From Pseudofrankia inefficax (GTDB taxonomy: Bacteria; Actinomycetota; Actinomycetes; Frankiales; Frankiaceae): DNA of 64,000 bases. The DNA lies in NCBI RefSeq assembly GCF_000166135.1, contig NC_014666.1, forward strand, positions 2,170,001 through 2,234,000. Direction: 5' to 3'. Shown here one piece after another: positions 1 through 64,000 of the stretch (positions within the stretch are counted from its first letter, which is position 1; the number at the start of each line of letters is the position of its first letter). Position numbers and translations under genes: made by a program. The notes below the pieces were generated by a model. That model ran no database searches, was not told the origin of the DNA, and saw only the letters and a list, made by a program, of their open reading frames with translations.

Positions 1-1
1 G

Positions 2-2197
2 GCGTTCGTCTACTGGCAGGTCCGGTTCGGCTGGCACTGGCCGGCCCCGCTGGCTCTCGTCGCCGTGCTCGGCGTCTTCGCGCCCGCGCTGGGGGCGCTG
101 CTGCATGTCTCGATCATGCGGGGACTTCGCGAGACCACCGAGATCACCCGGATCACGGTGACGGTCGCGTTGACCGTCGGCTCGCTGGCCCTCGCGAACT
201 GGATCTGGGACCCGACCGTGCCCCGGCGGTTCGACTACTTCTTCGGCGGTACCCACCAGGTGCGCGTGGCCGGCAGCCGGATCACCTACCACGAGCTGAT
301 CGCCCTGGTCATGGCGGTCGTGATCGCCGTCGGGCTGCGGTTCTTCTTCTACCGGACCCGCACCGGCGTCGGCATGCGCGCGGTGGTCGACGACCCGCCG
401 CTGCTGCGGCTGTCCGGCGGGCGCCCGGAGCGGCTGGCGACGCTGTCCTGGGCGCTCGGCTCGATGCTCGCGGCGCTCGCCGGAATCCTGATCACCCCGA
501 TCCTCGGCGGTTCCCTCGACCCGAACGCCCTGACCCTGCTCGTCATCGATGCCTTCGCCGCCGCGGTCTTCGGCCGGCTGCGCAGCGTGCCCCTGACGTT
601 CCTCGGCGCGGTCGTGCTGGGCCTCGCGAACAACTACGTGCTCGCCTACTTCCCCAGCGAACGGTGGACGTGGACGTCGGACTTCCGGATCTCGCTGCCG
701 ATGATCCTGCTGTTCGTCGTGCTGCTGTGGCTGCCGCAGGACCGGCTGCGCGGTGCGACGATCACCAGGGCCCGCGAACGGTTCCGCGTGCCGACCCTGC
801 GCTCGGCCGTGGCCTGGGCGGTCGTGCTGGTCGTCGTGATGTTCCTGCTCAGGGAGATCATGGCCCCGACCGTCGTCAACACGATGGTCACCGGGATGAC
901 CTTCGCGATCATCGCGCTCTCGCTGGTCCCGCTGACCGGGTACGCGGGGGAGATCAACCTGGCTCCGGTGTCCTTCGGCGCCATCGGCACGATCATCGCC
1001 TACCACTACGGCATCACCGGGCACGGCGTGGACACCCGGATGACGATCTGGGGCCTGCTGCTCGCGGCGGCGGTGTGCGCGGTCGTCGGCGCGCTCGTCG
1101 CGCTGCCCGCGCTGCGCCTGCGCGGCCTCTACCTGGCCCTGGCCACGATGGCGTTCGGGGTGTTCGTCTCGACGATGGTGGTCGCGGACACCGTGCCGAG
1201 GGTGCTGCCCCTGGTGCACACCAAGTTCTCGATCTTCCCCAACGGGACGCTCAACGTGCCGCGGCCCCGGTTCGGGCCGATCGATCTGGCCAACGGCGGC
1301 CAGTTCCTGATGGTCGTGACCGTGCTGTTCGCGGTGCTAGGCGTGCTGATGGTCGCCCTACGGCGCAGCGGTTACGGCCAGCGGCTCGTCGCACTGAAGG
1401 ACAGCCCGGCGGCCTGCGCCACGCTCGGGCAGAACCCCGTCCGCCTCAAGCTGTCGGTCTTCATGCTCTCGGCGGCGATCGCCGGCGTCGGCGGCGCGCT
1501 GATGTCGGCGGCGGTGGTGTCGGTCAGCCCGGACCGGTTCACGATCTTCGTCAGCCTCGGGCTGGTCATGACTGTGGTAGTCGCGGGTATCGGGTACGTC
1601 AGCGGAGCGCTCGCCGGTGGCCTGCTCGCCGGGGTCGGCTTCGTCGCGCTTCAGGACGTCTTCGCGAAGGTCGGCACCGACCACGCGACGCTGCACGGCC
1701 TCTTCTCCTTCCTCGGCCACTTCTCGACCGTGCTGCCCGCGTTGATCGGGGTCTCCCTGTCCCGCAACCCAACCGGCTTCGTCCACGACCTCATCGAGCG
1801 GTACGAGGTGTTCCGGCGGGCCCGGGTCATGTTCGGCGCCGGCCTGGCGGTCGAAGCCGGGCTCTACCTGCTCGCCTACACCGACACGATCAGCAACTGG
1901 TGGTTCGTCGCGCTCACCGCGTTGCTCGGGGCAGCGTGGCCACGGATCACCTCGGCGGCGCTGGACCGGCTGGCCGCGCGAGTGGCCCCGGCGGTGCCGG
2001 GTGCCTCGTCGGGCGGCGACCAGGTCCCGCTGGAGCTCGTCGGCGTCGACGTGCCGTTCACGCCGGCCCACCGCGCGCTGCTCGATCGCGCGCTCGGGCT
2101 GCCTGAACCGCCCGCGGTCACCGCCAGCCGGGCCACGCCCGCGCGGTCGGCCGCCGACGCGGGTGTCAGGTCCGCCGCCCCGGTGGCCGTGCCATGA
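2..2197 (+). CDS. Branched-chain amino-acid-type ABC permease, LivH-LivM fusion (5' partial)
   Basis: Integral membrane permease of the HAAT family (branched-chain amino acids, amides or urea). The reading frame is open to the left edge, so the N-terminus is missing; 731 residues are visible. The first ~265 visible residues are a LivH-type multi-helix half. From about nt 800 a second, LivM-type half follows, with the GYAGEINLAP and LRGLYLALATMAFG stretches typical of LivM. Most transporters encode the halves separately, so this is a fusion. After the LivM core there are extra hydrophobic helices (nt ~1830-1950) and a hydrophilic Ala/Pro tail. livG-like and livF-like ATPase genes follow 21 nt downstream in the same operon; a substrate-binding protein gene may lie upstream, outside the window. 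The substrate cannot be told from sequence. Confidence 0.9.
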   Translation, partial: AFVYWQVRFGWHWPAPLALVAVLGVFAPALGALLHVSIMRGLRETTEITRITVTVALTVGSLALANWIWDPTVPRRFDYFFGGTHQVRVAGSRITYHELIALVMAVVIAVGLRFFFYRTRTGVGMRAVVDDPPLLRLSGGRPERLATLSWALGSMLAALAGILITPILGGSLDPNALTLLVIDAFAAAVFGRLRSVPLTFLGAVVLGLANNYVLAYFPSERWTWTSDFRISLPMILLFVVLLWLPQDRLRGATITRARERFRVPTLRSAVAWAVVLVVVMFLLREIMAPTVVNTMVTGMTFAIIALSLVPLTGYAGEINLAPVSFGAIGTIIAYHYGITGHGVDTRMTIWGLLLAAAVCAVVGALVALPALRLRGLYLALATMAFGVFVSTMVVADTVPRVLPLVHTKFSIFPNGTLNVPRPRFGPIDLANGGQFLMVVTVLFAVLGVLMVALRRSGYGQRLVALKDSPAACATLGQNPVRLKLSVFMLSAAIAGVGGALMSAAVVSVSPDRFTIFVSLGLVMTVVVAGIGYVSGALAGGLLAGVGFVALQDVFAKVGTDHATLHGLFSFLGHFSTVLPALIGVSLSRNPTGFVHDLIERYEVFRRARVMFGAGLAVEAGLYLLAYTDTISNWWFVALTALLGAAWPRITSAALDRLAARVAPAVPGASSGGDQVPLELVGVDVPFTPAHRALLDRALGLPEPPAVTASRATPARSAADAGVRSAAPVAVP

Positions 2198-2218
2198 CCG
2201 TGAGAGGGGAGGCGTGCC

Positions 2219-2962
2219 GTGGCCATGCTTGAGACCGAGGCCGTCTCGGTCCGCTTCGGCGGCAATCTGGCTCTCGACGGCGTCTCGCTGTCGGTCGAGC
2301 CAGGCCGGGTCACCGGACTGATCGGACCGAACGGGGCCGGCAAGACGACGCTGTTCAACATCGTCACCGGGCTGCTCGCGCCGACCCGGGGCCGGGTGCT
2401 CGTGGACGGCGCGGACGTCACCCGGCTGCCGCCGTACCGGCGGGCGCACCGTGGCCTCGCCCGGACCTTCCAGCGCCTGGAACCGTTCGTCTCCCTGTCC
2501 GTGCGCGACAACATCAGGGTCGCCGGCCAGATCAGCAACACCTGGCGACGCGGGGGACGGGTGGACGTCGACCAGGAGGCCGGCCGCGTCATCGACCTCG
2601 TCGGGCTCGCCGAGGTCGCCGACCGGGACGTCGCCGAGTTGCCCACCGGTCAGGCCCGCCTCGTCGAGCTCGGCCGGGCCTTGATGACCAAGCCCAGGGT
2701 GCTGCTGCTGGACGAGCCGGCATCCGGCCAGACCGAGCCGGAGACGGCGGCGTTCGGTCGCCTGCTGCACCGTCTCGCCGACCAGGACGGCCTGGCGATC
2801 TGCCTGGTGGAACACGACGTCACGCTGGTCATGGGGGTCTGCACGATGATCTACGTGCTCGACTACGGCAAGGTCATCGCCGCCGGTCCACCCGAGGTGG
2901 TCCGCGCCGATCCCGCGGTGATCGACGCATACCTGGGCTCCGCGCCGACGGACCCGACATGA
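2219..2962 (+). CDS. ABC transporter ATP-binding protein, LivG-like
   Basis: Cytoplasmic ATPase of the HAAT transporter, 247 residues, close to the usual LivG length. Walker A GPNGAGKTT sits at about residues 36-44 and Walker B VLLLDEP at about 161-167. The signature loop is degenerate: LPTGQARLVEL in place of the usual LSGGQ or LPYGQQR form. A GTG start at 2219 is preceded by GGGGAGG (2206-2212) at 6 nt spacing; an in-frame ATG at 2225 is the alternative. The stop overlaps the next ATPase gene by ATGA, so the two are translationally coupled. Confidence 0.9.
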   Translation: MAMLETEAVSVRFGGNLALDGVSLSVEPGRVTGLIGPNGAGKTTLFNIVTGLLAPTRGRVLVDGADVTRLPPYRRAHRGLARTFQRLEPFVSLSVRDNIRVAGQISNTWRRGGRVDVDQEAGRVIDLVGLAEVADRDVAELPTGQARLVELGRALMTKPRVLLLDEPASGQTEPETAAFGRLLHRLADQDGLAICLVEHDVTLVMGVCTMIYVLDYGKVIAAGPPEVVRADPAVIDAYLGSAPTDPT

Positions 2963-3879
2963 CCGGGCCAGGCCCTGACGCGGCCGGCCCTGACGCGACC
3001 GGGACTGACGCGGCCGGGACGATTGCGGCTGGTGCCGGGACTGTCAGCGCTGGGATCGGTGGGTCTGGGGCTGTCACGGCTGCTGCCGGGCCTGCCAGTG
3101 CTGGGACCGGTGCGACTGGGACCGCCGCGGGGCCGCCGTTGCTGGAGCTGGTCGGCGTCTGCGCCGGGTATGGCCCGATCGAGGTGCTGCACGGGGTCGA
3201 CCTCGCGGTACCGGCGGGCTCCGTGGTCGCGCTGCTCGGGCCGAACGGCGCGGGCAAGACCACCACGCTGAACGTGTGCTGCGGGCTGCACCCGCCCTCT
3301 GCCGGGGACCTGCGCCTCGCCGGCCGGACGGTGACGGGAGCCTCGGCCGAGGCGTTGGCGCGCCTGGGGGTCTGCACCGTCCCGGAGCGCCGGGGCATCT
3401 TCCCGAACCTCACCGTCCGGGAGAACCTCTGGATGATGTCTCAGGCCCAGGCCGGGAGTCGAGGCCGGGGCCTCGGCCGGGGCCGGCCGCGTGGCTCGCG
3501 CGCCTCGTTCGCGGGCGTCGAGGAGGTCGCCTACGCGAGGTTCCCGATTCTCGGGGAACGTCGCGGGCAGCTGGCCGGCACGTTGTCCGGCGGCCAGCAA
3601 CAGATGTTGGCGCTGACCAGGGCACTCGGCACCAGCCCGGCGGTCCTGCTGCTCGACGAGCTGTCGATGGGGCTCGCCCCGCGGGTCGTACGCGAGCTGT
3701 ACGAGATCGTCGGCCGGCTCGCGGCGGACGGAATGTCGATCCTCATCGTCGAACAGTTCGCCCGCACGGTCCTGCCAATCGCCGACCGGGTGGCCGTGAT
3801 GCTCCATGGCCGGATCGTCGACGCCGGCGCACCGTCAGAGGTCGAGGCGAACCTCTCCGCCGCATACCTGGGAGCGTGA
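2959..3879 (+). CDS. ABC transporter ATP-binding protein, LivF-like, with Gly/Ala/Thr-rich N-terminal tail
   Basis: Second ATPase of the same transporter, 306 residues. Walker A GPNGAGKTTT is near residues 95-104, signature LSGGQQQ near 209 and Walker B LLLDELSMG near 231. LivF proteins are normally about 235 residues; the extra length is a ~55-residue N-terminal tail made almost only of Gly, Ala, Thr, Pro and Asp. It is encoded by imperfect short repeats of the GACGCGGCCGG kind (nt ~2975-3130). The ATG at 2959 overlaps the livG-like stop (ATGA), which supports this start. A later start near nt 3140 would give a standard-length protein and cannot be excluded. Confidence 0.88.
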   Translation: MTGPGPDAAGPDATGTDAAGTIAAGAGTVSAGIGGSGAVTAAAGPASAGTGATGTAAGPPLLELVGVCAGYGPIEVLHGVDLAVPAGSVVALLGPNGAGKTTTLNVCCGLHPPSAGDLRLAGRTVTGASAEALARLGVCTVPERRGIFPNLTVRENLWMMSQAQAGSRGRGLGRGRPRGSRASFAGVEEVAYARFPILGERRGQLAGTLSGGQQQMLALTRALGTSPAVLLLDELSMGLAPRVVRELYEIVGRLAADGMSILIVEQFARTVLPIADRVAVMLHGRIVDAGAPSEVEANLSAAYLGA

Positions 3880-3886
3880 AGAAACG

Positions 3887-4318
3887 ATGGAACAAGGCCG
3901 AGTGGACCAGTTCAGGGCCGACGTGTCGAGGCTGAAGATCCGGACCGGAGACGCGCGACGGGACGGCGTCCTGCAGGTCGTGGGCATCGTCCTGATGGCC
4001 GGCGGGATCATCGCCGACTTACTGGTCTACGAGTCCTCCCGCAACCTGAGCGACCCCCGTGACATCCAGTCGCAGATCGTCCTGGCCATCGGGCTCCTCG
4101 GGGTCACCGGTGTCGGTGGGGCGGTCTTCCTGTACGCCTCGCTGGCACGTTTCCTCCGATTCTGGCTGCTGCGCCAGGTATACGAGTCACAAAGCCAGGT
4201 CGACCAGGTGGTCGCCGCATTCCAGCCACGCGTGCATGCAGCCGCATCGACGGAGCCCTCGCCGCACCTGCCGCCGCCGGAACTCGAACCGTCGTCCAAC
4301 GCCGCCGCCGCTGGCTAA
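3887..4318 (+). CDS. Small two-helix membrane protein
   Basis: Protein of 143 residues, not assigned to a named family. A charged N-terminus (MEQGRVDQFRADVSRLKIR) is followed by a hydrophobic helix at about residues 25-46 and a second at about 68-92. The C-terminal tail is Pro/Ala/Ser-rich and hydrophilic. The ATG at 3887 lies 7 nt after the stop of the upstream ABC gene, so it is probably co-transcribed with the transporter. The ribosome binding site is weak (GAAGAAA). A role with the transporter is possible, but nothing in the sequence proves it. Confidence 0.75.
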   Translation: MEQGRVDQFRADVSRLKIRTGDARRDGVLQVVGIVLMAGGIIADLLVYESSRNLSDPRDIQSQIVLAIGLLGVTGVGGAVFLYASLARFLRFWLLRQVYESQSQVDQVVAAFQPRVHAAASTEPSPHLPPPELEPSSNAAAAG

Positions 4319-4665
4319 GCCAACCCCTCCGCGACCCCGGGCTGTCGTCGGTGGGGCTCCTCTCAGCGTGGCCTCTCACCGCGGCCTCTCAGCGTGGCAT
4401 CCCCGGCGGGGCTGCTCCCGTCGCGCACGCGATCCGCGCCGCCTCATGGCGCGGGCTTCACACCGCCCTCGGTGATGGGGCGGCCAGGAGCGCGTCGACC
4501 GCAGGAGTGCGTCGACCAGCAGTGCCGTGCCTGGCCAACGTCTGCCCGTGTCCTTGACCGGCGGTTCCGCCTTCTGGTGGCTACGAAACGGGGCCACACA
4601 CGGCGACCAGAGGGCCGAAACCGGAATCGTGGAGACTTCGGGCCGCGCGAAACTTCTCGGAGGCG
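4319..4665. other. Intergenic stretch with short direct repeats
   Basis: No convincing gene. CCTCTCAGCGTGGC occurs twice, at 4359-4372 and 4385-4398 (period 26). GTCGACC repeats around 4485-4520. The stretch separates two convergent genes, but I see no clear T-tailed hairpin. Confidence 0.5.
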
Positions 4666-6174
4666 CTAGAAGCGGCAGGGATCGTCTAGCTGAACCCGCT
4701 GGTGGGGCACCGGCTGGCGGTCGGATCGTGCCCGGATCGAGTCGGGTATGGGGGAGGCCAAGTCGCGATGGTCCTCGTTGGGGAGAAGGGCTTCCTCATC
4801 ATTGTTGTGAGTGTCGATGATGTACTTCCGGCCGACTGGGCTGGTCCAATGGAAGACGCCGGGTCGGGGCTGGTCCAAGTGCCAGTCTCCGCTGTGTTTA
4901 GCGCGGTGATGGTGTCGGCACAGAAGGCCTAGATTATCCAGCGCGGTACGGCCGCCTTCGGTGTGGGCGACGGTATGGTCGATATCGGTCTGAGCCGCGG
5001 GCATGCCGCAGCCGGGGAACACGCAGCGGCTTTGTTGGTGGCGGATGAGCCGCGCCAGTTCCGGGGTCGGGACCCTGCGTCGGCCGAGGTCGAGAACGGT
5101 GCCCGTCACGGGGTCCGTCAGGACGCGTCGCCAGCGGGCGTCGGCGGCCAACGCCCGGCCGGCCTCGCCGGGAATCGGGCCGAAGCCCACGAGCTCGGCC
5201 GGGTTGTCGTCCAGGCCTGCCAGGGTGCCAACGGAGGCGATGACCTGGAGTTCCACGGTGACGTGCTCGCGGCGGTTGCCAAGGAGCAGCGCAGCGAGCA
5301 CATCCGCGCGCCGGGCGTCGATCGAGCGGGTGTCGCCGTCGGTGCGGGCGTCGGTTCTGGCTATCTGGTTGATCCGGTCGTAGATCGCCCGGGCGTCCTC
5401 GGCGGTCAGTACGGCGGTCAGCGTTGCCATGCCGTCGTCGAGCGCCTGAATGCCGATCATGCGGTCGGCTCGCGCCCGTCGGCGGCGTTTCGCGGCGGCA
5501 TCGGGATCGAGCCGGGCGACCAGTCGGTGGATCTTCCGGCGCCACCGCGGTGGGGAAGCGAGCCGGCCGCCGGCGAGCATCGCCGCCTCGACGGTCGCTC
5601 GTTGCTCGGCGGTGAGGCACGCGGTGAGCTGGTGCAACGCGGCGAGCCGGGTGTGGTCGAGCAGACCGGCTGTCAGGTCGGCCAGCGCGGCGGGCAACTG
5701 TTCGGCGATCTCCCAGGCGGTCGCGAGCCGGCTCGACATCGTCCGTGGTGACTGCGCCAGCTCGGCCGCGAGTTCGTCGGCAGCGAACGCCGAGTATGGG
5801 TCGCCGGTCTCGTCACCCAGACCGGGCGGACGCAGTCGCGCGAGATGCACGTGCGTGCGGATGGTCACCCCTTCCAACCTGGCGCCCAGCCGCGCCAACC
5901 GGGCTGCCAGCGACAACGTCGCCGCCGGGTCACAGACAGTCAATCCGTCGAGAATGTCGTCGAACGTCGCGTCGACCGCGTCCAGCCGCCCGAGCAGTCC
6001 GATGACGATCGCGGAATCTGGCGGAGGGATGTTGCTGGACGAAGGGTCGCTTGCCGGCGGATTGCTGCTCGGAGAGACGGCAAAGGAATCGTGGGTTGAC
6101 GGGATCCCGGGGTAAATGCCGTCGGGGGACCCGCTGCGGGACGACGGCGCATGGTCGCCACGTGCTTCGAACAT
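4666..6174 (-). CDS. DUF222 protein with C-terminal HNH nuclease domain (13E12 type)
   Basis: Protein of 502 residues of the DUF222/13E12 family, abundant in actinobacteria. The first ~45 residues are Ser/Pro-rich and probably disordered. A mostly helical DUF222 region follows (about 60-370), then an HNH domain at about 385-430. The HNH part shows CVFPGC, the DIDH core, DNLGLLC and a CRHHHRAKH ending, so both metal-binding cysteine pairs and the catalytic histidine are kept. Families of this kind occur in many copies per genome and are often called putative endonucleases; the biological role is unknown. No IS ends or inverted repeats flank it. The ATG at 6174 is the longest start; shorter ones would only trim the disordered tail. 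Confidence 0.85.
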   Translation of the reverse strand: MFEARGDHAPSSRSGSPDGIYPGIPSTHDSFAVSPSSNPPASDPSSSNIPPPDSAIVIGLLGRLDAVDATFDDILDGLTVCDPAATLSLAARLARLGARLEGVTIRTHVHLARLRPPGLGDETGDPYSAFAADELAAELAQSPRTMSSRLATAWEIAEQLPAALADLTAGLLDHTRLAALHQLTACLTAEQRATVEAAMLAGGRLASPPRWRRKIHRLVARLDPDAAAKRRRRARADRMIGIQALDDGMATLTAVLTAEDARAIYDRINQIARTDARTDGDTRSIDARRADVLAALLLGNRREHVTVELQVIASVGTLAGLDDNPAELVGFGPIPGEAGRALAADARWRRVLTDPVTGTVLDLGRRRVPTPELARLIRHQQSRCVFPGCGMPAAQTDIDHTVAHTEGGRTALDNLGLLCRHHHRAKHSGDWHLDQPRPGVFHWTSPVGRKYIIDTHNNDEEALLPNEDHRDLASPIPDSIRARSDRQPVPHQRVQLDDPCRF

Positions 6175-6475
6175 GGGTTCATGATATCGCCGTGGTGGAA
6201 ATGTGCAAGCGCGGCGAACGTGGGCGCCTGACGAGTCGAATTAGGTCGGCGAAAACGCTTCAGGCAACATTTCCCGATGTTCTCTGTCGCATCAATACAT
6301 TGCGCCGCCGTGCTGAAGAATGGAATGGGAAACGATGGCGTCACCGGTCTCTCACGAGATGGACGGCCTTCGGCCAGCGATCGTCTCCCAAGGGGCGCCG
6401 GGCCCGGCGACGACCGAGGAGCGAGGTGGCGGAAACCTGCCAGATAAGCCGGGCCAGCGCCCGGATGATGGTCGC
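6175..6475. other. Divergent intergenic region of lower GC
   Basis: Lies between the divergent DUF222/HNH and DUF1203 genes and must hold promoters for both. It is visibly richer in A/T than the rest of the window around 6175-6330. A short inverted repeat AACAT-ttcccg-ATGTT lies at 6266-6281. No gene is supported. Confidence 0.45.
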
Positions 6476-6964
6476 ATGACCGTGATCGCCGCCGCCCCGG
6501 GCCCTGCCACCGTCACCTACCGCCTTCAGCCGATCGATCCTGGCGAGGCCGACCGGCTACGTGCCAGCAGCCCGGACGCACCCAGGTACACAGCGGACGT
6601 CCACCCGGGCTATCCCTGCCGGCAGTGCCTTCGGGACGCGGCCGTTGGCGAGGAGGTGGTCCTCGTGTCCCACGATCCGTTCACCACCGACAGCCCGTAC
6701 CGGTCAGCTAGCCCGATCTTTCTGCACCGCGGCGGATGCGAGCCCCCACAGGACCTGACCACCCTCCCTGCGCAGCTCACCGGCCGGCAGCTGTCGGTCC
6801 GCGCCTTCGACACGGGCGCGATGATGATCGACGCTGCTGTGATCGAAGGCACCAGCCTGGCCGCGACGCTCGACCGTTTCTTCGCCCTCGCGGCGTGCGA
6901 CCACGTTCACGTCCACAACGCGAGCCGTGGCTGCTGGGCCACCCGGGTCGGCCGCGCTCGCTGA
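6476..6964 (+). CDS. DUF1203 family protein
   Basis: Protein of 162 residues. The family pattern is clear: HPGYPCRQCLRDAAVGEEV at about 43-61, then DSPYRSASPIFLH, the LSVRAFDTGAMMIDA stretch and a VHVHNASRGCWATRV ending. DUF1203 proteins are small cytoplasmic proteins without a settled function. The ATG at 6476 was chosen because homology begins soon after it; a longer reading frame to 6320 adds low-complexity sequence. The gene stands alone. Confidence 0.82.
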   Translation: MTVIAAAPGPATVTYRLQPIDPGEADRLRASSPDAPRYTADVHPGYPCRQCLRDAAVGEEVVLVSHDPFTTDSPYRSASPIFLHRGGCEPPQDLTTLPAQLTGRQLSVRAFDTGAMMIDAAVIEGTSLAATLDRFFALAACDHVHVHNASRGCWATRVGRAR

Positions 6965-7119
6965 CCACGACGTCGCCGGAACACACTCAGCAGGCGCGGA
7001 CGGGTCACGGAGCGCACCGGGAACAGACGAGCCTGACCCGGGCCCGGCCTCGATCCGGATCGGCTCGAGCGGGCAGCGCGCCCGCCGTCGTCAGACGAGA
7101 GTCGTGCCCCCGAAACGCG

Positions 7120-7160
7120 GTCGGCCCCGCCACGTCCACCGGGGACGCGACGGGGCCGAC
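7120..7160 (-). terminator. Hairpin downstream of the E2 acyltransferase gene
   Basis: GTCGGCCCCG (7120-7129) pairs with CGGGGCCGAC (7151-7160). Inside, CGTCC (7133-7137) pairs with GGACG (7143-7147). The structure starts 19 nt past the stop of the minus-strand gene ending at 7179. There is no U-tract, as is common in actinobacteria. Confidence 0.55.
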
Positions 7161-7178
7161 AGGAGCCGGAGCCCTGGA

Positions 7179-8621
7179 TCAGAGGCCGAGTTCGGCCTCG
7201 AAGGAGCCCTCTTCGAGGCGGGCCTTCACCGTGGTCAGGAAACGGGCCGCGTCGGCGCCGTCGACGATCCGGTGGTCGTAGGTCAGCGCGAGGTAGACCG
7301 TGGAACGCACCGCGATGACCTCGCCGAGGTTCGGGTCCTCGACGACGGCCGGCCGCTTCACGACGGTCCCGGTGCCCAGGATGCCGACCTGCGGCTGGTT
7401 GAGGATCGGGGTGTCGAACAGGGCGCCGCGGCTGCCGGTGTTGGTCAGGGTGAACGTGCCGCCGCTGAGCTCGTCCGGCGAGACCTGGTTCGCGCGGGTG
7501 CGCTTGGCCAGGTCGTCGATCTTGCGGGCCATGCCGGAGAGGTTCAGGTCCCCGGCGTTGTGGATGACCGGAACGGTCAGGCCACGCTCGGTGTCCACCG
7601 CGATGCCGAGGTGCTCGACGTCGTAGTAGGTGATCGTGCCGGCGGCGGTGTCGACGCTGGAGTTCAGCACCGGGTGCTCGCGCAGCGCCTCGCAGGCGGC
7701 GATCGCGAAGAACGGCAGGAACGACAGCTTCACGCCCTCACGGGCGTAGAACGCGTCCTTCGCGTGGTTACGCAGCCTGGCGATCTTGGTGACGTCGGCC
7801 TCGACGACGGTGGTCAGCTGGGCGCTGACCTGCAGCGACTCGACCATCCGCTTGGCGATGACGGTGCGCAGCCGGGAGAGCTTCTCGGTCCTGCCGCGCA
7901 GGGCCGGAACGGGCGCGACCGGAGCCTTGGCGGCGACGGGCGCCGGCGCCGCGGCAGGGGCCGGCGCGCTGGCAACCGGCGCCGGGGCCGCGGCGGGGGC
8001 GGGAGCCGGCGCGGCGGCCGGGGCGGCCTTGGACGCGTCGACGATGTCCTGCTTGCTGATCCGGCCGCCGGGGCCGGTGCCCTTGACCGTGCCCAGGTCG
8101 ACACCCAGCTCGGCGGCCATCTTGCGGACCAGCGGGGTGACGTAACGGGCCTCGCCGTTGGACGCGGCGGTGGTCACCGGCGCGGGAGCCTGAGCGACCG
8201 GCACGGGAGCCGGCGCCGGCGCCGGCGCGGGCGGCGGAGTGACGGGCGCGGGCGGCGGAGCGGCCGCGACGGGCGCCGGCGGGGGAGTGGGAGCCGGCGG
8301 CGGCGTGGGAGCGGGAGCCGGGGCGGGCGCAGGCGCGGGAGCGGCCGCCGCGGCCAATGCCGGCGCGGCAGCGGGAGCCGCCGCACCGTCCTCGATCACC
8401 GCGAGCTCGACGCCGACCTCGACGGTCTCGTCCTCGGCGACCTTGATCGACGAGAGGACGCCGGACGCGGGCGCCGGGATCTCGGTGTCGACCTTGTCGG
8501 TGCTGACCTCAAGGAGCGGCTCGTCGGCTTCGACGTGCTCGCCCTCCTGCTTGAGCCACCGGGTGACCGTGCCCTCGGACACGCTCTCGCCCAGGCGGGG
8601 CATCGTGACGGATACAGACAT
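7179..8621 (-). CDS. sucB: Dihydrolipoamide acyltransferase (E2) of a 2-oxoacid dehydrogenase complex
   Basis: E2 core enzyme that transfers the acyl group from lipoyl-lysine to CoA. Domains in order: one lipoyl domain (1-76, lipoylated K43 in STDKVDT), a long Ala/Pro linker (~80-155), a peripheral-subunit-binding domain (about 160-195, [15 protein letters not shown]), a second Ala/Pro linker, and the catalytic domain to residue 480 with [14 protein letters not shown] near the C-terminus (His/Asp catalytic pair). AGGAGT lies just upstream of the ATG. The E3 gene lpdA lies upstream on the same strand. Actinobacterial enzymes of this type are annotated as either succinyl- or acetyl-transferases; the sequence does not settle which. 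Many relatives carry two or three lipoyl domains, but only one is seen here. Confidence 0.93.
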
Positions 8622-9019
8622 TCCTGCGGGACTCCTGTGTCATCCGGGGCCGTGCGCGCGGTGGCGACCCGGGTCCGCCGGATCGGAGTGGCCGATCCGG
8701 CGGGATCCCCGGCCGCGTCGCCCGCCGCGTCGCGGCGTCGCCCCGCCCAACGGTCCGCCGACCGGGTGGTCGGCGGGCTGATGGGCGGCACGGCGCCGCG
8801 TCCGGGTGGGCGTCCGCCGGCCGGCTGGGCGCCGTGCGAACGCGTTGCCGGCACTCGGTGGACCGGGTGCCGGCGGGTGCCTGGCTGGTTGCGGGTGGTA
8901 CCTCGACCTCCCGGACCGACGGCCTCCCCGATCGGCTACGCCGATCTGACGGGGAACCGGCGCCGCTCCGGCAGGCACCCCGGCCGGGGCGGCAGCCGGT
9001 GGCCGCCGCCCCGGACCGG
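8622..9019. other. Intergenic region between lpdA and sucB with strong hairpins
   Basis: No gene is supported in these ~400 nt. CCGCCGGATCGG (8675-8686) and CCGATCCGGCGG (8692-8703) form a perfect 12-bp stem with a 5-nt loop, ending about 55 nt upstream of the sucB start. A second palindrome GATCGGC-tac-GCCGATC lies at 8930-8946, ~75 nt past the lpdA stop. These could be a terminator for lpdA and a leader structure for sucB. Confidence 0.5.
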
Positions 9020-10408
9020 CTAGTCGTGCGTGTGCAGCGGCTTGCCCGCGAGGGCGAGATGCGCCTCGCCGAGTGCCTCCGACATCGTCGGGTGCGGGTG
9101 GATCAGCTGGGCGACGTCCGACGGGTACGCCTCCCAGTTCGTGATCAGCTGCGCCTCGGCGATCAGCTCACCGACCCGGTCGCCGACCATGTGCACGCCG
9201 ACCACCGGCCCGTCCTTGACCGCGATGACGGTGACCGCGCCGGCGGTCTTCAGGATCTGGGACTTCCCGTTCCCGGCGAGGTTGTAGGTCACCTTGGTGA
9301 CCGCGTCCGCGCCGAAGCGCTCCTTGGCGACCACCTCGGTGAGCCCGACCGAGGCCACCTCGGGCGAGGAGTAGGTGACCTTCGGAACGTTGTCGTAGTC
9401 GACCGGGGTCGGGTTCAGCCCGGCGATCTGCTCGGCGACGAAGATGCCCTCGGCGAAGCCGACGTGCGCCAGCTGCAGGCCAGGACGGATGTCGCCGATC
9501 GCGAAGACGTTCGGGATGTTGGTGCGCAGGGAGCGGTCGACGAGCACGAAGCCGCGCTCCATCGCGACGCCGACCTCGTCGTAGCCGATGCCGTCGGTGA
9601 CCGGGCCGCGGCCGACCGCGACGAGCAGCAGCTCGGCGTCGACCGTCGAGCCGTCCTCCAGCGAGACGGTGACCCCGTGGTCGGTGGTCTTCACCCCGGC
9701 GAACCGGGTCTTCAGCTTGAACTTGATGCCACGCTTGCGGAAGCCGCGCTCCAGCAGCTTGGAGCTGGACTCGTCCTCGAGCGGCGCCAGGTGCGGAAGA
9801 GCCTCGATGATCGTGACGTCGGCGCCGTAGGAACGCCACACCGACGCGAACTCGCAGCCGATCACACCGCCGCCGAGCACCACGACCGAGCTCGGCACCC
9901 GGTCGAGGGTCAGCGCGTCCTCGCTGGTGATGATCTTCTCGTGGTCGAGCTCCAGGCCGGGCAGGGTCCGCGAGTACGACCCCGTCGCCAGGATGATGTT
10001 CCGGCCCTCGATGACCCGCCCGTCGACCGTCACGGTGGTCGGGGAGGTCAGCTTGCCGGTGCCCGCGACGACCTCGATGCCGCGCGACTTGACCAGACCG
10101 GTCAGGCCCTTGAAAAGGCCGCCCACGACCGAGTCCTTGTACTCGTTCACCTTGGCCATGTCGATCCCGTTCAGGGTCGACAGGATGCCGAAGGTAGCGC
10201 TCTCGTGGATGTTGTCCACGATCTCCGCCGAGTGCAGCAGCGCCTTCGTCGGGATGCACCCGCGGTGCAGGCACGTGCCACCGAGCTTGTCCTTCTCGAC
10301 GAGGACGACGCTCAGTCCGAGCTCCGCGGCACGCAGCGCGGCGGCATATCCGCCGCTTCCACCACCGAGGATGACAAGGTCGACGGGACCGGCCGCAGAT
10401 TCTGCCAC
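9020..10408 (-). CDS. lpdA: Dihydrolipoamide dehydrogenase (E3)
   Basis: FAD- and NAD-dependent disulfide oxidoreductase that re-oxidises dihydrolipoamide; 462 residues, full length. The FAD-binding GGGSGGYAAA motif is at about 15-24. The redox disulfide is in GGTCLHRGCIPTK (C46 and C51), the HRGC form being the variant seen in actinobacterial enzymes. A second Rossmann motif VVLGGGVIGCEFA lies mid-protein, and the active-site His/Glu pair is in HPHPTMSEAL near residues 439-444. It sits upstream of the E2 gene on the same strand, about 400 nt apart, so co-regulation is plausible but a single transcript is not certain. Confidence 0.95.
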   Translation of the reverse strand: MAESAAGPVDLVILGGGSGGYAAALRAAELGLSVVLVEKDKLGGTCLHRGCIPTKALLHSAEIVDNIHESATFGILSTLNGIDMAKVNEYKDSVVGGLFKGLTGLVKSRGIEVVAGTGKLTSPTTVTVDGRVIEGRNIILATGSYSRTLPGLELDHEKIITSEDALTLDRVPSSVVVLGGGVIGCEFASVWRSYGADVTIIEALPHLAPLEDESSSKLLERGFRKRGIKFKLKTRFAGVKTTDHGVTVSLEDGSTVDAELLLVAVGRGPVTDGIGYDEVGVAMERGFVLVDRSLRTNIPNVFAIGDIRPGLQLAHVGFAEGIFVAEQIAGLNPTPVDYDNVPKVTYSSPEVASVGLTEVVAKERFGADAVTKVTYNLAGNGKSQILKTAGAVTVIAVKDGPVVGVHMVGDRVGELIAEAQLITNWEAYPSDVAQLIHPHPTMSEALGEAHLALAGKPLHTHD

Positions 10409-10775
10409 GCCAATGGCCCCTTCTCATTACTCGTAGTCGGCAGGGCGCTCGGACGCGGACAGTGGTGGGCGCGCCCGGCCGCCCGTGCGGAACCGTTGTC
10501 GGTCCCACCGACCTAGTCTTTCACGCGCTGGGGCCGTGGCTCGAAGGGCGCTGGCCCGCTCGCTTGTCGCGTGCCTGGCCAGGCCCCGGTCCGCCCGCCC
10601 CAATGTGGGACGGGGAACACCGGCAGGGGTCCGGTCCAGGGACGAACCGTGGCTGGGCACCGTTCGGAGCCCGTCGGAGACCGGAACCTCCCGAAATACG
10701 GCAATCGGCGGCGGCCAAACGGCGTGACCAAAATCGCACGGTCACGGGCGGGCCGATGCCCGCGCGGCACGGCGC
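10409..10775. other. Intergenic region upstream of lpdA
   Basis: These 367 nt separate the gcvT stop from the lpdA start and should contain the lpdA promoter. I see no supported gene, no convincing terminator hairpin and no obvious operator. Confidence 0.4.
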
Positions 10776-11906
10776 CTATTTGGGCGAAGAAGGCACGAAC
10801 GGGGGACGCACGACGGTCATCAGCGAGCGGCGGCCGCGGACGTCGACGCCCACCTCGTCGCCCTCGGCGACCGAGCGGTCGAGCAACGCCAGGCCGATCC
10901 CGACCCGCAGCGACGGCGAGAACGTCCCGCTGGTGACCTCGCCGACGTCGGCGCCGGCCGCGTCGAGCACCCGCATGTGCGGCCGCGGGATGCCCCGGTC
11001 GAGCGCCTTGAGGCCCCACAGCAACCGGGCGGCCCCAGCCGCCCGCTCGGCCAGCAGGGCGTCCCGGCCCCAGAACCGCTCCTTGGACCAGCCGACGGCC
11101 CAGCCGGAGCGGGCCTGGACCGGGCTGATCGAGAGCGACAGGTCCTGGCCGTGCAGCGGGTAGCCCATCTCGGTGCGCAGCGTGTCGCGGGCGCCCAGGC
11201 CGCAGGCCCGCCCGCCGACGCCGGCCGCGGCAGCCAGCAGCGCGTCCCAGACCTCGACCGTGTGCTCCCAGCGGGGCAGCAGCTCGAAGCCGCGCTCGCC
11301 GGTGTAGCCGGAGCGGCAGACGATCACCGGCCGGCCCTTCCAGTCGGCGTCGCGGAAGCTCATGTACTCGCCCTCGGTCGGCAGGCCCAGCGCGGCGAGC
11401 ACGTCGGCCGCCCGCGGGCCCTGGACCGCCAGCACCCCGTAGGACTCGTGCAGGCTGGTCACCTCGAGCCCAGGGGAGGCGGTCGCCGCCAGCCTGCGCA
11501 CGACCTCGGCGGTGTTCGACGCGTTCGGTACCAGGAACACGTCGTCGTCGCCGTACAGGTAGGCGATCAGGTCGTCGACGACGCCGCCCGACTCGTCGCA
11601 GCACAGCGTGTACTGGGCCTGGCCCGGGCGGATCCGACCGAGGTCGTTGGTCAGCGTGGCGTTGACGAACGCCGCGGCGCCGGGACCCGCGACGCGTGCC
11701 TTGCCGAGGTGGCTGACGTCGAACACACCGACGGCCTCGCGGACGGTCTTGTGCTCGGCGAGCACCCCCGCGCCGGCGTACTCGATCGGCATCTCCCAGC
11801 CGCCGAACGAGGCCAGCTTCGCGCCCGCGTCGAGGTGACGGTCGAACAACGGGGTGCGCAGCAGGGCTGGGGTGCCAGGAACGTCGGCGCCAGAAACGTC
11901 GGCCAT
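10776..11906 (-). CDS. gcvT: Aminomethyltransferase (glycine cleavage T protein)
   Basis: Tetrahydrofolate-dependent T protein of the glycine cleavage system, 376 residues. It shows the N-terminal [21 protein letters not shown] stretch, [15 protein letters not shown] (catalytic-Asp region of the GcvT fold), the [11 protein letters not shown] motif and [16 protein letters not shown] near the middle. The start at 11906 is preferred over 11957 because a TACGCT -10 box sits exactly 7 nt upstream, giving a leaderless mRNA, and homology starts there. gcvH and gcvP are not in the window. It is divergent from the leucyl aminopeptidase gene. Confidence 0.93.
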
Positions 11907-11913
11907 GAGCCGC

Positions 11914-11919
11914 AGCGTA
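11914..11919 (-). promoter_or_regulatory. -10 box TACGCT for leaderless gcvT
   Basis: TACGCT on the minus strand lies 7 nt before the gcvT ATG, so transcription should begin at or next to the start codon. No ribosome binding site is present, which agrees with this. Confidence 0.6.
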
Positions 11920-12055
11920 GCCGGGCCGGGCCGCCCGGCACCGGTCAGCGCCGCCACCGGGCGGCCGGCCGGGCCGGAAACGTCAGCCCGGTCGCGTCAG
12001 GCCGATCACGTTGGCCGGATCGGTGGGGGTGGCCTGCGACAGGCGCAATGCTGAT

Positions 12056-12061
12056 TAGGCT
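12056..12061 (+). promoter_or_regulatory. -10 box TAGGCT for leaderless pepA
   Basis: TAGGCT ends 6 nt before the pepA ATG at 12068; no ribosome binding site is present between them. The predicted transcript starts at the A of ATG. Confidence 0.6.
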
Positions 12062-12067
12062 TTGGAC

Positions 12068-13594
12068 ATGACCTCCGCCTCCGCCGCCGTAGCAGCGCTG
12101 AAGACCCTGGACGTGGACGCCGTGGTGATCGGTACCGCGGCCGGCGACGACGGTCCGGTGCCCCTCGGCGGCACGGCCGAGCTGGACGCGGCGCTCGGCG
12201 GCCGGCTGGCCAAGGTGCTCGCCGACGTCGGCGCCACCGGGCGGGCCGGCGACGTCGTCCGGTTCGCCACCCTCGGCGCGCTCCAGGCCGGCAGCGTGGT
12301 CGCGGTCGGCGTGGGTCCGGCGACGAATGGCGATCTCGACCTCGAGGCGCTGCGGCGCGCGGCCGGGACGGCCTCACGCGCGCTCGCCGGGACCACCAGG
12401 GTGGCGACGACGCTGGCGCTCGCCGGCGGCGCGGCCACGCCCGAGTCCGTGCGCGCGGTGGCCGAAGGCACGCTGCTGGGTGCCTACAGCTTCGACAGCT
12501 TCCGGACGACGTCGGCGAAGGGCCGCCTGGCGCCGGTCGAGGAGATCGTCGTCCTGGTCGACGACGCGGGCCTCGACGCGGCCACCGCCGCGGTCGAGCA
12601 CGCCGCCACCGTCGCCGACGCGGTCCGGCTGGTGCGCGACCTGGTGAACACCCCGCCCGGCCACCTGCCGCCCGCCCGGCTGGCCGAGATCGCCGAGCAG
12701 GAGGCGACCGCCGCCGGGCTGGTCGTCGAGGTCCTCGACGAGAAGGAGCTCGCGGACGGCGGCTACGGCGGCCTGCTCGGTGTCGGGCAGGGCTCGACGA
12801 ACCCGTCCCGGCTGGTCCGGCTTGAGTGGCCCGGCACCGGAGGCGCCGACGCCCCGGTGACGCTCGCCCTCGTCGGCAAGGGGATCACGTTCGACTCGGG
12901 CGGCCTGTCGCTCAAGCCGCCGGCGTCGATGGAGTGGATGAAGACCGACATGGCCGGCGCGGCCTCGGTGCTCGCCGCCATGGTCGCCGTGGCGCGGCTG
13001 AGGGTGCCGGCGCGGATCGTGGGCTGGATGGCCTGCGCGGAGAACATGCCGTCCGGAACGGCGATCCGGCCGGGTGACGTGATCACCCTGCGCGGGGGCA
13101 CCCGGGTCGAGGTGCTGAACACCGACGCCGAGGGCCGGCTCGTGCTCGGCGACGCGCTGGTGCGGGCGACCGAGGAGGAGCCGGCCATGGTCATCGACAT
13201 CGCGACCCTGACCGGCGCGCAGATCGTCGCCCTCGGCCAGCGGACCACCGGCCTGCTCGGCCGGGACGCCGCCGTCGAGGCCGTGGCCGCCGCCGCGAAG
13301 GCCACCGGGGAGGCCGTCTGGCCGATGCCGATGCCGCCGGAGCTGCGCAAGGGCCTCGACTCGACGGTCGCCGACCTCGCGAACGTCCCGACGAACGGCA
13401 GCCGGGACGGTGGGATGCTCGTCGCCGCCCACTTCCTGGCGGCGTTCGTCCCCGACGGCATCCCGTGGGCGCACCTCGACATCGCTGGCCCGTCCTGGAA
13501 CGGCGGGGAGCCCTACGGCCACACCCCCAAGGCCGGCACCGGCGCCCTCGTGCGCACCCTCGTCCAGCTCGCGGAGGACCGGGCCAGCGCCTGA
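12068..13594 (+). CDS. pepA: Leucyl aminopeptidase (M17)
   Basis: Dimetal cytosolic aminopeptidase, 508 residues. The M17 metal and catalytic region is complete: VGKGITFDSGGLSLKP near 268-283 (metal-binding Lys and Asp), MKTDMAGAA near 295, and the family signature NTDAEGRL near 351-358 (metal-binding Asp/Glu plus catalytic Arg). The N-terminal ~170 residues form the less conserved macro-like domain. ATG 12068 is chosen over TTG 12062 because a TAGGCT -10 box lies 6 nt before it. The gene is divergent from gcvT and convergent with cobT, with a shared terminator between. Confidence 0.94.
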   Translation: MTSASAAVAALKTLDVDAVVIGTAAGDDGPVPLGGTAELDAALGGRLAKVLADVGATGRAGDVVRFATLGALQAGSVVAVGVGPATNGDLDLEALRRAAGTASRALAGTTRVATTLALAGGAATPESVRAVAEGTLLGAYSFDSFRTTSAKGRLAPVEEIVVLVDDAGLDAATAAVEHAATVADAVRLVRDLVNTPPGHLPPARLAEIAEQEATAAGLVVEVLDEKELADGGYGGLLGVGQGSTNPSRLVRLEWPGTGGADAPVTLALVGKGITFDSGGLSLKPPASMEWMKTDMAGAASVLAAMVAVARLRVPARIVGWMACAENMPSGTAIRPGDVITLRGGTRVEVLNTDAEGRLVLGDALVRATEEEPAMVIDIATLTGAQIVALGQRTTGLLGRDAAVEAVAAAAKATGEAVWPMPMPPELRKGLDSTVADLANVPTNGSRDGGMLVAAHFLAAFVPDGIPWAHLDIAGPSWNGGEPYGHTPKAGTGALVRTLVQLAEDRASA

Positions 13595-13604
13595 CGCTCA
13601 ACCG

Positions 13605-13647
13605 CCTGACGGACCCCCCGCCCGGTGCCGGCCGGGGGTCCGTCAGG
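13605..13647. terminator. Bidirectional terminator between pepA and cobT
   Basis: CCTGACGGACCCCC (13605-13618) pairs perfectly with GGGGGTCCGTCAGG (13634-13647), loop 15 nt. It lies 10 nt after the pepA stop and overlaps the cobT stop codon on the other strand, so it can serve both convergent genes. Confidence 0.75.
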
Positions 13648-14944
13648 TGATGTCCGGGATGCTGAGCTCGTCGTCGGCGTGGCGGACGGTCGCGGCGGCG
13701 GCGTCCAGGTCGACGGCGGTCTCCACCGCGTCGATCACCAGCGCCGCGGCCGCGAGCGCGCCGGTGCCGTCGTCGGCGCGGGTGCTCAGGTCGACCAGCG
13801 GCCGCAGGCCGAGCGTGCCGACGACATGCTTCGCCGCCGGGTCGCCGGACTCGGCGCCGACCAGCCACCACGCCCGCGCCCCGGGCGCGATCCGCTCGGC
13901 GGCCAGCGCCGCCGCACAGCCCGGCGCGCCGTCGATGATCACCGGAGTGCGTCGCGACGCGGCCTGGACCAGCAGGCCGGCGAGCGCCGCCAGGTCCGCG
14001 CCGCCGGCGACCCGCAGCACCGAGCGCGGGTCGGAGGCGAACGGCCGGGCCCGGCGCAGCGCGTCCCGGATGGCCGCCGTGCGCAGCATCCATCGCTCGT
14101 CGTCCGACCCGTCGCCCCGGTCGACGACGTCGATCGGCTCCAGGTCGCGCAGCGCGGCGACGACGACCGCGGCGGCGGTGTCCGCGCCGACGCCGAGCGC
14201 GCCCGCGACCAGCAGGTCGGCGCCACCGTCGATCTCCTCGTCGGCCAGCCGCCGGCCGGTCTCGAACGCCAGGTCGAGCTCGGGGACGGTCAGCGCGTCC
14301 TCCTGGTCGATCCGCCCGTTGCCGCCGCGCACCCGGTAGCCGTCGGTGGGAGCGGCCGCGGCGGGAGCGGGGGCGCCGGCCGGCTCGGCGATGGCGACGT
14401 CGACGACCCGCAGGCCGACGTCGGCGCGGCGGGCGAGGACGGCCAGCGGGGAGCCGCCCGTGGCCACGGCGGCGGCCCGCCGCGCGGTGGCGCCGGCCGG
14501 CCACGGGTACAGGCCTGCCGTCGCGACGCCGTGGTCGGCGGCGAGCAGCAGGGCCCTGGCGCGGGTGATCGGCCGAGGCGGCGAAACGCCCTGCGCGGCG
14601 GCGATCCAGACGGACACCTCGGCCAGCCGGCCGAGCCCGTCCGCCGGCAGGTCCAGCGCCCGCGCCCGGGCGCGCGCGGCGGCCTGCTCGGCGGCGGCGA
14701 CGGCGGCATCCGGCTCGGGCACCGGGTCGATCGGAGCCGGCCCGCTCGCGGCAGGAGCCGCGGGCGCCGGGTCGGTCTCGCTGGCCGGGGCCGCGTCGAC
14801 CTCGATGGGGACAGCCGCGGTGAGGCCGGCCGCGTTGGGGTTGTTCTCGGTGTCCGCGGCTGCGCCGGCCGGGGCTGCCGGGGCCCCCGGGGACTCGGAG
14901 CCTGGGGTCGCGGTCCCGGCGCGGGCGCTCTGCGGGTTCTCCAC
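13643..14944 (-). CDS. cobT: Nicotinate-nucleotide-dimethylbenzimidazole phosphoribosyltransferase-like (CobT)
   Basis: Enzyme of the nucleotide-loop stage of cobalamin synthesis: it makes alpha-ribazole phosphate from DMB and nicotinate mononucleotide. The CobT core begins near GLGRLAEVSVWIAAAQG and includes the LLLAADHGVATAGLYPWP motif, VLRVAGGADLAALAGLL and VIIDGAPGCAAAL. Near the C-terminus the usual GEGTGA catalytic segment reads DDGTGA, so the catalytic Glu appears replaced by Asp. The N-terminal ~110 residues are Ala/Pro-rich and low complexity. GTG 14944 is my choice; a GTG at 15019 would add 25 residues. cobU and cobS are not in the window. Confidence 0.85.
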   Translation of the reverse strand: MENPQSARAGTATPGSESPGAPAAPAGAAADTENNPNAAGLTAAVPIEVDAAPASETDPAPAAPAASGPAPIDPVPEPDAAVAAAEQAAARARARALDLPADGLGRLAEVSVWIAAAQGVSPPRPITRARALLLAADHGVATAGLYPWPAGATARRAAAVATGGSPLAVLARRADVGLRVVDVAIAEPAGAPAPAAAAPTDGYRVRGGNGRIDQEDALTVPELDLAFETGRRLADEEIDGGADLLVAGALGVGADTAAAVVVAALRDLEPIDVVDRGDGSDDERWMLRTAAIRDALRRARPFASDPRSVLRVAGGADLAALAGLLVQAASRRTPVIIDGAPGCAAALAAERIAPGARAWWLVGAESGDPAAKHVVGTLGLRPLVDLSTRADDGTGALAAAALVIDAVETAVDLDAAAATVRHADDELSIPDIT

Positions 14945-15047
14945 AGCGTTCTTACTACCCGATGGCTTCGAGCGCCGGCCCGGCCGCCCTGGCAAAGACC
15001 CGGAAAGCCAGCTGGGCACCTAACGGCCTCGCGGCGCCGTAGCGCAG

Positions 15048-15073
15048 TTGACATGCGCCGGAAGCGGTAGCTT
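15048..15073 (+). promoter_or_regulatory. Promoter of the STAND NTPase gene
   Basis: A perfect -35 box TTGACA (15048-15053) and a -10 box TAGCTT (15068-15073) precede the GTG at 15080 by 6 nt, so the mRNA should be leaderless. The spacer is only 14 nt, shorter than the usual 17, which makes the -35 assignment less sure than the -10. Confidence 0.5.
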
Positions 15074-15079
15074 TCGGGT

Positions 15080-18000
15080 GTGTTGCCGGATCGGTGGGGA
15101 TCGTCCCCGGAACGATGGCGGGTCGGCGAGCGCCGTCGGGTCTTTCTCAGCCACACGGGTGAGCTGCGCCAGTACCCGAGGGACCTGTCGTTCGTCGCCG
15201 CCGCCGAGCGCGCGGTGGCCCGGGCCGGTGACGTCGCCGTCGACATGGCCTACTTCGGCGCCCACGACGAGCCGCCGGCCGACTTCTGCGTCGCGCAGGT
15301 GCGGGCGAGCGACGTCTACGTCGGCCTGATCGGTTTCCGCTACGGCTCGCCGACCCGGGAGCAGCCCGACCTCTCCTACACCGAGCTGGAGTTCGAGGCC
15401 GCGACCGAGGCCGGGATCCCGCGGCTGGTCTTCCTGCTCGCCGACGACGCCGTCGTCCCGATCCAGGAGTTCTCCGACCTCGCGTACGGCGACCGGCAGC
15501 GCGGGTTCCGCGACGAGCTGCGGGACGCCGGCATCATCACGACGACCTTCCGCTCGCCGGCGGACCTGGAGACCGCGGTGCTGGACGCCCTGGTCAAGCT
15601 GCGCGACCGCCAGCGCGAGCAGGCGGAGACCGCCGTCGGGCCGGTCGACAGCCTCCTTCGGCCCGGCGGCGCGACCGTGCTGGTCGTCGGGGTCGGCGGG
15701 CCGGACCAGGCGCCAGGGCCCGCGGCGGCGGGGACCGGCGCTCGCCGCCCGTGGATGGTGCCGTCCCGGCACGGCAAGGTGGTCGCCCGCCCGGAGCTCA
15801 CCGAGCAGGTGCTCTCCCGGCTGCTGGAGCCGCGCGGCCCGGGCGGGGCGCGGCCGGCCGTCGTGCTGCGCGGCGTCGGCGGGTTCGGGAAGACGACGCT
15901 CGCGGCGGAGGTGTGCCGGCGGCCGGAGATCGCCGACGCGTTCCCCGGCGGCGTGCTGTGGGTGACGCTGGGCGAGTCGGTCGGCGGCGCCACCCTGGCC
16001 GACAAGATCAACGATCTGAGTGAGGCCCTGTCCGGCGTCCGGCCGGCGCTGGCCGACCCGGAGCAGGCCGGCTTCCGGCTCGGCGAGCTGCTCGGCTCGC
16101 CGCCGCGGCTGCTCGTCGTCGACGACGTGTGGGTCCGTGGCCAGCTCGCCCCGTTCCTGCAGGGTGGGCCGGGCTGCGTCCGGCTGGTCACCACCCGGAT
16201 GCGTGACCTGCCGTCGGACGCCGCCCTGTCCGACCGGATCGAGGTCGCGGCGATGGCCGAGGCCGAGGCCGAGCGGATGCTCACCCTCGACCTCGCCGCT
16301 CCCGGCTCGGCGCTGGCCGTGCGCGCAGACCGCGCCGGGGCGTTGAGCCCGCCGGCCGCGCGGACCGAGCCGGCCGACGCCGGGTCGGTGTCGGCCGACA
16401 CGCCGGCCACCGTCGCCGGGCTGCTGCCGCTGGACCGGACGCGCCAGCTGCTCGACGCGACCGGCCGCTGGCCGGTGCTGCTGCGGCTGGTCAACCGGGC
16501 ACTGGTGCGGATGGTGCGCGACGGCGTGCCGCCAGCCCGCGCCGCCGACCGGGTGCTGCGCCGGCTGGACCGACGCGGCCCGACGGCCTTCGACGTCACC
16601 CGGCTGGAGGACCGTAACCAGGCGGTCGAGGCGACCCTGTCGGCCAGCGTCGGCCTGCTCACCGGCGACGAGCTCGACCGGTACCTGGAGCTGGCGATCT
16701 TCCCGGAGGACGTCGACATCCCGCGCTACGTGCTGGAGGCCTACTGGGGCGCCACGGGCGACCTGAGCCCCGACGAGGTCGACGACCTGTGTCAGGAGCT
16801 CGCGGACCTGTCGCTGGTGCTCGCCTACCGCCGGCATCCGCCGGCTCTGCTGCTCCAGGACGTGCTGCGCTCCTACCTGCGGGTCCGCGTCGGCGAGGAG
16901 CGGCTGCGCGAGCTGCACGGGGTGCTCTGCGACGCGCTGCGCACCCGGCTGCTCGGCGCGGCCGGCGCCGGCGGCCAGCGCCTGGACGGCGAGGACCTCG
17001 ACGACGGCCTCGGCCCGGTACCCCCGGACTCGGCCGCCGCCGCCTCGCCGGTCGAGCCCGGCGGGGCGGCGGCGTGGTGGCGGCTGCCGGACGGGGCTGG
17101 CTACGTCTGGACGCACCTGACCGCGCATCTGGCCGGGGCCGGCCGGGCCGACGAGGCGCTCGCGCTGGTCCGGGACCTGCGGTGGACGGCGGCCAAGCTG
17201 GGCCGGCCCGGCCTCGGACTGGTCGCCCTGGACGCGGACCTCGCGCTGGCCCGGGAGCTCGCGCCGGCCGACCGGGCCCCACGGGCGCTGCGCCGGATGC
17301 TGCGCCAGACCGCGCACCTGTTCGGCCCTACCGAGCCGCCGGACGCGCTGGACGCGGTGCTGCTCAGCCGGCTTGACGGCCTGCCCGCGCTGGCCGAGCC
17401 GCTGGCCCGGTTCGCCGCCACCGTGACGGGGCCGCGGCTGGCCAACCGGTGGAGCCTGCCGGACCAGCCCCATCCGGGCCTGGTCCGGGTGCTGCCCGGT
17501 CACTACCACTCCTGGGTCGACGCCTGCGCGATCGCCCCGGCCGGCGACTGGCTGGCCTCGGCCAGCTCCGACGGCACGGTCCGGCTCTGGGAGGCCGACA
17601 CCGGGGCCGCCCGCGCGACGCTGGCCGGGCATGGCGCCGCCGTGCGCGCCTGCGCGATCGCGCCGAACGGCCGCTGGCTGGTCTCCGGCAGCGAGGACGG
17701 GACGGCGCGGATCTGGGCGGCGACCGGCGGGCCGGCCCGGCTGGAACTGCGCGGGCACGTGGGCAGCGTGCGCGGCGTGGCTGTCGCTCCGACCGGGGAC
17801 TGGCTGGCCACCTGCGGCGACGACGGCACCGTCCGGCACTGGGACGCGGCCACGGGCGACCCAGGGCCCATGATCACGTTGGCGCAGGTCGTGCGGGACG
17901 TCGCGATCGCCCCCGACGGCCAGCTGCTGGCGGCGGCCTGCGAGGACGGGCAGATCCGGCTGTTCACCGCCGACGGCGTCGCGGCCGGCCGGCTGAGCGG

Positions 18001-19303
18001 CCACCGTGGCCCGGTGCGCCGGCTCGCGACCTGCGCCGGGCCGCACTGGCTCGCGTCGGTCGGCCAGGACGGCACCGCGCGCCGCTGGGATCCGGCGGCC
18101 GGGCTGGCCGTCGCCTCCTACGACCTGGGCGCCACGGGCCCGGCCAGCGGCTGCGCGCTGTCCGCGGACGGTGCCTGGCTGGCCGCGACGGCGTCCGACG
18201 GGATGGTGCGGCTGTGGGAGACGGCGACGGGCGCCCGCCACCAGCTCGTCGGGCCGAGCGGCACGGCTGCCGTCTGCGCGTTGGCCGCCGACGGGACCTG
18301 GCTGGTCTCGGCCGGCCGGCACGGCGTGCTGCGGATCTGGGACGTGCGGGCCGCGGACGCCGACGTCGCCCCCGGTGGCAGGGACGAGGGGATGCGCGCC
18401 TGCGTCGCCAGCCACGACGGGAGCTGGATCGTCTCGGTGTCCGAGGACTCGACCGCGGTCCAGTGGGACGTGGCGACCGGCGAGCCAGGCGCGGCGCTGG
18501 TGGGGGAGCGGCTGAGCCCGAACCGTGGCAGCGCGGTCGCGCCCGACGACAGCTGGGTCGCCGTACCCGACCGCGACGGCGGGGTGCGGCTGTGGGAGCC
18601 GGCGACCGGGACCATCCGGGCGGTGCTGAGCGCGCCGAGCGAGGTGCGTGGCTACGCCGTGGGACCGGACGGCTCCTGGCTGGTGGGCGCCTGCCGGGAC
18701 GGCGTCGCGCGGATGTGGGACACCCAGAGCGGCGAGTGGCTCGCCTCGTTCGTCGCCCGTGACCGGAGCGGCCCGGCCACGGCGAGCGGGCTGGAACACG
18801 GCGAGCCGCCGGCGCCGGGCCAGCATGGCGTGGATTCCCACCGGGGGTGTGTGGTAGCGCCGGACGGCTCCTGGGTGGCCGTCGGCGGGGGTCAGCGCGA
18901 CATCCTGGTCTGGGACGTCGCGACCCTCGAGCCGCTGGCCGAGCTGTCCGGGCACACGAACGAGGTGCTGGGCCTCGCCGCCGCGCCCGACGGCCGGTTC
19001 ATGATCTCCGCCGGCTCCGACCACACGGTGCGGGTGTGGTGGACGGACGGCTGGCGGGCCGGGCCGGTTCTCGACGGGCACAGCCACACGGTCCGCGCCG
19101 CGGCGGTCAGCGCCGACGGGGCGTTCGTCGCGAGCGCGGGCGGCGACGGCTCCGTCCGGGTCTGGGAGACCACGGGCTGGCGGTGCGTCGCGCTGATGCG
19201 CTTCGACGGGGCGGCCCGCGACTGCGCCTGGCTGCCCGACGCCCGCGGCCTGGTCGTCGCGGCGTCCGGCGGGCTCTACCTGTACGACCTCGTCCTGGAC
19301 TGA
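15080..19303 (+). CDS. STAND NTPase: DUF4062 + NB-ARC + 14 WD40 repeats
   Basis: Large cytoplasmic signal-transduction NTPase, 1407 residues. Domains: DUF4062 sensor/effector-like region (about 20-120; RVFLSHTGEL, VGLIGFRYGS, LSYTELEFEAA); NB-ARC ATPase with Walker A GVGGFGKTT (~264-272) and Walker B RLLVVDDVW (~343-351); a winged-helix/helical region (~530-800); and a C-terminal WD40 region from ~803 to the end. I count 14 blades by their DGxxRxW-type strands, which fits two seven-bladed propellers. The GTG start is supported by the -10 box 6 nt upstream. STAND proteins sense a ligand with their repeats and oligomerise; relatives act in regulation or antiviral defence, and which applies here is unknown. 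No partner effector gene is adjacent. Confidence 0.93.
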   Translation: MLPDRWGSSPERWRVGERRRVFLSHTGELRQYPRDLSFVAAAERAVARAGDVAVDMAYFGAHDEPPADFCVAQVRASDVYVGLIGFRYGSPTREQPDLSYTELEFEAATEAGIPRLVFLLADDAVVPIQEFSDLAYGDRQRGFRDELRDAGIITTTFRSPADLETAVLDALVKLRDRQREQAETAVGPVDSLLRPGGATVLVVGVGGPDQAPGPAAAGTGARRPWMVPSRHGKVVARPELTEQVLSRLLEPRGPGGARPAVVLRGVGGFGKTTLAAEVCRRPEIADAFPGGVLWVTLGESVGGATLADKINDLSEALSGVRPALADPEQAGFRLGELLGSPPRLLVVDDVWVRGQLAPFLQGGPGCVRLVTTRMRDLPSDAALSDRIEVAAMAEAEAERMLTLDLAAPGSALAVRADRAGALSPPAARTEPADAGSVSADTPATVAGLLPLDRTRQLLDATGRWPVLLRLVNRALVRMVRDGVPPARAADRVLRRLDRRGPTAFDVTRLEDRNQAVEATLSASVGLLTGDELDRYLELAIFPEDVDIPRYVLEAYWGATGDLSPDEVDDLCQELADLSLVLAYRRHPPALLLQDVLRSYLRVRVGEERLRELHGVLCDALRTRLLGAAGAGGQRLDGEDLDDGLGPVPPDSAAAASPVEPGGAAAWWRLPDGAGYVWTHLTAHLAGAGRADEALALVRDLRWTAAKLGRPGLGLVALDADLALARELAPADRAPRALRRMLRQTAHLFGPTEPPDALDAVLLSRLDGLPALAEPLARFAATVTGPRLANRWSLPDQPHPGLVRVLPGHYHSWVDACAIAPAGDWLASASSDGTVRLWEADTGAARATLAGHGAAVRACAIAPNGRWLVSGSEDGTARIWAATGGPARLELRGHVGSVRGVAVAPTGDWLATCGDDGTVRHWDAATGDPGPMITLAQVVRDVAIAPDGQLLAAACEDGQIRLFTADGVAAGRLSGHRGPVRRLATCAGPHWLASVGQDGTARRWDPAAGLAVASYDLGATGPASGCALSADGAWLAATASDGMVRLWETATGARHQLVGPSGTAAVCALAADGTWLVSAGRHGVLRIWDVRAADADVAPGGRDEGMRACVASHDGSWIVSVSEDSTAVQWDVATGEPGAALVGERLSPNRGSAVAPDDSWVAVPDRDGGVRLWEPATGTIRAVLSAPSEVRGYAVGPDGSWLVGACRDGVARMWDTQSGEWLASFVARDRSGPATASGLEHGEPPAPGQHGVDSHRGCVVAPDGSWVAVGGGQRDILVWDVATLEPLAELSGHTNEVLGLAAAPDGRFMISAGSDHTVRVWWTDGWRAGPVLDGHSHTVRAAAVSADGAFVASAGGDGSVRVWETTGWRCVALMRFDGAARDCAWLPDARGLVVAASGGLYLYDLVLD

Positions 19304-19698
19304 TCGCCACCGCGGCCCGGGCTCGTGGTGAGCCGAGGCCCGCCGGCCTGGGCCCCGGCCGGCCGGGGCGGGAGGCTCAGCCCGAGCATGGCGACGCCGG
19401 CCGCCACCGCGACCACGAGCCAGGCCGTCCGGGCCGGGTCGGGCCCGAAGTCCGGCGGCGCGAACGCCGCCCCGGCGCCGGCCAGGACCGTGGTCCCGAG
19501 GGCCAGCGCGGAGGCGGCGTCCAGGTGGCCCGCCAACCGCCTCGGACGGGCCCAGCTGCCCCAGGGCCGCCCGGTGACGACGACGAGCAGCGCGACAGCG
19601 GCGACCGCGGCGGCCAGCCGGGGGGAGACGCCGTCGGCCGGAACCCAGCCGAGCCCGAGGTCGAGTCCCGCCAGTACCGCGAGCAGCCGTGCCCCCAT
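19276..19698 (-). CDS. Four-helix membrane protein, unknown
   Basis: Putative protein of 140 residues with four hydrophobic stretches (for example LAAAVAAVALLVVV and AWLVVAVAAGVAML) and a basic hydrophilic C-terminus. I do not recognise a family. Its 3' end overlaps the end of the convergent STAND gene by 28 nt. The ATG at 19698 is chosen because the hydrophobic region begins right after it; an ATG at 19740 would add 14 residues. No clear ribosome binding site. Codon use is normal for the window, but the support is only compositional. Confidence 0.5.
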   Translation of the reverse strand: MGARLLAVLAGLDLGLGWVPADGVSPRLAAAVAAVALLVVVTGRPWGSWARPRRLAGHLDAASALALGTTVLAGAGAAFAPPDFGPDPARTAWLVVAVAAGVAMLGLSLPPRPAGAQAGGPRLTTSPGRGGDQSRTRSYR

Positions 19699-19856
19699 CT
19701 GCGCCCAGGCCCGGCCACTGTGACCAATCCGACACCTCATGGGTCCTGATGTACCCGGCTTCCGGGTGAGCCGTACCGAGCCGGCAGGGTGAGGCCCATA
19801 GGACCCGCCCCAGGGGGTTCAGGCGCGCGGGGGTTCAGGCGCGCGGCTGGCCGGGC

Positions 19857-20009
19857 TCAGCCGTGCGGGTGGCGCTTGCGCTCGGCCAGCGTCATCGCGG
19901 TGAGCACGATGCCGAGCACGATGATCGAGCCGAAGGTGAGGATCGCCACGACCCAGGGGGCGAACCCGTCGCTGTGCGAGGCCGCCGACTCGGCGAGCAG
20001 TGTGACCAC
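19857..20009 (-). CDS. 50-residue single-pass membrane protein
   Basis: A very short gene with strong start evidence: GGAGGAAG lies 6 nt before a GTG at 20009. The product has a short N-terminus, one hydrophobic helix (WVVAILTFGSIIVLGIVLTA) and a basic C-terminus ERKRHPHG, so the tail should face the cytoplasm. Similar tiny membrane proteins with a His/Ser/Asp patch before the helix are common in actinobacteria; their function is unknown. It is divergent from the 70-residue protein gene at 20253. Confidence 0.75.
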   Translation of the reverse strand: MVTLLAESAASHSDGFAPWVVAILTFGSIIVLGIVLTAMTLAERKRHPHG

Positions 20010-20252
20010 GTGGATCTTCCTCCGGGGTGTTGGGGCCGGCGACGAACCTACGGTAGCCAATCGGTCGGTTCGGTGGCCTTCCAGCACCGATCTGCCGGTG
20101 ACCGGGCAGATCACGACAGTTCCCCTGGCCATCGGCCGGGGCTCGTGGGCCGGTGACCTGCCGGCCGGCGGCGTTCCTCGCGTGCCGATGGTCGATGTGG
20201 GTTGGATGGAGCAGGCGGCGGGTGGCCGCCGGTGGAGCGGAGGAGGCGCGCG

Positions 20253-20465
20253 GTGAGCTGGACCTGGCGGTACGAGGGTGACGACGGCGCTGTGGTCACG
20301 GTGGCGGGGGCGTCCGGTTCGGAGTCGTTCCCCAGCCAGGGGGACGCGGAGACCTGGATCGGTGAGGCCTGGTCGGAGCTGCTGGAGGGTGGCGTCACCC
20401 AGGTGACCCTGTGCGACGCGGGCAAGAAGATCTACGGCCCGATGAGCCTCCGCCCGACGACCTGA
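20253..20465 (+). CDS. 70-residue protein, unknown
   Basis: A small acidic, Trp-rich protein (VSWTWRYEGDDGAVV at the start; ETWIGEAWSELLEGG in the middle). GGAGGAGG precedes the GTG at 20253 by 6 nt, so translation is well supported. The pattern resembles short conserved actinobacterial hypothetical proteins, but I cannot name a family. Its TGA stop is formed inside the first unit of an 8-bp tandem repeat that follows. Confidence 0.75.
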   Translation: MSWTWRYEGDDGAVVTVAGASGSESFPSQGDAETWIGEAWSELLEGGVTQVTLCDAGKKIYGPMSLRPTT

Positions 20466-20524
20466 CGACCTGACGACCTGACGACCTGACGACCTGACGA
20501 CCTGACGACCTGACGACCTGACGG
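20462..20524. repeat. 8-bp tandem repeat (CTGACGAC)n
   Basis: Seven perfect copies of CTGACGAC run from 20462 to 20517 and an eighth, partial copy (CTGACGG) ends at 20524. The first copy supplies the stop codon of the 70-residue protein, so copy-number changes would not alter it. No known function. Confidence 0.9.
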
Positions 20525-20560
20525 CTGGCGCGCGGGAGCCGGGGTGCTCCGGCGGCCTCG

Positions 20561-20631
20561 GCTAACAAAGTTAGCCAGACCCCTTGACGAAGCTAACGGC
20601 GTTAGCCCACAGTATGGCTAACGCTGTTAGC
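20561..20631 (+). promoter_or_regulatory. Three TetR-type operator palindromes and promoter
   Basis: GCTAAC-nnn-GTTAGC occurs three times: 20561-20575 (centre AAA), 20592-20606 (GGC) and 20617-20631 (GCT). A -35-like TTGACG lies at 20584-20589, so the middle site falls in the promoter spacer and the third covers the -10/start region. The array precedes the nitroreductase-tetR pair, so the TetR protein encoded by the second gene is the likely ligand-responsive autorepressor. Confidence 0.85.
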
Positions 20632-20651
20632 AACCACCGAGGGAGCCCACC

Positions 20652-21146
20652 ATGAGCGACACCGCCGCCACCTCGCCCACGCCCGAGCCGGCCGAGGCGC
20701 CGCACTACCGGAAGCCGGGCGTCTTCACCCGGAAGGTCTTCAACCAGCTGGTGGCCCTCGCCACCCGCGCCGGCATCAGCGTCCTCGGCAGCCGGGTGCT
20801 GGAGGTGCGCGGCCGGGTCAGCGGGGAGCCCCGGCGCACCCCGGTCAACCTGCTGACGCTGGACGGCCGCGAGTACCTGGTCTCGCCGCGCGGCCACTCC
20901 CAGTGGGTGCGCAACGCGCGGGCCGCCGGCGGCGAGCTGGACCTGCTGCTCGGCCGCTCGCGCTCGCACTACCGGGCCACCGAGCTGGCCGACGACGTGA
21001 AGGTCCCGGTGCTGCGGGCCTACCTGCGGCGCTGGAAGGCGGAGGTAGGCGTGTTCTTCGACGGCGTAGGCCCGGACTCGACGGACGAGGAGCTCGCCGC
21101 GATCGCCCCGCGTCACCCGGCCTTCGTCCTCGAGAAGATCGGGTGA
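20652..21146 (+). CDS. F420-dependent nitroreductase family protein (Ddn/DUF385-like)
   Basis: Protein of 164 residues of the split-barrel nitroreductase/quinone reductase family, which uses coenzyme F420. Typical parts: LEVRGRVSGEPRRTPVNLL (the RxSG.. RTP pattern), a DGREYLVSPRGHSQWVRNARA stretch that binds the cofactor in relatives, and a C-terminal helical region. AGGGAG precedes the ATG. It overlaps the tetR gene by GTGA and is controlled by the three-operator promoter upstream, so it is probably induced by a small, maybe toxic, molecule. The substrate is unknown. Confidence 0.85.
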   Translation: MSDTAATSPTPEPAEAPHYRKPGVFTRKVFNQLVALATRAGISVLGSRVLEVRGRVSGEPRRTPVNLLTLDGREYLVSPRGHSQWVRNARAAGGELDLLLGRSRSHYRATELADDVKVPVLRAYLRRWKAEVGVFFDGVGPDSTDEELAAIAPRHPAFVLEKIG

Positions 21147-21721
21147 CCGGGCCGCAGCCGGCGTCCCTGCCGCTGCCGCGGCTCGCGGCGCGGCCGGCGC
21201 CGCCCGCCCAGTCCGCGCGGGTCCGGGAGATCCTGGCCGCCGGGCGGGCTCTGCTCGCGGCCGAGGGCGCGGAGGCGCTCACGATGCGCCGCGTCGGCGA
21301 CCAGGTGGGCATCCGGGCGGCGTCGCTGTACAAGCACCTGCCCGGGAAGCCGGCGCTGGAGGCCGCGCTCGTCGACGCGGCGCTGTTCGAGACCGGCGAC
21401 GCGCTGCACGCCGTCGTCGACGCGGCCGCGGCGGGCACCGTCGTGGGCGCGCTGCTGGCCGAGTACCGGCGGGTCGCGCTGGGCGACGCCAACCTCTACC
21501 GGCTGGCGACGTCGGGCCGGATCGACCGCGGCCTGCTCACGGCAGGACTCGACGAGTGGTCCGGCGAGCCGTTCTACCGCGCCACCGGCGAGCCGCACGT
21601 CGCCCAGGCGCTGTTCGCCGCGTCCCACGGCGCGGTGATCCTGGAGATGGACCGGGCCTACTCGGACACGTCCGACCTCGACGCCACCTGGCAGGCCCTG
21701 GCGGCGGCGTTTACCCGGTGA
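21143..21721 (+). CDS. TetR family regulator
   Basis: Repressor of 192 residues. The N-terminal helix-turn-helix is clear: EALTMRRVGDQVGIRAASLY then KHLPGKPALEAAL at about residues 47-80. The C-terminal ligand domain resembles the TetR_C-type (WHG) group. The GTG start at 21143 overlaps the nitroreductase stop by GTGA; longer frames upstream would run through the nitroreductase gene in another phase and are rejected. It is expected to bind the GCTAACnnnGTTAGC palindromes upstream of the operon. Confidence 0.88.
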   Translation: MTGPQPASLPLPRLAARPAPPAQSARVREILAAGRALLAAEGAEALTMRRVGDQVGIRAASLYKHLPGKPALEAALVDAALFETGDALHAVVDAAAAGTVVGALLAEYRRVALGDANLYRLATSGRIDRGLLTAGLDEWSGEPFYRATGEPHVAQALFAASHGAVILEMDRAYSDTSDLDATWQALAAAFTR

Positions 21722-21767
21722 CCCCACGCGGCGCGGGGGCACCGGGTGAACGCCCGGGCCGGTGCGC

Positions 21768-22730
21768 CTACCGCTCGACGACGGCGCCGAGGGCGTCGTC
21801 GACGCGGGCCAGGATCTCGGGGGAGAGGGTGACGCCGGCCGCCTCGACGTTCTCGCGGACCTGCTCGGGCCGCGTCGCCCCGATGATCGCGGACGCGACG
21901 TTGTCGTTCTGCAGCACCCAGGCGACCGCCAGCTGGGCCAGCGAGAGGCCCGCGTCGGCGGCGATCGGCTTCAGGTTCTGGACGCCGGTCAGCACGTCGT
22001 CGCGCAGCCACCGCCCGATGAACGTCGCGCCGGTCGCGCCGGTGGCCCTGCTGCCTGGCGGCGGCGGCTGGCCCGGCAGGTACTTGCCGGTCAGCACCCC
22101 CTGCAGGATCGGCGACCAGACGATCTGCGAGATGCCCGACTTCGCCGAGGTCGGCACGACGTCCGCCTCGATCGTGCGAACCAGCATGTTGTACTGCGGC
22201 TGGTTGGAGATGATCCGGTCCAGGCCCAGCTCGCCGGCCAGCCGCACCGCGTCGGCGATCTGGTCGGCGGACCATTCGGAGACGCCGACGTAGAGCGTCT
22301 TCCCGGCCCGGACCAGGTCGTCGAACGCCCGCAGCGTCTCCTCCAGCGGCACCGTCGGGTCGTAGCGGTGCGCCTGGTAGAGGTCGACGTAGTCGGTCCG
22401 CAGCCGCTTCAGCGACGCGTTCATCGACTCGATGATGTGCTTGCGACCGAGTCCCTTGTCGTTCTGGCCAGGGCCGGTCGGCCAGAAGACCTTGGTCGCG
22501 AGCTCGTAGGACTCGCGCCGGACGCCGGCGAGCGCCTCGCCGAGCACGCTCTCCGCCCGCCCGCCGGCGTACACGTCGGCGGTGTCGAAGGTGGTGATTC
22601 CCGCGTCGAACGCGGCCCGTACACAGGCGGTCGCCTGCTCGGCCTCGATCTGGTCACCATGGGTGATCCAGTTCCCGTACGAGATCTGGCTGACAGTCAG
22701 GCCGCTCTGCCCAAGGCGTCGATATTCCAC
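21768..22730 (-). CDS. Aldo/keto reductase
   Basis: NADPH-dependent TIM-barrel oxidoreductase, 320 residues, of the Kv-beta/YghZ-like AKR group. The catalytic tetrad is visible: Asp49 and Tyr54 in FDTADVYAGG, Lys in LATKVFW and His in LYQAHRYDP. A cofactor-binding IIGATRPEQVRENVEA stretch lies near the C-terminus. The GTG at 22730 has a TAGGGT -10 box 6 nt upstream and no ribosome binding site, so it is probably leaderless. It is a stand-alone gene; the substrate is unknown. Confidence 0.9.
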   Translation of the reverse strand: MEYRRLGQSGLTVSQISYGNWITHGDQIEAEQATACVRAAFDAGITTFDTADVYAGGRAESVLGEALAGVRRESYELATKVFWPTGPGQNDKGLGRKHIIESMNASLKRLRTDYVDLYQAHRYDPTVPLEETLRAFDDLVRAGKTLYVGVSEWSADQIADAVRLAGELGLDRIISNQPQYNMLVRTIEADVVPTSAKSGISQIVWSPILQGVLTGKYLPGQPPPPGSRATGATGATFIGRWLRDDVLTGVQNLKPIAADAGLSLAQLAVAWVLQNDNVASAIIGATRPEQVRENVEAAGVTLSPEILARVDDALGAVVER

Positions 22731-22736
22731 AGTCCA

Positions 22737-22742
22737 ACCCTA
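22737..22742 (-). promoter_or_regulatory. -10 box TAGGGT for leaderless aldo/keto reductase gene
   Basis: TAGGGT on the minus strand lies 6 nt before the GTG start at 22730. Confidence 0.55.
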
Positions 22743-22779
22743 TGGCCCGGTTGCCACGCTTCAACCGAGCAGCGCGGCC

Positions 22780-22835
22780 GGGTCCTACGCCGTGGCCGTG
22801 GCTTCCGCCCGTCCGGCAGCCATGACGTAGGACCC
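22780..22835 (-). terminator. Inverted repeat after the nadA-DUF3043 operon
   Basis: GGGTCCTACG (22780-22789) pairs with CGTAGGACCC (22826-22835), with a 36-nt loop. It starts 8 nt past the DUF3043 stop. The long loop makes it a moderate candidate. Confidence 0.4.
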
Positions 22836-22843
22836 GAGAGCGG

Positions 22844-23455
22844 TCAGCCGGAGCGGGGCGAGACCCGGGCCTTGGGCATGCGGAACCGGCGCGGGGCGAT
22901 CGCCCGGCGCACGGCGTACATCTTCACCTTGACCTGCGAGCCCGGGTACGCCTCGGCGACGGCCCGGGCGACCTTCTGCGACAGGTAGAAGCTGTCGGCG
23001 ATCATCGCGAAAAGGCCGAGCAGCATCACGTAGAGCACGACCTTGTGCGCCGCCGCGCTCGGGAAGAAGCTCCCGAGGTAGAAGACGACGATCACGACGA
23101 GGAACACCGGGCCGACGTTGTAGCGGCTGTCGACGATGTCGCGGGCGAGTACCCGCTCCGGCACCCGCTCACCGGGCGGCATCTTCGACAGGTCGCCCGC
23201 GCGCATCGCCGCGCGCTGCTCCTGGACGAGAGTGCGGCGCGCCGAGCGGTCGCGGGCGCGGGCCTCCTTGGTCGTCGCCGGCGCCCCGAAGGTGCCGGTC
23301 GAACGGGTGGCCCGGGCCTGCGAGCGCTTCGGCGTCGGCCGGCCCTTCTTGGCTGTCGTGCGACCGTCGGCGCCGACGGGCTCGTCGACAACGTCGGGCT
23401 CGGTCGGTTCCGGCTCGACGTCGCGCGACCGCTTCTTGAGGTTGATCGAGGGCAT
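22844..23455 (-). CDS. DUF3043 membrane protein
   Basis: Protein of 203 residues of the actinobacterial DUF3043 family. The first ~85 residues are charged and basic (KKRSRDVEPEPTEPD, KKGRPTPKRSQARATR). A conserved stretch MRAGDLSKMPPGERVPERVL leads into two hydrophobic helices (VGPVFLVVIVVFYLGSFF and a second at VVLYVMLLGLFAMIA). The ending is basic (RRFRMPKARVSPRSG). The ATG at 23455 overlaps the nadA stop (TAATG), so it is translated with nadA. Function unknown; the pairing with nadA is from position only. Confidence 0.85.
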   Translation of the reverse strand: MPSINLKKRSRDVEPEPTEPDVVDEPVGADGRTTAKKGRPTPKRSQARATRSTGTFGAPATTKEARARDRSARRTLVQEQRAAMRAGDLSKMPPGERVPERVLARDIVDSRYNVGPVFLVVIVVFYLGSFFPSAAAHKVVLYVMLLGLFAMIADSFYLSQKVARAVAEAYPGSQVKVKMYAVRRAIAPRRFRMPKARVSPRSG

Positions 23456-24645
23456 TAGGGGAGCGCCAACATCTGGTCGAGAGCCTTTCGGGCGTAGTGA
23501 GCCACGTCCGGCGCGACCGTGATCCGGTTGACCGGCTCGCCGCGGACGAGGGACTCCAGCGCCCACACGAGGTGTGGCATGTCGATGCGGTTCATAGTGG
23601 AGCAGAAGCACACCGTCCGGTCCAGGAAGACGATGTTCTTGTCCGGATGACGGTTCGCGAGCCGCTGCACGAGGTTGAGCTCGGTGCCGATCGCGAACGC
23701 CGAGCCGGCCGGGGCCGCGTCCACCACCTTGATGATGTACTCCGTCGACCCGACCAGGTCGGCGGCGGTGACCACCTCCCGCTTGCACTCGGGGTGCACC
23801 AGGACAGTTACCCCGGGTACGCGGCCCCGCACCTCGTCGACGCACTCCCGGCTGAACCGGCCGTGCACCGAGCAGTGCCCCTTCCAGAGGATCATCTTCG
23901 CGTCGCGCAGCTGGTCGACCGTGAGGCCGCCGTTCCTGCGACGCGGGTCGTAGACGACGCAGTCGGCCTCGGTCATGCCCAGCTCGCCGATCGCGGTGTT
24001 GCGGCCCAGGTGCTGGTCGGGCAGGAACAGCACCCGCTCGCCGCGGCGCTCCGGCCCGAACGCCCAGTTCAGGGCCTGCTGGGCGTTGGACGACGTGCAG
24101 ACCGTGCCGTCGTGGCGGCCGGTGAACGCCTTGATCGCGGCCGAGGAGTTCATGTAGGTGACCGGCACCGTGCCCTCGGCGACCCCGGCCTCCAGCAGGT
24201 CGTCCCAGGCCTGCTCGACCTGCTCGGCGCTGGCCATGTCGGCCATCGAGCAGCCGGCCGCCAGGTCCGGCAGCACCACGTGCTGGGTCGCCGTGGTGAG
24301 GATGTCGGCGCTCTCGGCCATGAAGTGCACGCCGCAGAAGACGATGTGCTCGGCCTGGGGGCGGGCGGCTGCCTGCTGGGCGAGCTTGAACGAGTCGCCG
24401 GTCACATCCGCGAACGCGATCACGTCGTCGCGCTGGTAGTGGTGACCGAGGATGAAGACCTTGTCACCCAGAGCCGCCTTCGCCGCCGCGGCCCGCCCGG
24501 CGAGCTCGGGATCGGCGGCGGCAGGAAGCGCGCCGGGGCAGTCGACGCCACGCTCGCTGTCCGCGTCGGTGCCCTGGCCGAGCAGCAACAGCGCCAGCGG
24601 CGACGGCGTCACGCCGATCCGCTCCAGCGTGGGGTTGGTTGTCAT
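23455..24645 (-). CDS. nadA: Quinolinate synthase A
   Basis: Fe4S4 enzyme of de novo NAD synthesis that condenses iminoaspartate with dihydroxyacetone phosphate; 396 residues. Cluster cysteines are visible in HIVFCGVHFMAESAD, LWKGHCSVHGRF region and VCFCSTMNRIDMPHL. The LGHHYQRDDV substrate motif is near residue 66. It is the first gene of a two-gene operon with DUF3043. nadB and nadC, which often follow nadA, are not in the window. A pair of 26-nt direct repeats lies 40-91 nt upstream and may be an operator. Confidence 0.95.
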   Translation of the reverse strand: MTTNPTLERIGVTPSPLALLLLGQGTDADSERGVDCPGALPAAADPELAGRAAAAKAALGDKVFILGHHYQRDDVIAFADVTGDSFKLAQQAAARPQAEHIVFCGVHFMAESADILTTATQHVVLPDLAAGCSMADMASAEQVEQAWDDLLEAGVAEGTVPVTYMNSSAAIKAFTGRHDGTVCTSSNAQQALNWAFGPERRGERVLFLPDQHLGRNTAIGELGMTEADCVVYDPRRRNGGLTVDQLRDAKMILWKGHCSVHGRFSRECVDEVRGRVPGVTVLVHPECKREVVTAADLVGSTEYIIKVVDAAPAGSAFAIGTELNLVQRLANRHPDKNIVFLDRTVCFCSTMNRIDMPHLVWALESLVRGEPVNRITVAPDVAHYARKALDQMLALP

Positions 24646-24684
24646 GGAAGCCCCCTCGGTCGACCGGCGCGAACCAGGCGTCGG

Positions 24685-24736
24685 CTCACATATGGTCGTC
24701 GAGACTTTAACTCACGAATGGTCGGCGAGACACTAA
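24685..24736 (-). promoter_or_regulatory. 26-nt direct repeats upstream of nadA
   Basis: Two adjacent copies (24685-24710 and 24711-24736) share CTCAC, ATGGTCG, CGAGAC and TAA in register: 21 of 26 positions match. They lie 40-91 nt before the nadA start. Placement suggests a regulator-binding site for NAD synthesis; no regulator is identified. Confidence 0.5.
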
Positions 24737-24866
24737 CTACCGCTTCGCGGTCCATGCGTGGTTCGTCTCACAGTCACGGTGGCGACACATGGCGGACGTC
24801 TCGGGGCGCGCCGGGGCCTCGCGCGGCGCGCCCCGCCGGGATGGTTCAGGGGCCTGCCGAGGTGCT

Positions 24867-25343
24867 TCAGGGGCCTACCGGGATGGTCATGTAGGCCTTG
24901 TGGGCCGGCAGGTAGTTCGCATCGCCGCTGTAGTCCACGACGAAGTCGTACCTGCCGGGCGGCACGTGGACGTTGACGCCGTACTCGACGTCGTTCTGCA
25001 GGCTGACGACCTGCGTCCCGTAGGACACGCCACCGGCGACGACGGTCATCGTGCCGGTCGGGTGGGGCTCGCCGGGCAGCTGCCCGACGTGGTCCGTCGC
25101 GGTCTCGATGATGAACCAGACGGGTGGGGTCGGGTCCAGGCTGGGCTCCGCGTAGAAGTTGAGGGTCACCGGCTTGCGGACCGGCGTCGGCGTGACGGTG
25201 TGGCTCGGGGATGCGGTGGGATGCGGGCCGCCGCCGACGCCTGGCAGGTAGGGCGAATGGCAGCTCGTGAGCAGGAACCCGCAGGCCGCGAGCATGGTCA
25301 TCACGAGTGAAGCGGGCACGGCGGAGCTCAGGTGCCTGCGCAT
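24867..25343 (-). CDS. Lipoprotein with one Ig-like domain
   Basis: Exported protein of 158 residues. The signal peptide MRRHLSSAVPASLVMTML leads to a lipobox ending in LTSC near residue 28. A Thr/Pro/Ser linker follows, then a beta-rich domain ending in VPPGRYDFVVDYSGDANYL, which matches the bacterial Ig-like (Big_3-type) repeat ending YSGD.NY. No enzyme motif. The start at 25343 is fixed by the signal peptide; longer frames upstream are not coding-like. It is a single gene of unknown role, anchored to the membrane's outer face. Confidence 0.8.
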   Translation of the reverse strand: MRRHLSSAVPASLVMTMLAACGFLLTSCHSPYLPGVGGGPHPTASPSHTVTPTPVRKPVTLNFYAEPSLDPTPPVWFIIETATDHVGQLPGEPHPTGTMTVVAGGVSYGTQVVSLQNDVEYGVNVHVPPGRYDFVVDYSGDANYLPAHKAYMTIPVGP

Positions 25344-25845
25344 GGCGGATATCCCATCTGGCTCGAACGTGGGTGAACTGGCCGCCGCGTCGCGCACACT
25401 GCAAATTGCATATCCGCGACGAGGTTCCGGGATAGTGGCAGATCCTGGACGCTGTGTCACCTTTTGGCGCAGTGTGCGCGATTCGGGCCAACTGGGTGAT
25501 GGATCGCCTGCCGGGACGTCGCGCCTGTGCCTGCGTGCGTCCGCGCCAGTGGGAAGGGAACCGGTGCGGCTCCGGGGCCCCGGGTACGGCGCCGGCATGC
25601 GGCCGTGACCCGGGTGGACCGGAGAGGGAGCGGCTACGATGGGAAGCGGAACCGGGCCGGCGTTGTTGTCGCTGCTGGTGGCACCAGCCGCCAGACGTGC
25701 GTCACCTCCCGGCAGGACACGCCCGGCATCGCCGCCGCGCGTGGGCCGTCCGGGCCGCGTGGAGGGCGCCGACGCGGCTCGGGTCGCGCGGAACCCGTGC
25801 GGCGCACCCCGTAGGTACCTTTCCGAAAGGGCAGGAGCAGCCCCT
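25344..25845. other. Divergent intergenic region with a 13-bp inverted repeat
   Basis: About 500 nt between the divergent lipoprotein and erpA genes. TCGCGCACACTGC (25390-25402) is inverted as GCAGTGTGCGCGA (25469-25481), 66 nt apart. I see no gene; an Arg/Pro-rich open frame before erpA is not coding-like. Confidence 0.5.
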
Positions 25846-26211
25846 ATGACCGTCCAGGACACGACGACGGAAACCCAGACCGGCCCCGGCCAGGTCGTCC
25901 TCACCGACCTGGCCGCTAGCAAGGTGAAGTCCCTGCTCGAGCAGGAGGGCCGCGACGATCTGGCCCTGCGCATCGCCGTCCAGCCCGGTGGCTGCTCCGG
26001 CATGCGCTACCAGCTGTTCTTCGACGAGCGTCAGCTCGACGGCGACACCGTGCTGGACTTCTCCGGCGTCAAGGTCGCCGTCGACCGGATGAGCTCCCCG
26101 TACCTGGGTGGGGCCACCATCGACTTCGTCGACACGATCGAGAAGCAGGGCTTCACGATCGACAACCCCAACGCGCAGGGCTCCTGCGCCTGCGGCGACA
26201 GCTTCCACTGA
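25846..26211 (+). CDS. erpA: HesB/IscA-type iron-sulfur insertion protein
   Basis: Small A-type carrier (121 residues) that delivers Fe-S clusters to apo-proteins. The three family cysteines are present: GGCSGMRY near residue 52 and SCACGDSFH at the C-terminus. AGGAG lies upstream of the ATG at 25846. An Arg/Pro-rich upstream extension of the frame is rejected because the family starts here. It sits near adenosine kinase, cysteine desulfurase and the cytochrome oxidase genes, all consumers or suppliers in the respiratory Fe-S/sulfur economy. Confidence 0.92.
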   Translation: MTVQDTTTETQTGPGQVVLTDLAASKVKSLLEQEGRDDLALRIAVQPGGCSGMRYQLFFDERQLDGDTVLDFSGVKVAVDRMSSPYLGGATIDFVDTIEKQGFTIDNPNAQGSCACGDSFH

Positions 26212-26219
26212 TCCTGCTC

Positions 26220-26264
26220 GGCTCACCCTGTTCGCTGCCCTTCGGGCAGCTTCCCGGGTGAGCC
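26220..26264 (+). terminator. Nested hairpin after erpA
   Basis: GGCTCACCC (26220-26228) pairs with GGGTGAGCC (26256-26264). Inside it GCTGCCC (26234-26240) pairs with GGGCAGC (26244-26250) around a TTC loop. It begins 9 nt past the erpA stop. No U-tract. The remaining intergenic DNA to 26517 shows no gene. Confidence 0.7.
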
Positions 26265-26490
26265 GCCTCAGATATCTGCTCCGGGGGCGACCCCGGACCC
26301 TGGTGTCGCGCTTCGCGCGACGTACTGGGCGGCCACCGAAACCTGGTGTCCGGTAGAGCGATCGTTGTGCCTGCGAGGGCTCGGTGTGACGGGAATCATT
26401 CCCGTGGCGCCGGGCCCTCGTCGCGTGTCTGGCAGTCGGGACGGTGTCGGTTCGGCGATCGGTCGATTGGTGGGGCGCTGGTGCTGATGA

Positions 26491-27501
<1,011 letters not shown>

Positions 27502-27515
27502 CCGGCTGTGGTCGT

Positions 27516-27583
27516 CGTTTTGGCCCTGACGGGGTCGTGACCTGGGCGTTTCCACGACCGCCCGAGGGCCAAAACGGCGATCA
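27516..27583. repeat. Dispersed palindromic repeat, copy 1
   Basis: CGTTTTGGCCCT (27516-27527) is inverted as AGGGCCAAAACG (27565-27576); inside, GGTCGTG (27533-27539) pairs with CACGACC (27553-27559). The right arm AGGGCCAAAACGGCGATCA (27565-27583) recurs, inverted, at 41672-41690. Lying between convergent genes, it may also terminate both transcripts. Confidence 0.8.
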
Positions 27584-27617
27584 CGGGCACCAAGGTGCCG
27601 TCGGCGGCCGGCTCCGG

Positions 27618-27860
27618 CTAGTGCGTTCGGCGGATCAGGAACGCCTGGCCGGTGCCGGTGGGCAGGTCGCGGGCGCCCAGGAGCTGCTGCTTGCGTAGGC
27701 GGCACCAGGCGGCCACGTCGGCCGGCGCGGCCGGGTCGTCGGCCAGCAGCTCCACCGTCCCGCCGACCGGCGCGTCAGCGAACCGCTTCGCCAGGTCGAT
27801 GATCGGCAGCGGGCAGTGCCGCCCCAGCGCGTCCACGACCAGATCCGGCTCGTCGCTCAC
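27618..27860 (-). CDS. TusA-like sulfurtransferase
   Basis: An 80-residue TusA/SirA-fold protein. The persulfide-carrying motif is RHCPLPIIDL, with Cys16, as in sulfur relay proteins. Its GTG start at 27860 overlaps the stop of the cysteine desulfurase gene by GTGA, so the sulfur donor and carrier are made together. Expected role: to accept sulfane sulfur from the desulfurase and pass it on for thiolation or cofactor synthesis. The final acceptor is not evident in the window. Confidence 0.9.
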   Translation of the reverse strand: MSDEPDLVVDALGRHCPLPIIDLAKRFADAPVGGTVELLADDPAAPADVAAWCRLRKQQLLGARDLPTGTGQAFLIRRTH

Positions 27861-29005
27861 AGGCCCACCGCTCCGGCCCGCTCGCGGATGCCGGCGACGG
27901 CGCCGGGCAGCACGTCGAGCAGTGCGGCCAGGTCGGCGGCCGACGAGTCCCGGCCGAACGAGACCCGGACGTTGCCGTGCGTCAGCGCGCCCATCGCCAC
28001 CAGCACGTGGCTGGGCGTCAGCGCGTCCGACGTGCAGCTCGAGCCGCTGCTCACCGCGATCCCGGCCCGGTCGAGCTCGCCGAGCAGGGCCTCGCCCGCC
28101 ACGTACAGGCAGGAGAACGCGACCAGGTGCGGCAGCCGGCCGGCCGGGTCCGGGTCGCCGAGCAGCTCCACGTCGTCGACCACCGCGGGGAGCCGGGCGC
28201 GCAGCTCGGCGGTCAGCGCGCCCAGCCGGACCCGCTCGGCGGCCAGCTCGCCGGAGCGGGCGTGCAGCGCGGTCGCCGCCGCGACGACCGCCGGCAGATT
28301 CGGGAAGCCGGCCGCGCGGCCGAGCTCGCGCTCGTCGGCGGGCATCGGGTTCGCCCAGCGGGTGCCCGCGCGCACCACGAGGATCCCGACGCCGGCCGGG
28401 CCGCCGAACTTGTGCGCGCTCGCGGTCAGCAGGTCGGCCCCGAGCGCGCCGACGTCGACCGGGATACGCCCGACGGTCATCGCGGCGTCCGTGTGCAGCG
28501 GCACCCCGGCCGCGTGTGTGATCTCGGCCACCGCGGCCACCGGCTGCACCGTGCCGACCTCGTGGTTGGCGTGCTGCACCGAGACCAGGGCGGTGCCCGG
28601 CGGGGGAGCGCAGCCGGCCGGGTCCACCCGGCCCAGGGCGTCGACCGGGAGCTGCCGGACCCGGCCGCCGGACCGCTCATGGCGGTCGGCCGCGTGCAGC
28701 ACGCTGGAGTGCTCGACCGCGCTGACCAGCACCAGGTCACCGGCCCGGCGACGTCCCGCGGCGGTGCCCAGCACGGCCTGGTGGGCGGCTACAGTTCCGC
28801 TGGCGCAGAAGGAGACCTCGTCGGCCCTGGCGCCGAGCACTCCGGCGACGGTCTCCCGGGCCGCGTCCAGCAGCATCCGGGCGCGGCGGCCCTCCCGGTA
28901 GAGCCGGGCCGGGTCGGCCCAGCCGTCGTCGAGCGCGGCGAGCAGCGCGGCCCGCGCGGCCGGGTGTAGCGGGGTCGTCGACGCGTGGTCGAGATAGGCC
29001 GACAC
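27857..29005 (-). CDS. Cysteine desulfurase (NifS/IscS family)
   Basis: PLP enzyme that releases sulfur from cysteine as a persulfide; 382 residues. The N-terminus YLDHASTTPLHPAA is typical. The PLP lysine is in TASAHKFGGPAG (about 200-211), and the persulfide cysteine is in AVSSGSSCTSDAL near residue 325. The GTG at 29005 is supported by a TAGCGT box 7 nt upstream. It is the first gene of a pair with tusA. With erpA and the bc1/aa3 genes nearby, an Fe-S supply role is plausible; a tRNA thiolation role is the alternative. Confidence 0.93.
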   Translation of the reverse strand: MSAYLDHASTTPLHPAARAALLAALDDGWADPARLYREGRRARMLLDAARETVAGVLGARADEVSFCASGTVAAHQAVLGTAAGRRRAGDLVLVSAVEHSSVLHAADRHERSGGRVRQLPVDALGRVDPAGCAPPPGTALVSVQHANHEVGTVQPVAAVAEITHAAGVPLHTDAAMTVGRIPVDVGALGADLLTASAHKFGGPAGVGILVVRAGTRWANPMPADERELGRAAGFPNLPAVVAAATALHARSGELAAERVRLGALTAELRARLPAVVDDVELLGDPDPAGRLPHLVAFSCLYVAGEALLGELDRAGIAVSSGSSCTSDALTPSHVLVAMGALTHGNVRVSFGRDSSAADLAALLDVLPGAVAGIRERAGAVGL

Positions 29006-29307
29006 GCCGACGACGCTACGCCGGCACGACGACACGCCGCGCCCGTCTCGGCGGACCCACCCGGAACGCGGGCGGCCGGTTGAACGCCCCGATTTCGCGA
29101 CAGATCGTCATAGTCGGTAACGCTGTGCTTTCGGCTGCGGGATCGAAGGGTGTGAACCCTGGCGCTGGAGGGCCTCTGGCGAGAACCGTGACGTCCGCTG
29201 GGATACGCTCCCGTCGCAGCAACTACAGCGTGTCGAAGACCGTGCGTTCGCCCAGGTGACCCAGTCGTGTGTCCCGGGTTGGGCGTAGTCGTGGGAGGCA
29301 GGACCTG
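29006..29307. other. Divergent region between the desulfurase and ctaC genes
   Basis: About 300 nt without a supported gene. It holds the desulfurase -10 box (29013-29018, minus) and the ctaC ribosome site GGGAGG near 29293-29298. Confidence 0.45.
29013..29018 (-). promoter_or_regulatory. -10 box TAGCGT for leaderless cysteine desulfurase gene
   Basis: TAGCGT on the minus strand is followed by 7 nt and the GTG start at 29005. Confidence 0.55.
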
Positions 29308-30192
29308 GTGAGGAGTTCCTTCGGTCGGACCCGGCCGGCGGGTGGCGCGCATGGTCGTACCGTGCACGGCGGTCGTACCGTGCGCGGCGGTCGTACCCGG
29401 CGCGGCATCCGGCTGGGTGTCGGGCTGAGTGTGCTGGCATTGGCCGCGTCCGCCTGTCAGGAGCCGAGATTCGGCTTCCCCGGCGGCGCGACCGTGCAGA
29501 GCCACCGCATTCTGAACCTGTGGCAGGGCTCGGCGATCGCGGCGCTCACCGTCGGCGTGATCGTCTGGGGCCTGATCTTCTACGCGATCATCGCGTTCCG
29601 GAAGCGGTCCGAGGCGCTGCCGCGGCAGGTCCGGTACAACCTCCCCGTCGAGGTCCTGTACACGATCGTGCCGTTCGTGGTCGCCGTCGGGCTGTTCTAC
29701 TACACCGCCCGGGACGAGACCAAGATCGACCATCTGTCGAAGAACCCGGACGTCACCGTCAACGTGGTGGGCTTCCGGTGGAACTGGCAGTTCCGCTACA
29801 TGGACACCGGCAAGAACGGCGGCAACCTCGTCGAGGTGACCGGCCAGCCCGGCGTCCCCGCGGTGCTGGAGATCCCCGAGGGCCGGACCGTGCGGTTCGT
29901 GCTCACGTCGCCGGACGTCATCCACTCGTTCTGGGTGCCCGAGTTCCTGTTCAAGCGGGACGTCATCCCGGGCCGCATCAACCAGTTCGAGGTGACGCCG
30001 GACAAGACCGGCACCTTCATCGGACGGTGCGCCGAGCTGTGCGGCCAGGGCCACGACCAGATGGACTTCTACGTGAAGGTCGTCCCGGCCGCCGAGTACG
30101 ACAAGTTCATCAGCGAGCGTGAGACGGCCACCGCCACGGCCGCCGGTGCGCCCGCGCTCACCGCCGGCACCACCACCGGGAGCGGACAGTGA
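29308..30192 (+). CDS. ctaC: Cytochrome c oxidase subunit II
   Basis: CuA subunit of the aa3 oxidase, 294 residues. A basic N-terminal tail carries an in-frame 18-bp triple repeat (29353-29406, encoding GRTVxG-like units). A signal/lipobox region ending in ASAC and two membrane helices follow. The cupredoxin domain has the CuA ligands: the His of [11 protein letters not shown] and [12 protein letters not shown] (two Cys, His, Met). The GTG at 29308 has GGGAGG upstream at a good distance; a GTG at 29269 would be 13 residues longer. Overlaps ctaD by GTGA. Confidence 0.94.
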
Positions 30193-31904
30193 CACTTGTC
30201 CACGAGCCGCCGGTCGGGCACGCGGAGCCCCCGGCGCACCACGAGCCGCCCAAGGCGATGAACACGCTCCTGGGCTACCTGCGGACGACGTCCCACAAGG
30301 ACATCGCCGTCATGTACTTCCTGACGTCGTTCGCGTTCTTCGCCTTCGCCGGCATCCTCGCCCTGATGATGCGGGCCGAGCTCGCCCGGCCGGGCCTGCA
30401 GTTCTTCTCGAACGAGCAGTACGACCAGCTGTTCACGATCCACGGCACGCTGATGCTGCTGATGTTCGCGACGCCGCTGGCCTTCGCCTTCGCGAACTAC
30501 CTGATCCCGCTGCAGATCGGCTCGCCGGACGTCGCGTTCCCGCGGCTGAACGCGCTGTCGTACTGGCTGTTCCTGTTCGGCAGCCTGACGGTCGTCGCGG
30601 GCTTCCTGACGCCGGACGGCGCGGCGGCCTTCGGCTGGTTCGCGTACGCGCCGCTGTCGAACGCCACCTACTCGCCAGGCGTCGGCGGCGACCTGTGGGT
30701 GCTGGGCCTGGCCACCTCGGGAATGGGCACCATCCTCGGTGGTGTCAACATGATCACCACGATCCTGTGCCTGCGGGCCCCGGGTATGACGATGTTCCGG
30801 CTGCCGATCTTCTGCTGGAACTTCCTGGTGACGTCGATCCTCGTGCTGGTGGCCTTCCCGCCGCTGGCCGCCGCGCTGTTCGCGCTGGAGGCCGACCGCC
30901 GGTTCGGCGCGCACATCTTCGACCCGGCCAACGGCGGCGCGATCCTCTGGCAGCACCTGTTCTGGTTCTTCGGCCATCCAGAGGTCTACATCATCGCCCT
31001 GCCGTTCTTCGGGATCATCACCGAGGTGCTGCCGGTCTTCTCCCGTAAACCGCTGTTCGGCTACAAGGGCCTGGTGTTCGCCACCATCGGCATCGGCGCC
31101 CTGTCGATCTCGGTCTGGGCGCACCACATGTTCGTCACCGGCGCTGTCCTGCTGCCGTTCTTCGCGTTCCTGTCGTTCCTCATCGCGGTGCCGACGGGTG
31201 TGAAGTTCTTCAACTGGATCGGCACGCTGTGGCGGGGCTCGCTCACCTTCGAGACGCCGATGCTGTTCAGCCTCGGCTTCCTGGTGACGTTCCTGTTCGG
31301 CGGCCTGACCGGCGTCCTGCTGGCCAGCCCCCCGATCGACTTCCACGTCTCCGACAGCTACTTCGTCGTCGCCCACTTCCACTACGTGGTGTTCGGGTCG
31401 GTCGTGTTCGCCGCCTATGCCGGCGTCTACTTCTGGTTCCCGAAGGTCACCGGGCGGCTGATGGACGAGCGGATCGGCAAGATCCACTTCTGGACGCTGT
31501 TCTTCGGGTTCCATCTGACGTTCCTGGTGCAGCACTGGCTGGGCATCAAGGGCATGCCGCGCCGGTACGCCGACTACAGCCCGAGCGACGGGTTCACCAC
31601 CCTGAACACGGTCTCGACGGCCGGTGCCTTCTTCCTGGCGCTCTCCACGCTGCCGTTCATGTGGAACCTGTGGCACTCGTACAAGCACGGCAAGATCGTC
31701 CAGGTCGACGACCCGTGGGGCTTCGGCAACTCGCTCGAATGGGCGACGTCCTGCCCGCCGCCGCGGCACAACTTCCTCTCACTGCCGCGTATCCGCTCCG
31801 AGCGCCCGGCGTTCGACCTGCACTACCCGGCGATCGCGGCGGAGGCCCTCGAACGGCAGCGCGCCGCTGGAGAGCTCGTCAGCGCCAAGGGGGCCGCGAC
31901 ATGA
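30189..31904 (+). CDS. ctaD: Cytochrome c oxidase subunit I
   Basis: Twelve-helix catalytic subunit with haem a, haem a3 and CuB, 571 residues. [12 protein letters not shown] near residue 95 carries a haem a ligand. [14 protein letters not shown] (about 259-272) holds the CuB His cross-linked to Tyr, and HHMFVTG the other CuB histidines. [10 protein letters not shown] near 395 holds the haem ligands. The GTG start overlaps ctaC (GTGA) and the stop overlaps ctaF (ATGA), so ctaC-D-F is one operon. Confidence 0.97.
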
Positions 31905-32302
31905 GAGTCGAGGGGTACGTCTTCAGCATCATCGGCGTCTTCGCCGTGATCGTCGACGTCATCTACTGGATCTACTCGAAGGACCCGACGGGCACGGCCG
32001 CGCTGGCCCTGACCGCCGGCATGGGCTTCCTGGTGGGCTTCTACCTGCTGTTCACCGGGAAGCGGATCGGGATGCGCCCGTCGGACCTCTCGAACGCCGA
32101 GGTCGCGGACGGCGCGGGCGAGCTCGGGCACTTCACCCCGGGCAGCTACTACCCGTTCTTCATCGCGGCCAGCGCCACGGTCCTGGTCTCGGGGTTCATC
32201 TTCGGCATCTGGCTGTGCTTCATCGGCGGCCTGATGACCGTGTTCTTCGCGACCTGCCTGGTCTTCGAGAACTTCATTCACCCGCCGGTCCCGGAGGACT
32301 AG
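31901..32302 (+). CDS. ctaF: Cytochrome c oxidase subunit IV (actinobacterial type)
   Basis: Small membrane subunit (133 residues) found in actinobacterial aa3 oxidases. It has four hydrophobic helices: [19 protein letters not shown], a second at [18 protein letters not shown] and two near the C-terminus, ending in [11 protein letters not shown]. The ATG at 31901 overlaps the ctaD stop. A very strong terminator follows 18 nt past its stop, closing the ctaCDF operon. Confidence 0.93.
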
Positions 32303-32320
32303 GACGGGCCCCGCACGACG

Positions 32321-32373
32321 AAGGCGTGGCCGGGTGGTACGGGAATCCCGTACCACCCGGCCACGCCTTTTCT
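32321..32373. terminator. Strong terminator after ctaF
   Basis: A perfect 24-nt inverted repeat: left arm 32321-32344 (starts AAGGCGTGGCC), right arm 32346-32369 (ends GGCCACGCCTT), separated by one base, then TTTTCT. It also faces the minus-strand PemK-like gene ending at 32420, with an A-tract on the other side. Confidence 0.9.
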
Positions 32374-32419
32374 GCCGGGCTGTCTCAGTTCTCCAAGCGG
32401 GGCTCAGTCCTGGAAGCCC

Positions 32420-32815
32420 TCAGTCCTGGAAGCGCAGTGCCGCCTCGACGACCTGCTCGAACACCGCGGGCCGCAGCGCGGAGCCCTCGCGGCGCACCCG
32501 GTCCGGGTCGAGGACGAGCAGCCGGTCGAGCCGGACCTCGCTCGGCCGTCCCTCCCGGTCCCAGCCGCCGGTGCCGACGTCCATCCAGTGCCGGCCGTGG
32601 CGCGCCTCCTGCTCGGCGTCCCGGTCGTGGTCCTTGCTGGTCAGCATCAGGCCGAGCAGCCGGTCGCCCCGGACGCCGATCAGCAGGACCGGCCGGTCCT
32701 TGCCCTGGCTCGCGTCCTCCTCGAACGGCACCCACGCCCACACCACCTCGCCCGGGTCGGGCTTCCCGTCCCGCTCGGGCTCGTACACGATCTCGTCCCG
32801 CAAGTCCCCGATCAT
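32420..32815 (-). CDS. PemK/MazF-like toxin domain protein
   Basis: Protein of 131 residues resembling actinobacterial PemK/MazF-type proteins. It shows PGEVVWAWVPFEED then GKDRPVLLIGVRGDRLLGL, the beta-barrel signature of the toxin fold, and TSKDHDRDAEQEA. No antitoxin-like small gene is found next to it; the upstream neighbour is a DUF3501 gene. It may be a solitary RNase or a relative with a changed role. The ATG at 32815 has a TACGCT -10 box 7 nt upstream, so it is probably leaderless. Confidence 0.82.
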   Translation of the reverse strand: MIGDLRDEIVYEPERDGKPDPGEVVWAWVPFEEDASQGKDRPVLLIGVRGDRLLGLMLTSKDHDRDAEQEARHGRHWMDVGTGGWDREGRPSEVRLDRLLVLDPDRVRREGSALRPAVFEQVVEAALRFQD

Positions 32816-32822
32816 GGCATCG

Positions 32823-32828
32823 AGCGTA
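32823..32828 (-). promoter_or_regulatory. -10 box TACGCT for leaderless PemK-like gene
   Basis: TACGCT on the minus strand lies 7 nt before the ATG at 32815. Confidence 0.6.
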
Positions 32829-32865
32829 GCGGTGACGGGCCGGGGCGGGGGCGCCGCGGGTGCGC

Positions 32866-33459
32866 TCAGCGCAGGGTGAGGTCGGCGATGAGCGACCGGC
32901 GGGTGGCACCCTCGATGGGGGTCGAGTCGCTGTAGGCCTCGTGGTCGACGGCCAGCTCGACGGTGACCGCGGGGTCACGGAACCTGTCCCGCTGCTCGTC
33001 GTTCAGCGGGAACCGGAACATGTGTACCGAGACGGTCTCGCTCGGGACACTCAGGTCCTCGTCAGGGCCGCGGATCTCCTCGGCGGCGACGGTCTCACCG
33101 TCGATCTCCAGCGAGAGCGCGTTCTGCAGGCCGGCCAGGTGCCGCAGTTCCTCGCGGACCGAGTCGGTGCCCTTGAGCTCGACGAACATCGTGGCGGTCA
33201 GCGAGTGGCTGGTCGGCATCAGCCGGCCGTAGACCTCGATCTCGTGCTCGACGTCGGACGGGTCGGACAGCCGCTCGGTGTAGACCATCTCCTGCACCTG
33301 GTACTGCAGCGTCGCCTGGTTCTCGAACTCGAAGACGAGGATGTCGCCGACCCGGACGCGCCGCTCGGCCCGGACCGGGATCATGCGCTTGCGTGTCTCG
33401 GCGCGCCCGGCCGCGTACGCCTGGTGGTCGGTCGTGATGTCCTGGACGGTCAGCGTCAT
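32866..33459 (-). CDS. DUF3501 family protein
   Basis: Protein of 197 residues. The DUF3501 pattern is clear: [20 protein letters not shown], a [20 protein letters not shown] stretch, the [16 protein letters not shown] segment and a SVHMFRFPL stretch near the end. Family members are often encoded beside rubrerythrin and an Fe-S oxidoreductase, and rubrerythrin and Fur lie just upstream here. The function is not established; a role in peroxide or metal stress is inferred from context. A GGGGG-containing site lies before the ATG. Confidence 0.85.
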
Positions 33460-33706
33460 CGATAACCCCCTGGTTCAGGTGATTCGGTCCAGCGTCCCAG
33501 GCGGAAGGCCTCTCGCCCAGGCCTGTTCCTGCCCAGCCGCCGCGGCCGTCTAGCCGCGGTGCCGGGAAAGGCGCGGGCCGGGGCTCCGGACGCCGGCGAC
33601 CGAACGAGGTCGCCGGGTCCGAGATGCCCCGGCCCGAGTGGGTTGCTGTGCCGACCGGCTGGTGCGCCGGTGTCGGCTGGTGGTGCCGTCAGCCGAGGAG
33701 ACCGAC

Positions 33707-34141
33707 TCAGGCGTCGGCGTCGGCGAGGACGGCGTCCAGGGCCTTCTGGAACCGGCCGGCGTGGGTCTTCTCGGCCCGGGCCAGCGTCGCGAACCAGTCG
33801 GCGATCTCCTCGAAGCCCTCCTCGCGGGCGTCCTTGGCGAAGCCCGGGTACATCGCGGTGAACTCGTAGGTCTCACCGGCGACGGCGGAGGCCAGGTTCT
33901 TGGCGGTGCTGCCGACCGGCTGGTCGGTCGCCGGGTCGCCGACCTCGGCCAGGAAGTCCATGTGGCCGAAGGCGTGGCCGGTCTCGCCCTCCGCGGTGTC
34001 ACGGAACAGCGAGGAGGCGTCGGTCAGGCCCTCGATGTCGGCGCGGCGCGCGAAGTACAGGTAGCGGCGGTTGGCCTGGCTCTCGCCGGCGAAGGCCTCC
34101 TTGAGGTTCGTGTGGGTCTTGGTGCCTTCGAGCTTGGGCAT
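33707..34141 (-). CDS. Rubrerythrin (ferritin-like domain only)
   Basis: Di-iron peroxidase-type protein, 144 residues. Iron-binding helices are visible: [40 protein letters not shown] and [10 protein letters not shown] (two ExxH motifs plus lone Glu). It stops after this domain, so the C-terminal rubredoxin-like CxxC domain of classical rubrerythrin (~190 residues) is absent. AAGGAG lies before the ATG at 34141. It follows the Fur-family gene at 53 nt on the same strand, probably as an operon controlled by the Fur protein. Confidence 0.92.
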
Positions 34142-34194
34142 GCATGCTCCTTGGTCGAGTTGGGCGTTGCGCCCGGTGGGGCCCACGGAGGTTG

Positions 34195-34632
34195 TCAGGC
34201 GCCGCCGGGTGAACCGGGGTGAGAGCCACCGGCCAGGTCCGCCGCGCAGTCCGGGCACAGGCCGCGGAACTGCAGGTCGTAGCCGGTTATGGAGAAGCCC
34301 GAGTTCCGGGCGATCTCCGCCACCATCCCGCTGGGGATGGGGTGGTCGATGTCGACCGCGCGCCCGCAGCGGTCACAGACCGCGTGGTCATGGCGGTCGG
34401 TGTTCGCGTCATAGCGGGCAGCGGCCCCGGCGCCCAGGTTGAGTTCCAGGGCGTGGCCGGTGGAGACCAGCAGCGCGAGCGAGCGGTAGACGGTGGCACT
34501 GCCGATGCCGGGCGCGACCGCGCGGACCCGCTCGTAGACCTCCGCCGCGGTCGGATGGTCGTGCGCCGACCGGAGTACCGCCAGCACGGCGGCGCGCTGC
34601 CGGGTCAGCCGCAGTTCCTGCTGTTCTGGCAC
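34195..34632 (-). CDS. Fur family regulator (PerR/Fur-like)
   Basis: Metal-dependent repressor of 145 residues. The winged helix covers about 1-80 (LTRQRAAVLAVLRSAHDHPTA, SATVYRSLALLVSTG). The metal region DRHDHAVCDRCG and the C-terminal CPDCAAD give a structural CxxC/CxxC zinc site. PerR versus Fur cannot be settled by eye; the pairing with rubrerythrin favours peroxide sensing. A palindrome 58 nt upstream is a likely autoregulatory operator. Confidence 0.9.
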   Translation of the reverse strand: MPEQQELRLTRQRAAVLAVLRSAHDHPTAAEVYERVRAVAPGIGSATVYRSLALLVSTGHALELNLGAGAAARYDANTDRHDHAVCDRCGRAVDIDHPIPSGMVAEIARNSGFSITGYDLQFRGLCPDCAADLAGGSHPGSPGGA

Positions 34633-34689
34633 GCGTCACCCCCTCCGCGGCTGGAAGCGGGCCTGCGGCCCCGCGTCGGGGCGGCCCGT

Positions 34690-34712
34690 GAGACGTTCTG
34701 AGAACGAGTCTC
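34690..34712 (-). promoter_or_regulatory. Candidate Fur/PerR operator
   Basis: GTTCT-G-AGAAC (34695-34705) is a perfect palindrome, flanked by GAGAC (34690-34694) and GTCTC (34708-34712). It lies 58-80 nt upstream of the Fur-family start at 34632. Confidence 0.6.
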
Positions 34713-34972
34713 AGTATCGATCCGGGAACGGAGCGATGGCAAATTCCGGGCGGTGTGACCTGGGTCGCGAGGCGCGCCGAGGGCGGCGGATCCGCAGGTG
34801 GCCAGACCGTACCGCGCTCGGTCCGATACCCTCGCAGCGGACTCCCGTCGTCGTGGCGTGCGCCACGTGACCAGCCGTGGACACCGTGCCCCGGACACCG
34901 TAGAACCGCCGACGGCGGAGCGCCGCCCGCCGCCCACCGCGGCGGTACCTAGAAGCGAAAGGCCGCGAGGAC
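34713..34972. other. Divergent region upstream of the pseudo-receiver/trpD operon
   Basis: Part of a 340-nt gap. CGTGGCG-tg-CGCCACG (34852-34867) is a palindrome, followed by a direct repeat of GGACACCGT around 34877-34900. These may be operators for the trpD operon. No gene is supported. Confidence 0.45.
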
Positions 34973-35410
34973 ATGAGCACCGTCCTGGTGTACGCCGACC
35001 GTGCTGACGTGCGCGCCCGCGTCAAGGCTGCCATCGGCACCTTCCCCGACCCGCGGCTCGGCGAGATCGAGTTCGTGGACGTGGCCGACGGCCGCGTTCT
35101 GCTGTCCGCCGTCGACCACGGCGAGGCCGACCTCTGCGTCCTCGACGCCGAGGCGACCCCGGAGGGCGGGATGGGGCTGTCCCGGCAGCTCAAGAACGAG
35201 ATCACCGACTGCCCGCCCACCCTGCTGCTGGTCGCCCGCCCGGACGACCGCTGGCTGGCGACCTGGTCGCTCGCCGACGCGGTGGTGACCCACCCGGTCG
35301 ACCCGGACGAGCTGACGGCCGCGGTCGTCGAGCTGCTGCTGGCCCGCGCGGCCGGCGACCCGGTCCGCCGGCCCGTCACCTACGCCTCGCACGCCGCGAT
35401 CACGCCGTGA
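34973..35410 (+). CDS. Receiver-like protein (probable pseudo-receiver)
   Basis: Protein of 145 residues with a CheY-like fold pattern: STVLVYADRADVRARV at the start, ADLCVLDAEATPEGG in the phosphoacceptor position, TLLLVARPDD and VVTHPVDPDELTAAV at the end. The usual acidic pair after strand 1 is missing (AD in place of DD) and the conserved Lys of the K-P motif is His (THP), so normal phosphotransfer is doubtful. No output domain. It overlaps trpD by GTGA, so the two are translated together; a link to tryptophan synthesis is inferred only from this. Confidence 0.75.
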   Translation: MSTVLVYADRADVRARVKAAIGTFPDPRLGEIEFVDVADGRVLLSAVDHGEADLCVLDAEATPEGGMGLSRQLKNEITDCPPTLLLVARPDDRWLATWSLADAVVTHPVDPDELTAAVVELLLARAAGDPVRRPVTYASHAAITP

Positions 35411-36510
35411 CCGGCTCGGCGGCCACGGACGCCGAGCCGCTCGTCCAGACCGCGGGGCACACCTGGCCCGACCTGCTCCAGCCGCTGATCGACGGCAAGG
35501 ACCTGGCCGCCGACCAGACCGCCTGGGCGATGAACCAGATCATGTCCGGTGTCGCGACGAACGCCCAGATCGCCGCACTGGTCACCGGGCTGCGCGCCAA
35601 GGGCGAGACGGCGGCCGAGATCGGCGGGCTGGTCGCCTCGATGCTGGAGTTCGCGCTGCCCGTGCGGGCCGACGCGGCGCTGCTGAGCGCCGCTGTCGAC
35701 ACCTGCGGGACGGGTGGCGACCGGTCGCACACCGTGAACCTGTCGACGATGGCCGCGGTCGTCGTCGCGGCCCTCGGCGTGCCGGTCGTCAAGCACGGCA
35801 ACCGGGCGTCCTCGTCGTCCTGCGGGTCGGCCGACCTGCTGGAGGAGCTCGGCGTCGTCATCGACCTGGCGCCGGACGGCGTCGCCCGGACGCTGACCGA
35901 GGTCGGGATCACCTTCTGCTTCGCCAGGGCCTTCCACCCGGCGATGCGCTTCGTCGCGGCCGTCCGCTCGGAGCTGGCGGTGCCGACGGCCTTCAACATC
36001 CTCGGCCCGCTCACCAACCCGGCCCGCCCGGGCGCGCAGTCCATCGGGGTCGGCCACGCGCCGCTGGCGCCGGTCGTGGCGCAGGTGCTCGCCGACCGGG
36101 GCACCAGGGCGCTGGTGTTCCGGGGTGACGACGGCCTGGACGAGCTCAGCCCGTGCGCGCCGTCGACGATCTGGGCGGCGAACGGCGGCGAGCTGCGCAC
36201 GGAGCGCTTCGACCCGCGCGACGTCGGCATCGACGTGCCGGACCGCGACGCGCTGCGCGGCGCGGACGCGCGGTTCAACGCCGGCGTCGCCCGCGCGGTG
36301 TTCGCCGGCAAGCAGGGGCCGGTGCGGGACGCGGTGCTGCTGGCCGCGGCCGCGGCCCTCGTCGCGGCGGCCGGACCGACCGAGGCGCCGATCACCGAGC
36401 AGCTGCGCGGACAGCTGGACCGGGCCGCCTCGGCGCTGGACTCCGGCGCGGCCGCCGCGTTGCTGGAGCGCTGGGTGACCGTCAGCCGCGCCGCTGTCCC
36501 GGTCTCCTAG
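35407..36510 (+). CDS. trpD: Anthranilate phosphoribosyltransferase
   Basis: Second step of tryptophan synthesis: anthranilate plus PRPP gives phosphoribosyl anthranilate. Protein of 367 residues. PRPP-binding CGTGGDRSHTVNLSTMAA lies at about 100-117 and KHGNRASSSSCGSADLLEELG at about 130-150; NILGPLTNPA follows near 198. The GTG start overlaps the receiver-like gene by GTGA. No other trp gene is in the window. A good terminator lies 55 nt downstream. Confidence 0.96.
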   Translation: MTGSAATDAEPLVQTAGHTWPDLLQPLIDGKDLAADQTAWAMNQIMSGVATNAQIAALVTGLRAKGETAAEIGGLVASMLEFALPVRADAALLSAAVDTCGTGGDRSHTVNLSTMAAVVVAALGVPVVKHGNRASSSSCGSADLLEELGVVIDLAPDGVARTLTEVGITFCFARAFHPAMRFVAAVRSELAVPTAFNILGPLTNPARPGAQSIGVGHAPLAPVVAQVLADRGTRALVFRGDDGLDELSPCAPSTIWAANGGELRTERFDPRDVGIDVPDRDALRGADARFNAGVARAVFAGKQGPVRDAVLLAAAAALVAAAGPTEAPITEQLRGQLDRAASALDSGAAAALLERWVTVSRAAVPVS

Positions 36511-36564
36511 GAGCGTGCGTCCCCGGCCCGGCTGGGCCCACTACGGACCTGTCAGGCCCGAACG

Positions 36565-36598
36565 ACAGCCTCCCCGCCACGCGCGGGGAGGCTGTTTT
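36565..36598 (+). terminator. Intrinsic terminator after trpD
   Basis: ACAGCCTCCCCGC (36565-36577) pairs perfectly with GCGGGGAGGCTGT (36583-36595), loop 5 nt, followed by TTT. Confidence 0.85.
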
Positions 36599-36942
36599 CG
36601 TCGGCCGGGTCGCCGGTCTCCCGCGGCATCCGGGGAGTGAGTCCCGGCACATCTCGCGGCGGTCGGGCACCCGGGGCGGCCGGCCGGTCGTTGCGACCGG
36701 CCGCGCGCGGGCGTCCAACGCGCGGAAGAGCCTGCGGTTAGCGGGTTCTGAGGATTTTTCCCACGTCGTGCCGCCGCAGGGCGAGCGGCGGTGGGCGGCG
36801 GGCGGGTGGGGTTTCGACGGGTGTCCGGCGGGCGTCCGGAGGTCTTCTACGGGCCGTAGGAGGTGGCTCGACGGCTCCTCGACGGGCCGTAGTCCTACCG
36901 ATTGTCGAACCTTCGGTGGCGCCTGCGTCGGGGCGTGCCAGA
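36599..36942. other. Intergenic region upstream of ctaE
   Basis: About 340 nt without a supported gene. ACGGGCCGTAG occurs twice (around 36848 and 36884), each a near-palindrome. The region should hold the promoter of the ctaE-qcrCAB operon. Confidence 0.45.
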
Positions 36943-37581
36943 ATGACCAGCGTGGCCACGGCACCCGTCCTTGAGAAGGCTCCGCCGCCACATCCCATGT
37001 CCAACCGTCCGTCGATGGTCTCGGTTGGCACCGTGGTGTGGCTGTCGTCGGAGCTGATGTTCTTCGCGGCTTTGTTCGCGATGTTCTACACGATCCGTTC
37101 GGTCAACAGCGGCAACTGGCCGCCTGTGACCGGCGACCCGAAGGGCTCGGGCATCGGCCCGGTGCACCTGCACGTCGTCTACGCGCTGATCTTCACGATC
37201 ATCCTGGTTCTCTCCAGTGTGACGTGCCAGCTGGGCGTCTTCGCCGCCGAACGTGGCGACGTGTACGGGCTGCGCCGCTGGTACACGATCTCGTTCCTGA
37301 TGGGCCTGACCTTCGTCATCGGCCAGGCGAACGAGTTCTTCCGGGAGAACGAGTTCGGGCTGAACTCACACGCGTACGGCTCGGTGTACTACCTGACCAG
37401 CGGCTTCCACGGTCTGCACGTGATCGGTGGTCTGATCGCGTTCATCATGGTCCTGGCCAGGTCGACCTTCGGCCGCTACACGCCGGAGAAGGCCACTACC
37501 GCGATCGTCGTGTCGTACTACTGGCACTTCGTCGACGTGGTCTGGATCGGCCTGTTCGCGACCATCTACCTCCTCCAGTGA
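36943..37581 (+). CDS. ctaE: Cytochrome c oxidase subunit III
   Basis: Membrane subunit of aa3 oxidase, 212 residues. [20 protein letters not shown] holds the conserved Glu; [15 protein letters not shown] and [15 protein letters not shown] are typical, as is the ending [20 protein letters not shown]. The ATG at 36943 fits the start of homologues; a GTG at 36952, with CAGAAT 7 nt upstream, is an alternative leaderless start. It leads the ctaE-qcrC-qcrA-qcrB operon, the standard actinobacterial order, apart from ctaCDF. Confidence 0.95.
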
Positions 37582-38567
37582 GCGACATGACTGCATCTCA
37601 CGAGATGACCCCGCCCGCGGACGCCACCGCGGCGGCGGACCAAGGCGTCGTCCCCGAGCTGGCGGACACCCTCGTCCCCGAGCTGGCGGACGAGGCCGAC
37701 GAGCTGGACGTGGACGACGAGGGCGACCTGGTCGCCGAGCGTCCGGTCCGCGTGCCCGGTCGGCTGGCCCCGCGTGCCCGGCGGTCTCGGCCGGTCAGCG
37801 TCAAGCGCCGTCGGCGCTCCTCGGCGCTCGTCCTGTCGCTCGCCCTGCTGGCCACCGGGGTCCTGTGGTCGTTGCTCGCCCCGACCGGCAACGCGGCGGA
37901 CCCGACCGAGAGCGAGGCCGTTCGCAACGGCCAGGCCCTTTACCTGCAGGGCTGCTCGACCTGTCACGGGCTCAACGCCGGCGGGACCCAGTCCGGCCCG
38001 AGCCTGATCGGCGTGGGTTCGGCCGCGGTCGACTTCCAGATGTCGACCGGCCGGATGCCGCTCGCCGGCGCCGCCGCGCAGGCCAAGCGCAAGGACCCGA
38101 GCTACTCGCAGACCCAGATCGACCAGATCGCGGCCTACATCCAGACGATGGGCGGCGGTCAGGAGAAGCCGACCATCACGCAGAAGGAGCTCGCGGACGC
38201 CGACATGGCCTTCGGCGGCGAGCTCTACCGGTCGAACTGCGCGCAGTGCCACCAGGTCGCCGGGCAGGGCGCACCGCTGACGTACGGCAAGTACGCGCCG
38301 GCGCTGACCAACGCGACGCCTGAGCAGATCATCGAGGCCATGCGGGTCGGCCCCGAGTCGATGCCCGTGTTCGGGCAGGGCCAGCTCGACGACAACAGCG
38401 CCAAGGCGATCGCCGCGTACATCGTGGCCAGCCGTGACGCCACGAGCCCCGGCGGTGACAAGCTGGGCGCCTACGGCCCGGTCCCCGAGGGCCTGTTGGC
38501 GGTCCTCGTCGGCATCGGTGGCCTGCTCGGCGTGTGCCTGTGGATCGGAGCGAGGCAGAAGGTATGA
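37578..38567 (+). CDS. qcrC: Cytochrome bc1 complex dihaem cytochrome c subunit
   Basis: Dihaem cytochrome cc that links bc1 directly to the aa3 oxidase in actinobacteria; 329 residues. A long acidic, probably cytoplasmic N-terminus contains a 24-bp in-frame repeat (VPELAD twice, 37649-37690). One hydrophobic signal-anchor ([17 protein letters not shown]) follows, then two haem motifs CSTCH and CAQCH, and a C-terminal membrane helix. The GTG at 37578 overlaps ctaE by GTGA; an ATG at 37587 is the alternative. Overlaps qcrA by ATGA. Confidence 0.94.
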
Positions 38568-39688
38568 GCGAGCACGAGACTCCCGCCGATGGCGGCGGGA
38601 GCGTCTTCGACCGGGTGAAGCGCCCGGCCGGTGGCGGCTCGGCGGGCGGTGACCGGCCGGAGGTGCTCGCCACCCCGCCGGCGCCGACCGACTCCACCCA
38701 GCTGGTGGAGCACACGTCCTGGCGGCAGGGGGACGTCGCGCACCGGCCGCCACGCGCCGAGGACGTCGACCGCCGGGCCCAGCGCCGCTCCGAGCGGCTG
38801 ATCGCCCTCTGGTTCACCCTCTCGGTGGTCGGCACCCTCGGCTTCATCGTCACGAACTTCGTCGGCGACAAGCACAAGGGCTACTACACCCCGTGCCTGG
38901 GCATGGCGCTCGCGCTGGCGCTCGGTGGCCTGGGTGTCGGCATGATCCTCTGGGCGAAGCGGCTCATGCCGCACGTGCATGCCGTCCAGGACCGGCACGG
39001 TTTCAAGAGCACCGAAGAAGAGACCGCCGTCCTCGAAGAGGAGATGGCGCTCGGCTGGGTCGACATGGGCCTCGGCCAGCACAAGCTGCTGCGCCGCAGC
39101 CTGCTCGGCGCCGGCACGGTCCTCGGCGGCCTGCTCGTCGTCCCGCTGCTGAACCTCACGAACTCCAAGCCGGGCAAGAAGCTCGACCACACCCACTGGG
39201 TGAAGGGCGCGCGGATGGTCACCAGCGAGGGCCGGTTCGTGAAGCTGGGCGACATCTCCATCGGCGGCATCGAGACCGTGTTCCCCGCGCTTCCGGTCAC
39301 CGACGCGAGCGGCAAGAAGAGCTTCGCGCCGCAGCTGGACCTGGCGACCAAGGGCGACAGCACCACGATCCTGGTCCGCCTGGAGCCCGGGCTGAACAAG
39401 CCGCGGGCCGGCCGGGAGAACTGGGACATCAACGGCCTGGTCGCCTACTCCAAGATCTGCACGCACGCTGGCTGCCCGGTCAGCCTCTACGAGCAGCAGA
39501 CCCATCACCTGCTGTGCCCGTGCCACCAGTCGGTGTTCGACGTTCCGGACGGCTGCCGCGCCATCTTCGGCCCGGCCAGCCGGTCGCTGCCGCAGCTCGC
39601 GCTCGGCGTCGACGGTGAGGGCTACCTCATCGCCAGGGACGGCGACTACGACCAGCCGGTCGGGCCCGCGTTCTGGGAGCGCTCATGA
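38564..39688 (+). CDS. qcrA: Cytochrome bc1 complex Rieske iron-sulfur subunit
   Basis: Fe2S2 subunit of the bc1 complex, 374 residues. The N-terminal ~80 residues are hydrophilic, then three membrane helices follow, as in actinobacterial QcrA. The Rieske ligands are in CTHAGC (about 298) and CPCHQSVFD (about 318). It accepts electrons from menaquinol and passes them to QcrC. The ATG overlaps qcrC (ATGA) and the stop overlaps qcrB (ATGA). Confidence 0.96.
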
Positions 39689-41328
39689 CGACGACGGACG
39701 GGCGGATCGGGCCCTCGGCGCCCGCCCCCAAGTTCGAGAAGCGGCCGAGCCCCGTTCGCAAGGCCAACCGGGCGGTGGACGAGCGTTTCCACACCCAGCG
39801 GGCGCTGCGGGAGAACCTGAACAAGGTCTTCCCCGACCACTGGTCGTTCATGATCGGTGAGATCGCGCTCTACAGCTTCATCATCCTGCTGCTGACCGGG
39901 ATCTACCTGACGCTGTTCTTCGACCCCAGCAACACCGAGGTCATCTACCACGGCTCGTACGTCCCGCTCAAGGGCGTGGAGATGAGCCGGGCGTACGCCT
40001 CGACGCTGGACATCAGCTTCGACACCCGGGCCGGGCTGATCTTCCGGCAGATCCACCACTGGGCGGCGCTGCTGTTCGTGGCGTCGATCATCGTGCACTG
40101 CTTCCGGGTGTTCTTCACCGGCGCCTACCGCAAGCCGCGTGAGATCAACTGGCTGATCGGTGTCGGACTGCTGGTGCTGGGCACGCTGGAGGGCTTCGCC
40201 GGCTACTCGCTGCCGGACGACCTGCTCTCCGGCACCGGCCTGCGGATCGCGGCGTCGATCGCCCAGTCGATCCCGGTGATCGGCACCTGGGCGTCGTTCC
40301 TGGTGTTCAACGGGGAGTGGCCGGGCACCGACCTGCTGCCCCGGCTCTACGTCGTGCACATCCTGCTGGTGCCAGGGCTGCTGCTCGCCCTGATCGGCGC
40401 GCACCTCGGCATCCTCTGGTTCCAGAAGCACACCGACTTCCCGGGCCCCGGCAAGACCGAGGACAACGTGGTCGGCCACCGGGTCTTCCCGGTGTTCGCG
40501 GTGAAGTCCGGCGCGTTCTTCATGATGGTCTTCGCGATGCTGGCCCTGCTGGGTGGCCTCGCCCAGATCAACCCGATCTGGATCTTCGGGCCGTACGACC
40601 CCTCGAAGGTGTCCTCCGCCTCGCAGCCCGACTTCTACATCGGCTTCCTCGACGGCTCGACCCGTCTGATGCCGCCGTGGGAGTTCCGCGGGCTCGGGCA
40701 CACCATTCCCGCGGTGTTCTGGCCGACGGTGATCCTGCCGGGCATCCTGTTCACGCTGCTGGCGCTGTGGCCGTGGCTCGAGTCGATGTTCACCGGCGAC
40801 CGAGAATCCCACAACCTGCTGCAGCGGCCGCGGGACGCTCCGACCCGCACCGGCATCGGCATGATGTCGATCAGCTTCTACCTGGTGCTGCTGATCTCGG
40901 GTGGTAACGACGTCATCGCGAAGACGTTCAGCATCTCGCTGAACGCGATGACGTGGGCTGGCCGTATCGGGCTCATCATCGTGCCGCCGATCACGTACGT
41001 GGCGACGAAGAAGCTGTGCATCGGGCTGCAGAAGCGTGATCACGACATCGCGCACCACGGCATCGAGACCGGCATCATCCGGCAGCTGCCGACCGGTGAG
41101 TTCGTTGAGGACCACCGGCCGAAGCTGCCGCCCGTCTCGGACTACCCGCAGGTCCCGACGCACCGGTACGAGCTGTCGGCGCCCGGCGACCACTCCGACG
41201 GCAACGGCAACGGCAAGGGTGGCGGCCTGGCCACCCGGGCCCGCAAGGCCGTCACCGGCTTCTTCGTCGAGGAGACACCCGGCGAGGAGTCAGCCGACGA
41301 CGCCCCGGTGGGCGGATCGCACCACTAG
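39685..41328 (+). CDS. qcrB: Cytochrome bc1 complex cytochrome b subunit
   Basis: Dihaem b membrane subunit with the quinol sites, 547 residues. Haem-ligand histidines are visible in [20 protein letters not shown] and in the [13 protein letters not shown] helix; the [14 protein letters not shown] stretch and the [11 protein letters not shown] segment follow. The C-terminal ~130 residues are hydrophilic, as in other actinobacterial QcrB. It ends the operon and is followed by a long hairpin. Confidence 0.96.
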
Positions 41329-41403
41329 CCCGGTCAGCACCAGACGGTCCGCGCGGCGGAACCGGCCCGGCTCGGGCCCGGTCCGGGGACGGGACGTAGC
41401 CAC

Positions 41404-41441
41404 CTGAGGGAGGTAGGCCCACGAGGGCCTACCTCCCTCAG
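41404..41441 (+). terminator. Hairpin after qcrB
   Basis: CTGAGGGAGGTAGGCCC (41404-41420) pairs perfectly with GGGCCTACCTCCCTCAG (41425-41441), 17 bp with a 4-nt loop, 75 nt after the qcrB stop. No U-tract. Confidence 0.8.
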
Positions 41442-41671
41442 CCGTTACGCCGTACCTCAGCCGTTACGCCGTCCCTCGGCTTTGCGCCGTCTCTCTGCCT
41501 TTGCTCCGTCCTACGACCCGAGCCGGCGAAGGTCGCTGCGTCGGCGAGGGCCCGTGCGTCGGCCTCGGTCTGCGGGCCAGCCAGGGTCCGTGCGTCGTCC
41601 TAGGGCTCGCGCGCCCGCCAGTGGGCCGTTGCTCGCTTCGCCGGCCGGCGGCACGCGGCGGGCGCGCTCGG
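41442..41671. other. Intergenic DNA with decaying short repeats
   Basis: No gene. CAGCCGTTACGCCGT occurs at 41439-41453 and 41458-41472 (period 19), followed by more degenerate copies ending in GCCGTC/CTCCGTC. Confidence 0.5.
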
Positions 41672-41745
41672 TGATCGCCGTTTTGGCCCTCCCGTGGTCG
41701 TAACCAGAGCCGGATCGCAACCATCCGAGTGCGTAAACGGCGATC
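41672..41745. repeat. Dispersed palindromic repeat, copy 2
   Basis: TGATCGCCGTTTTGGCCCT (41672-41690) is the exact reverse complement of 27565-27583. Here the outer arms are GATCGCCGTTT (41673-41683) and AAACGGCGATC (41735-41745). It lies between convergent qcrB and the DnaQ-GIY-YIG gene. Confidence 0.8.
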
Positions 41746-41803
41746 AATGACCGGCCTCCCGCGAGGCTGGCCCCGCGTCGGCTCGCGGGTTGGCCGATCC
41801 TCG

Positions 41804-41852
41804 CTGTGGCCTGTGGCCTGTGGCCTGTGGCCTGTGGCCTGTGGCCTGTGGG
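41804..41852. repeat. 7-bp tandem repeat (CTGTGGC)n
   Basis: Six perfect copies of CTGTGGC (41804-41845) and a seventh with one change, ending 5 nt before the stop codon of the nuclease gene on the minus strand. Confidence 0.85.
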
Positions 41853-41857
41853 GCCCG

Positions 41858-43663
41858 CTACGAGTGGCCTGAGCGGCGCAGGACGCCCGGCTGGTGGAGG
41901 GTGCGCTCGGCGGGCTCCCGGCGCTCGACCGGCGGTGGTTGCGGTAGTTCGGCGGCGGCGCGGTGGGCGCTCGCGGCGGGCCAGGCCCAGGTGCCGGTCA
42001 GTTGGACCAGCCGGGCGCCCGAGCTGCCCAGCCAGCGCTCGATGCGCTCCATCTCCTCGACCGTCGCCGCCGGGGTCGGCCCGGGCCCTGGCCGCACCGT
42101 CTCGGCGGTGGCGACGACCGCGTCGACCCAGGGACGGGGGTCGATCCCGCGGGCGACCGTCGCGGCCGCGGCGAGCCGGCCATACCTGATGACCGAGAGA
42201 TCCCAGCCTCGCTCGGCTGTCGGGACGGCACCGACCAGTTCGGGGACGGCGCCGAGCGCGGTCAGCCGCTGCTGGCGCGCGGCGGCGCGGACGAACGCCA
42301 CCATCCGGTCGCGCACCAGCGCGGCCTCCTCGAACCTGGTCTGCTCGGCCAACCCGGCGATCCGCGCCCGGGCCGCCGCGACGACCAGCGCCGGGTCGCC
42401 CGTCATCGCCTCGCGGGCGGCGGCGACGACGTCTCCGTACGACTCCACCGACTGCCGGCCGTCGCAGGGAGCGCCACACTTGCCCAGGTCCGCCAGCGCG
42501 CACGCGGGGCTCGTCACCCGGGGCGAGAGCCGCCCGCCACAGCGGCGCAACGCCACCGCGTCCAGCAGGCCGTCACCGGCCAGCTCCGCGCCACCCACGC
42601 CGCCGAAGGGGCCGAGGTAGGTACCCGCGTCCGCGCGGACCTGCCGGACCTTCGACAGCCGGGGGAACGGCTCGTCGGTCAGCCGCAGGAAGACGACGCG
42701 TTCCGGAAACCGGGAGCGGCGGTTGTACGGCGGCTTGTGCTCGGCGATGAGGCGCAGTTCCCGGACCTCGGCCTCCAGCGCGTGCGCGCACGCGATCGCG
42801 TCGACCCGTTCGGCGGCGGCCACCATCTCCGCCATCCGGCTGCGCGTCTCGCTGGCCGTGAAATAGGTGCGCACCCTGGCGCGGACGGACGCCGACTTGC
42901 CGACGTAGAGGACCCGCCCGGTGGCGTCCCGGAAGATGTAGACCCCGGGACCGGTGGGCAGGTCGTCGGCCAGGACCCGTTTCCTGCGCTGGGCGGGGGA
43001 GACCCGGGCGCTGTAGGCATGGACGTCCTCGAGGGTGGTCACTCCGAGGTTGCCGAGCCGTTCGAACAGGCCGTGCAGCACGTCCACCGTCGCCCGTGCG
43101 TCGGCCAAGGCCCGGTGGCACGGCTCGGTACGGGCCCGGAACAGCCGCGCGAGGGACGAGAGCTTGTTGTTGGGACTCTCGTCCCGGGTGACGATCCGGC
43201 GCGCCAGCCGGGCGGTGTCCAGGTGCTCCCAGGTCGGCACCGGGTATCCGACGCGTTCGCAGGCGGCCTTGAGGAAGCTCAGGTCGAAGCCCGCGTTGTG
43301 CGCGACCAGCACCGTGCCCTGGATGAACTCCAGGAAAGCCGGCAGCACCTCGGCGAGTGGCGGGGCCGTCGCCAGCATCGCGTCGGTGATCCCGGTCAGC
43401 ACCGTGATGAGCGGCGGTATCCCGGTCGAGGCGCGGACCAGCGTCGCGAACTCGGCCACCACCTCCCCGCCGCGCACCTTCACCGCGCCGAACTCGGTGA
43501 TCTCGGCGGTGGTCGGCCCCGTGCCGGTCGTCTCCAGGTCGAACACGACGAACGTGACGTCCCGGAGCAGCCGGCCCAGCTCGTCGAAGCTGCCCTGCCG
43601 CCCAGCGGGCACGGCATCGGGGGGCGGGAGCGCGGGTCGCGGCGCGGCCTGATCGAGAGACAC
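41858..43663 (-). CDS. DnaQ-type 3'-5' exonuclease fused to UvrC/Cho-like GIY-YIG nuclease
   Basis: Protein of 601 residues. The N-terminal DEDDh exonuclease (about 30-195) shows VFDLETTGTG, VAHNAGFDLSFL and CHRALADARATVD. A GIY-YIG domain follows (about 225-305; GPGVYIFRDATGRVLYVGKS), as in UvrC and Cho, then a UvrC-like region (YNRRSRFPERVVFLRL). The UvrC C-terminal RNase H and HhH domains are missing. Related fusions occur in mycobacteria near trpD/ctaE. A DNA-repair role is inferred from the domains. The GTG at 43663 has a TACGGT box 6 nt upstream; the frame to 43705 is rejected. Confidence 0.9.
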   Translation of the reverse strand: MSLDQAAPRPALPPPDAVPAGRQGSFDELGRLLRDVTFVVFDLETTGTGPTTAEITEFGAVKVRGGEVVAEFATLVRASTGIPPLITVLTGITDAMLATAPPLAEVLPAFLEFIQGTVLVAHNAGFDLSFLKAACERVGYPVPTWEHLDTARLARRIVTRDESPNNKLSSLARLFRARTEPCHRALADARATVDVLHGLFERLGNLGVTTLEDVHAYSARVSPAQRRKRVLADDLPTGPGVYIFRDATGRVLYVGKSASVRARVRTYFTASETRSRMAEMVAAAERVDAIACAHALEAEVRELRLIAEHKPPYNRRSRFPERVVFLRLTDEPFPRLSKVRQVRADAGTYLGPFGGVGGAELAGDGLLDAVALRRCGGRLSPRVTSPACALADLGKCGAPCDGRQSVESYGDVVAAAREAMTGDPALVVAAARARIAGLAEQTRFEEAALVRDRMVAFVRAAARQQRLTALGAVPELVGAVPTAERGWDLSVIRYGRLAAAATVARGIDPRPWVDAVVATAETVRPGPGPTPAATVEEMERIERWLGSSGARLVQLTGTWAWPAASAHRAAAELPQPPPVERREPAERTLHQPGVLRRSGHS

Positions 43664-43669
43664 ACCGCG

Positions 43670-43675
43670 ACCGTA
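43670..43675 (-). promoter_or_regulatory. -10 box TACGGT for leaderless exonuclease/GIY-YIG gene
   Basis: TACGGT on the minus strand ends 6 nt before the GTG start at 43663. Confidence 0.5.
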
Positions 43676-44208
43676 GTGACCAGGTCCGACAGTCCGGGCA
43701 TCCACGCGACGCTCCGCGTCATGCGCCCCACGTCAGCGCGTCGCGCGGCCCGAATCGCCGTCCCGCTGGCGACCCTTCCCGCGACCTTCTAAGCCGATAC
43801 CTCGTTCACTGCGGGACCCCGGCCGGTGTCCCGACCTGACCAGGGTGCGCGCCTGCCGGCCGGCCCGCCCCGGCAGCTCCGAGGCGCCGACTGCCTGCGC
43901 AGACGCCGATCATCCGGTGGGCTGGGCAAGCTCATTTCCCTTGATCGAGAACTGCGCAGGGAACAAGGGGACAAATCGGGGCACCGGACACCGTTTTGCC
44001 CGCGCAACGAGTGATCAAGGCGCTTCCATGGGGTGGGAGACCGCGTTGATCACTGGCTGCGCAGGGGAAACTGGTGGGCCGGTGGGGGTGGGCGGGATAC
44101 GTCGCCTGGGGGTCTCTTGGGACGAGGCCAGAGCTGAGGCTGGCAGCGGTCACAGTGCTGGGGGCTGGCCGCGGTCGGTGTTTGGGGGCTGGCCGCGGTG
44201 CTGGCTGG
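43676..44208. other. Long intergenic region
   Basis: About 530 nt between a divergently read promoter and the end of the VOC gene. It contains the repeat cluster 43941-44074 and a 15-nt direct repeat GGGGCTGGCCGCGGT (44161-44175 and 44185-44199). Open frames here are repeat-driven and not convincing genes. Confidence 0.5.
43941..44074. repeat. Three copies of a ~28-bp interspersed element
   Basis: Copy 1 (43941-43966, plus): TTGATCGAGAACTGCGCAGG... Copy 2 (43991-44018, inverted) reads on the minus strand TTGATCACTCGTTGCGCGGG... Copy 3 (44046-44074, plus): TTGATCACTGGCTGCGCAGG... All share TTGATC, TGCGC and a GGGxAAA-type ending. Copies 1 and 2 form an imperfect large palindrome. Confidence 0.75.
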
Positions 44209-44622
44209 CTACCCGAAGGGGCGGGTGAAGCCGGCGGGGCCGGCGGTGATGACGCGGAACTCGTTGCCCTCCGGGTCGGCGAGGAGGTAGCCGGCCTCGC
44301 CGGCGGCCTCCAGTCGGCGCACCCGTCTGGCGCCCAGGGTGGCCAGCCATCCGGCGACCCGCTCGGCGTCCACGGCGTACAGGTCGAGCTGGAGCCGGTT
44401 ACGCGCGGGGCCCAGCTTGCGGACCTGCCGCAGCAGCAGCTTCGGGCCGGCGCTCGCCGGGTGGCGTAGCTCGGCGCTGTCCCCGGCCCGGCGGGCGACC
44501 TCGTACCCGAGCGCCCGCGACCAGAACCGGATCATTCGGTCGACATCCACGCAGTCGACCCCGACGCGCGCCACCCTAAGCCCGTGAGTCTCAAACCCGG
44601 CCACTCGCGCATGATGCCGCAT
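44209..44622 (-). CDS. VOC (glyoxalase-like) superfamily protein
   Basis: Protein of 137 residues with the VOC fold pattern: VGVDCVDVDRMIRFWSRALG at the start, ELRHPASAGPKLLLRQV in the middle and ADPEGNEFRVI at the end. The second half carries the usual DPEGNEF motif that holds a metal ligand in active members. It may be a metabolite-binding or resistance protein; the substrate is unknown. It could begin at ATG 44622 or at a GTG about 20 nt inside; both leave the domain intact. Confidence 0.82.
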   Translation of the reverse strand: MRHHARVAGFETHGLRVARVGVDCVDVDRMIRFWSRALGYEVARRAGDSAELRHPASAGPKLLLRQVRKLGPARNRLQLDLYAVDAERVAGWLATLGARRVRRLEAAGEAGYLLADPEGNEFRVITAGPAGFTRPFG

Positions 44623-44738
44623 TGCGGGTGTCTTGGCTCACCGGTGGTCGACGTGTTGTGAATCCGTCACGGAAACGAACGCTGCGCGACCGGCCCCGGG
44701 CCATGCGCGCCGGGAGATCGGCGAGACCGCCGGCTCGA

Positions 44739-44744
44739 TAGTGT
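44739..44744 (+). promoter_or_regulatory. -10 box TAGTGT for leaderless HIT gene
   Basis: TAGTGT is followed by 7 nt and the ATG at 44752; no ribosome binding site is present. Confidence 0.6.
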
Positions 44745-44751
44745 CCACGCC

Positions 44752-45147
44752 ATGCCGACTATCTTCACCCGGATCATCAACAGGGAGCTGCCGGGTCGGT
44801 TCGTCTTCGAGGACGAGCACACGGTCGCGTTCCTGACCATCGCGCCGATTCGCCCTGGGCACACTCTCGTCGTGCCGCGACTGGAGATCGACCACTGGAT
44901 CGACCTGCCTGACGAGGCGCAGCGTGACCTGTGGAGCGTGGCCGCGAAGGTCGGCCGGGCGATTCAGGAGTCGTTCCAGCCGCGCCGGGTGGCCGCGATC
45001 ATCGCGGGGCTGGAGGTGCCGCACACGCACGTCCACCTGATCCCGATCGAGAGCGAGAAGCAGCTCGATTTCAGCCTGGCCGACCCGAACGCCTCGAGCG
45101 ATCAGCTCGACGAGGTCGCCGAGCGGATCAGGACCGCCCTCGCCTGA
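44752..45147 (+). CDS. HIT family protein (nucleotide hydrolase)
   Basis: Histidine-triad protein of 131 residues. The triad motif HTHVHLIP lies at about 88-95, and the N-terminus TIFTRIINRELPGRFVFED is typical. HIT proteins hydrolyse nucleoside phosphoramidates or dinucleoside polyphosphates. It is a single gene, probably leaderless (-10 box 7 nt upstream). The in vivo substrate is unknown. Confidence 0.92.
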   Translation: MPTIFTRIINRELPGRFVFEDEHTVAFLTIAPIRPGHTLVVPRLEIDHWIDLPDEAQRDLWSVAAKVGRAIQESFQPRRVAAIIAGLEVPHTHVHLIPIESEKQLDFSLADPNASSDQLDEVAERIRTALA

Positions 45148-45373
45148 CCAGACCACGCCGGCCCCGGAGCGTCTGCTGACCCGGACGTCCGCGGGCTCGA
45201 CGCGGCTGCGGGCCCGGAGCCGCCCCGGGCCCGCAGCGGCTGTGGGCCCGGGCGGCGGTAGGCCCGACGCGGCGGTGGGGCCCTAACGGCCGCGGGCCCG
45301 AATGGCGCCTGGCCCCAATGGCCGCGGGCCGGCGGGCGACGTGGAGGCGTCGCGCGCCGGCCCGGTGGCCGAG

Positions 45374-45402
45374 GGGGCAGGACCGGGTGTCGGTCCTGCC
45401 CC
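45374..45402 (-). terminator. Terminator of the DUF4352 protein gene
   Basis: GGGGCAGGACCG (45374-45385) pairs with CGGTCCTGCCCC (45391-45402), loop 5 nt, 10 nt past the minus-strand stop at 45413. The adjoining 45150-45370 is GC-rich low-complexity DNA with repeated GCGGGCCCG words and no gene. Confidence 0.75.
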
Positions 45403-45412
45403 GGGGCCGTCG

Positions 45413-46585
45413 TCAGTACCGGTAGTTCGCCCGCGAGGTGGCGAACAGCGGCTCCCAGTACACGAGGTGGTTGTCCGACGGCACGTCGAAGACGATGTTG
45501 CCGGTGACCTTCTGGCCCGCGGCCAGGTCGTCCGCGTTCAGCTGCGAGCCGACCGTGTCGTAGGTGGCGTCGTAGCGGGTGCCGTCCGGCGTCTGGCCGA
45601 AGAAGCTCAGCGGGTAGACGTTCGCCTTGCCGACGATCATCTCGACCGTGAAGTTCGCGACCAGGAACAGCCCGTTCTTGGGCGGGTCACCGTAGCTCTC
45701 CACCGGGGCAGTGGTGGAACACAGGCTGTTCAACGTGATTCGTGCCGTGTAGGTGCTGATGTCGGTGTCGCCGTCGCCCTTCACGGTCGCCGTCTGACCG
45801 ATGTCGTAGACGCCGGCGTCGGCGCCGCCGGCCGGTGGGCGCAGCGGCGTGCAGCCGGCCGGCGCGGTGGTGTGCGCGACGAGCGGCGGGGTGGCGGGCT
45901 GCTGCCCGGCCGGCGTCGTGAGGCCGCCACCCGGGCTCACGATCACCGACGATCCCGCCGCGACCGGCGTGTTCTTGTGCCCGCCGCCGCCATGCACCGC
46001 GAGCGCGATGACGATGCCGAGCACGATCGCGGCCACCGCGGCCAGCGCTGAGATGAGAATGACGGCGTTGCGGTTGGACTTCGGCGGCTGCTGGCCCGGG
46101 ACCTGCTGCCCCGGCCAGCTCGGTCCGCCGCCGGGCGGTGGGTACCCCGCCTGGTCGTATCCGGGCTGCTGGTAGCCCTGCTGGGGGTAACCGGTCTGTC
46201 CGTACCCCGGCTGCTGGTAGGCGGGCTGAGGCTGGGAGTAGCCGCCCGGGTACGGGGTGGTCTGGGGCGGCGGGGTGCCCGGCGACTGCTGGGGGTAACC
46301 ACCCGGCTGGGGGTAGCCGCCCGGCGGGGGAGTGCCCTGCTGGGGGTAGCCGGGCTGGCCGTAACCGCCGGTGGCGGGCCACTGGCCTGGGGCGGGCGAG
46401 GGGGTCTGGCCCTGCGGCATCGGCGGGGGAGTCTGTCCGGGCGGGGTAGGCCAGCCGGGGGACTCGGCCTTGGTGGTGGGCATCGCCTGCCAGTCCGGCG
46501 CCGGGGTGGCCTGCGGCCATCCACCGCCGGCCGGGGGGCTACCGCCTCCGCCGTCCGGGGAGTATGGGGGGTTCTGGTCGCTCAC
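45413..46585 (-). CDS. Membrane protein with Pro/Gly/Tyr-rich N-terminus and DUF4352-like domain
   Basis: Protein of 390 residues. The first ~170 are Pro, Gly, Gln and Tyr in GYPQQ/GYPQPG-like units and should lie in the cytoplasm. One helix follows (AVILISALAAVAAIVLGIVI), then a Thr/Pro linker and an extracytoplasmic beta domain of the DUF4352 type (LFLVANFTVEMIVGKANV, DGTRYDATYDTVGSQLNADD). The GTG at 46585 has AGAGGAA upstream at 6 nt. Such proteins are common in actinobacteria; their function is not known. Confidence 0.85.
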   Translation of the reverse strand: MSDQNPPYSPDGGGGSPPAGGGWPQATPAPDWQAMPTTKAESPGWPTPPGQTPPPMPQGQTPSPAPGQWPATGGYGQPGYPQQGTPPPGGYPQPGGYPQQSPGTPPPQTTPYPGGYSQPQPAYQQPGYGQTGYPQQGYQQPGYDQAGYPPPGGGPSWPGQQVPGQQPPKSNRNAVILISALAAVAAIVLGIVIALAVHGGGGHKNTPVAAGSSVIVSPGGGLTTPAGQQPATPPLVAHTTAPAGCTPLRPPAGGADAGVYDIGQTATVKGDGDTDISTYTARITLNSLCSTTAPVESYGDPPKNGLFLVANFTVEMIVGKANVYPLSFFGQTPDGTRYDATYDTVGSQLNADDLAAGQKVTGNIVFDVPSDNHLVYWEPLFATSRANYRY

Positions 46586-46950
46586 GGCGTTCCTCTCGTA
46601 GCACACCCCGCTGCCAGATAACGGAGCAATCGAGGATGGATAACGCGAGATTACAGAAGTCGACGATGCATCACAGAAATGGCCGGCAAGAGCGCTATTC
46701 CGATGACATAACCCGCCAATGTGGTGTTCTGTGGGGCGTTCATTGTGTGTAGATGGCCCGCCCGTTCATCGACTGGCCTGGTGGAGGGCTGTGTGCGGTG
46801 GTCGTCGTGGAGCCGCGGTGGCCCCGCTCCGACCGTGTGATCGACCGCCTTGTGCGGGATGGTGACCGTTCATGACCGGCGGTGACGGTTGCGAGGTCGG
46901 GCTAGGCTGGAGTGCTGCCACCCGTTCCCGCGCAGGGGAGAATCCGCACA
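46586..46950. other. Divergent intergenic region, partly A/T-richer
   Basis: No supported gene. 46600-46750 is noticeably lower in GC. A TAGGCT -10-like box lies at 46903-46908, about 45 nt before the short leader frame at 46951. GGTGAC repeats near 46860 and 46881. Confidence 0.45.
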
Positions 46951-47004
46951 GTGCCCGTCGACCCGCTCACCGCCCGCCGAGCCGCTCCGCCGGACGCCGG
47001 GTGA
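46951..47004 (+). CDS. Possible 17-codon leader peptide
   Basis: GTG at 46951, preceded by AGGGGAG at a workable distance, opens a 17-residue frame (VPVDPLTARRAAPPDAG) whose TGA at 47002-47004 overlaps the GTG start of the NYN gene (GTGA). It has no regulatory codon pattern that I recognise. It could be a translational coupling leader, or a chance frame if the NYN protein starts elsewhere. Confidence 0.3.
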   Translation: MPVDPLTARRAAPPDAG

Positions 47005-48311
47005 GTGAGCCGCTGCCGGCGGAGGTGCGTTCCCAGGTCGTCGCCTTCGCCGCCGACACACTGGCCGGCCTCGAGGATGCCGAGGTGCCGGCCAGCCTGG
47101 TCGCGGTGCGTCGGTTCACCCCCGCGCGGCGGCCCCGCCAGGGAGCGGTTCCGCTCGCGGCGGCGGTCGAGCACGACGCCCTCTTCCGTGGCCGGGTCGC
47201 CGACTGGGTCCGACGGACCCAGCCGGGCCTGGCCGAGGCGATCACCTCGGCCGACGGCCCGCCGGCCGCCGCGCCACCCGCCGCGGTGGCCGCCGTCGCC
47301 TTCGTGCTGCGCCCGCCCGGCTGGGAGGCCCTCGTCGCCGCGGCCGCCGACTCGTCCGCGCAGGCCGCCATGTCGGCCCGGGCCGACGAGGCGTCCCGCG
47401 AGGTCGGCCGGCTGACCGAGGCGTTGGCCGCCGTCCAGGAGAACGGCCGGGCCGAGCATGAGCAGCTGCGCGAGCAGCTGGCCGCCAGCCGGGCCGAGAT
47501 CGACGACCTGCGCCGGCGAATGCGCGGCTCGTCCGAGCGTGTCCGGCGGGCGGAACAGTCCGCCCAGGACGAGATCGCTGCCGCGGTCGCCGACCGGGAC
47601 GCGGCGCGCGTCGCGGTGCGGACCGCCGAGGCCGAGTCCCGCCGGCTGCGGGCCAGGGTCGGTGAGCTGGAGACGGCGCTCGCCGCGGCGCGCCGGGAGG
47701 GGCGCGACGCCCGCAGCCTCGACGACGCCCGCCTGCGGGTTCTGCTCGACACGCTGATGGGGGCCGCCAACGGCGTTCGGCGAGAGCTCGGCCTGTCGAG
47801 CACGGTGCTGCGTCCGGCCGACCTGTGCGCTCCCGCCGACGGCCAGCCGCGCGACGCACTGGCCGTCGTCGGCGCCAGTGGCCGCCCGGAGGACGACCCG
47901 ACGATCATCGACGCGGTGCTGAGCGTGCCGGGCGTTCACCTGATCATCGACGGCTACAACGTGACCAAGCGCGGCTACGGGACGCTCACTCTCCAGGCCC
48001 AGCGGGTACGGCTGCTCGCCGGTCTCGGCCCGCTCGCCGGGCGCGCGTCGGAGGCCGAGATCACGGTGGTCTTCGACGCGACGGCGGTCGCCAGCCGGCC
48101 GGTCGGGGTGACCGCCCCCCGCGGCGTTCGGGTCCTGTTCAGCCGGCTCGGGGAGCTCGCCGACGAGGAGATCGTCCGCCTGGTACGGGCCGAGCCGCCC
48201 GGTCGGCCGGTCGCCGTGGTGACCTCCGACCGGGAGGTCGCCGAGACCTGCGCCGCCGCCGGCGCCCGAGCCGTTCCGTCGGCGGCCCTGCTTGCCCGCC
48301 TCGAGCGCTGA
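47001..48311 (+). CDS. NYN-domain (YacP-like) protein with coiled coil
   Basis: Protein of 436 residues. The N-terminal ~160 residues are helical and not assigned. A long coiled coil follows (about 130-255, rich in Glu, Ala and Arg: LREQLAASRAEIDDLRRRM). The C-terminal PIN-like NYN domain has LIIDGYNVTKRGYG (first catalytic Asp), ITVVFDATAV and ADEEIVRLVRAEP, ending in AVVTSDREVAETCAAAGA. The acidic residues for a metal-dependent RNase are present. The GTG at 47001 was chosen from the homologous start; upstream residues are low complexity. Confidence 0.85.
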   Translation: MSEPLPAEVRSQVVAFAADTLAGLEDAEVPASLVAVRRFTPARRPRQGAVPLAAAVEHDALFRGRVADWVRRTQPGLAEAITSADGPPAAAPPAAVAAVAFVLRPPGWEALVAAAADSSAQAAMSARADEASREVGRLTEALAAVQENGRAEHEQLREQLAASRAEIDDLRRRMRGSSERVRRAEQSAQDEIAAAVADRDAARVAVRTAEAESRRLRARVGELETALAAARREGRDARSLDDARLRVLLDTLMGAANGVRRELGLSSTVLRPADLCAPADGQPRDALAVVGASGRPEDDPTIIDAVLSVPGVHLIIDGYNVTKRGYGTLTLQAQRVRLLAGLGPLAGRASEAEITVVFDATAVASRPVGVTAPRGVRVLFSRLGELADEEIVRLVRAEPPGRPVAVVTSDREVAETCAAAGARAVPSAALLARLER

Positions 48312-48390
48312 CGCTCGCCGGCCCTAAAACTGTCGGACCATCCGTCTAGTCTCCGCGACAGTGCGCTACGGACGACGGAGGGTGAGCGCG

Positions 48391-48741
48391 ATGCTGATCG
48401 ACTGTGACACCTGCTCGGCTCGCGGGGACGCGTGCTCGGACTGTGTGCTGTCCGTGCTGCTCGCTCCGCCTCCGGTCGTCGAGTGGGACGAGGACGAGCG
48501 GCGCGCGCTCGCGTTGCTCGCCGACGCGGGCCTGCTGCCCAGGCTGCGACTGGTGACGCCGCTGGACGTCGTCCCCACCGACGGGGCGGCGGAGCAGGTC
48601 GTGCCCCCGGAGCCGGTGACCCCGTCCCAACAGGCGATTCCGCTGGGGGAGCCGTTCGCGCCCGGCCCACGCCAGCGGACCCGGCCGGCCCACCGCCCCG
48701 ACGCGGCCGGCCCCGGCCGGCGCGGTCGCCGCGCCGGTTGA
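48391..48741 (+). CDS. Cysteine-motif small protein, conserved actinobacterial type
   Basis: Protein of 116 residues. The N-terminus LIDCDTCSARGDACSDCVLS holds four cysteines in CDTC...CSDC spacing, which suggests a metal or Fe-S site. A WDEDERRALALLADAGLLPRL helix follows, then a Pro-rich basic tail. I recall similar small conserved proteins in actinobacteria but no function. GGAGGG lies before the ATG at 48391. Its TGA overlaps the TTG start of the next gene. Confidence 0.8.
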   Translation: MLIDCDTCSARGDACSDCVLSVLLAPPPVVEWDEDERRALALLADAGLLPRLRLVTPLDVVPTDGAAEQVVPPEPVTPSQQAIPLGEPFAPGPRQRTRPAHRPDAAGPGRRGRRAG

Positions 48742-49682
48742 TCAGGCGGGCCGGCGTGGTCGGCGCGCTGGTGGCGCTCGCGGCCACCCTCGCGCTGAGC
48801 GCCGGCTGTGCCGGACGGCCGCCGGGGCCCCCGTCGCCGACGGTAGCCGGCGGCGTGGCGAGCGTTCAGGCGGACGCCGACGTCCCGGCGGACTGGGTCG
48901 CGCGGGTCCGCGCCGACGTGGCCGCGGCGGTCGGCGACGTCGCCGGAGCGCTGCCCGGCGGCTGGGCACGCCGGGTGGACGTCCGGCTGGTGGCCTCGGA
49001 CGACCGGCTGCGGGCCGCGGCCGGCTGGGCGGGCGGCGGCCCGACGGGGACAGTGGCCGCGGTCGCGGTCCTGCCGGTGCCCGGCCCGGGCCTGGCGTCC
49101 TCGTCCCCGCCGGGTGCGGGCGGTGGGCGGCTGGTCGTGGATCTCGACGTCTACCGACGGCTCACCGCAGTCGGCCGGCGGATCGTGCTGCGTCACGAGC
49201 TGACCCACCTCGCGACGGCGGCCGAGACGCCGGCCGGGATGCCGGTCTGGCTGGTGGAGGGCTTCGCCGAGGAGATCGGTCACGAGGGCGTGACCGGGCT
49301 TACGGTCGACCGCGCGGCCGCCGAGCTCGCCGCCGAGGTGCGGGCCGGGCGAGTCCCCACGACACTGCCGAGCGACGCGGCGTTCGACGGCTCCGACGGG
49401 AGGCTGGCCCAGACCTACCAGGAGGCCTGGCTGGCGTGCCGGCTGCTCGCCGGCCGACTCGGCCTCGCTGGGCTCGCCCGCTTCTACCAGGACGTCGGCA
49501 CTCGGCTCGCCGGGCCGCGACGGACGACGGCCGCCGGGAGCGGCGCGGGCGATCCCGCCGCGGCCGTGGCGGCGGCGTTGCGAGCCGACGCGGGAACGGG
49601 CTGGTCAGCGTTCGTCGCCGACTGGCGTGCCTACCTGTCGGCCGTGCTGGGCGCGCCGCCGGGCCGCGCCCGGGGAGACTGA
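48738..49682 (+). CDS. Zinc metalloprotease-like lipoprotein
   Basis: Protein of 314 residues. A short basic start and hydrophobic stretch end in a lipobox LSAGC near residue 24. The catalytic zinc motif HELTH (HExxH) lies near residue 154, with WLVEGFAEEIG supplying the third ligand Glu, as in peptidase MA-like gluzincins. The TTG start at 48738 gives the basic residues of the signal and overlaps the previous stop (TTGA); a GTG at 48756 is the alternative. The substrate is unknown. Expected site: outer face of the cytoplasmic membrane. Confidence 0.8.
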   Translation: MIRRAGVVGALVALAATLALSAGCAGRPPGPPSPTVAGGVASVQADADVPADWVARVRADVAAAVGDVAGALPGGWARRVDVRLVASDDRLRAAAGWAGGGPTGTVAAVAVLPVPGPGLASSSPPGAGGGRLVVDLDVYRRLTAVGRRIVLRHELTHLATAAETPAGMPVWLVEGFAEEIGHEGVTGLTVDRAAAELAAEVRAGRVPTTLPSDAAFDGSDGRLAQTYQEAWLACRLLAGRLGLAGLARFYQDVGTRLAGPRRTTAAGSGAGDPAAAVAAALRADAGTGWSAFVADWRAYLSAVLGAPPGRARGD

Positions 49683-49777
49683 GCGGACCCGCCGTCGCGG
49701 CCGGGCGGAAGGTCATTGGACCCGAGGCAAACGGGGCGGGCGATCGGCGCAGTCTGCCGGTGCGGGAGCATAGGCCC

Positions 49778-50914
49778 ATGCGGGTGCTCGTGGTGACCAA
49801 CGACTTTCCGCCTCGGCCGGGGGGCATCCAGGCGTTCGTGCACAACTTCGCGAGCCGGCTGCCCGCCGAGGACGTCGTCGTCTACGCACCCGCGTGGAAG
49901 GGGGCCGAGGCTTTCGACGCGGCGCAGAACTTCCAGGTCGTCCGGCATGGGACATCGTTGATGCTGCCGACGGTCGGTGTGCTGAACCGGGCCCGGGAGA
50001 TCGCCAGGGCCGAGCGGTGCGACGCCCTCTGGTTCGGCGCGGCGGCCCCGCTCGGCCTGCTCGGCGGCCGGCTGCGCGCGTCGACCGACATCGAGCGGGT
50101 CGTCGCCAGCACCCACGGCCACGAGGTCGGCTGGGCCGCGCTCCCGGGAGCCCGCCAGACGCTGCGCCAGATCGGCGCGACCACGGACGTCGTCACCTAC
50201 CTGGGCGACTACACCCGCGGCCGGATCGGCCCGGCGTTCGGCCCGCGCCCGCGGCTGGAGCGGCTGCCCAGCGGGGTCGACGCGGAGCTGTTCCGCCCCG
50301 GGGTCGGCCGGGACGAGATCCGGGCCCGCCACGGCCTGACCGGGCGCCGCGTCGTCGTCTGCGTCAGCCGCCTGGTGCCGCGCAAGGGCCAGGACATGCT
50401 GATCCGGGCGCTGCCCCGCTGGCGGCGGCGCTACCCGGACACGGCCCTGCTGCTCGTCGGCGGCGGGCCGTACCGGTCCGACCTCGGCCGGCTCGCCCGC
50501 GAGCACGACGTCGCCGACCACGTGGTGTTCACCGGCTCGGTGCCCTGGGAGGAACTGCCGGCGCACTACGCCGCGGGCGACATCTTCGCGATGCCCTGCC
50601 GGTCGCGGCTGGCCGGCCTGGAGGTCGAGGGGCTCGGGATCGTCTACCTGGAGGCGTCGGCCACCGGGCTGCCCGTCGTCGCCGGCGACAGCGGTGGCGC
50701 GCCCGACGCCGTCCTCGACGGCCGCACCGGTCTCGTCGTCGACGGCCGGCAGCTCGACGACATCGCCGACGCCGTCGCCGGGCTGCTCGACGACCCGGCC
50801 CGGTGCCGGTCGATGGGCGCGGCCGGCCGAGCCTGGGTCGAGCTGACCTGGCGCTGGGACCTGCTGACCAAGGGCCTGGTCGAGTTACTCACCCCGACCC
50901 CCGAGGCCGGCTGA
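49778..50914 (+). CDS. pimB: GT4 glycosyltransferase, PimB-like mannosyltransferase
   Basis: GT-B glycosyltransferase of 378 residues. The N-terminus VLVVTNDFPPRPGGIQAFVH is typical of the PimB' group, and SGVDAELFRPG, CVSRLVPRKGQDMLIRAL and the nucleotide-binding VEGLGIVYLEASATGLPVV follow. In mycobacteria PimB' adds the second mannose to phosphatidylinositol mannoside. The neighbouring fadD and plsC genes support a phospholipid-mannoside role. A GGGAG site lies before the ATG. The exact acceptor here is not proven. Confidence 0.87.
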   Translation: MRVLVVTNDFPPRPGGIQAFVHNFASRLPAEDVVVYAPAWKGAEAFDAAQNFQVVRHGTSLMLPTVGVLNRAREIARAERCDALWFGAAAPLGLLGGRLRASTDIERVVASTHGHEVGWAALPGARQTLRQIGATTDVVTYLGDYTRGRIGPAFGPRPRLERLPSGVDAELFRPGVGRDEIRARHGLTGRRVVVCVSRLVPRKGQDMLIRALPRWRRRYPDTALLLVGGGPYRSDLGRLAREHDVADHVVFTGSVPWEELPAHYAAGDIFAMPCRSRLAGLEVEGLGIVYLEASATGLPVVAGDSGGAPDAVLDGRTGLVVDGRQLDDIADAVAGLLDDPARCRSMGAAGRAWVELTWRWDLLTKGLVELLTPTPEAG

Positions 50915-50921
50915 CGGCCGT

Positions 50922-50950
50922 CGGCCCGGCCCGGCCCGGCCCGGCCCGGC
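50922..50950. repeat. 5-bp tandem repeat (CGGCC)n
   Basis: Nearly six uninterrupted copies of CGGCC between the convergent pimB and glucokinase genes. Confidence 0.7.
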
Positions 50951-50960
50951 GGGATCTTGG

Positions 50961-51989
50961 TCAGGCGCGGCCGACGGTGCCCGCGCGGGCCAGGTCGGCG
51001 GCGCCCACGAAACCGGCGTCGGGGCCCAGCTCGGCCAGGACGATCTCGGCCTCGGGGCGGTGGCCCCGGCCGGCGAGGGCGCAGCGGAACTGGGCCCGGG
51101 CCGGGCCGAGCAGCAGCTCGCCGGCGTCCGAGACACCGCCGCCGATGACGAACCGGGCCGGGTCCAGGACGGAGGCGAGGCTGGCCAGGCCCTGGCCGAG
51201 CCAGTGGCCGACCTCCTCGAAGCACTTCACCGCGGCCGGGTCGCCCTCCCGAGCCGCCGCCGTCACGTCCGGGCCGGTCAGGCGGGCCAGGTCACCGCCG
51301 GCCAGCGCGAGCAGGCTGCGCCCGGCCTCCGGCGAGCTCCCGGTGATCTCGCGGGCGTGGCGGACCAGCGCCCGCCCGCTGGCGTACTGCTCCCAGCAGC
51401 CCTGGCTGCCGCAGCCGCACGGCAGGCCGGCCGGCACCACCTGCATGTGGCCGTACTCGGCGCCGACGCCGAACGCGCCGTGGCGCACCTTCCCGTCGAG
51501 CACGAGCCCACTGCCGATCCCGGTGCCGACGGTGACGCAGCACAGCTCGGTGCAGCCGCGGCCGGCCCCGAACCGGTACTCGGCCCACGCCATCGTGTTC
51601 GCGTCGTTGTCGACGACCACGGGCCGGCCGAGGCGGGCGGAGATGATGTCGCGCAGCGGCTCGTCCCGCCAGCCCGCGAGGTTCGGCGCGAACATCACCC
51701 GCGCCCCGTCCCGGTCGAGCCAGCCGGCGGCGCCGATGCCGATCGGCGTGGCCGGCCCGGTGGCGTGGCGGACCTGCAGCTCGCCGACGACCTCGGCGAT
51801 CGTGTCCGCGACCAGCCGGGGCTCGTGGCCCGGCGTCGGCCGGCGCACCGAGCCGAGGATGTGACCTCGCTCGTCGACGACGCCGGCGGCGACCTTCGTC
51901 CCCCCGACGTCCACCCCGATCGCGAGTCGTGTCGGCGGGGCGGTCGAAGCGGCGGAGCGGGTGGGGCCGGAGTCGGTGGAACTACTCAC
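50961..51989 (-). CDS. ROK family glucokinase
   Basis: Sugar kinase of 342 residues. The ATP phosphate-1 motif IGVDVGGTKVAAGVVD is at about 24-39. VVVDNDANTMAWAEY holds the catalytic Asp (ND). The ROK signature with zinc-binding cysteines CGCGSQGCWEQYASG follows near 190-204, and FVIGGGVSDAGELLL near the end. Similar actinobacterial genes are named glkA. The GTG at 51989 overlaps the upstream gene stop by 8 nt, so it ends an operon that runs from the SRPBCC/ArsA genes. Confidence 0.9.
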   Translation of the reverse strand: MSSSTDSGPTRSAASTAPPTRLAIGVDVGGTKVAAGVVDERGHILGSVRRPTPGHEPRLVADTIAEVVGELQVRHATGPATPIGIGAAGWLDRDGARVMFAPNLAGWRDEPLRDIISARLGRPVVVDNDANTMAWAEYRFGAGRGCTELCCVTVGTGIGSGLVLDGKVRHGAFGVGAEYGHMQVVPAGLPCGCGSQGCWEQYASGRALVRHAREITGSSPEAGRSLLALAGGDLARLTGPDVTAAAREGDPAAVKCFEEVGHWLGQGLASLASVLDPARFVIGGGVSDAGELLLGPARAQFRCALAGRGHRPEAEIVLAELGPDAGFVGAADLARAGTVGRA

Positions 51990-52449
51990 TGATGTCGATC
52001 CTCTGTACCCGGTCGCGGTCGGACCGGGCTCGATGCGTGGGCTGTCGTGGCGGGTCCGGCGACGCTGCCGGGCCTGGGGGTGCGCCGTCCGCCGGCGGCC
52101 AGGCCGCGCGCGCGGCGGCCGCCAGCGAGGCGGCGGCGCTGAGCAGGTGGCTCATGACCTCGCCCCGGCTGCCGGCGACGGTGGCGAGCAGCCGGCACAG
52201 CGGGCAGCCGGTGCACAGCGTCGCGCCCGGCGGCACCGTCCAGGGCGGCCCGTGGAAGCCGCCGGCGGGGGGAGCCTCGGCGGCCGTCTCGTCGGCGGCC
52301 TCGCCGGTGGTGAACGGGTCCCAGCCGGTGGGCGCGGCCGGGGCGTCCGGCCCGCCGTGGGCGCCGAGCCACTCCCGGACGGCCGCCGCCAGCAGCGCCG
52401 CCTCCTGCGCGAGCGAGCCCGGCTCCGGGGCCACGTGTTCGTCCGTCAT
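51982..52449 (-). CDS. Small conserved protein with CxxCxxC motif
   Basis: Protein of 155 residues, mostly Ala/Pro-rich and acidic. The only striking motif is LCTGCPLCRLLATV (CxxCxxC), with a helical SHLLSAAASLAAAARA stretch after it. Actinobacterial proteins with this cysteine cluster next to an ArsA-like gene are known to me only as hypothetical. The ATG at 52449 overlaps the ArsA-like stop (ATGA). A metal or Fe-S site is possible. Confidence 0.72.
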   Translation of the reverse strand: MTDEHVAPEPGSLAQEAALLAAAVREWLGAHGGPDAPAAPTGWDPFTTGEAADETAAEAPPAGGFHGPPWTVPPGATLCTGCPLCRLLATVAGSRGEVMSHLLSAAASLAAAARAAWPPADGAPPGPAASPDPPRQPTHRARSDRDRVQRIDISE

Positions 52450-53783
52450 GCGCGGACCCACTGGTCCGGGTCGGGCACGAACGACACGACCAGGCGGTCG
52501 TCACGCAGCCAGGCGGCGCTCACGTCGCAGCGCCGCAGCGCCGCGGGCAGCGCCAGCAGCCGCCGGTGTGGGCCGACCGTGACGACCAGCTCATCGCCCA
52601 TCCGGGCCAGGTCCACGTCGCCGCGGGTGGCGAACGGGACCCCGAACGACAGGGCGTAGCCGTCCTCGGTCCGCTCCACCCGGGGGGTCTCGCCGTCCAC
52701 ACCGGCGCGGGCGCCGAGCACCCCGGCCGGGTCGAGCGAGCCGTAGGCGGCGGCCCCGAACGCGGCCAGTTCCTCCAGCCCGACCGGCTCGCCGCCGCGG
52801 TAGGCCGCGCGCAGCACGGGAAGCGGCGCGAACGCGGCCTCGATCTGCTCGAGCTGCTCGCGGTGCGACGCGGCCCAGCCGGCCCGCCAGACGTCGCCGC
52901 CGCCCGGCCCGATCACCCGGTTGGCGATCACCGCGTCCACCGGTAGGCCGTGCAGGGACAGGGCGGTGAACATCTGCCGGGTGACCGCGAGCGAGGCCGT
53001 CTCCGGGGTGAGGACGAGGCGCACGCTGGTCCGCGCCGGGTCGGTGAGGATCTCGCGCAGGTCGGCCGCGGTGGCCCGCAGCCGGGTCAGCACGTCGTAG
53101 ACCGGCTCGGCCAGGTGGCCGAACCGGGTCGCCAGCCGCGCGGACCGGGCCAGCGACGGCCGGATCCAGCGGACGAACCGGCCGTCCGGCGGCAGCAGCC
53201 GCCGGCAGTACCACGAGAGGGTCTCGGGGAACGCCAGCAGCCGCAGCGCGTCGGCGGCCGGGCCGGCGTCCACGACGACCAGGTCGTAGCGGTCGGAGGC
53301 GAGCTGGTCGCGGAGCTCCAGCAGGGCGAGCGTCTCGCCGACGCCGGCCAGCCCCGCCAGCTCCTCGGCCTCGATCGGGTCGATGTCGGCGTGCGCCCAG
53401 GCGACGTCCAGCAGCGGGCGCAGCCCATCCCACCGCCGCTCGAACGAGCCCTGCAGGTCGACCTGCTGGCCGAACAGGCCCGGCTCCAGCTCGACCGGCT
53501 CGCCGGCCACCGGATGGTCGAGCGTGGCGGTGAGCCCGCCGAGCGGGTTGAACGAGACCAGCAACGTCCGGTGGCCGCGCTGGGCGGCGAGCGTGGCGGT
53601 CGCGGCCGCCACCGTCGTGGTCCCGCCGCCGCCCTTGCCGGTGAACAGCACGGCCCGGCCGGAGCGGCCGGCCGACAGGCCGTCGTCGGTCAGGCGTGCG
53701 GGCCGTTCGGAGGCCCGGCCGGAGCGGCTGGCAGGCTGGCCGTCGTCGGCCGGCCGTGCAGGCCGTTCAGAGGCATCGTGCAC
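52446..53783 (-). CDS. ArsA/GET3-like ATPase with degenerate P-loop
   Basis: Protein of 445 residues of the ArsA/anion-transporting ATPase group. The deviant Walker A reads GKGGGGTTT at about residues 49-57. The signature lysine K50 is kept, but the position of the invariant lysine of GK[ST] is Thr55. Switch regions are also altered: SFNPLGG in place of the family DPAHN, and VVDAGPAADALRLL in place of DTAPTGHTLRLL. ATP hydrolysis is doubtful. The N-terminal 44 residues contain two tandem 20-residue units. It overlaps the downstream CxxCxxC gene (ATGA) and lies 7 nt after the SRPBCC gene. Confidence 0.82.
   Translation of the reverse strand: MHDASERPARPADDGQPASRSGRASERPARLTDDGLSAGRSGRAVLFTGKGGGGTTTVAAATATLAAQRGHRTLLVSFNPLGGLTATLDHPVAGEPVELEPGLFGQQVDLQGSFERRWDGLRPLLDVAWAHADIDPIEAEELAGLAGVGETLALLELRDQLASDRYDLVVVDAGPAADALRLLAFPETLSWYCRRLLPPDGRFVRWIRPSLARSARLATRFGHLAEPVYDVLTRLRATAADLREILTDPARTSVRLVLTPETASLAVTRQMFTALSLHGLPVDAVIANRVIGPGGGDVWRAGWAASHREQLEQIEAAFAPLPVLRAAYRGGEPVGLEELAAFGAAAYGSLDPAGVLGARAGVDGETPRVERTEDGYALSFGVPFATRGDVDLARMGDELVVTVGPHRRLLALPAALRRCDVSAAWLRDDRLVVSFVPDPDQWVRA
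53652..53771. repeat. Tandem 60-bp duplication at the start of the ArsA-like gene
   Basis: Residues 5-24 and 25-44 are two tandem copies (SERPAR-xx-DDG-xx-A-x-RSGRA), identical at 15 of 20 positions. At DNA level this is two 60-bp units. The true start of the gene may lie downstream of the duplication. Confidence 0.8.
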
Positions 53784-53790
53784 ACCGGCC

Positions 53791-54225
53791 TCAGCTCTCG
53801 ACGTGCTTTTTGAGATCCTTGAGCGCGGCGTCGATGATCCCGCCCTGGATCTTGCGCCGCAGCATCCCCGGGATCTTGACCTTCAGCTCGACGGTGAGGT
53901 CGTAGGTGACCTCGGTCTGCCCGTCGCCGACGTCGCGCAGCGTGTAGCTGCCGTCCTGGGCCGACATCATCTCGCCCTCGACGAGTGACCAGGAGACCCG
54001 GTCGTCGCCGTGCCAGGTGTAGTCCGTGACGAACTCGTCCTTCGCGATCACGGCGTTCACCCGGAAGCGGGCTCTGGTCGGCCGGCCGTCGGGCCCGACC
54101 TCCAGGATCTCGGTCTGCTCGATCTGACCGACCCACGTCGGGTAGTTCGCGATGTCGGCGATCGTCGCCATCACCGTCGTGGGCTTGGCGTTGATGACGA
54201 TCGAGGCGCTGGCGTGGTCGGCCAT
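53791..54225 (-). CDS. SRPBCC (START/polyketide cyclase-like) protein
   Basis: Protein of 144 residues with the SRPBCC ligand-binding fold: ASIVINAKPTTVMATIADIA at the start, YPTWVGQIEQTEILEVG and a LKVKIPGMLRRKIQGGII helix at the end. Homologues bind lipids or aromatic compounds. In mycobacteria a similar gene (Rv2185c, from memory) also sits beside the ArsA-like gene. GGAGGT lies upstream of the ATG. It heads the SRPBCC, ArsA-like, CxxCxxC, glucokinase run on the minus strand. Confidence 0.88.
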   Translation of the reverse strand: MADHASASIVINAKPTTVMATIADIANYPTWVGQIEQTEILEVGPDGRPTRARFRVNAVIAKDEFVTDYTWHGDDRVSWSLVEGEMMSAQDGSYTLRDVGDGQTEVTYDLTVELKVKIPGMLRRKIQGGIIDAALKDLKKHVES

Positions 54226-54499
54226 CGCAGTCGGTACCTCCAGATCGGCCCGGGGCTGATCCGGCCCCCCGGCAACGACATCCCCAACGCTCGGCCAGGG
54301 CCGCCTCAGGTGCGGTCAGACAGATGATCGCACCTGTTGGGCGGCACTCGTGGACGGCCCCGAACGCACGACAGTTCCCACGATCGCACGCCCCTCGGTT
54401 CGGCCCCTGGAGGGCTCCGGAGACGGCGACGGCCCGCGCCTTGTCCCGGCCGACCGAGTCTCGGTCGACCGAGGCGGACATCATCGCACCTCGCGGTGC

Positions 54500-55267
54500 C
54501 TACCACTCCAACACGAAGGGCGTGCCATGGGCGTTGAAATGCCCTACGTTCACGCAGCGCGTCGCGCCAATATACAAAGAGTCGACAAGCGGTTGGTGGA
54601 CGTGGCCGAACAGCGCGTACTTCGGCTGCGTCTCCTGGATCGCTTCCAGGATGGCCTCGCTGCCGCGCTCGAACCGGCCGGCCTCGACGTCGTACACCAG
54701 TTCGGGCACGTGCGGCGGGATGTGGCAGCACAGCACGTCGACCGCGCCGACCGCCGCCACCTTCGTGGCGAACTCGTCGTCGTCGATCTCGTACGGCGTC
54801 CGCATCGGGGTGCGCAGCCCGCCGCCGACGAAGCCGAACCGCAGCCCGCCGATCTCGACGGTCTGCCCGTCGAGCAGGGTCAGCCCGTCGCGCAGGTACT
54901 CCGGGTAGAGGTGCGGCAGGTCGACGTTGCCGTAGGTCAGATAGGTCGGGGTGGGGAACGCGGCGAACATCGCCGCGTACTGGCGGCGGATGGCCGCCTC
55001 CATGATCGTGGCACGGTCGCCCTCGACCCCGGCCCACAGCGTGCGCGACCAGTCCCTGGCGTCGTCGAACCGCTGCGCGGTCCGCAGCTCGATCATGTGC
55101 CGGACCGCCTCCGCCCCGAAGAGGTCGCTCATGATCCCGCGGCTGTGGTCGTGGTAGTCCAGGAACAGCACCAGGTCGCCCAGGCAGATGAACGCGTCGG
55201 CACCCTCGGCCGCGGCCGGCAGCGCGTCGGCCCTTCCGTGGACGTCGCTCACCACGTGGACCCGCAT
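54500..55267 (-). CDS. Metallophosphoesterase
   Basis: Calcineurin-like phosphoesterase of 255 residues. Metal ligands are visible in order: SDVHGRAD (N-terminal Asp and His), FICLGDLV, TYGNVDL (Asn/Asp), CCHIPP and FGHVHQPL. The substrate class (nucleotide, phosphodiester or protein) is unknown. The ATG at 55267 has a TAAGCT -10 box 6 nt upstream and no ribosome binding site, so it is probably leaderless. It is divergent from the fadD gene. Confidence 0.9.
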   Translation of the reverse strand: MRVHVVSDVHGRADALPAAAEGADAFICLGDLVLFLDYHDHSRGIMSDLFGAEAVRHMIELRTAQRFDDARDWSRTLWAGVEGDRATIMEAAIRRQYAAMFAAFPTPTYLTYGNVDLPHLYPEYLRDGLTLLDGQTVEIGGLRFGFVGGGLRTPMRTPYEIDDDEFATKVAAVGAVDVLCCHIPPHVPELVYDVEAGRFERGSEAILEAIQETQPKYALFGHVHQPLVDSLYIGATRCVNVGHFNAHGTPFVLEW

Positions 55268-55273
55268 GTCGGA

Positions 55274-55279
55274 AGCTTA
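55274..55279 (-). promoter_or_regulatory. -10 box TAAGCT for leaderless phosphoesterase gene
   Basis: TAAGCT on the minus strand ends 6 nt before the ATG at 55267. Confidence 0.6.
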
Positions 55280-55530
55280 GGACATCGAACCCGCGGGTAG
55301 CGGTGCGTCAGAGCGGCCCTGCCGGAGCCCCGTCCCGGCGCCGCGCCCCGGCGTTTCCTCGGGGTTTCGAGTGGCGTCGCCACAGAAGGTCGAGGGGCGT
55401 AAGGTTCGCCGTTCCGGCGCGTCCGGACTAACGTCTGAGTGGGACCTGTCGCCCCGGGTGACCCGCTAGCAGTGTGGCCTCGGAAGCCGATGTGACCGCG
55501 TCGGTTGTCCGCAATCCCAAGGAGTCTCCG

Positions 55531-57351
55531 GTGCGTGAGTTCACCTCACCAGCCCTGGTCACAGTGGCCGACGACGCGACGCTCACCGACCGGGTGCTCG
55601 GCTTCGCCGCCAGCCAGCCCGACGCGCCGCTGATCCGGCACAAGGTGGACGGCACGTTCGCCGACCTGACCGCCGGCCAGTTCGTCGAGCTGGTGCAAGC
55701 CGTGGCGGGCGGCCTCGTCACGCACGGAGTGACCCCCGGCAGCCGGGTCGGGATCATGAGCAGGACCCGGTACGAGTGGACCGTGCTGGACTACGCGATC
55801 TGGACCGCCGGCGCGGTGACGGTCCCGATCTACGAGACGTCCAGCGCCGAGCAGATCGCCTGGATCCTCACCGACGCCGAGGTCGGCCTCGTCGTCGCCG
55901 AGACGCCGAAGCTCGCGGCGCTGGTGGCCCAGGTGCGCGACGAGGCTCCGGCGCTGCGCGAGGTGCTCGTCCTCGACCCGGCGGCCGGCGAGACCGGTGC
56001 GCTGGAGACGCTGCGCGCCGACGGAGCGGCCGTCCCGCCCGCCGCGCTCGCCGAGGCGCGCGCCGGCGTGCGGGCCGACAGCCTCGCGACCCTCATCTAC
56101 ACCTCCGGCACGACCGGGCGGCCCAAGGGCTGCGAGCTTTCCCACCGGGCGCTGCTGTTCGACGCACTGTCCTCAATCGCGATGGCCCCCGACGTGTTCA
56201 CCGCCGGGGCCTCCACGCTGCTGTTCCTGCCGCTCGCGCACGTCTTCGCGCGGCTGGTGCAGAACATCGCCATCCAGAGCTGCCTGCCGATCGCCTACAC
56301 GTCCGACACGAAGACGCTGCTCGCCGACCTGGCCCAGGCGAAGCCGAGCTATGTGCTGGCGGTGCCGCGGGTCTTCGAGAAGGTGCACGCCGGCGCCCGG
56401 CAGAAGGCCCACAACGAGGGCAAGGGCAAGATCTTCGACGCCGCCGAGGCGACCGCCGTCGCCTACAGCGAGGCGCTCGCCACGCCGGGCGGGCCGGGGC
56501 TCGTGCTGCGGGCCCGCCACGCGGTGTTCGACCGGCTGGTCTACGCGAAGCTGCGCGCCGCGCTCGGCGGCCAGGTCCGCAACGCGGTGAGCGGCGGCGC
56601 CCCGCTCGGTGAGCGGCTGGCCCACTTCTTCCGCGGCATCGGCGTGACGATCCTCGAGGGCTACGGCCTGACCGAGACGTCGGCCGCCGTCACGGTCAAC
56701 CGGCCGGGCAACGTCCGGGTCGGCACCGTCGGCCAGCCGCTGCCAGGGGTGACCGTCCGCGTCGCCGACGACGGCGAGGTGCTCGTGCGCGGCCCGCTCG
56801 TGTTCACCGCCTACCACGCGAACGAGACCGCCACCAAGGAGGCTCTCGACGCCGACGGCTACTTCCACACCGGCGACATGGGCAGCCTCGACGTCGACGG
56901 CTTCCTGCGGATCACCGGGCGCAAGAAGGAGATCCTGGTGACCGCCGGCGGCAAGAACGTCGCGCCGGCGCCCCTGGAGCACCGGCTGCAGACGCATCCG
57001 CTGATCAGCCAGGCGATGGTGATCGGCGACCGGCGCCCGTTCATCGCCGCGCTGCTCACCGTCGACGAGGAGGCGCTGCCGCACTGGCTGGCCGCGCACG
57101 GGCGGCCGCGGGACACCCCGGCGAGCGCGCTGGTCCACGACCCCGAGCTCCTGGCGGACCTGCAGATGGCGGTCGACTCCGCGAACGCGTCCGTCTCACA
57201 CGCCGAGGGGATCAAGAAGTTCAGCGTGCTGCCGGCGGACTTCACCGTCGAGACCGGCGAGCTGACCCCGAGCCTGAAGGTGCGCCGCTCCCTCGTCATG
57301 GACAGGTACGCCTCGGCCGTCACCGAGATCTACGGGACCGCCGAGGCCTAG
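55531..57351 (+). CDS. Long-chain fatty-acyl-CoA ligase (FadD15-like)
   Basis: AMP-forming acyl-CoA synthetase of 606 residues. P-loop YTSGTTGRPKGCELSH is near 190-205; GYGLTETSAAVTVN and the YFHTGDMGSLD-GFLRITGRKKE region are complete, followed by TAGGKNVAPAPLE with the Lys of the ligase family. The GTG at 55531 was chosen because AAGGAG lies 6 nt before it; a GTG at 55474 would add 19 residues. It lies beside plsC and pimB genes, which fits phospholipid synthesis. It overlaps the convergent GH5-like gene by 4 nt. Confidence 0.93.
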   Translation: MREFTSPALVTVADDATLTDRVLGFAASQPDAPLIRHKVDGTFADLTAGQFVELVQAVAGGLVTHGVTPGSRVGIMSRTRYEWTVLDYAIWTAGAVTVPIYETSSAEQIAWILTDAEVGLVVAETPKLAALVAQVRDEAPALREVLVLDPAAGETGALETLRADGAAVPPAALAEARAGVRADSLATLIYTSGTTGRPKGCELSHRALLFDALSSIAMAPDVFTAGASTLLFLPLAHVFARLVQNIAIQSCLPIAYTSDTKTLLADLAQAKPSYVLAVPRVFEKVHAGARQKAHNEGKGKIFDAAEATAVAYSEALATPGGPGLVLRARHAVFDRLVYAKLRAALGGQVRNAVSGGAPLGERLAHFFRGIGVTILEGYGLTETSAAVTVNRPGNVRVGTVGQPLPGVTVRVADDGEVLVRGPLVFTAYHANETATKEALDADGYFHTGDMGSLDVDGFLRITGRKKEILVTAGGKNVAPAPLEHRLQTHPLISQAMVIGDRRPFIAALLTVDEEALPHWLAAHGRPRDTPASALVHDPELLADLQMAVDSANASVSHAEGIKKFSVLPADFTVETGELTPSLKVRRSLVMDRYASAVTEIYGTAEA

Positions 57352-58868
57352 GCTGACCCGCGCCGGGCCGGTCGGCGGTGGCGGGCCGGGCGCTCGGCAG
57401 CCGCCTGGGCTGGCGGCCCGTCTGGCGAGCTCGAGCCTGGCGCTGCGCCGGCTCGCTCGTCCGGCGCCGGCGTGTCGTCGGGGTCCGTGAACGGCGACCG
57501 GGAGCCGGTGCGGCCGGTGCCGACGCGCAGCCCGCGCAGCAGCCGGAACGGCACGACCAGCAGCAGCGCCATGACGGCCGCGCCCAGCAGCGGCAGCGCC
57601 CACAGCAACGGGCCCGAGTAGTCGTCCTTCTTCGTCGCGGTGTCGGTCCGCGCGGCCGCGTTGGTGGCCGGCGCGCTCGGCGCCGCGGCCACCGTCGGGT
57701 CCGCGCACGCCTGGGCACCGGCGTAGGGCACCGGGGTCGGCGCCGAGCCCGCCGTGGCCCGGGTGACGGTCAGGGAGACCTCGGTGGCGCCGGGCTGTGC
57801 CGCCACGCACAGCAGCGCGGAGCCGGGCCGTGACACCAGCCGGGCGCCGGTCAGCGTGAGCGTGTACCCGGTCGGGTAGGCGGCGGCGGGCAGGCTGACG
57901 GCGCTGACCCAGCCGGCCGGCGTCGGCTTCCCGCTCGGCAGCGTGCCGGGGGCGTACCGCAGGGTGAACGTGCCGGCGGTGTCGGTGCCGAACGAGGCCG
58001 GGGTGCCGGCGATCGCCAGTGGGTACGCCCGGGCGAGCGCCGGCGGGAGCGGCCCGGCCGCCGGGGCGGGGTAGAGCCAGCCGATCGTGTTGCCGTCGGC
58101 CGCGGCGGTGAACGCGGCCAGCGCCGCGTCGCCGCCGGGCCACGACGTCAGGTAGCCGGTCGGGTCGTTGACGGCGACGGTCGCCGCGGGCTGGAACGAG
58201 GCTGGCTGCTCCCGCCACAGGAGGTGGAACGGGTCGACCGCCGCGATGGCCGCGCTGCCCGCCAGGACGGCCGCCGCGTCCTTGGTCTGCGCGTGGGGGA
58301 GCTCGTAGCCGGTCAGGCCGCCCGTGTCGCGGAAGGCCGCGGCGAGCCGGCGCAGGGCGGCCTGAAGCGCCGTCGGTGCCACCGTGGCGCCGCCTACCGG
58401 CACGACCCGCAGCGCCACGACGAAGCCCCGGTTGGTCAGGGCCCTGACCACGTTCCCCGCGGCGACGAGGCCCGGGTCGTTCACGGTCGCGCCCGTCGTC
58501 GGGTCGGGGAAGCGCCCCGCCGCGGACAGCGGGACCGTCACCCCGGCCGCGTCGAAACCCGCCTGGACCCAGGCGTCGAGCTCGGCCGCCGTCGGGGTCA
58601 CCCCGGCCGGCACCATCAGCCCGTGCGGGACGAACATCCTGCCGTTGCCGTCGACCAGGTAGCTGCCGGCGCGGGTCACCGTCCCGATCGGCGCCTGCGC
58701 GGTACCGGCGGACGAGGCGCCTGTCGGGCTCCCGGCCGCGAGTGCCGCCGACGCGGAACCGCTCCAGGCGAGGCCGAGCACGGCGGCCAGCGTGACGCCG
58801 GTGGCCAGCCGGGTGGCGCGCCGCCCGTGTCGCCCGTTGTGCGCCGAATATGCCCCCACGGCCTCCAT
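57348..58868 (-). CDS. GH5-like secreted/membrane-anchored protein, catalytic residues lost
   Basis: Protein of 506 residues with a Tat/Sec-like basic signal region (RRATRLATGVTLAAVLGLAW), an endoglycoceramidase-like GH5 N-terminal part (SYLVDGNGRMFVPHGLMV), a beta-rich GH5 C-terminal-type domain (~330-400), then a membrane helix (LLWALPLLGAAVMALLLVVP) and a Pro-rich cytoplasmic tail. At about residues 185-193 the expected catalytic NE pair of a GYDLMNEP-like strand reads GYELPHAQ, so the acid/base Glu seems lost. No obvious nucleophile Glu segment is seen. It may bind glycans rather than cut them. The ATG at 58868 or a GTG at 58856 could be the start. Confidence 0.75.
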   Translation of the reverse strand: MEAVGAYSAHNGRHGRRATRLATGVTLAAVLGLAWSGSASAALAAGSPTGASSAGTAQAPIGTVTRAGSYLVDGNGRMFVPHGLMVPAGVTPTAAELDAWVQAGFDAAGVTVPLSAAGRFPDPTTGATVNDPGLVAAGNVVRALTNRGFVVALRVVPVGGATVAPTALQAALRRLAAAFRDTGGLTGYELPHAQTKDAAAVLAGSAAIAAVDPFHLLWREQPASFQPAATVAVNDPTGYLTSWPGGDAALAAFTAAADGNTIGWLYPAPAAGPLPPALARAYPLAIAGTPASFGTDTAGTFTLRYAPGTLPSGKPTPAGWVSAVSLPAAAYPTGYTLTLTGARLVSRPGSALLCVAAQPGATEVSLTVTRATAGSAPTPVPYAGAQACADPTVAAAPSAPATNAAARTDTATKKDDYSGPLLWALPLLGAAVMALLLVVPFRLLRGLRVGTGRTGSRSPFTDPDDTPAPDERAGAAPGSSSPDGPPAQAAAERPARHRRPARRGSA

Positions 58869-58978
58869 ACTGCCGTGCCGGCCGGACCGCGCGTCAGCGG
58901 CCCGTTGCCGGCCTGGCCGACGGAGCCGGCGCCCGTCGGACGGCGGCCCACCAGGTCTCGGAGCCGGGCCAGGGCGGA

Positions 58979-59821
58979 TCAGTCGGACTCACGGGTGGCG
59001 CTGGCCCGGGCGGGGTCGGCCTGCCTGGGGGCGCCGGTCCGCTTCGGCTTCCCCGGTTCGCCCGGACGTCCGGGCACCGCGGCCGAGCCGGGCGCCGCGG
59101 CGGTGCCGGACAGTTCGGCGACGGCCGCCGCGGCGGCGGCACGGGACGCGGCGAGCTCGTCCTTGGCCTGCTGGGCGTACATGTCGACGTACTCCTGGCC
59201 GGACAGCTGCATCAGCTCGTACATGATCTCGTCGGTGATCGAGCGCAGCACGAAGCGGTCGTCGGCCATGTCCTGGTAGCGGCTGAAGTCCAGCGGCCGG
59301 CCGATCCGCATGCCGACCCGGCGAATCCGCGGGATCGTGCGGCCCTGCGGCTGGACCTCGAACGTCCCGAACATGGCCACCGGGACGACCAGCACCTTGG
59401 CCTCCAGCGCCATCCGGGCGACGCCGACCTTGCCCCGGTAGAGCCGCCCGTCCGGCGAGCGGGTGCCCTCGGGGTAGATCCCGAGCAGCTTCCCGCCGGA
59501 GAGCACGCGCACGCCGGAGCGCAGCGCCGCGTCGCTGGCCTTACCGCCGCTGCGGTCGATCGGCAGCTGGCCCACGCCGCTGAAGAACATCCGCTTCGCC
59601 CGGCCCTTGAGGCCGCCCTGGGTGAAGTAGTCCATCTTCGCGAGGAAGGTGACCCGCCGCGGCAGCATCAGCGGCAGGAAGATCGAGTCCAGGAAGGACA
59701 GGTGGTTGCTGGCAAGGATCGCCGGCCCTTCCGCCGGCACGTGCTCCAGTCCCTCGATCCAGGGGCGCCAGAACGTGCGCAGAAACGGTGAAAGGACCAC
59801 CTTGACGACCCAGTAGAACAC
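58979..59821 (-). CDS. plsC: 1-acyl-sn-glycerol-3-phosphate acyltransferase family
   Basis: Membrane-associated acyltransferase of 280 residues that makes phosphatidic acid. The HX4D catalytic motif NHLSFLD lies near residues 39-45 and the substrate motif YPEGTRSPDG near 115-124. The C-terminal ~60 residues are a Pro/Ala/Arg-rich tail. The start is GTG 59821 with a GGAG site upstream. It sits near the acyl-CoA ligase and PimB genes, in line with phospholipid synthesis. Confidence 0.9.
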   Translation of the reverse strand: MFYWVVKVVLSPFLRTFWRPWIEGLEHVPAEGPAILASNHLSFLDSIFLPLMLPRRVTFLAKMDYFTQGGLKGRAKRMFFSGVGQLPIDRSGGKASDAALRSGVRVLSGGKLLGIYPEGTRSPDGRLYRGKVGVARMALEAKVLVVPVAMFGTFEVQPQGRTIPRIRRVGMRIGRPLDFSRYQDMADDRFVLRSITDEIMYELMQLSGQEYVDMYAQQAKDELAASRAAAAAAVAELSGTAAAPGSAAVPGRPGEPGKPKRTGAPRQADPARASATRESD

Positions 59822-60253
59822 GGCAGCTCCCTGCTCGGCCGCGCCGCGGCCGCCCCGGCCTCCGACGCTCCGGGCGTGGGCACCCAGGTATCACCGGACT
59901 TCCCGGTGGCGCGTCCGATGGTCGAATCGACCCTAGCCTTCCCCAGGCCCGGCGGGGAGCAATCCCCCCACGGTTGCGTCGATGTGCGGCCCATGGTCAC
60001 ACCCGGCACACGCGCGGGCCACCGCGGGCCGGCCGTCGGCCTCGGCCGCGCCGGGGTGTCGCGTCGCGGTACCCGGCCCGACGCGATATGCCCGACGCGA
60101 TATGGCGGTGCGGCGGCGGGCACGCTCGACAACCACATCCCACCGGGTCCCCGACCGGTGACGAAGCCCGTGGTCTCCGTGCGGCCCGCATGGCAGCATT
60201 GGACTGGGCCCCTGGCCGAATTCTGGTGGAACGTTCGGGAAGGCGGGTCACAG
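59822..60253. other. Divergent intergenic region with 14-bp tandem duplication
   Basis: About 430 nt without a supported gene. CCCGACGCGATATG is duplicated in tandem at 60077-60090 and 60091-60104. It should contain the plsC and esterase promoters. Confidence 0.5.
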
Positions 60254-61099
60254 ATGGCTGCTGCCGACCGGGGCCGTGGCGCGGGAGCGCCGGCGGGTGC
60301 CCCCCTGTTGCCCGGTGCCGCGCCCTTCGAGCTGGGAGCCGGCGGCCCCGTCGGGGTGCTGCTGGTGCACGGCTTCACCGGAACGCCCCAGAGCCTGCGG
60401 CAGTGGGGCGACTTCCTCGCGGCCGCCGGGCTCACGGTGCGCTGCCCGCTGCTGCCCGGCCACGGCACCCGCTGGCAGGACATGGCCCAGACCGGCTGGC
60501 GCGACTGGTACGGCGCGGTCGACGAGGCGTTCGGCGACCTGCGCGCCCGCTGCGACCAGGTGTTCGTGATGGGCCTGTCGATGGGCGGCACGCTGACGCT
60601 GCGGCTGGCCGAGGAGCGTGGCGCGGAGGTGGCCGGCGCCGTCACCGTGAACCCCAGCCTCGGCACCGACCGGCGGGTCGCGCGGCTCGCCCCGCTGATC
60701 GCCCGGGTGCGCCCGTCGATCCCCGGCATCGCCAGCGACATCAAGGCGACCGGTGCCCGCGAGGTCGGCTATGACCGGGTGCCGGTCCGGGCGTTCGTGT
60801 CGCTCATGGAGCTGTGGAAGGTCACCCTGCCGGACCTGCCCCGGATCGTCAGCCCGGTGCTGACCTTCCGCAGCGTCATCGACCACGTCGTCGAGCCCAG
60901 CTCCGGGCGTCTGCTGCTCGCCGGGATGACCGCGGCGCCCGTCACCGAACGGCTGCTGCCGGACAGCTACCACGTCGCCACCCTCGACAACGACCGGCAG
61001 GCGATCTTCGAGGGCAGCCTGGAGTTCCTCCGCGCCCACGCCGCCGCGCCGGCTCCTGGCGCCGCGGCCGCGCCCGGGGTCGCTGACGTCGATGTCTGA
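60254..61099 (+). CDS. Alpha/beta hydrolase, carboxylesterase type
   Basis: Serine hydrolase of 281 residues related to bacterial carboxylesterases/monoacylglycerol lipases. The oxyanion segment VGVLLVHGFTGTPQSLRQWG is near 34-53, the nucleophile elbow GLSMGG near 113-118 (Ser), an Asp in RSVIDHVVEP and the catalytic His in DSYHVATLDND. The ATG at 60254 follows a GGGAAGG region; longer frames upstream are not coding-like. It overlaps the next gene by 8 nt. A role in lipid turnover fits the nearby plsC and fadD genes. Confidence 0.9.
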   Translation: MAAADRGRGAGAPAGAPLLPGAAPFELGAGGPVGVLLVHGFTGTPQSLRQWGDFLAAAGLTVRCPLLPGHGTRWQDMAQTGWRDWYGAVDEAFGDLRARCDQVFVMGLSMGGTLTLRLAEERGAEVAGAVTVNPSLGTDRRVARLAPLIARVRPSIPGIASDIKATGAREVGYDRVPVRAFVSLMELWKVTLPDLPRIVSPVLTFRSVIDHVVEPSSGRLLLAGMTAAPVTERLLPDSYHVATLDNDRQAIFEGSLEFLRAHAAAPAPGAAAAPGVADVDV

Positions 61100-61691
61100 T
61101 CCCTCGGATCCCCGCCCGGCCGACGGCTCCGCCGACCAGCCGGCCGACGACGACGTCTTCGCCGAGCTGGTCGCGCACTTCCACGACGAGCCCGCCGCGA
61201 GCGTCTGGCCGGACGCCGAGAACGTGGGCCGCGCCGCCGAGCCGCCCGACGGGCCAACCGGGGACGCCGACGAAGCCGGGGACGACGGTGACGCCGGGGA
61301 CGCGAGCGGGGACGGCGGGCCGCGGGCCGGCACCGACCGGGACCGCCTCGACGAGGCCATCGGGCGCACCCTGTTCGTGGTCGGCCCCCCGCCGGCGGCG
61401 GGCACCTCCGGCGGCGGCGCGGTCAGCGAGGAGGACGACCACTACGTCCCGCCTCCGCCGCCGCGGGCGCCGTGGCCGCGGCCGCTCACCTGGGTCGCGG
61501 TCGCCGCGATCGTGCTCGGGGTCGTCGTGCTCGCCGTGCCCGCGCTGGTCGCCCAGGCGACCAGCAGCACCACCCAGGAGGTTCTGGGCGTCCTGCTCAT
61601 CCTGGGCGGCGTCGGTGGCCTGGTCGCGCGGATGGGGGAGCGGCCACCGACCGACGACGACAACTGGCCGGACGACGGCGCGGTCCTCTGA
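61092..61691 (+). CDS. Acidic membrane protein, conserved actinobacterial type
   Basis: Protein of 199 residues. The first ~110 are acidic and disordered, starting with a DDDVFAELVAHFHDEP motif. A conserved DDHYVPPPPPRAPWPRP segment leads into two hydrophobic helices (WVAVAAIVLGVVVLAVPALV and VLGVLLILGGVGGLVARMG), with a short acidic tail. I recall the DHYVPPPPP motif from other actinobacterial hypothetical proteins, but not a function. It overlaps the esterase gene by 8 nt, so the two are co-translated. Confidence 0.8.
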   Translation: MSDPSDPRPADGSADQPADDDVFAELVAHFHDEPAASVWPDAENVGRAAEPPDGPTGDADEAGDDGDAGDASGDGGPRAGTDRDRLDEAIGRTLFVVGPPPAAGTSGGGAVSEEDDHYVPPPPPRAPWPRPLTWVAVAAIVLGVVVLAVPALVAQATSSTTQEVLGVLLILGGVGGLVARMGERPPTDDDNWPDDGAVL

Positions 61692-61921
61692 GCCGGTCAG
61701 GTGCGCGTGGGCCGGCCGGGTGCGCAGGCCCGTGGCCGGCCGCTGAGTGGCGCGTCACCTGTGGTGTGCGTGCGCGACCCATGGCGTCCGGACCGCGGGT
61801 GCGTCACCCTGAGTGGATACTGCCGCGCCGTGGGCGGGCGTGGGCAAGGCGGGGCTGGGGCGGGGGCGGGTGGGCGGTTGTGGTCAGGACCGCCCAGGAC
61901 AGGACAGGAAGGGACAGCGGC

Positions 61922-63199
61922 GTGCGCTTCCACGAGAAGGTCGAGGTCCACGGGCACCTGATGGACACGGGCGTGCTGGCCCGGGTGCTCGACGACGTGC
62001 TCGACTACGGCGGCGACTACGGGGTCGACCACATCGACCTGGGCCGGACGCACGATGACGAGTCGCATGCGGTGATCACCGTCGGCGCCGGGTCCGAGGA
62101 GCTCCTGATGCGCATCCTCATGCGCATCCAGGTCCACGGGGTGAACCTGGTCGACCCCGGCGAGGCGGTGCTGCGCCCGGCCGACCGGGACGGGGTGTTC
62201 CCCGCGGACTTCTACGCGACCACGAACCTGGAGACCGTCGTCCACCTGGACGGCCAGTGGGTGCCGGTGGAGCAGCCCGAGATGGACTGCGGACTGGTGG
62301 TCCACGGGGGCCGGGTACGCACCGTGCCGGTCGCCGAGGTGCGCGCCGGCGACCAGATCGTCTGCGGCTCGTCCGGGGTCAAGGTCGTCCTCCCGATGAC
62401 CGACCACTCCACCCACTCGAACCGCGCCTACGGCACCTACGGCGCGATGTCGCTGCCGCCCGCGGGCTCCACGCAGCCGCAGGCGATGCTGGTCCGCGCG
62501 ATCGCCAGGCAGATCCGCGAGGTCAAGGCGGAGGGCCAGCAGGTGCTGTGGGTCGCCGGCCCGACCGCGATCAGCAGCGGCGCGTCCGGCGCGCTCGTCG
62601 CCCTCGTCGAGGCCGGCTACGTCGACGTGCTGTTCGCCGGCAACGCGCTGGCCACCCTCGACGTCGAGCAGGCGCTCTACGGCCACCCGATCGGCCTCGG
62701 GCCGCTGCGGGCCAAGCGGGTGCAGCGCGGCAACGAGCAGCACATCCGGGCGATCAACACGATCCGCCGGGCCGGCTCGCTGCGGGCCGCCGTGGAGCAG
62801 GGCGTGCTGACCGAGGGCGTGCTGCACGCGATGGTCAAGGCCAACAAGACGTTCGTGCTGGTCGGCTCGGTGCGCGACGACGGGCCGCTGCCGGACGTGC
62901 ACACCGACGTGCTCGCCGGCCAGCGCGCGATGCGCAAGGCGCTGCGCCGCGTCGGGTTCACCATGATGATCGCCACCGCGCTGCACTCGGTCGCGACGGG
63001 CAACATCCTCCCGGCGTCGGTGCCGCTCGCCGCCGTCGACATGAACCCCTCGACGGTCGCCGCGCTGACCGACCGCGCCGCCACCCAGGCACTCGGTGTC
63101 GTCGCCGACACCGGCCTGTTCCTGGAGCACCTGGCCAAGGAGCTCGTTCCCGACTACCAGCCGCCGGACCCGCCGAGCACCTTCCACGACGCCCGCTGA
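61922..63199 (+). CDS. LOR/SDH (TIGR00300) family protein, ornithine-cyclodeaminase-like
   Basis: Protein of 425 residues. The N-terminal LOR/SDH part shows VEVHGHLMDTGVLARVLDDV and AGSEELLMRILMRIQVHG. The C-terminal Rossmann-like part has VLWVAGPTAISSGASGALV, LFAGNALATLDVEQALYG and ATALHSVATGNILP. The family includes archaeal ornithine cyclodeaminase and the C-terminal part of cyanobacterial AgrE, so conversion of ornithine to proline and ammonia is the best guess; the substrate here is untested. The GTG at 61922 follows an AAGGGA site. Confidence 0.8.
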   Translation: MRFHEKVEVHGHLMDTGVLARVLDDVLDYGGDYGVDHIDLGRTHDDESHAVITVGAGSEELLMRILMRIQVHGVNLVDPGEAVLRPADRDGVFPADFYATTNLETVVHLDGQWVPVEQPEMDCGLVVHGGRVRTVPVAEVRAGDQIVCGSSGVKVVLPMTDHSTHSNRAYGTYGAMSLPPAGSTQPQAMLVRAIARQIREVKAEGQQVLWVAGPTAISSGASGALVALVEAGYVDVLFAGNALATLDVEQALYGHPIGLGPLRAKRVQRGNEQHIRAINTIRRAGSLRAAVEQGVLTEGVLHAMVKANKTFVLVGSVRDDGPLPDVHTDVLAGQRAMRKALRRVGFTMMIATALHSVATGNILPASVPLAAVDMNPSTVAALTDRAATQALGVVADTGLFLEHLAKELVPDYQPPDPPSTFHDAR

Positions 63200-63255
63200 G
63201 CGCGCGCCCGCGCGCCCACGGCCGCCTCGCTGATCAGACGTCCTCGGGGGGCGGG

Positions 63256-63261
63256 CACACT
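63256..63261 (+). promoter_or_regulatory. Weak -10 box CACACT for RNase AS
   Basis: CACACT lies 6 nt before the GTG at 63268. It fits the leaderless spacing seen elsewhere, but departs from TANNNT at the first base. Confidence 0.35.
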
Positions 63262-63267
63262 GGGGGC

Positions 63268-63783
63268 GTGCGTGGCGTCCGGTACTTCTACGACACCGAG
63301 TTCATCGAGCGGATGGACGGCGGGCATCACTGGCTCGACCTGGTGAGCATCGGGGTGGTGAGCGAGGACGGAGACCGCGAGTACTACGCGGTCTCCACCG
63401 AGTTCGACCCGTCCCGGGCCGGCCAGTGGGTGCGCCGCAACGTGCTCGACCAGCTGCCGGCGCCGTCCGCCCCGGTGTGGCGCTCGCGTGCCCAGATCAA
63501 GGACGAGCTTGTCGCGTTCCTCACCGCGGACGGCGACCCGGAGCTGTGGGCCTGGTACGGCGCCTACGACCACGTGGTGCTCTGCCAGCTGTTCGGGATG
63601 ATGCCGGCGCTGCCGCCCGAGTTCCCCCGGTTCACCCGGGACCTGCGCCAGCTGTGGGAGGAGACCGGCCGGCCCAAACTGCCCTCCCCACCGGCCGGCG
63701 CGCACGACGCCCTGGTCGACGCCCGGCACAACCTGGCCCGCTGGCAGGTCCTCGCCCCGCTGCGCGCCCGCCGGGTGCCGTAG
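63268..63783 (+). CDS. 3'-5' exoribonuclease, RNase AS-like
   Basis: DEDDh-type exoribonuclease of 171 residues, like the mycobacterial RNase AS that trims adenylate-containing RNA. Catalytic residues are visible: YFYDTEFIE (Asp, Glu), WYGAYDHVVL (Asp) and AGAHDALVDARHN (His, Asp). The GTG at 63268 starts exactly at the conserved region. It lies just upstream of pfkA on the same strand with a 100-nt gap. Confidence 0.9.
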   Translation: MRGVRYFYDTEFIERMDGGHHWLDLVSIGVVSEDGDREYYAVSTEFDPSRAGQWVRRNVLDQLPAPSAPVWRSRAQIKDELVAFLTADGDPELWAWYGAYDHVVLCQLFGMMPALPPEFPRFTRDLRQLWEETGRPKLPSPPAGAHDALVDARHNLARWQVLAPLRARRVP

Positions 63784-63884
63784 GGGCAGACACCGGCTCG
63801 CGGGCGAGTGAACCTTGTGATGGGGGTTACTCGGACCTACGCTCCGTCATCGTCTGGCTTCGCGACGGTGGGAGGCGTAGGGCC

Positions 63885-64000
63885 GTGAAGATCGGTGTGC
63901 TGACGGGGGGCGGCGACTGCCCCGGGCTCAACGCGGTGATCCGCGCCGTCGTCCGCAAGGGCGTCGGCGTGTACGGGCACAGCTTCGTCGGGTTCCGGGA
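63885..64000 (+). CDS. pfkA: 6-phosphofructokinase (3' partial)
   Basis: Only the first 38 codons are in the window. VKIGVLTGGGDCPGLNAVIR is the N-terminal nucleotide/pyrophosphate-binding motif of phosphofructokinase, with GGDCPGLN as in actinobacterial enzymes. ATP versus PPi use cannot be told from this part. GGGAGG lies about 10 nt before the GTG at 63885. Glycolysis: fructose 6-phosphate to fructose 1,6-bisphosphate. Confidence 0.9.
   Translation, partial: MKIGVLTGGGDCPGLNAVIRAVVRKGVGVYGHSFVGFR

Follow-up and report, generated by a model that had tools for sequence, protein, structure and literature searches.

The question raised by this locus is what a protein resembling glycoside hydrolase family 5 (GH5) does in Pseudofrankia inefficax when its catalytic glutamates are missing. 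The locus lies in a window of 64,000 nucleotides (NC_014666.1, positions 2,170,001 to 2,234,000), to which all coordinates below refer. The initial annotation, which named no strand, placed a membrane-anchored GH5-fold protein at 57348–58868 and suggested that it may sense glycans or glycolipids. A 506-aa open frame occupies exactly this interval on the minus strand and is a real gene. It carries a coding signature (GC1/2/3 = 0.74/0.67/0.95), and its 3' end shares 4 bases with the end of a convergent acyl-CoA ligase gene. We propose, with a probability of about 0.6, that it encodes a conserved pseudoenzyme, in which an exported endoglycoceramidase-type GH5 protein has turned into a non-catalytic, membrane-anchored envelope protein. 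The features discussed below are as follows.

57348..58868, minus strand: whole gene (506 aa and stop)
58734..58868, minus strand: putative N-terminal export signal (approximately residues 1–45), with basic GRRATRL, a hydrophobic segment and an Ala-rich end; from hydropathy
58203..58682, minus strand: N-terminal half of the GH5 barrel (residues 63–222; N-terminal hairpin, beta1 to beta5); from profile alignments and models
58284..58310, minus strand: acid/base strand GYELPHAQT (residues 187–195), NEP lost; from sequence and alignments
58128..58157, minus strand: nucleophile strand GYLTSWPGGD (residues ~238–247), Glu replaced by Ser242; from alignments
57765..58031, minus strand: PF18564 Glyco_hydro_5_C beta domain (residues 280–368); from Pfam
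57807..57809, minus strand: Cys354, first invariant ectodomain cysteine (24/24)
57705..57707, minus strand: Cys388, second invariant ectodomain cysteine (24/24)
57528..57614, minus strand: predicted C-terminal transmembrane helix, flanked by Arg (residues 419–447, GPLLWALPLLGAAVMALLLVVPFRLLRGL); from hydropathy and model
57351..57527, minus strand: short Pro/Ala/Arg-rich tail (residues 448–506), presumably cytoplasmic; from sequence
58979..59821, minus strand: upstream same-strand gene, PF01553 acyltransferase, probably PlsM-like; from similarity and gene order (PMC10593935)

As judged by profile comparison, the family descends from actinobacterial GH5 endoglycoceramidases (EGCs). The single protein gave weak matches in the PDB (best E = 0.017), and a family profile was required. 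The profile of 24 members matched EGC I of Rhodococcus equi (7e-31) and EGC II (3.6e-6), and a profile–profile alignment covered 308 columns with a probability of 99.95, spanning the barrel and the PF18564 domain. Both parts recognized in the initial annotation are genuine: the N-terminal GH5 stretch matched R. equi EGC I as domain 1 of the profile (i-Evalue 4.6e-9), and the GH5 C-terminal-like domain corresponds to PF18564 (residues 280–368, E = 1.3e-9, 38.8 bits against a curated cut-off of 22), which was detected in 24 of 24 aligned relatives. The NCBIfam endoglycoceramidase model NF051847 yielded 39.8 bits for the 506-aa protein and its threshold of 700 was not reached; this cut-off is narrow, because among 148 genomes searched in the class a single one passed it. 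The N-terminal hairpin, the first half-barrel, the position of the nucleophile strand, the PF18564 domain and presumed export are common to the family, EGC I of R. equi (5CCU, 5J14, 5J7Z) and EGC II of Rhodococcus (the 2OSX group). Unlike these enzymes, the family lacks both catalytic Glu residues, has a strongly shortened barrel, and possesses two new Cys residues and a C-terminal membrane helix. Endoglycosylceramidases of GH5 form subfamilies GH5_27/28/29 (PMC3526467).

Structure prediction, which had been suggested as a check of the fold, revealed no different fold in Foldseek. The best matches were endoglycoceramidases (the top 5 in one search and the top 14 in another), with low TM-scores (0.28–0.35) and a poorly modelled second half of the barrel. 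The two models, obtained from at most three input sequences, had pLDDT values of 52 and 56, and we drew no inference from their second half. In the second model, block pLDDT was 73–92 for protein residues 71–180; over the barrel's second half (model residues 151–230) confidence was low (24–40). The half barrel of the first model superposed on EGC I (5j14_B) with 2.8 Å over 137 residues (Z 9.5, with other GH5 chains within 1 Z), and whole-model superpositions on EGCs gave an rmsd of 8 to 11 Å. The best superposition was obtained with another glycoside hydrolase (4n0r_B, Z 10.1). Since many GH5 chains scored within 1–2 Z of the EGCs, the superposition supports a GH5-type half barrel but not the EGC branch. 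A hairpin replacing beta6-alpha6-beta7 (TVAVNDPTGYLTSW) was an idea from the sequence only; the models gave it no support and it was rejected.

According to the alignments, both catalytic residues and over one third of the barrel are lost. In an ungapped reading, the acid/base Glu occurs in 0 of 24 members. This position reads GYELPHA in the 506-aa protein, without NEP and in agreement with the LPHA first reported; a gapped profile alignment places Lys196 there. Four relatives outside the alignment (L007, L017, L029, L030) likewise lack NEP. MNEP, given in the initial annotation as the active form, is present in only one of 16 intact sequences (L074). The nucleophile Glu is also found in 0 of 24 members, the position being occupied by Gly (20), Ser (3) or Ala (1). 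These counts do not derive from a regular expression, which misplaced the segment in L006 and L007; L007 has Pro at the otherwise invariant Trp243. The nucleophile segment itself had not been found in the initial annotation, but it survives: in the alignments GYLTSWPGGD corresponds to the LLTEFG strand of intact enzymes, and Ser242 stands where these have Glu. The actual loss affects most of the segment that separates the two catalytic positions, which are 44–52 residues apart in the family versus 103–122 in 13 intact relatives. The intact enzymes were picked for NEP and E(F/W/Y)G, so that their motif retention is by selection. The shortening of the barrel is strong by sequence; the models are weak over the same part.

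The absence of catalytic glutamates is therefore a property of the whole family, as the proposed look at homologues confirmed (both missing in 24 of 24), and no overlooked active-site acid emerged from the alignments. At least 90% of members have an acidic residue at D73, E189, D212 and D258 (at the last three, at least 23 of 24), and these residues are probably structural, because intact enzymes mostly have an acidic residue there as well. Conservation of 90% or more is reached by only five His, Lys or Arg positions, R66, R77, R174, H215 and R280. Most sugar contacts of the parent enzyme have not been retained, and its beta3 His-Gln is lost (positions 155–157).

Hydropathy suggests that the protein is exported and stays anchored to the cytoplasmic membrane, facing outward. 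The initial annotation predicted a signal peptide and a C-terminal helix. The helix stood up well (19-residue hydropathy mean of 2.59), being helical in the structure model and present in 24 of 24 members, whereas the N-terminal hydrophobic segment was moderate (peak at residues 27–45, mean 1.56). In relatives, this segment reached at least 1.6 in 19 of 24 and fell below in five, perhaps because a wrong start codon was chosen in some; the start codons of relatives were script-chosen, which makes their N-termini unsure. Two Cys residues between the signal region and the helix are found in 24 of 24 members, a count that omits additional Cys residues near the N terminus (L012, L013, L015, L016, L026) and, in L024, one where the helix ends. 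Cys354 and Cys388 would form a disulfide. The tail after the helix varies from 6 to 153 residues (just 6–7 in six members); it lacks conservation across genera and is nearly missing in one.

Within the order, 32 of 35 genomes matched the family. The alignment holds 24 sequences from these, belonging to four genera; G003 (masked letters), G031 (ambiguous letters), G011 (near copy of another row) and the fragmented or split G007, G013, G016, G017 and G034 were excluded. The family forms a single clade with a support of 100/100. In the class-wide search, in which four candidates per genome were scored, 22 of 393 genomes matched besides 29 of the family, mostly through the C-terminal domain; nine of the 22 also match the endoglycoceramidase model (148-genome search). 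The alignment contains 43 invariant columns including the start Met; part of the helix is among them, as are two Cys and four Trp. The dN/dS ratio was 0.31–0.55 in 12 pairs, by a simple Nei–Gojobori count without significance test. Identity to the nearest relative is 89% for the gene versus 98% and 96% for its neighbors, indicating faster evolution. This rate counts against our main reading, as it also fits relaxed constraint.

In all 16 regions taken, chosen among genomes with long matches, the gene lies downstream of, and on the same strand as, a PlsM-like acyltransferase gene. Fragmented drafts G013 and G017, where the acyltransferase is not followed by the gene in the assembly, count against this pairing. 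In other families, six cluster regions were sampled, and there the acyltransferase is present without the gene. From similarity and gene order, the acyltransferase probably belongs to the Rv2182c group (PlsM-like; PMC10593935). The assignment of one neighbor as a DAHP synthase (AroG) was dropped; Pfam identifies an ArgZ/LOR-SDH protein. Because the acyltransferase probably works at the inner membrane face, its pairing with the gene may mean mere co-expression.

These data also bear on what the protein does. A sensor in which the dead GH5 module binds sugar outside and signals inward, as first proposed, would have a compatible topology (an outside domain and one helix) and a precedent in the Rsi24C-GH5 biosensor of Clostridium thermocellum, a cellulose-interacting GH5 module without the acid/base residue, joined to an anti-sigma factor (PMC3526467). 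Both are non-catalytic GH5 modules that are membrane-tied and extracellular (in our case by hydropathy). In contrast to Rsi24C-GH5, our family showed no signalling domain, PF18564 being the sole Pfam family at a meaningful E-value in the 24 members, and its barrel itself is reduced. The sensor reading is not supported because no signalling domain was found; the very short tails, the lost catalytic and sugar-contacting residues, and adjacent genes for an acyl-CoA ligase and an acyltransferase also make it unlikely. A regulator or scaffold that contacts the acyltransferase through the helix or tail would account for the tight gene pairing. It is unlikely to a similar degree, given the divergent tail and a conserved mass that presumably lies across the membrane from the acyltransferase.

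Some GH families employ unusual catalytic machinery, and the conserved E189, D212 and D258 could be taken to suggest that the protein is still an enzyme through other residues. We regard this as highly improbable: these acids point to structural inheritance from the endoglycoceramidases, few basic residues are conserved, and the segment connecting the catalytic strands has been lost in large part. A functionless relic, kept by position under weak constraint, would explain the fast divergence, a dN/dS that is high for a core gene, and the early stop within the tail of L003, a close relative. Against it stand the invariant Cys, Trp and helix columns, the retention of the gene in the smaller genome G010 (5.4 Mb), and open frames in 24 members of four genera, although the latter hold by construction because frames were taken stop to stop. 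This makes a relic quite unlikely.

The pseudoenzyme reading can be described as a series of steps. The ancestor would have been an exported endoglycoceramidase-type GH5 protein. It lost its two catalytic glutamates as well as most of the segment joining the catalytic strands, a segment that contributes to the substrate channel of the parent enzyme. The protein would have acquired a membrane anchor at its C terminus and probably a disulfide, and the gene would have become fixed beside the PlsM-like glycerolipid acyltransferase before the four genera of the family split. Its work would now be non-catalytic; most likely it would serve in the envelope, either structurally or by binding (glyco)lipids, and be co-made with the lipid acyltransferase. 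A more specific version, in which this Frankiaceae protein is a disulfide-pinned, membrane-tethered lipid or glycolipid binder that acts with the PlsM-type glycerolipid pathway, is tentative and rather doubtful. Such a binder might hold or deliver, for example, phosphatidylinositol mannosides or other envelope lipids.

Non-catalytic GH5 modules are already known in other subfamilies (PMC3526467, section 31). Entire groups have likewise lost their catalytic residues in GH5_30, a Xanthomonas GH5_1 subgroup and GH5_8-like lipoproteins (Aspeborg et al. 2012, PMC3526467), and two of these groups have long branches; that section names no endoglycoceramidase-derived non-catalytic group. Literature searches pairing Frankia with endoglycoceramidase and on R. 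equi enzyme terms returned no match. The present case is a whole orthologous family that lacks both catalytic glutamates and belongs to the endoglycoceramidase branch; most searched genomes of one bacterial family carry it. Annotation of its genes as active endoglycoceramidases would be wrong. By sequence, the family also illustrates to what extent a GH5 barrel can be reduced with dN/dS remaining below 1. If the protein binds envelope lipids, it would offer a handle on the Frankia envelope; if it does so with the PlsM pathway, this actinorhizal family would have an envelope component of its own that arose from a glycolipid hydrolase and works without catalysis.

The window comes from a genome of 8.8 Mb assembled as a single contig. 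The gene was found to be an intact open frame:

57348-58868, minus strand: the gene, encoding a 506-residue protein derived from endoglycoceramidases

Its GC content at the three codon positions (0.74/0.67/0.95) is the coding-frame pattern of this genome; third-position values of 0.95–0.96 were obtained for two neighbours. The family was matched in 32 of the 35 genomes of the order, in part as fragments only, and all matches fell within one family that we take to be Frankiaceae. Four of the seven sampled genera carry the gene, and the three genomes without it represent the three remaining genera. Among named organisms, relatives were found in Frankia sp. AgB1.9, at 89% identity, and in Frankia nepalensis, at 58%. 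A tree of 38 rows placed the 24 aligned members in one clade (support 100/100), subdivided by genus. The dN/dS values ranged from 0.31 to 0.55 across 12 pairs, and selection on the gene appears purifying, but loose. The neighbouring proteins are better conserved: in the nearest relative, identity is 89% for the gene product but reaches 98% in the acyltransferase and 96% in the ligase.

The family descends from endoglycoceramidases. The sole Pfam match of the single protein was PF18564 (E = 1.3e-9, residues 280-368). The endoglycoceramidase I model NF051847 was matched partially, at 39.8 bits versus a cut-off of 700, which only 1 of 148 genomes passed. The 24-member profile yielded 7e-31 against R. 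equi endoglycoceramidase I and 3.6e-6 against Rhodococcus endoglycoceramidase II. Aligned by hhalign with 13 intact actinobacterial endoglycoceramidase-like proteins, selected for having both catalytic motifs, the family matched over 308 columns (probability 99.95). Two AlphaFold models, from three input sequences, were weak overall (pLDDT 52 and 56, pTM 0.38 and 0.52). Foldseek ranked only endoglycoceramidases at the top (the first 5 in one run, the first 14 in the other), with low TM-scores of 0.28–0.35. In the first of these models, the N-terminal half of the barrel superposed on endoglycoceramidase I at 2.8 Å over 137 residues (25% identity, Z = 9.5); for that half, the model agrees with the GH5 fold proposed in the initial annotation and revealed no different fold. 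Other GH5 chains scored almost equally; the superposition therefore indicates the fold type and not the endoglycoceramidase branch. In addition to the gene, one genome of the same genus encodes an endoglycoceramidase-like protein that appears intact and has NEP and TEFG (L009, G006:C99).

The catalytic glutamates are absent, as had been claimed from the sequence. The acid/base Glu of NEP is missing in all 24 members; an ungapped reading gave Ala (7), Gly (7), Thr (3), Ser (3), Pro (3), and Gln (1), and the gapped hhalign reading placed Lys196 of the window's protein there. The same annotation found no nucleophile segment, but the strand is kept as GYLTSWPGGD (residues 238-247), and in the alignment the intact enzymes show LLTEFG or VITEFGDGD there. 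Its Glu is replaced in 24/24 (Gly 20, Ser 3, Ala 1). The β3 His-Gln was also lost, positions 155-157 being Ile/Leu/Val, Val/Ala, and Pro in every member, and the β2 Arg was retained in 15 of 24. A search for overlooked conserved acidic residues returned four positions, D73, E189, D212, and D258, at which 90% or more of the members are acidic. These do not suggest new chemistry, since the intact enzymes are mostly acidic at the same places.

The domain is shortened. The N-terminal Asp lies 119–139 residues from the acid/base position, versus 170–176 in the 13 intact relatives, and the distance from there to the nucleophile is 44–52 residues versus 103–122. In 24/24, the stretch from the N-terminal signal region to the C-terminal helix contains exactly two Cys residues, 33–35 residues apart (Cys354 and Cys388 in the window's protein). 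By eye, the Cys354 strand contains no Cys in the 13 intact relatives. The C-terminal helix noted initially was confirmed as a hydrophobic helix followed by Arg in all 24 members, with a tail of 6 to 153 residues beyond it. In L004-L006, sequences from the window's genus, the long tail terminates in GRHRATRR; a fourth genome contributes the short fragment L008, which ends in GKHRASRR. We infer that export is likely, because the N-terminal hydrophobicity peak reaches at least 1.6 in 19 of the 24 members (1.56 in the window's protein).

In 16 of 16 regions drawn from the 32 matching genomes, a PF01553 acyltransferase gene adjoins the gene, which lies downstream of it on the same strand. In two highly fragmented drafts (G013 and G017), as assembled, this order is broken: other frames follow the acyltransferase, and the family fragment lies at the end of a different contig. 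In region L150 of G017, near 7630-8550, the acyltransferase frame continues into a stretch resembling another protein, possibly a misassembly in this draft of about 1200 contigs. Among the genomes without the gene, a different gene follows the acyltransferase in G021, the contig ends inside it in G023 (63% complete), and no close acyltransferase was found in G022. On the other side, the window encodes an acyl-CoA ligase, a metallophosphatase, an SRPBCC protein, an ArsA-type ATPase, a ROK kinase, and a group-1 glycosyltransferase. Two further genes of the window were recorded:

15080-19303, plus strand: 1407-residue protein with DUF4062, an NB-ARC ATPase, and many WD40 repeats, a STAND-type architecture of a kind often discussed for signalling or defence

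41858-43705, minus strand: 615-residue protein with an RNase T-type exonuclease domain fused to a GIY-YIG nuclease domain

Homologs of the acyltransferase, with identities of 52 and 57%, are encoded in two genomes of genus g10, presumably mycobacteria, in clusters also containing the ligase, the SRPBCC gene, and an exonuclease. This fits Rv2182c (PlsM), described in PMC10593935 as an essential sn-2 acyltransferase of mycobacteria whose gene neighbours PIM and lipoarabinomannan genes; the acyltransferase is probably its ortholog. Therefore, the cluster is old in actinobacteria. The gene was not detected in six acyltransferase-cluster regions sampled outside the family.

Non-catalytic GH5 proteins are a known kind, since Aspeborg et al. 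2012 (PMC3526467) list groups of this sort as well as the sensor Rsi24C of C. thermocellum; their section on these proteins names no endoglycoceramidase-derived group. Our literature search found no paper on Frankia together with endoglycoceramidase. A 2008 Frankia secretome (PMC2266912) reports putative glycosidases that differ in type, with a ManB domain and in some cases GH26-like, as well as other hydrolases, and none of the accession numbers taken from it could be matched to the gene. The glycan or glycolipid sensor suggested initially would need an inner signalling part. None was seen, and besides PF18564 no Pfam family reached a meaningful E-value in the 24 members.

Beyond the descent, losses, gains, conservation, and gene pairing demonstrated here, we propose that the protein would be exported and anchored at the outer face of the membrane, that its two conserved Cys residues may form a disulfide, and that it would act without catalysis. 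Most likely, its role in the Frankiaceae envelope is structural or lies in binding lipids or glycolipids, and it would be made together with the glycerolipid acyltransferase.
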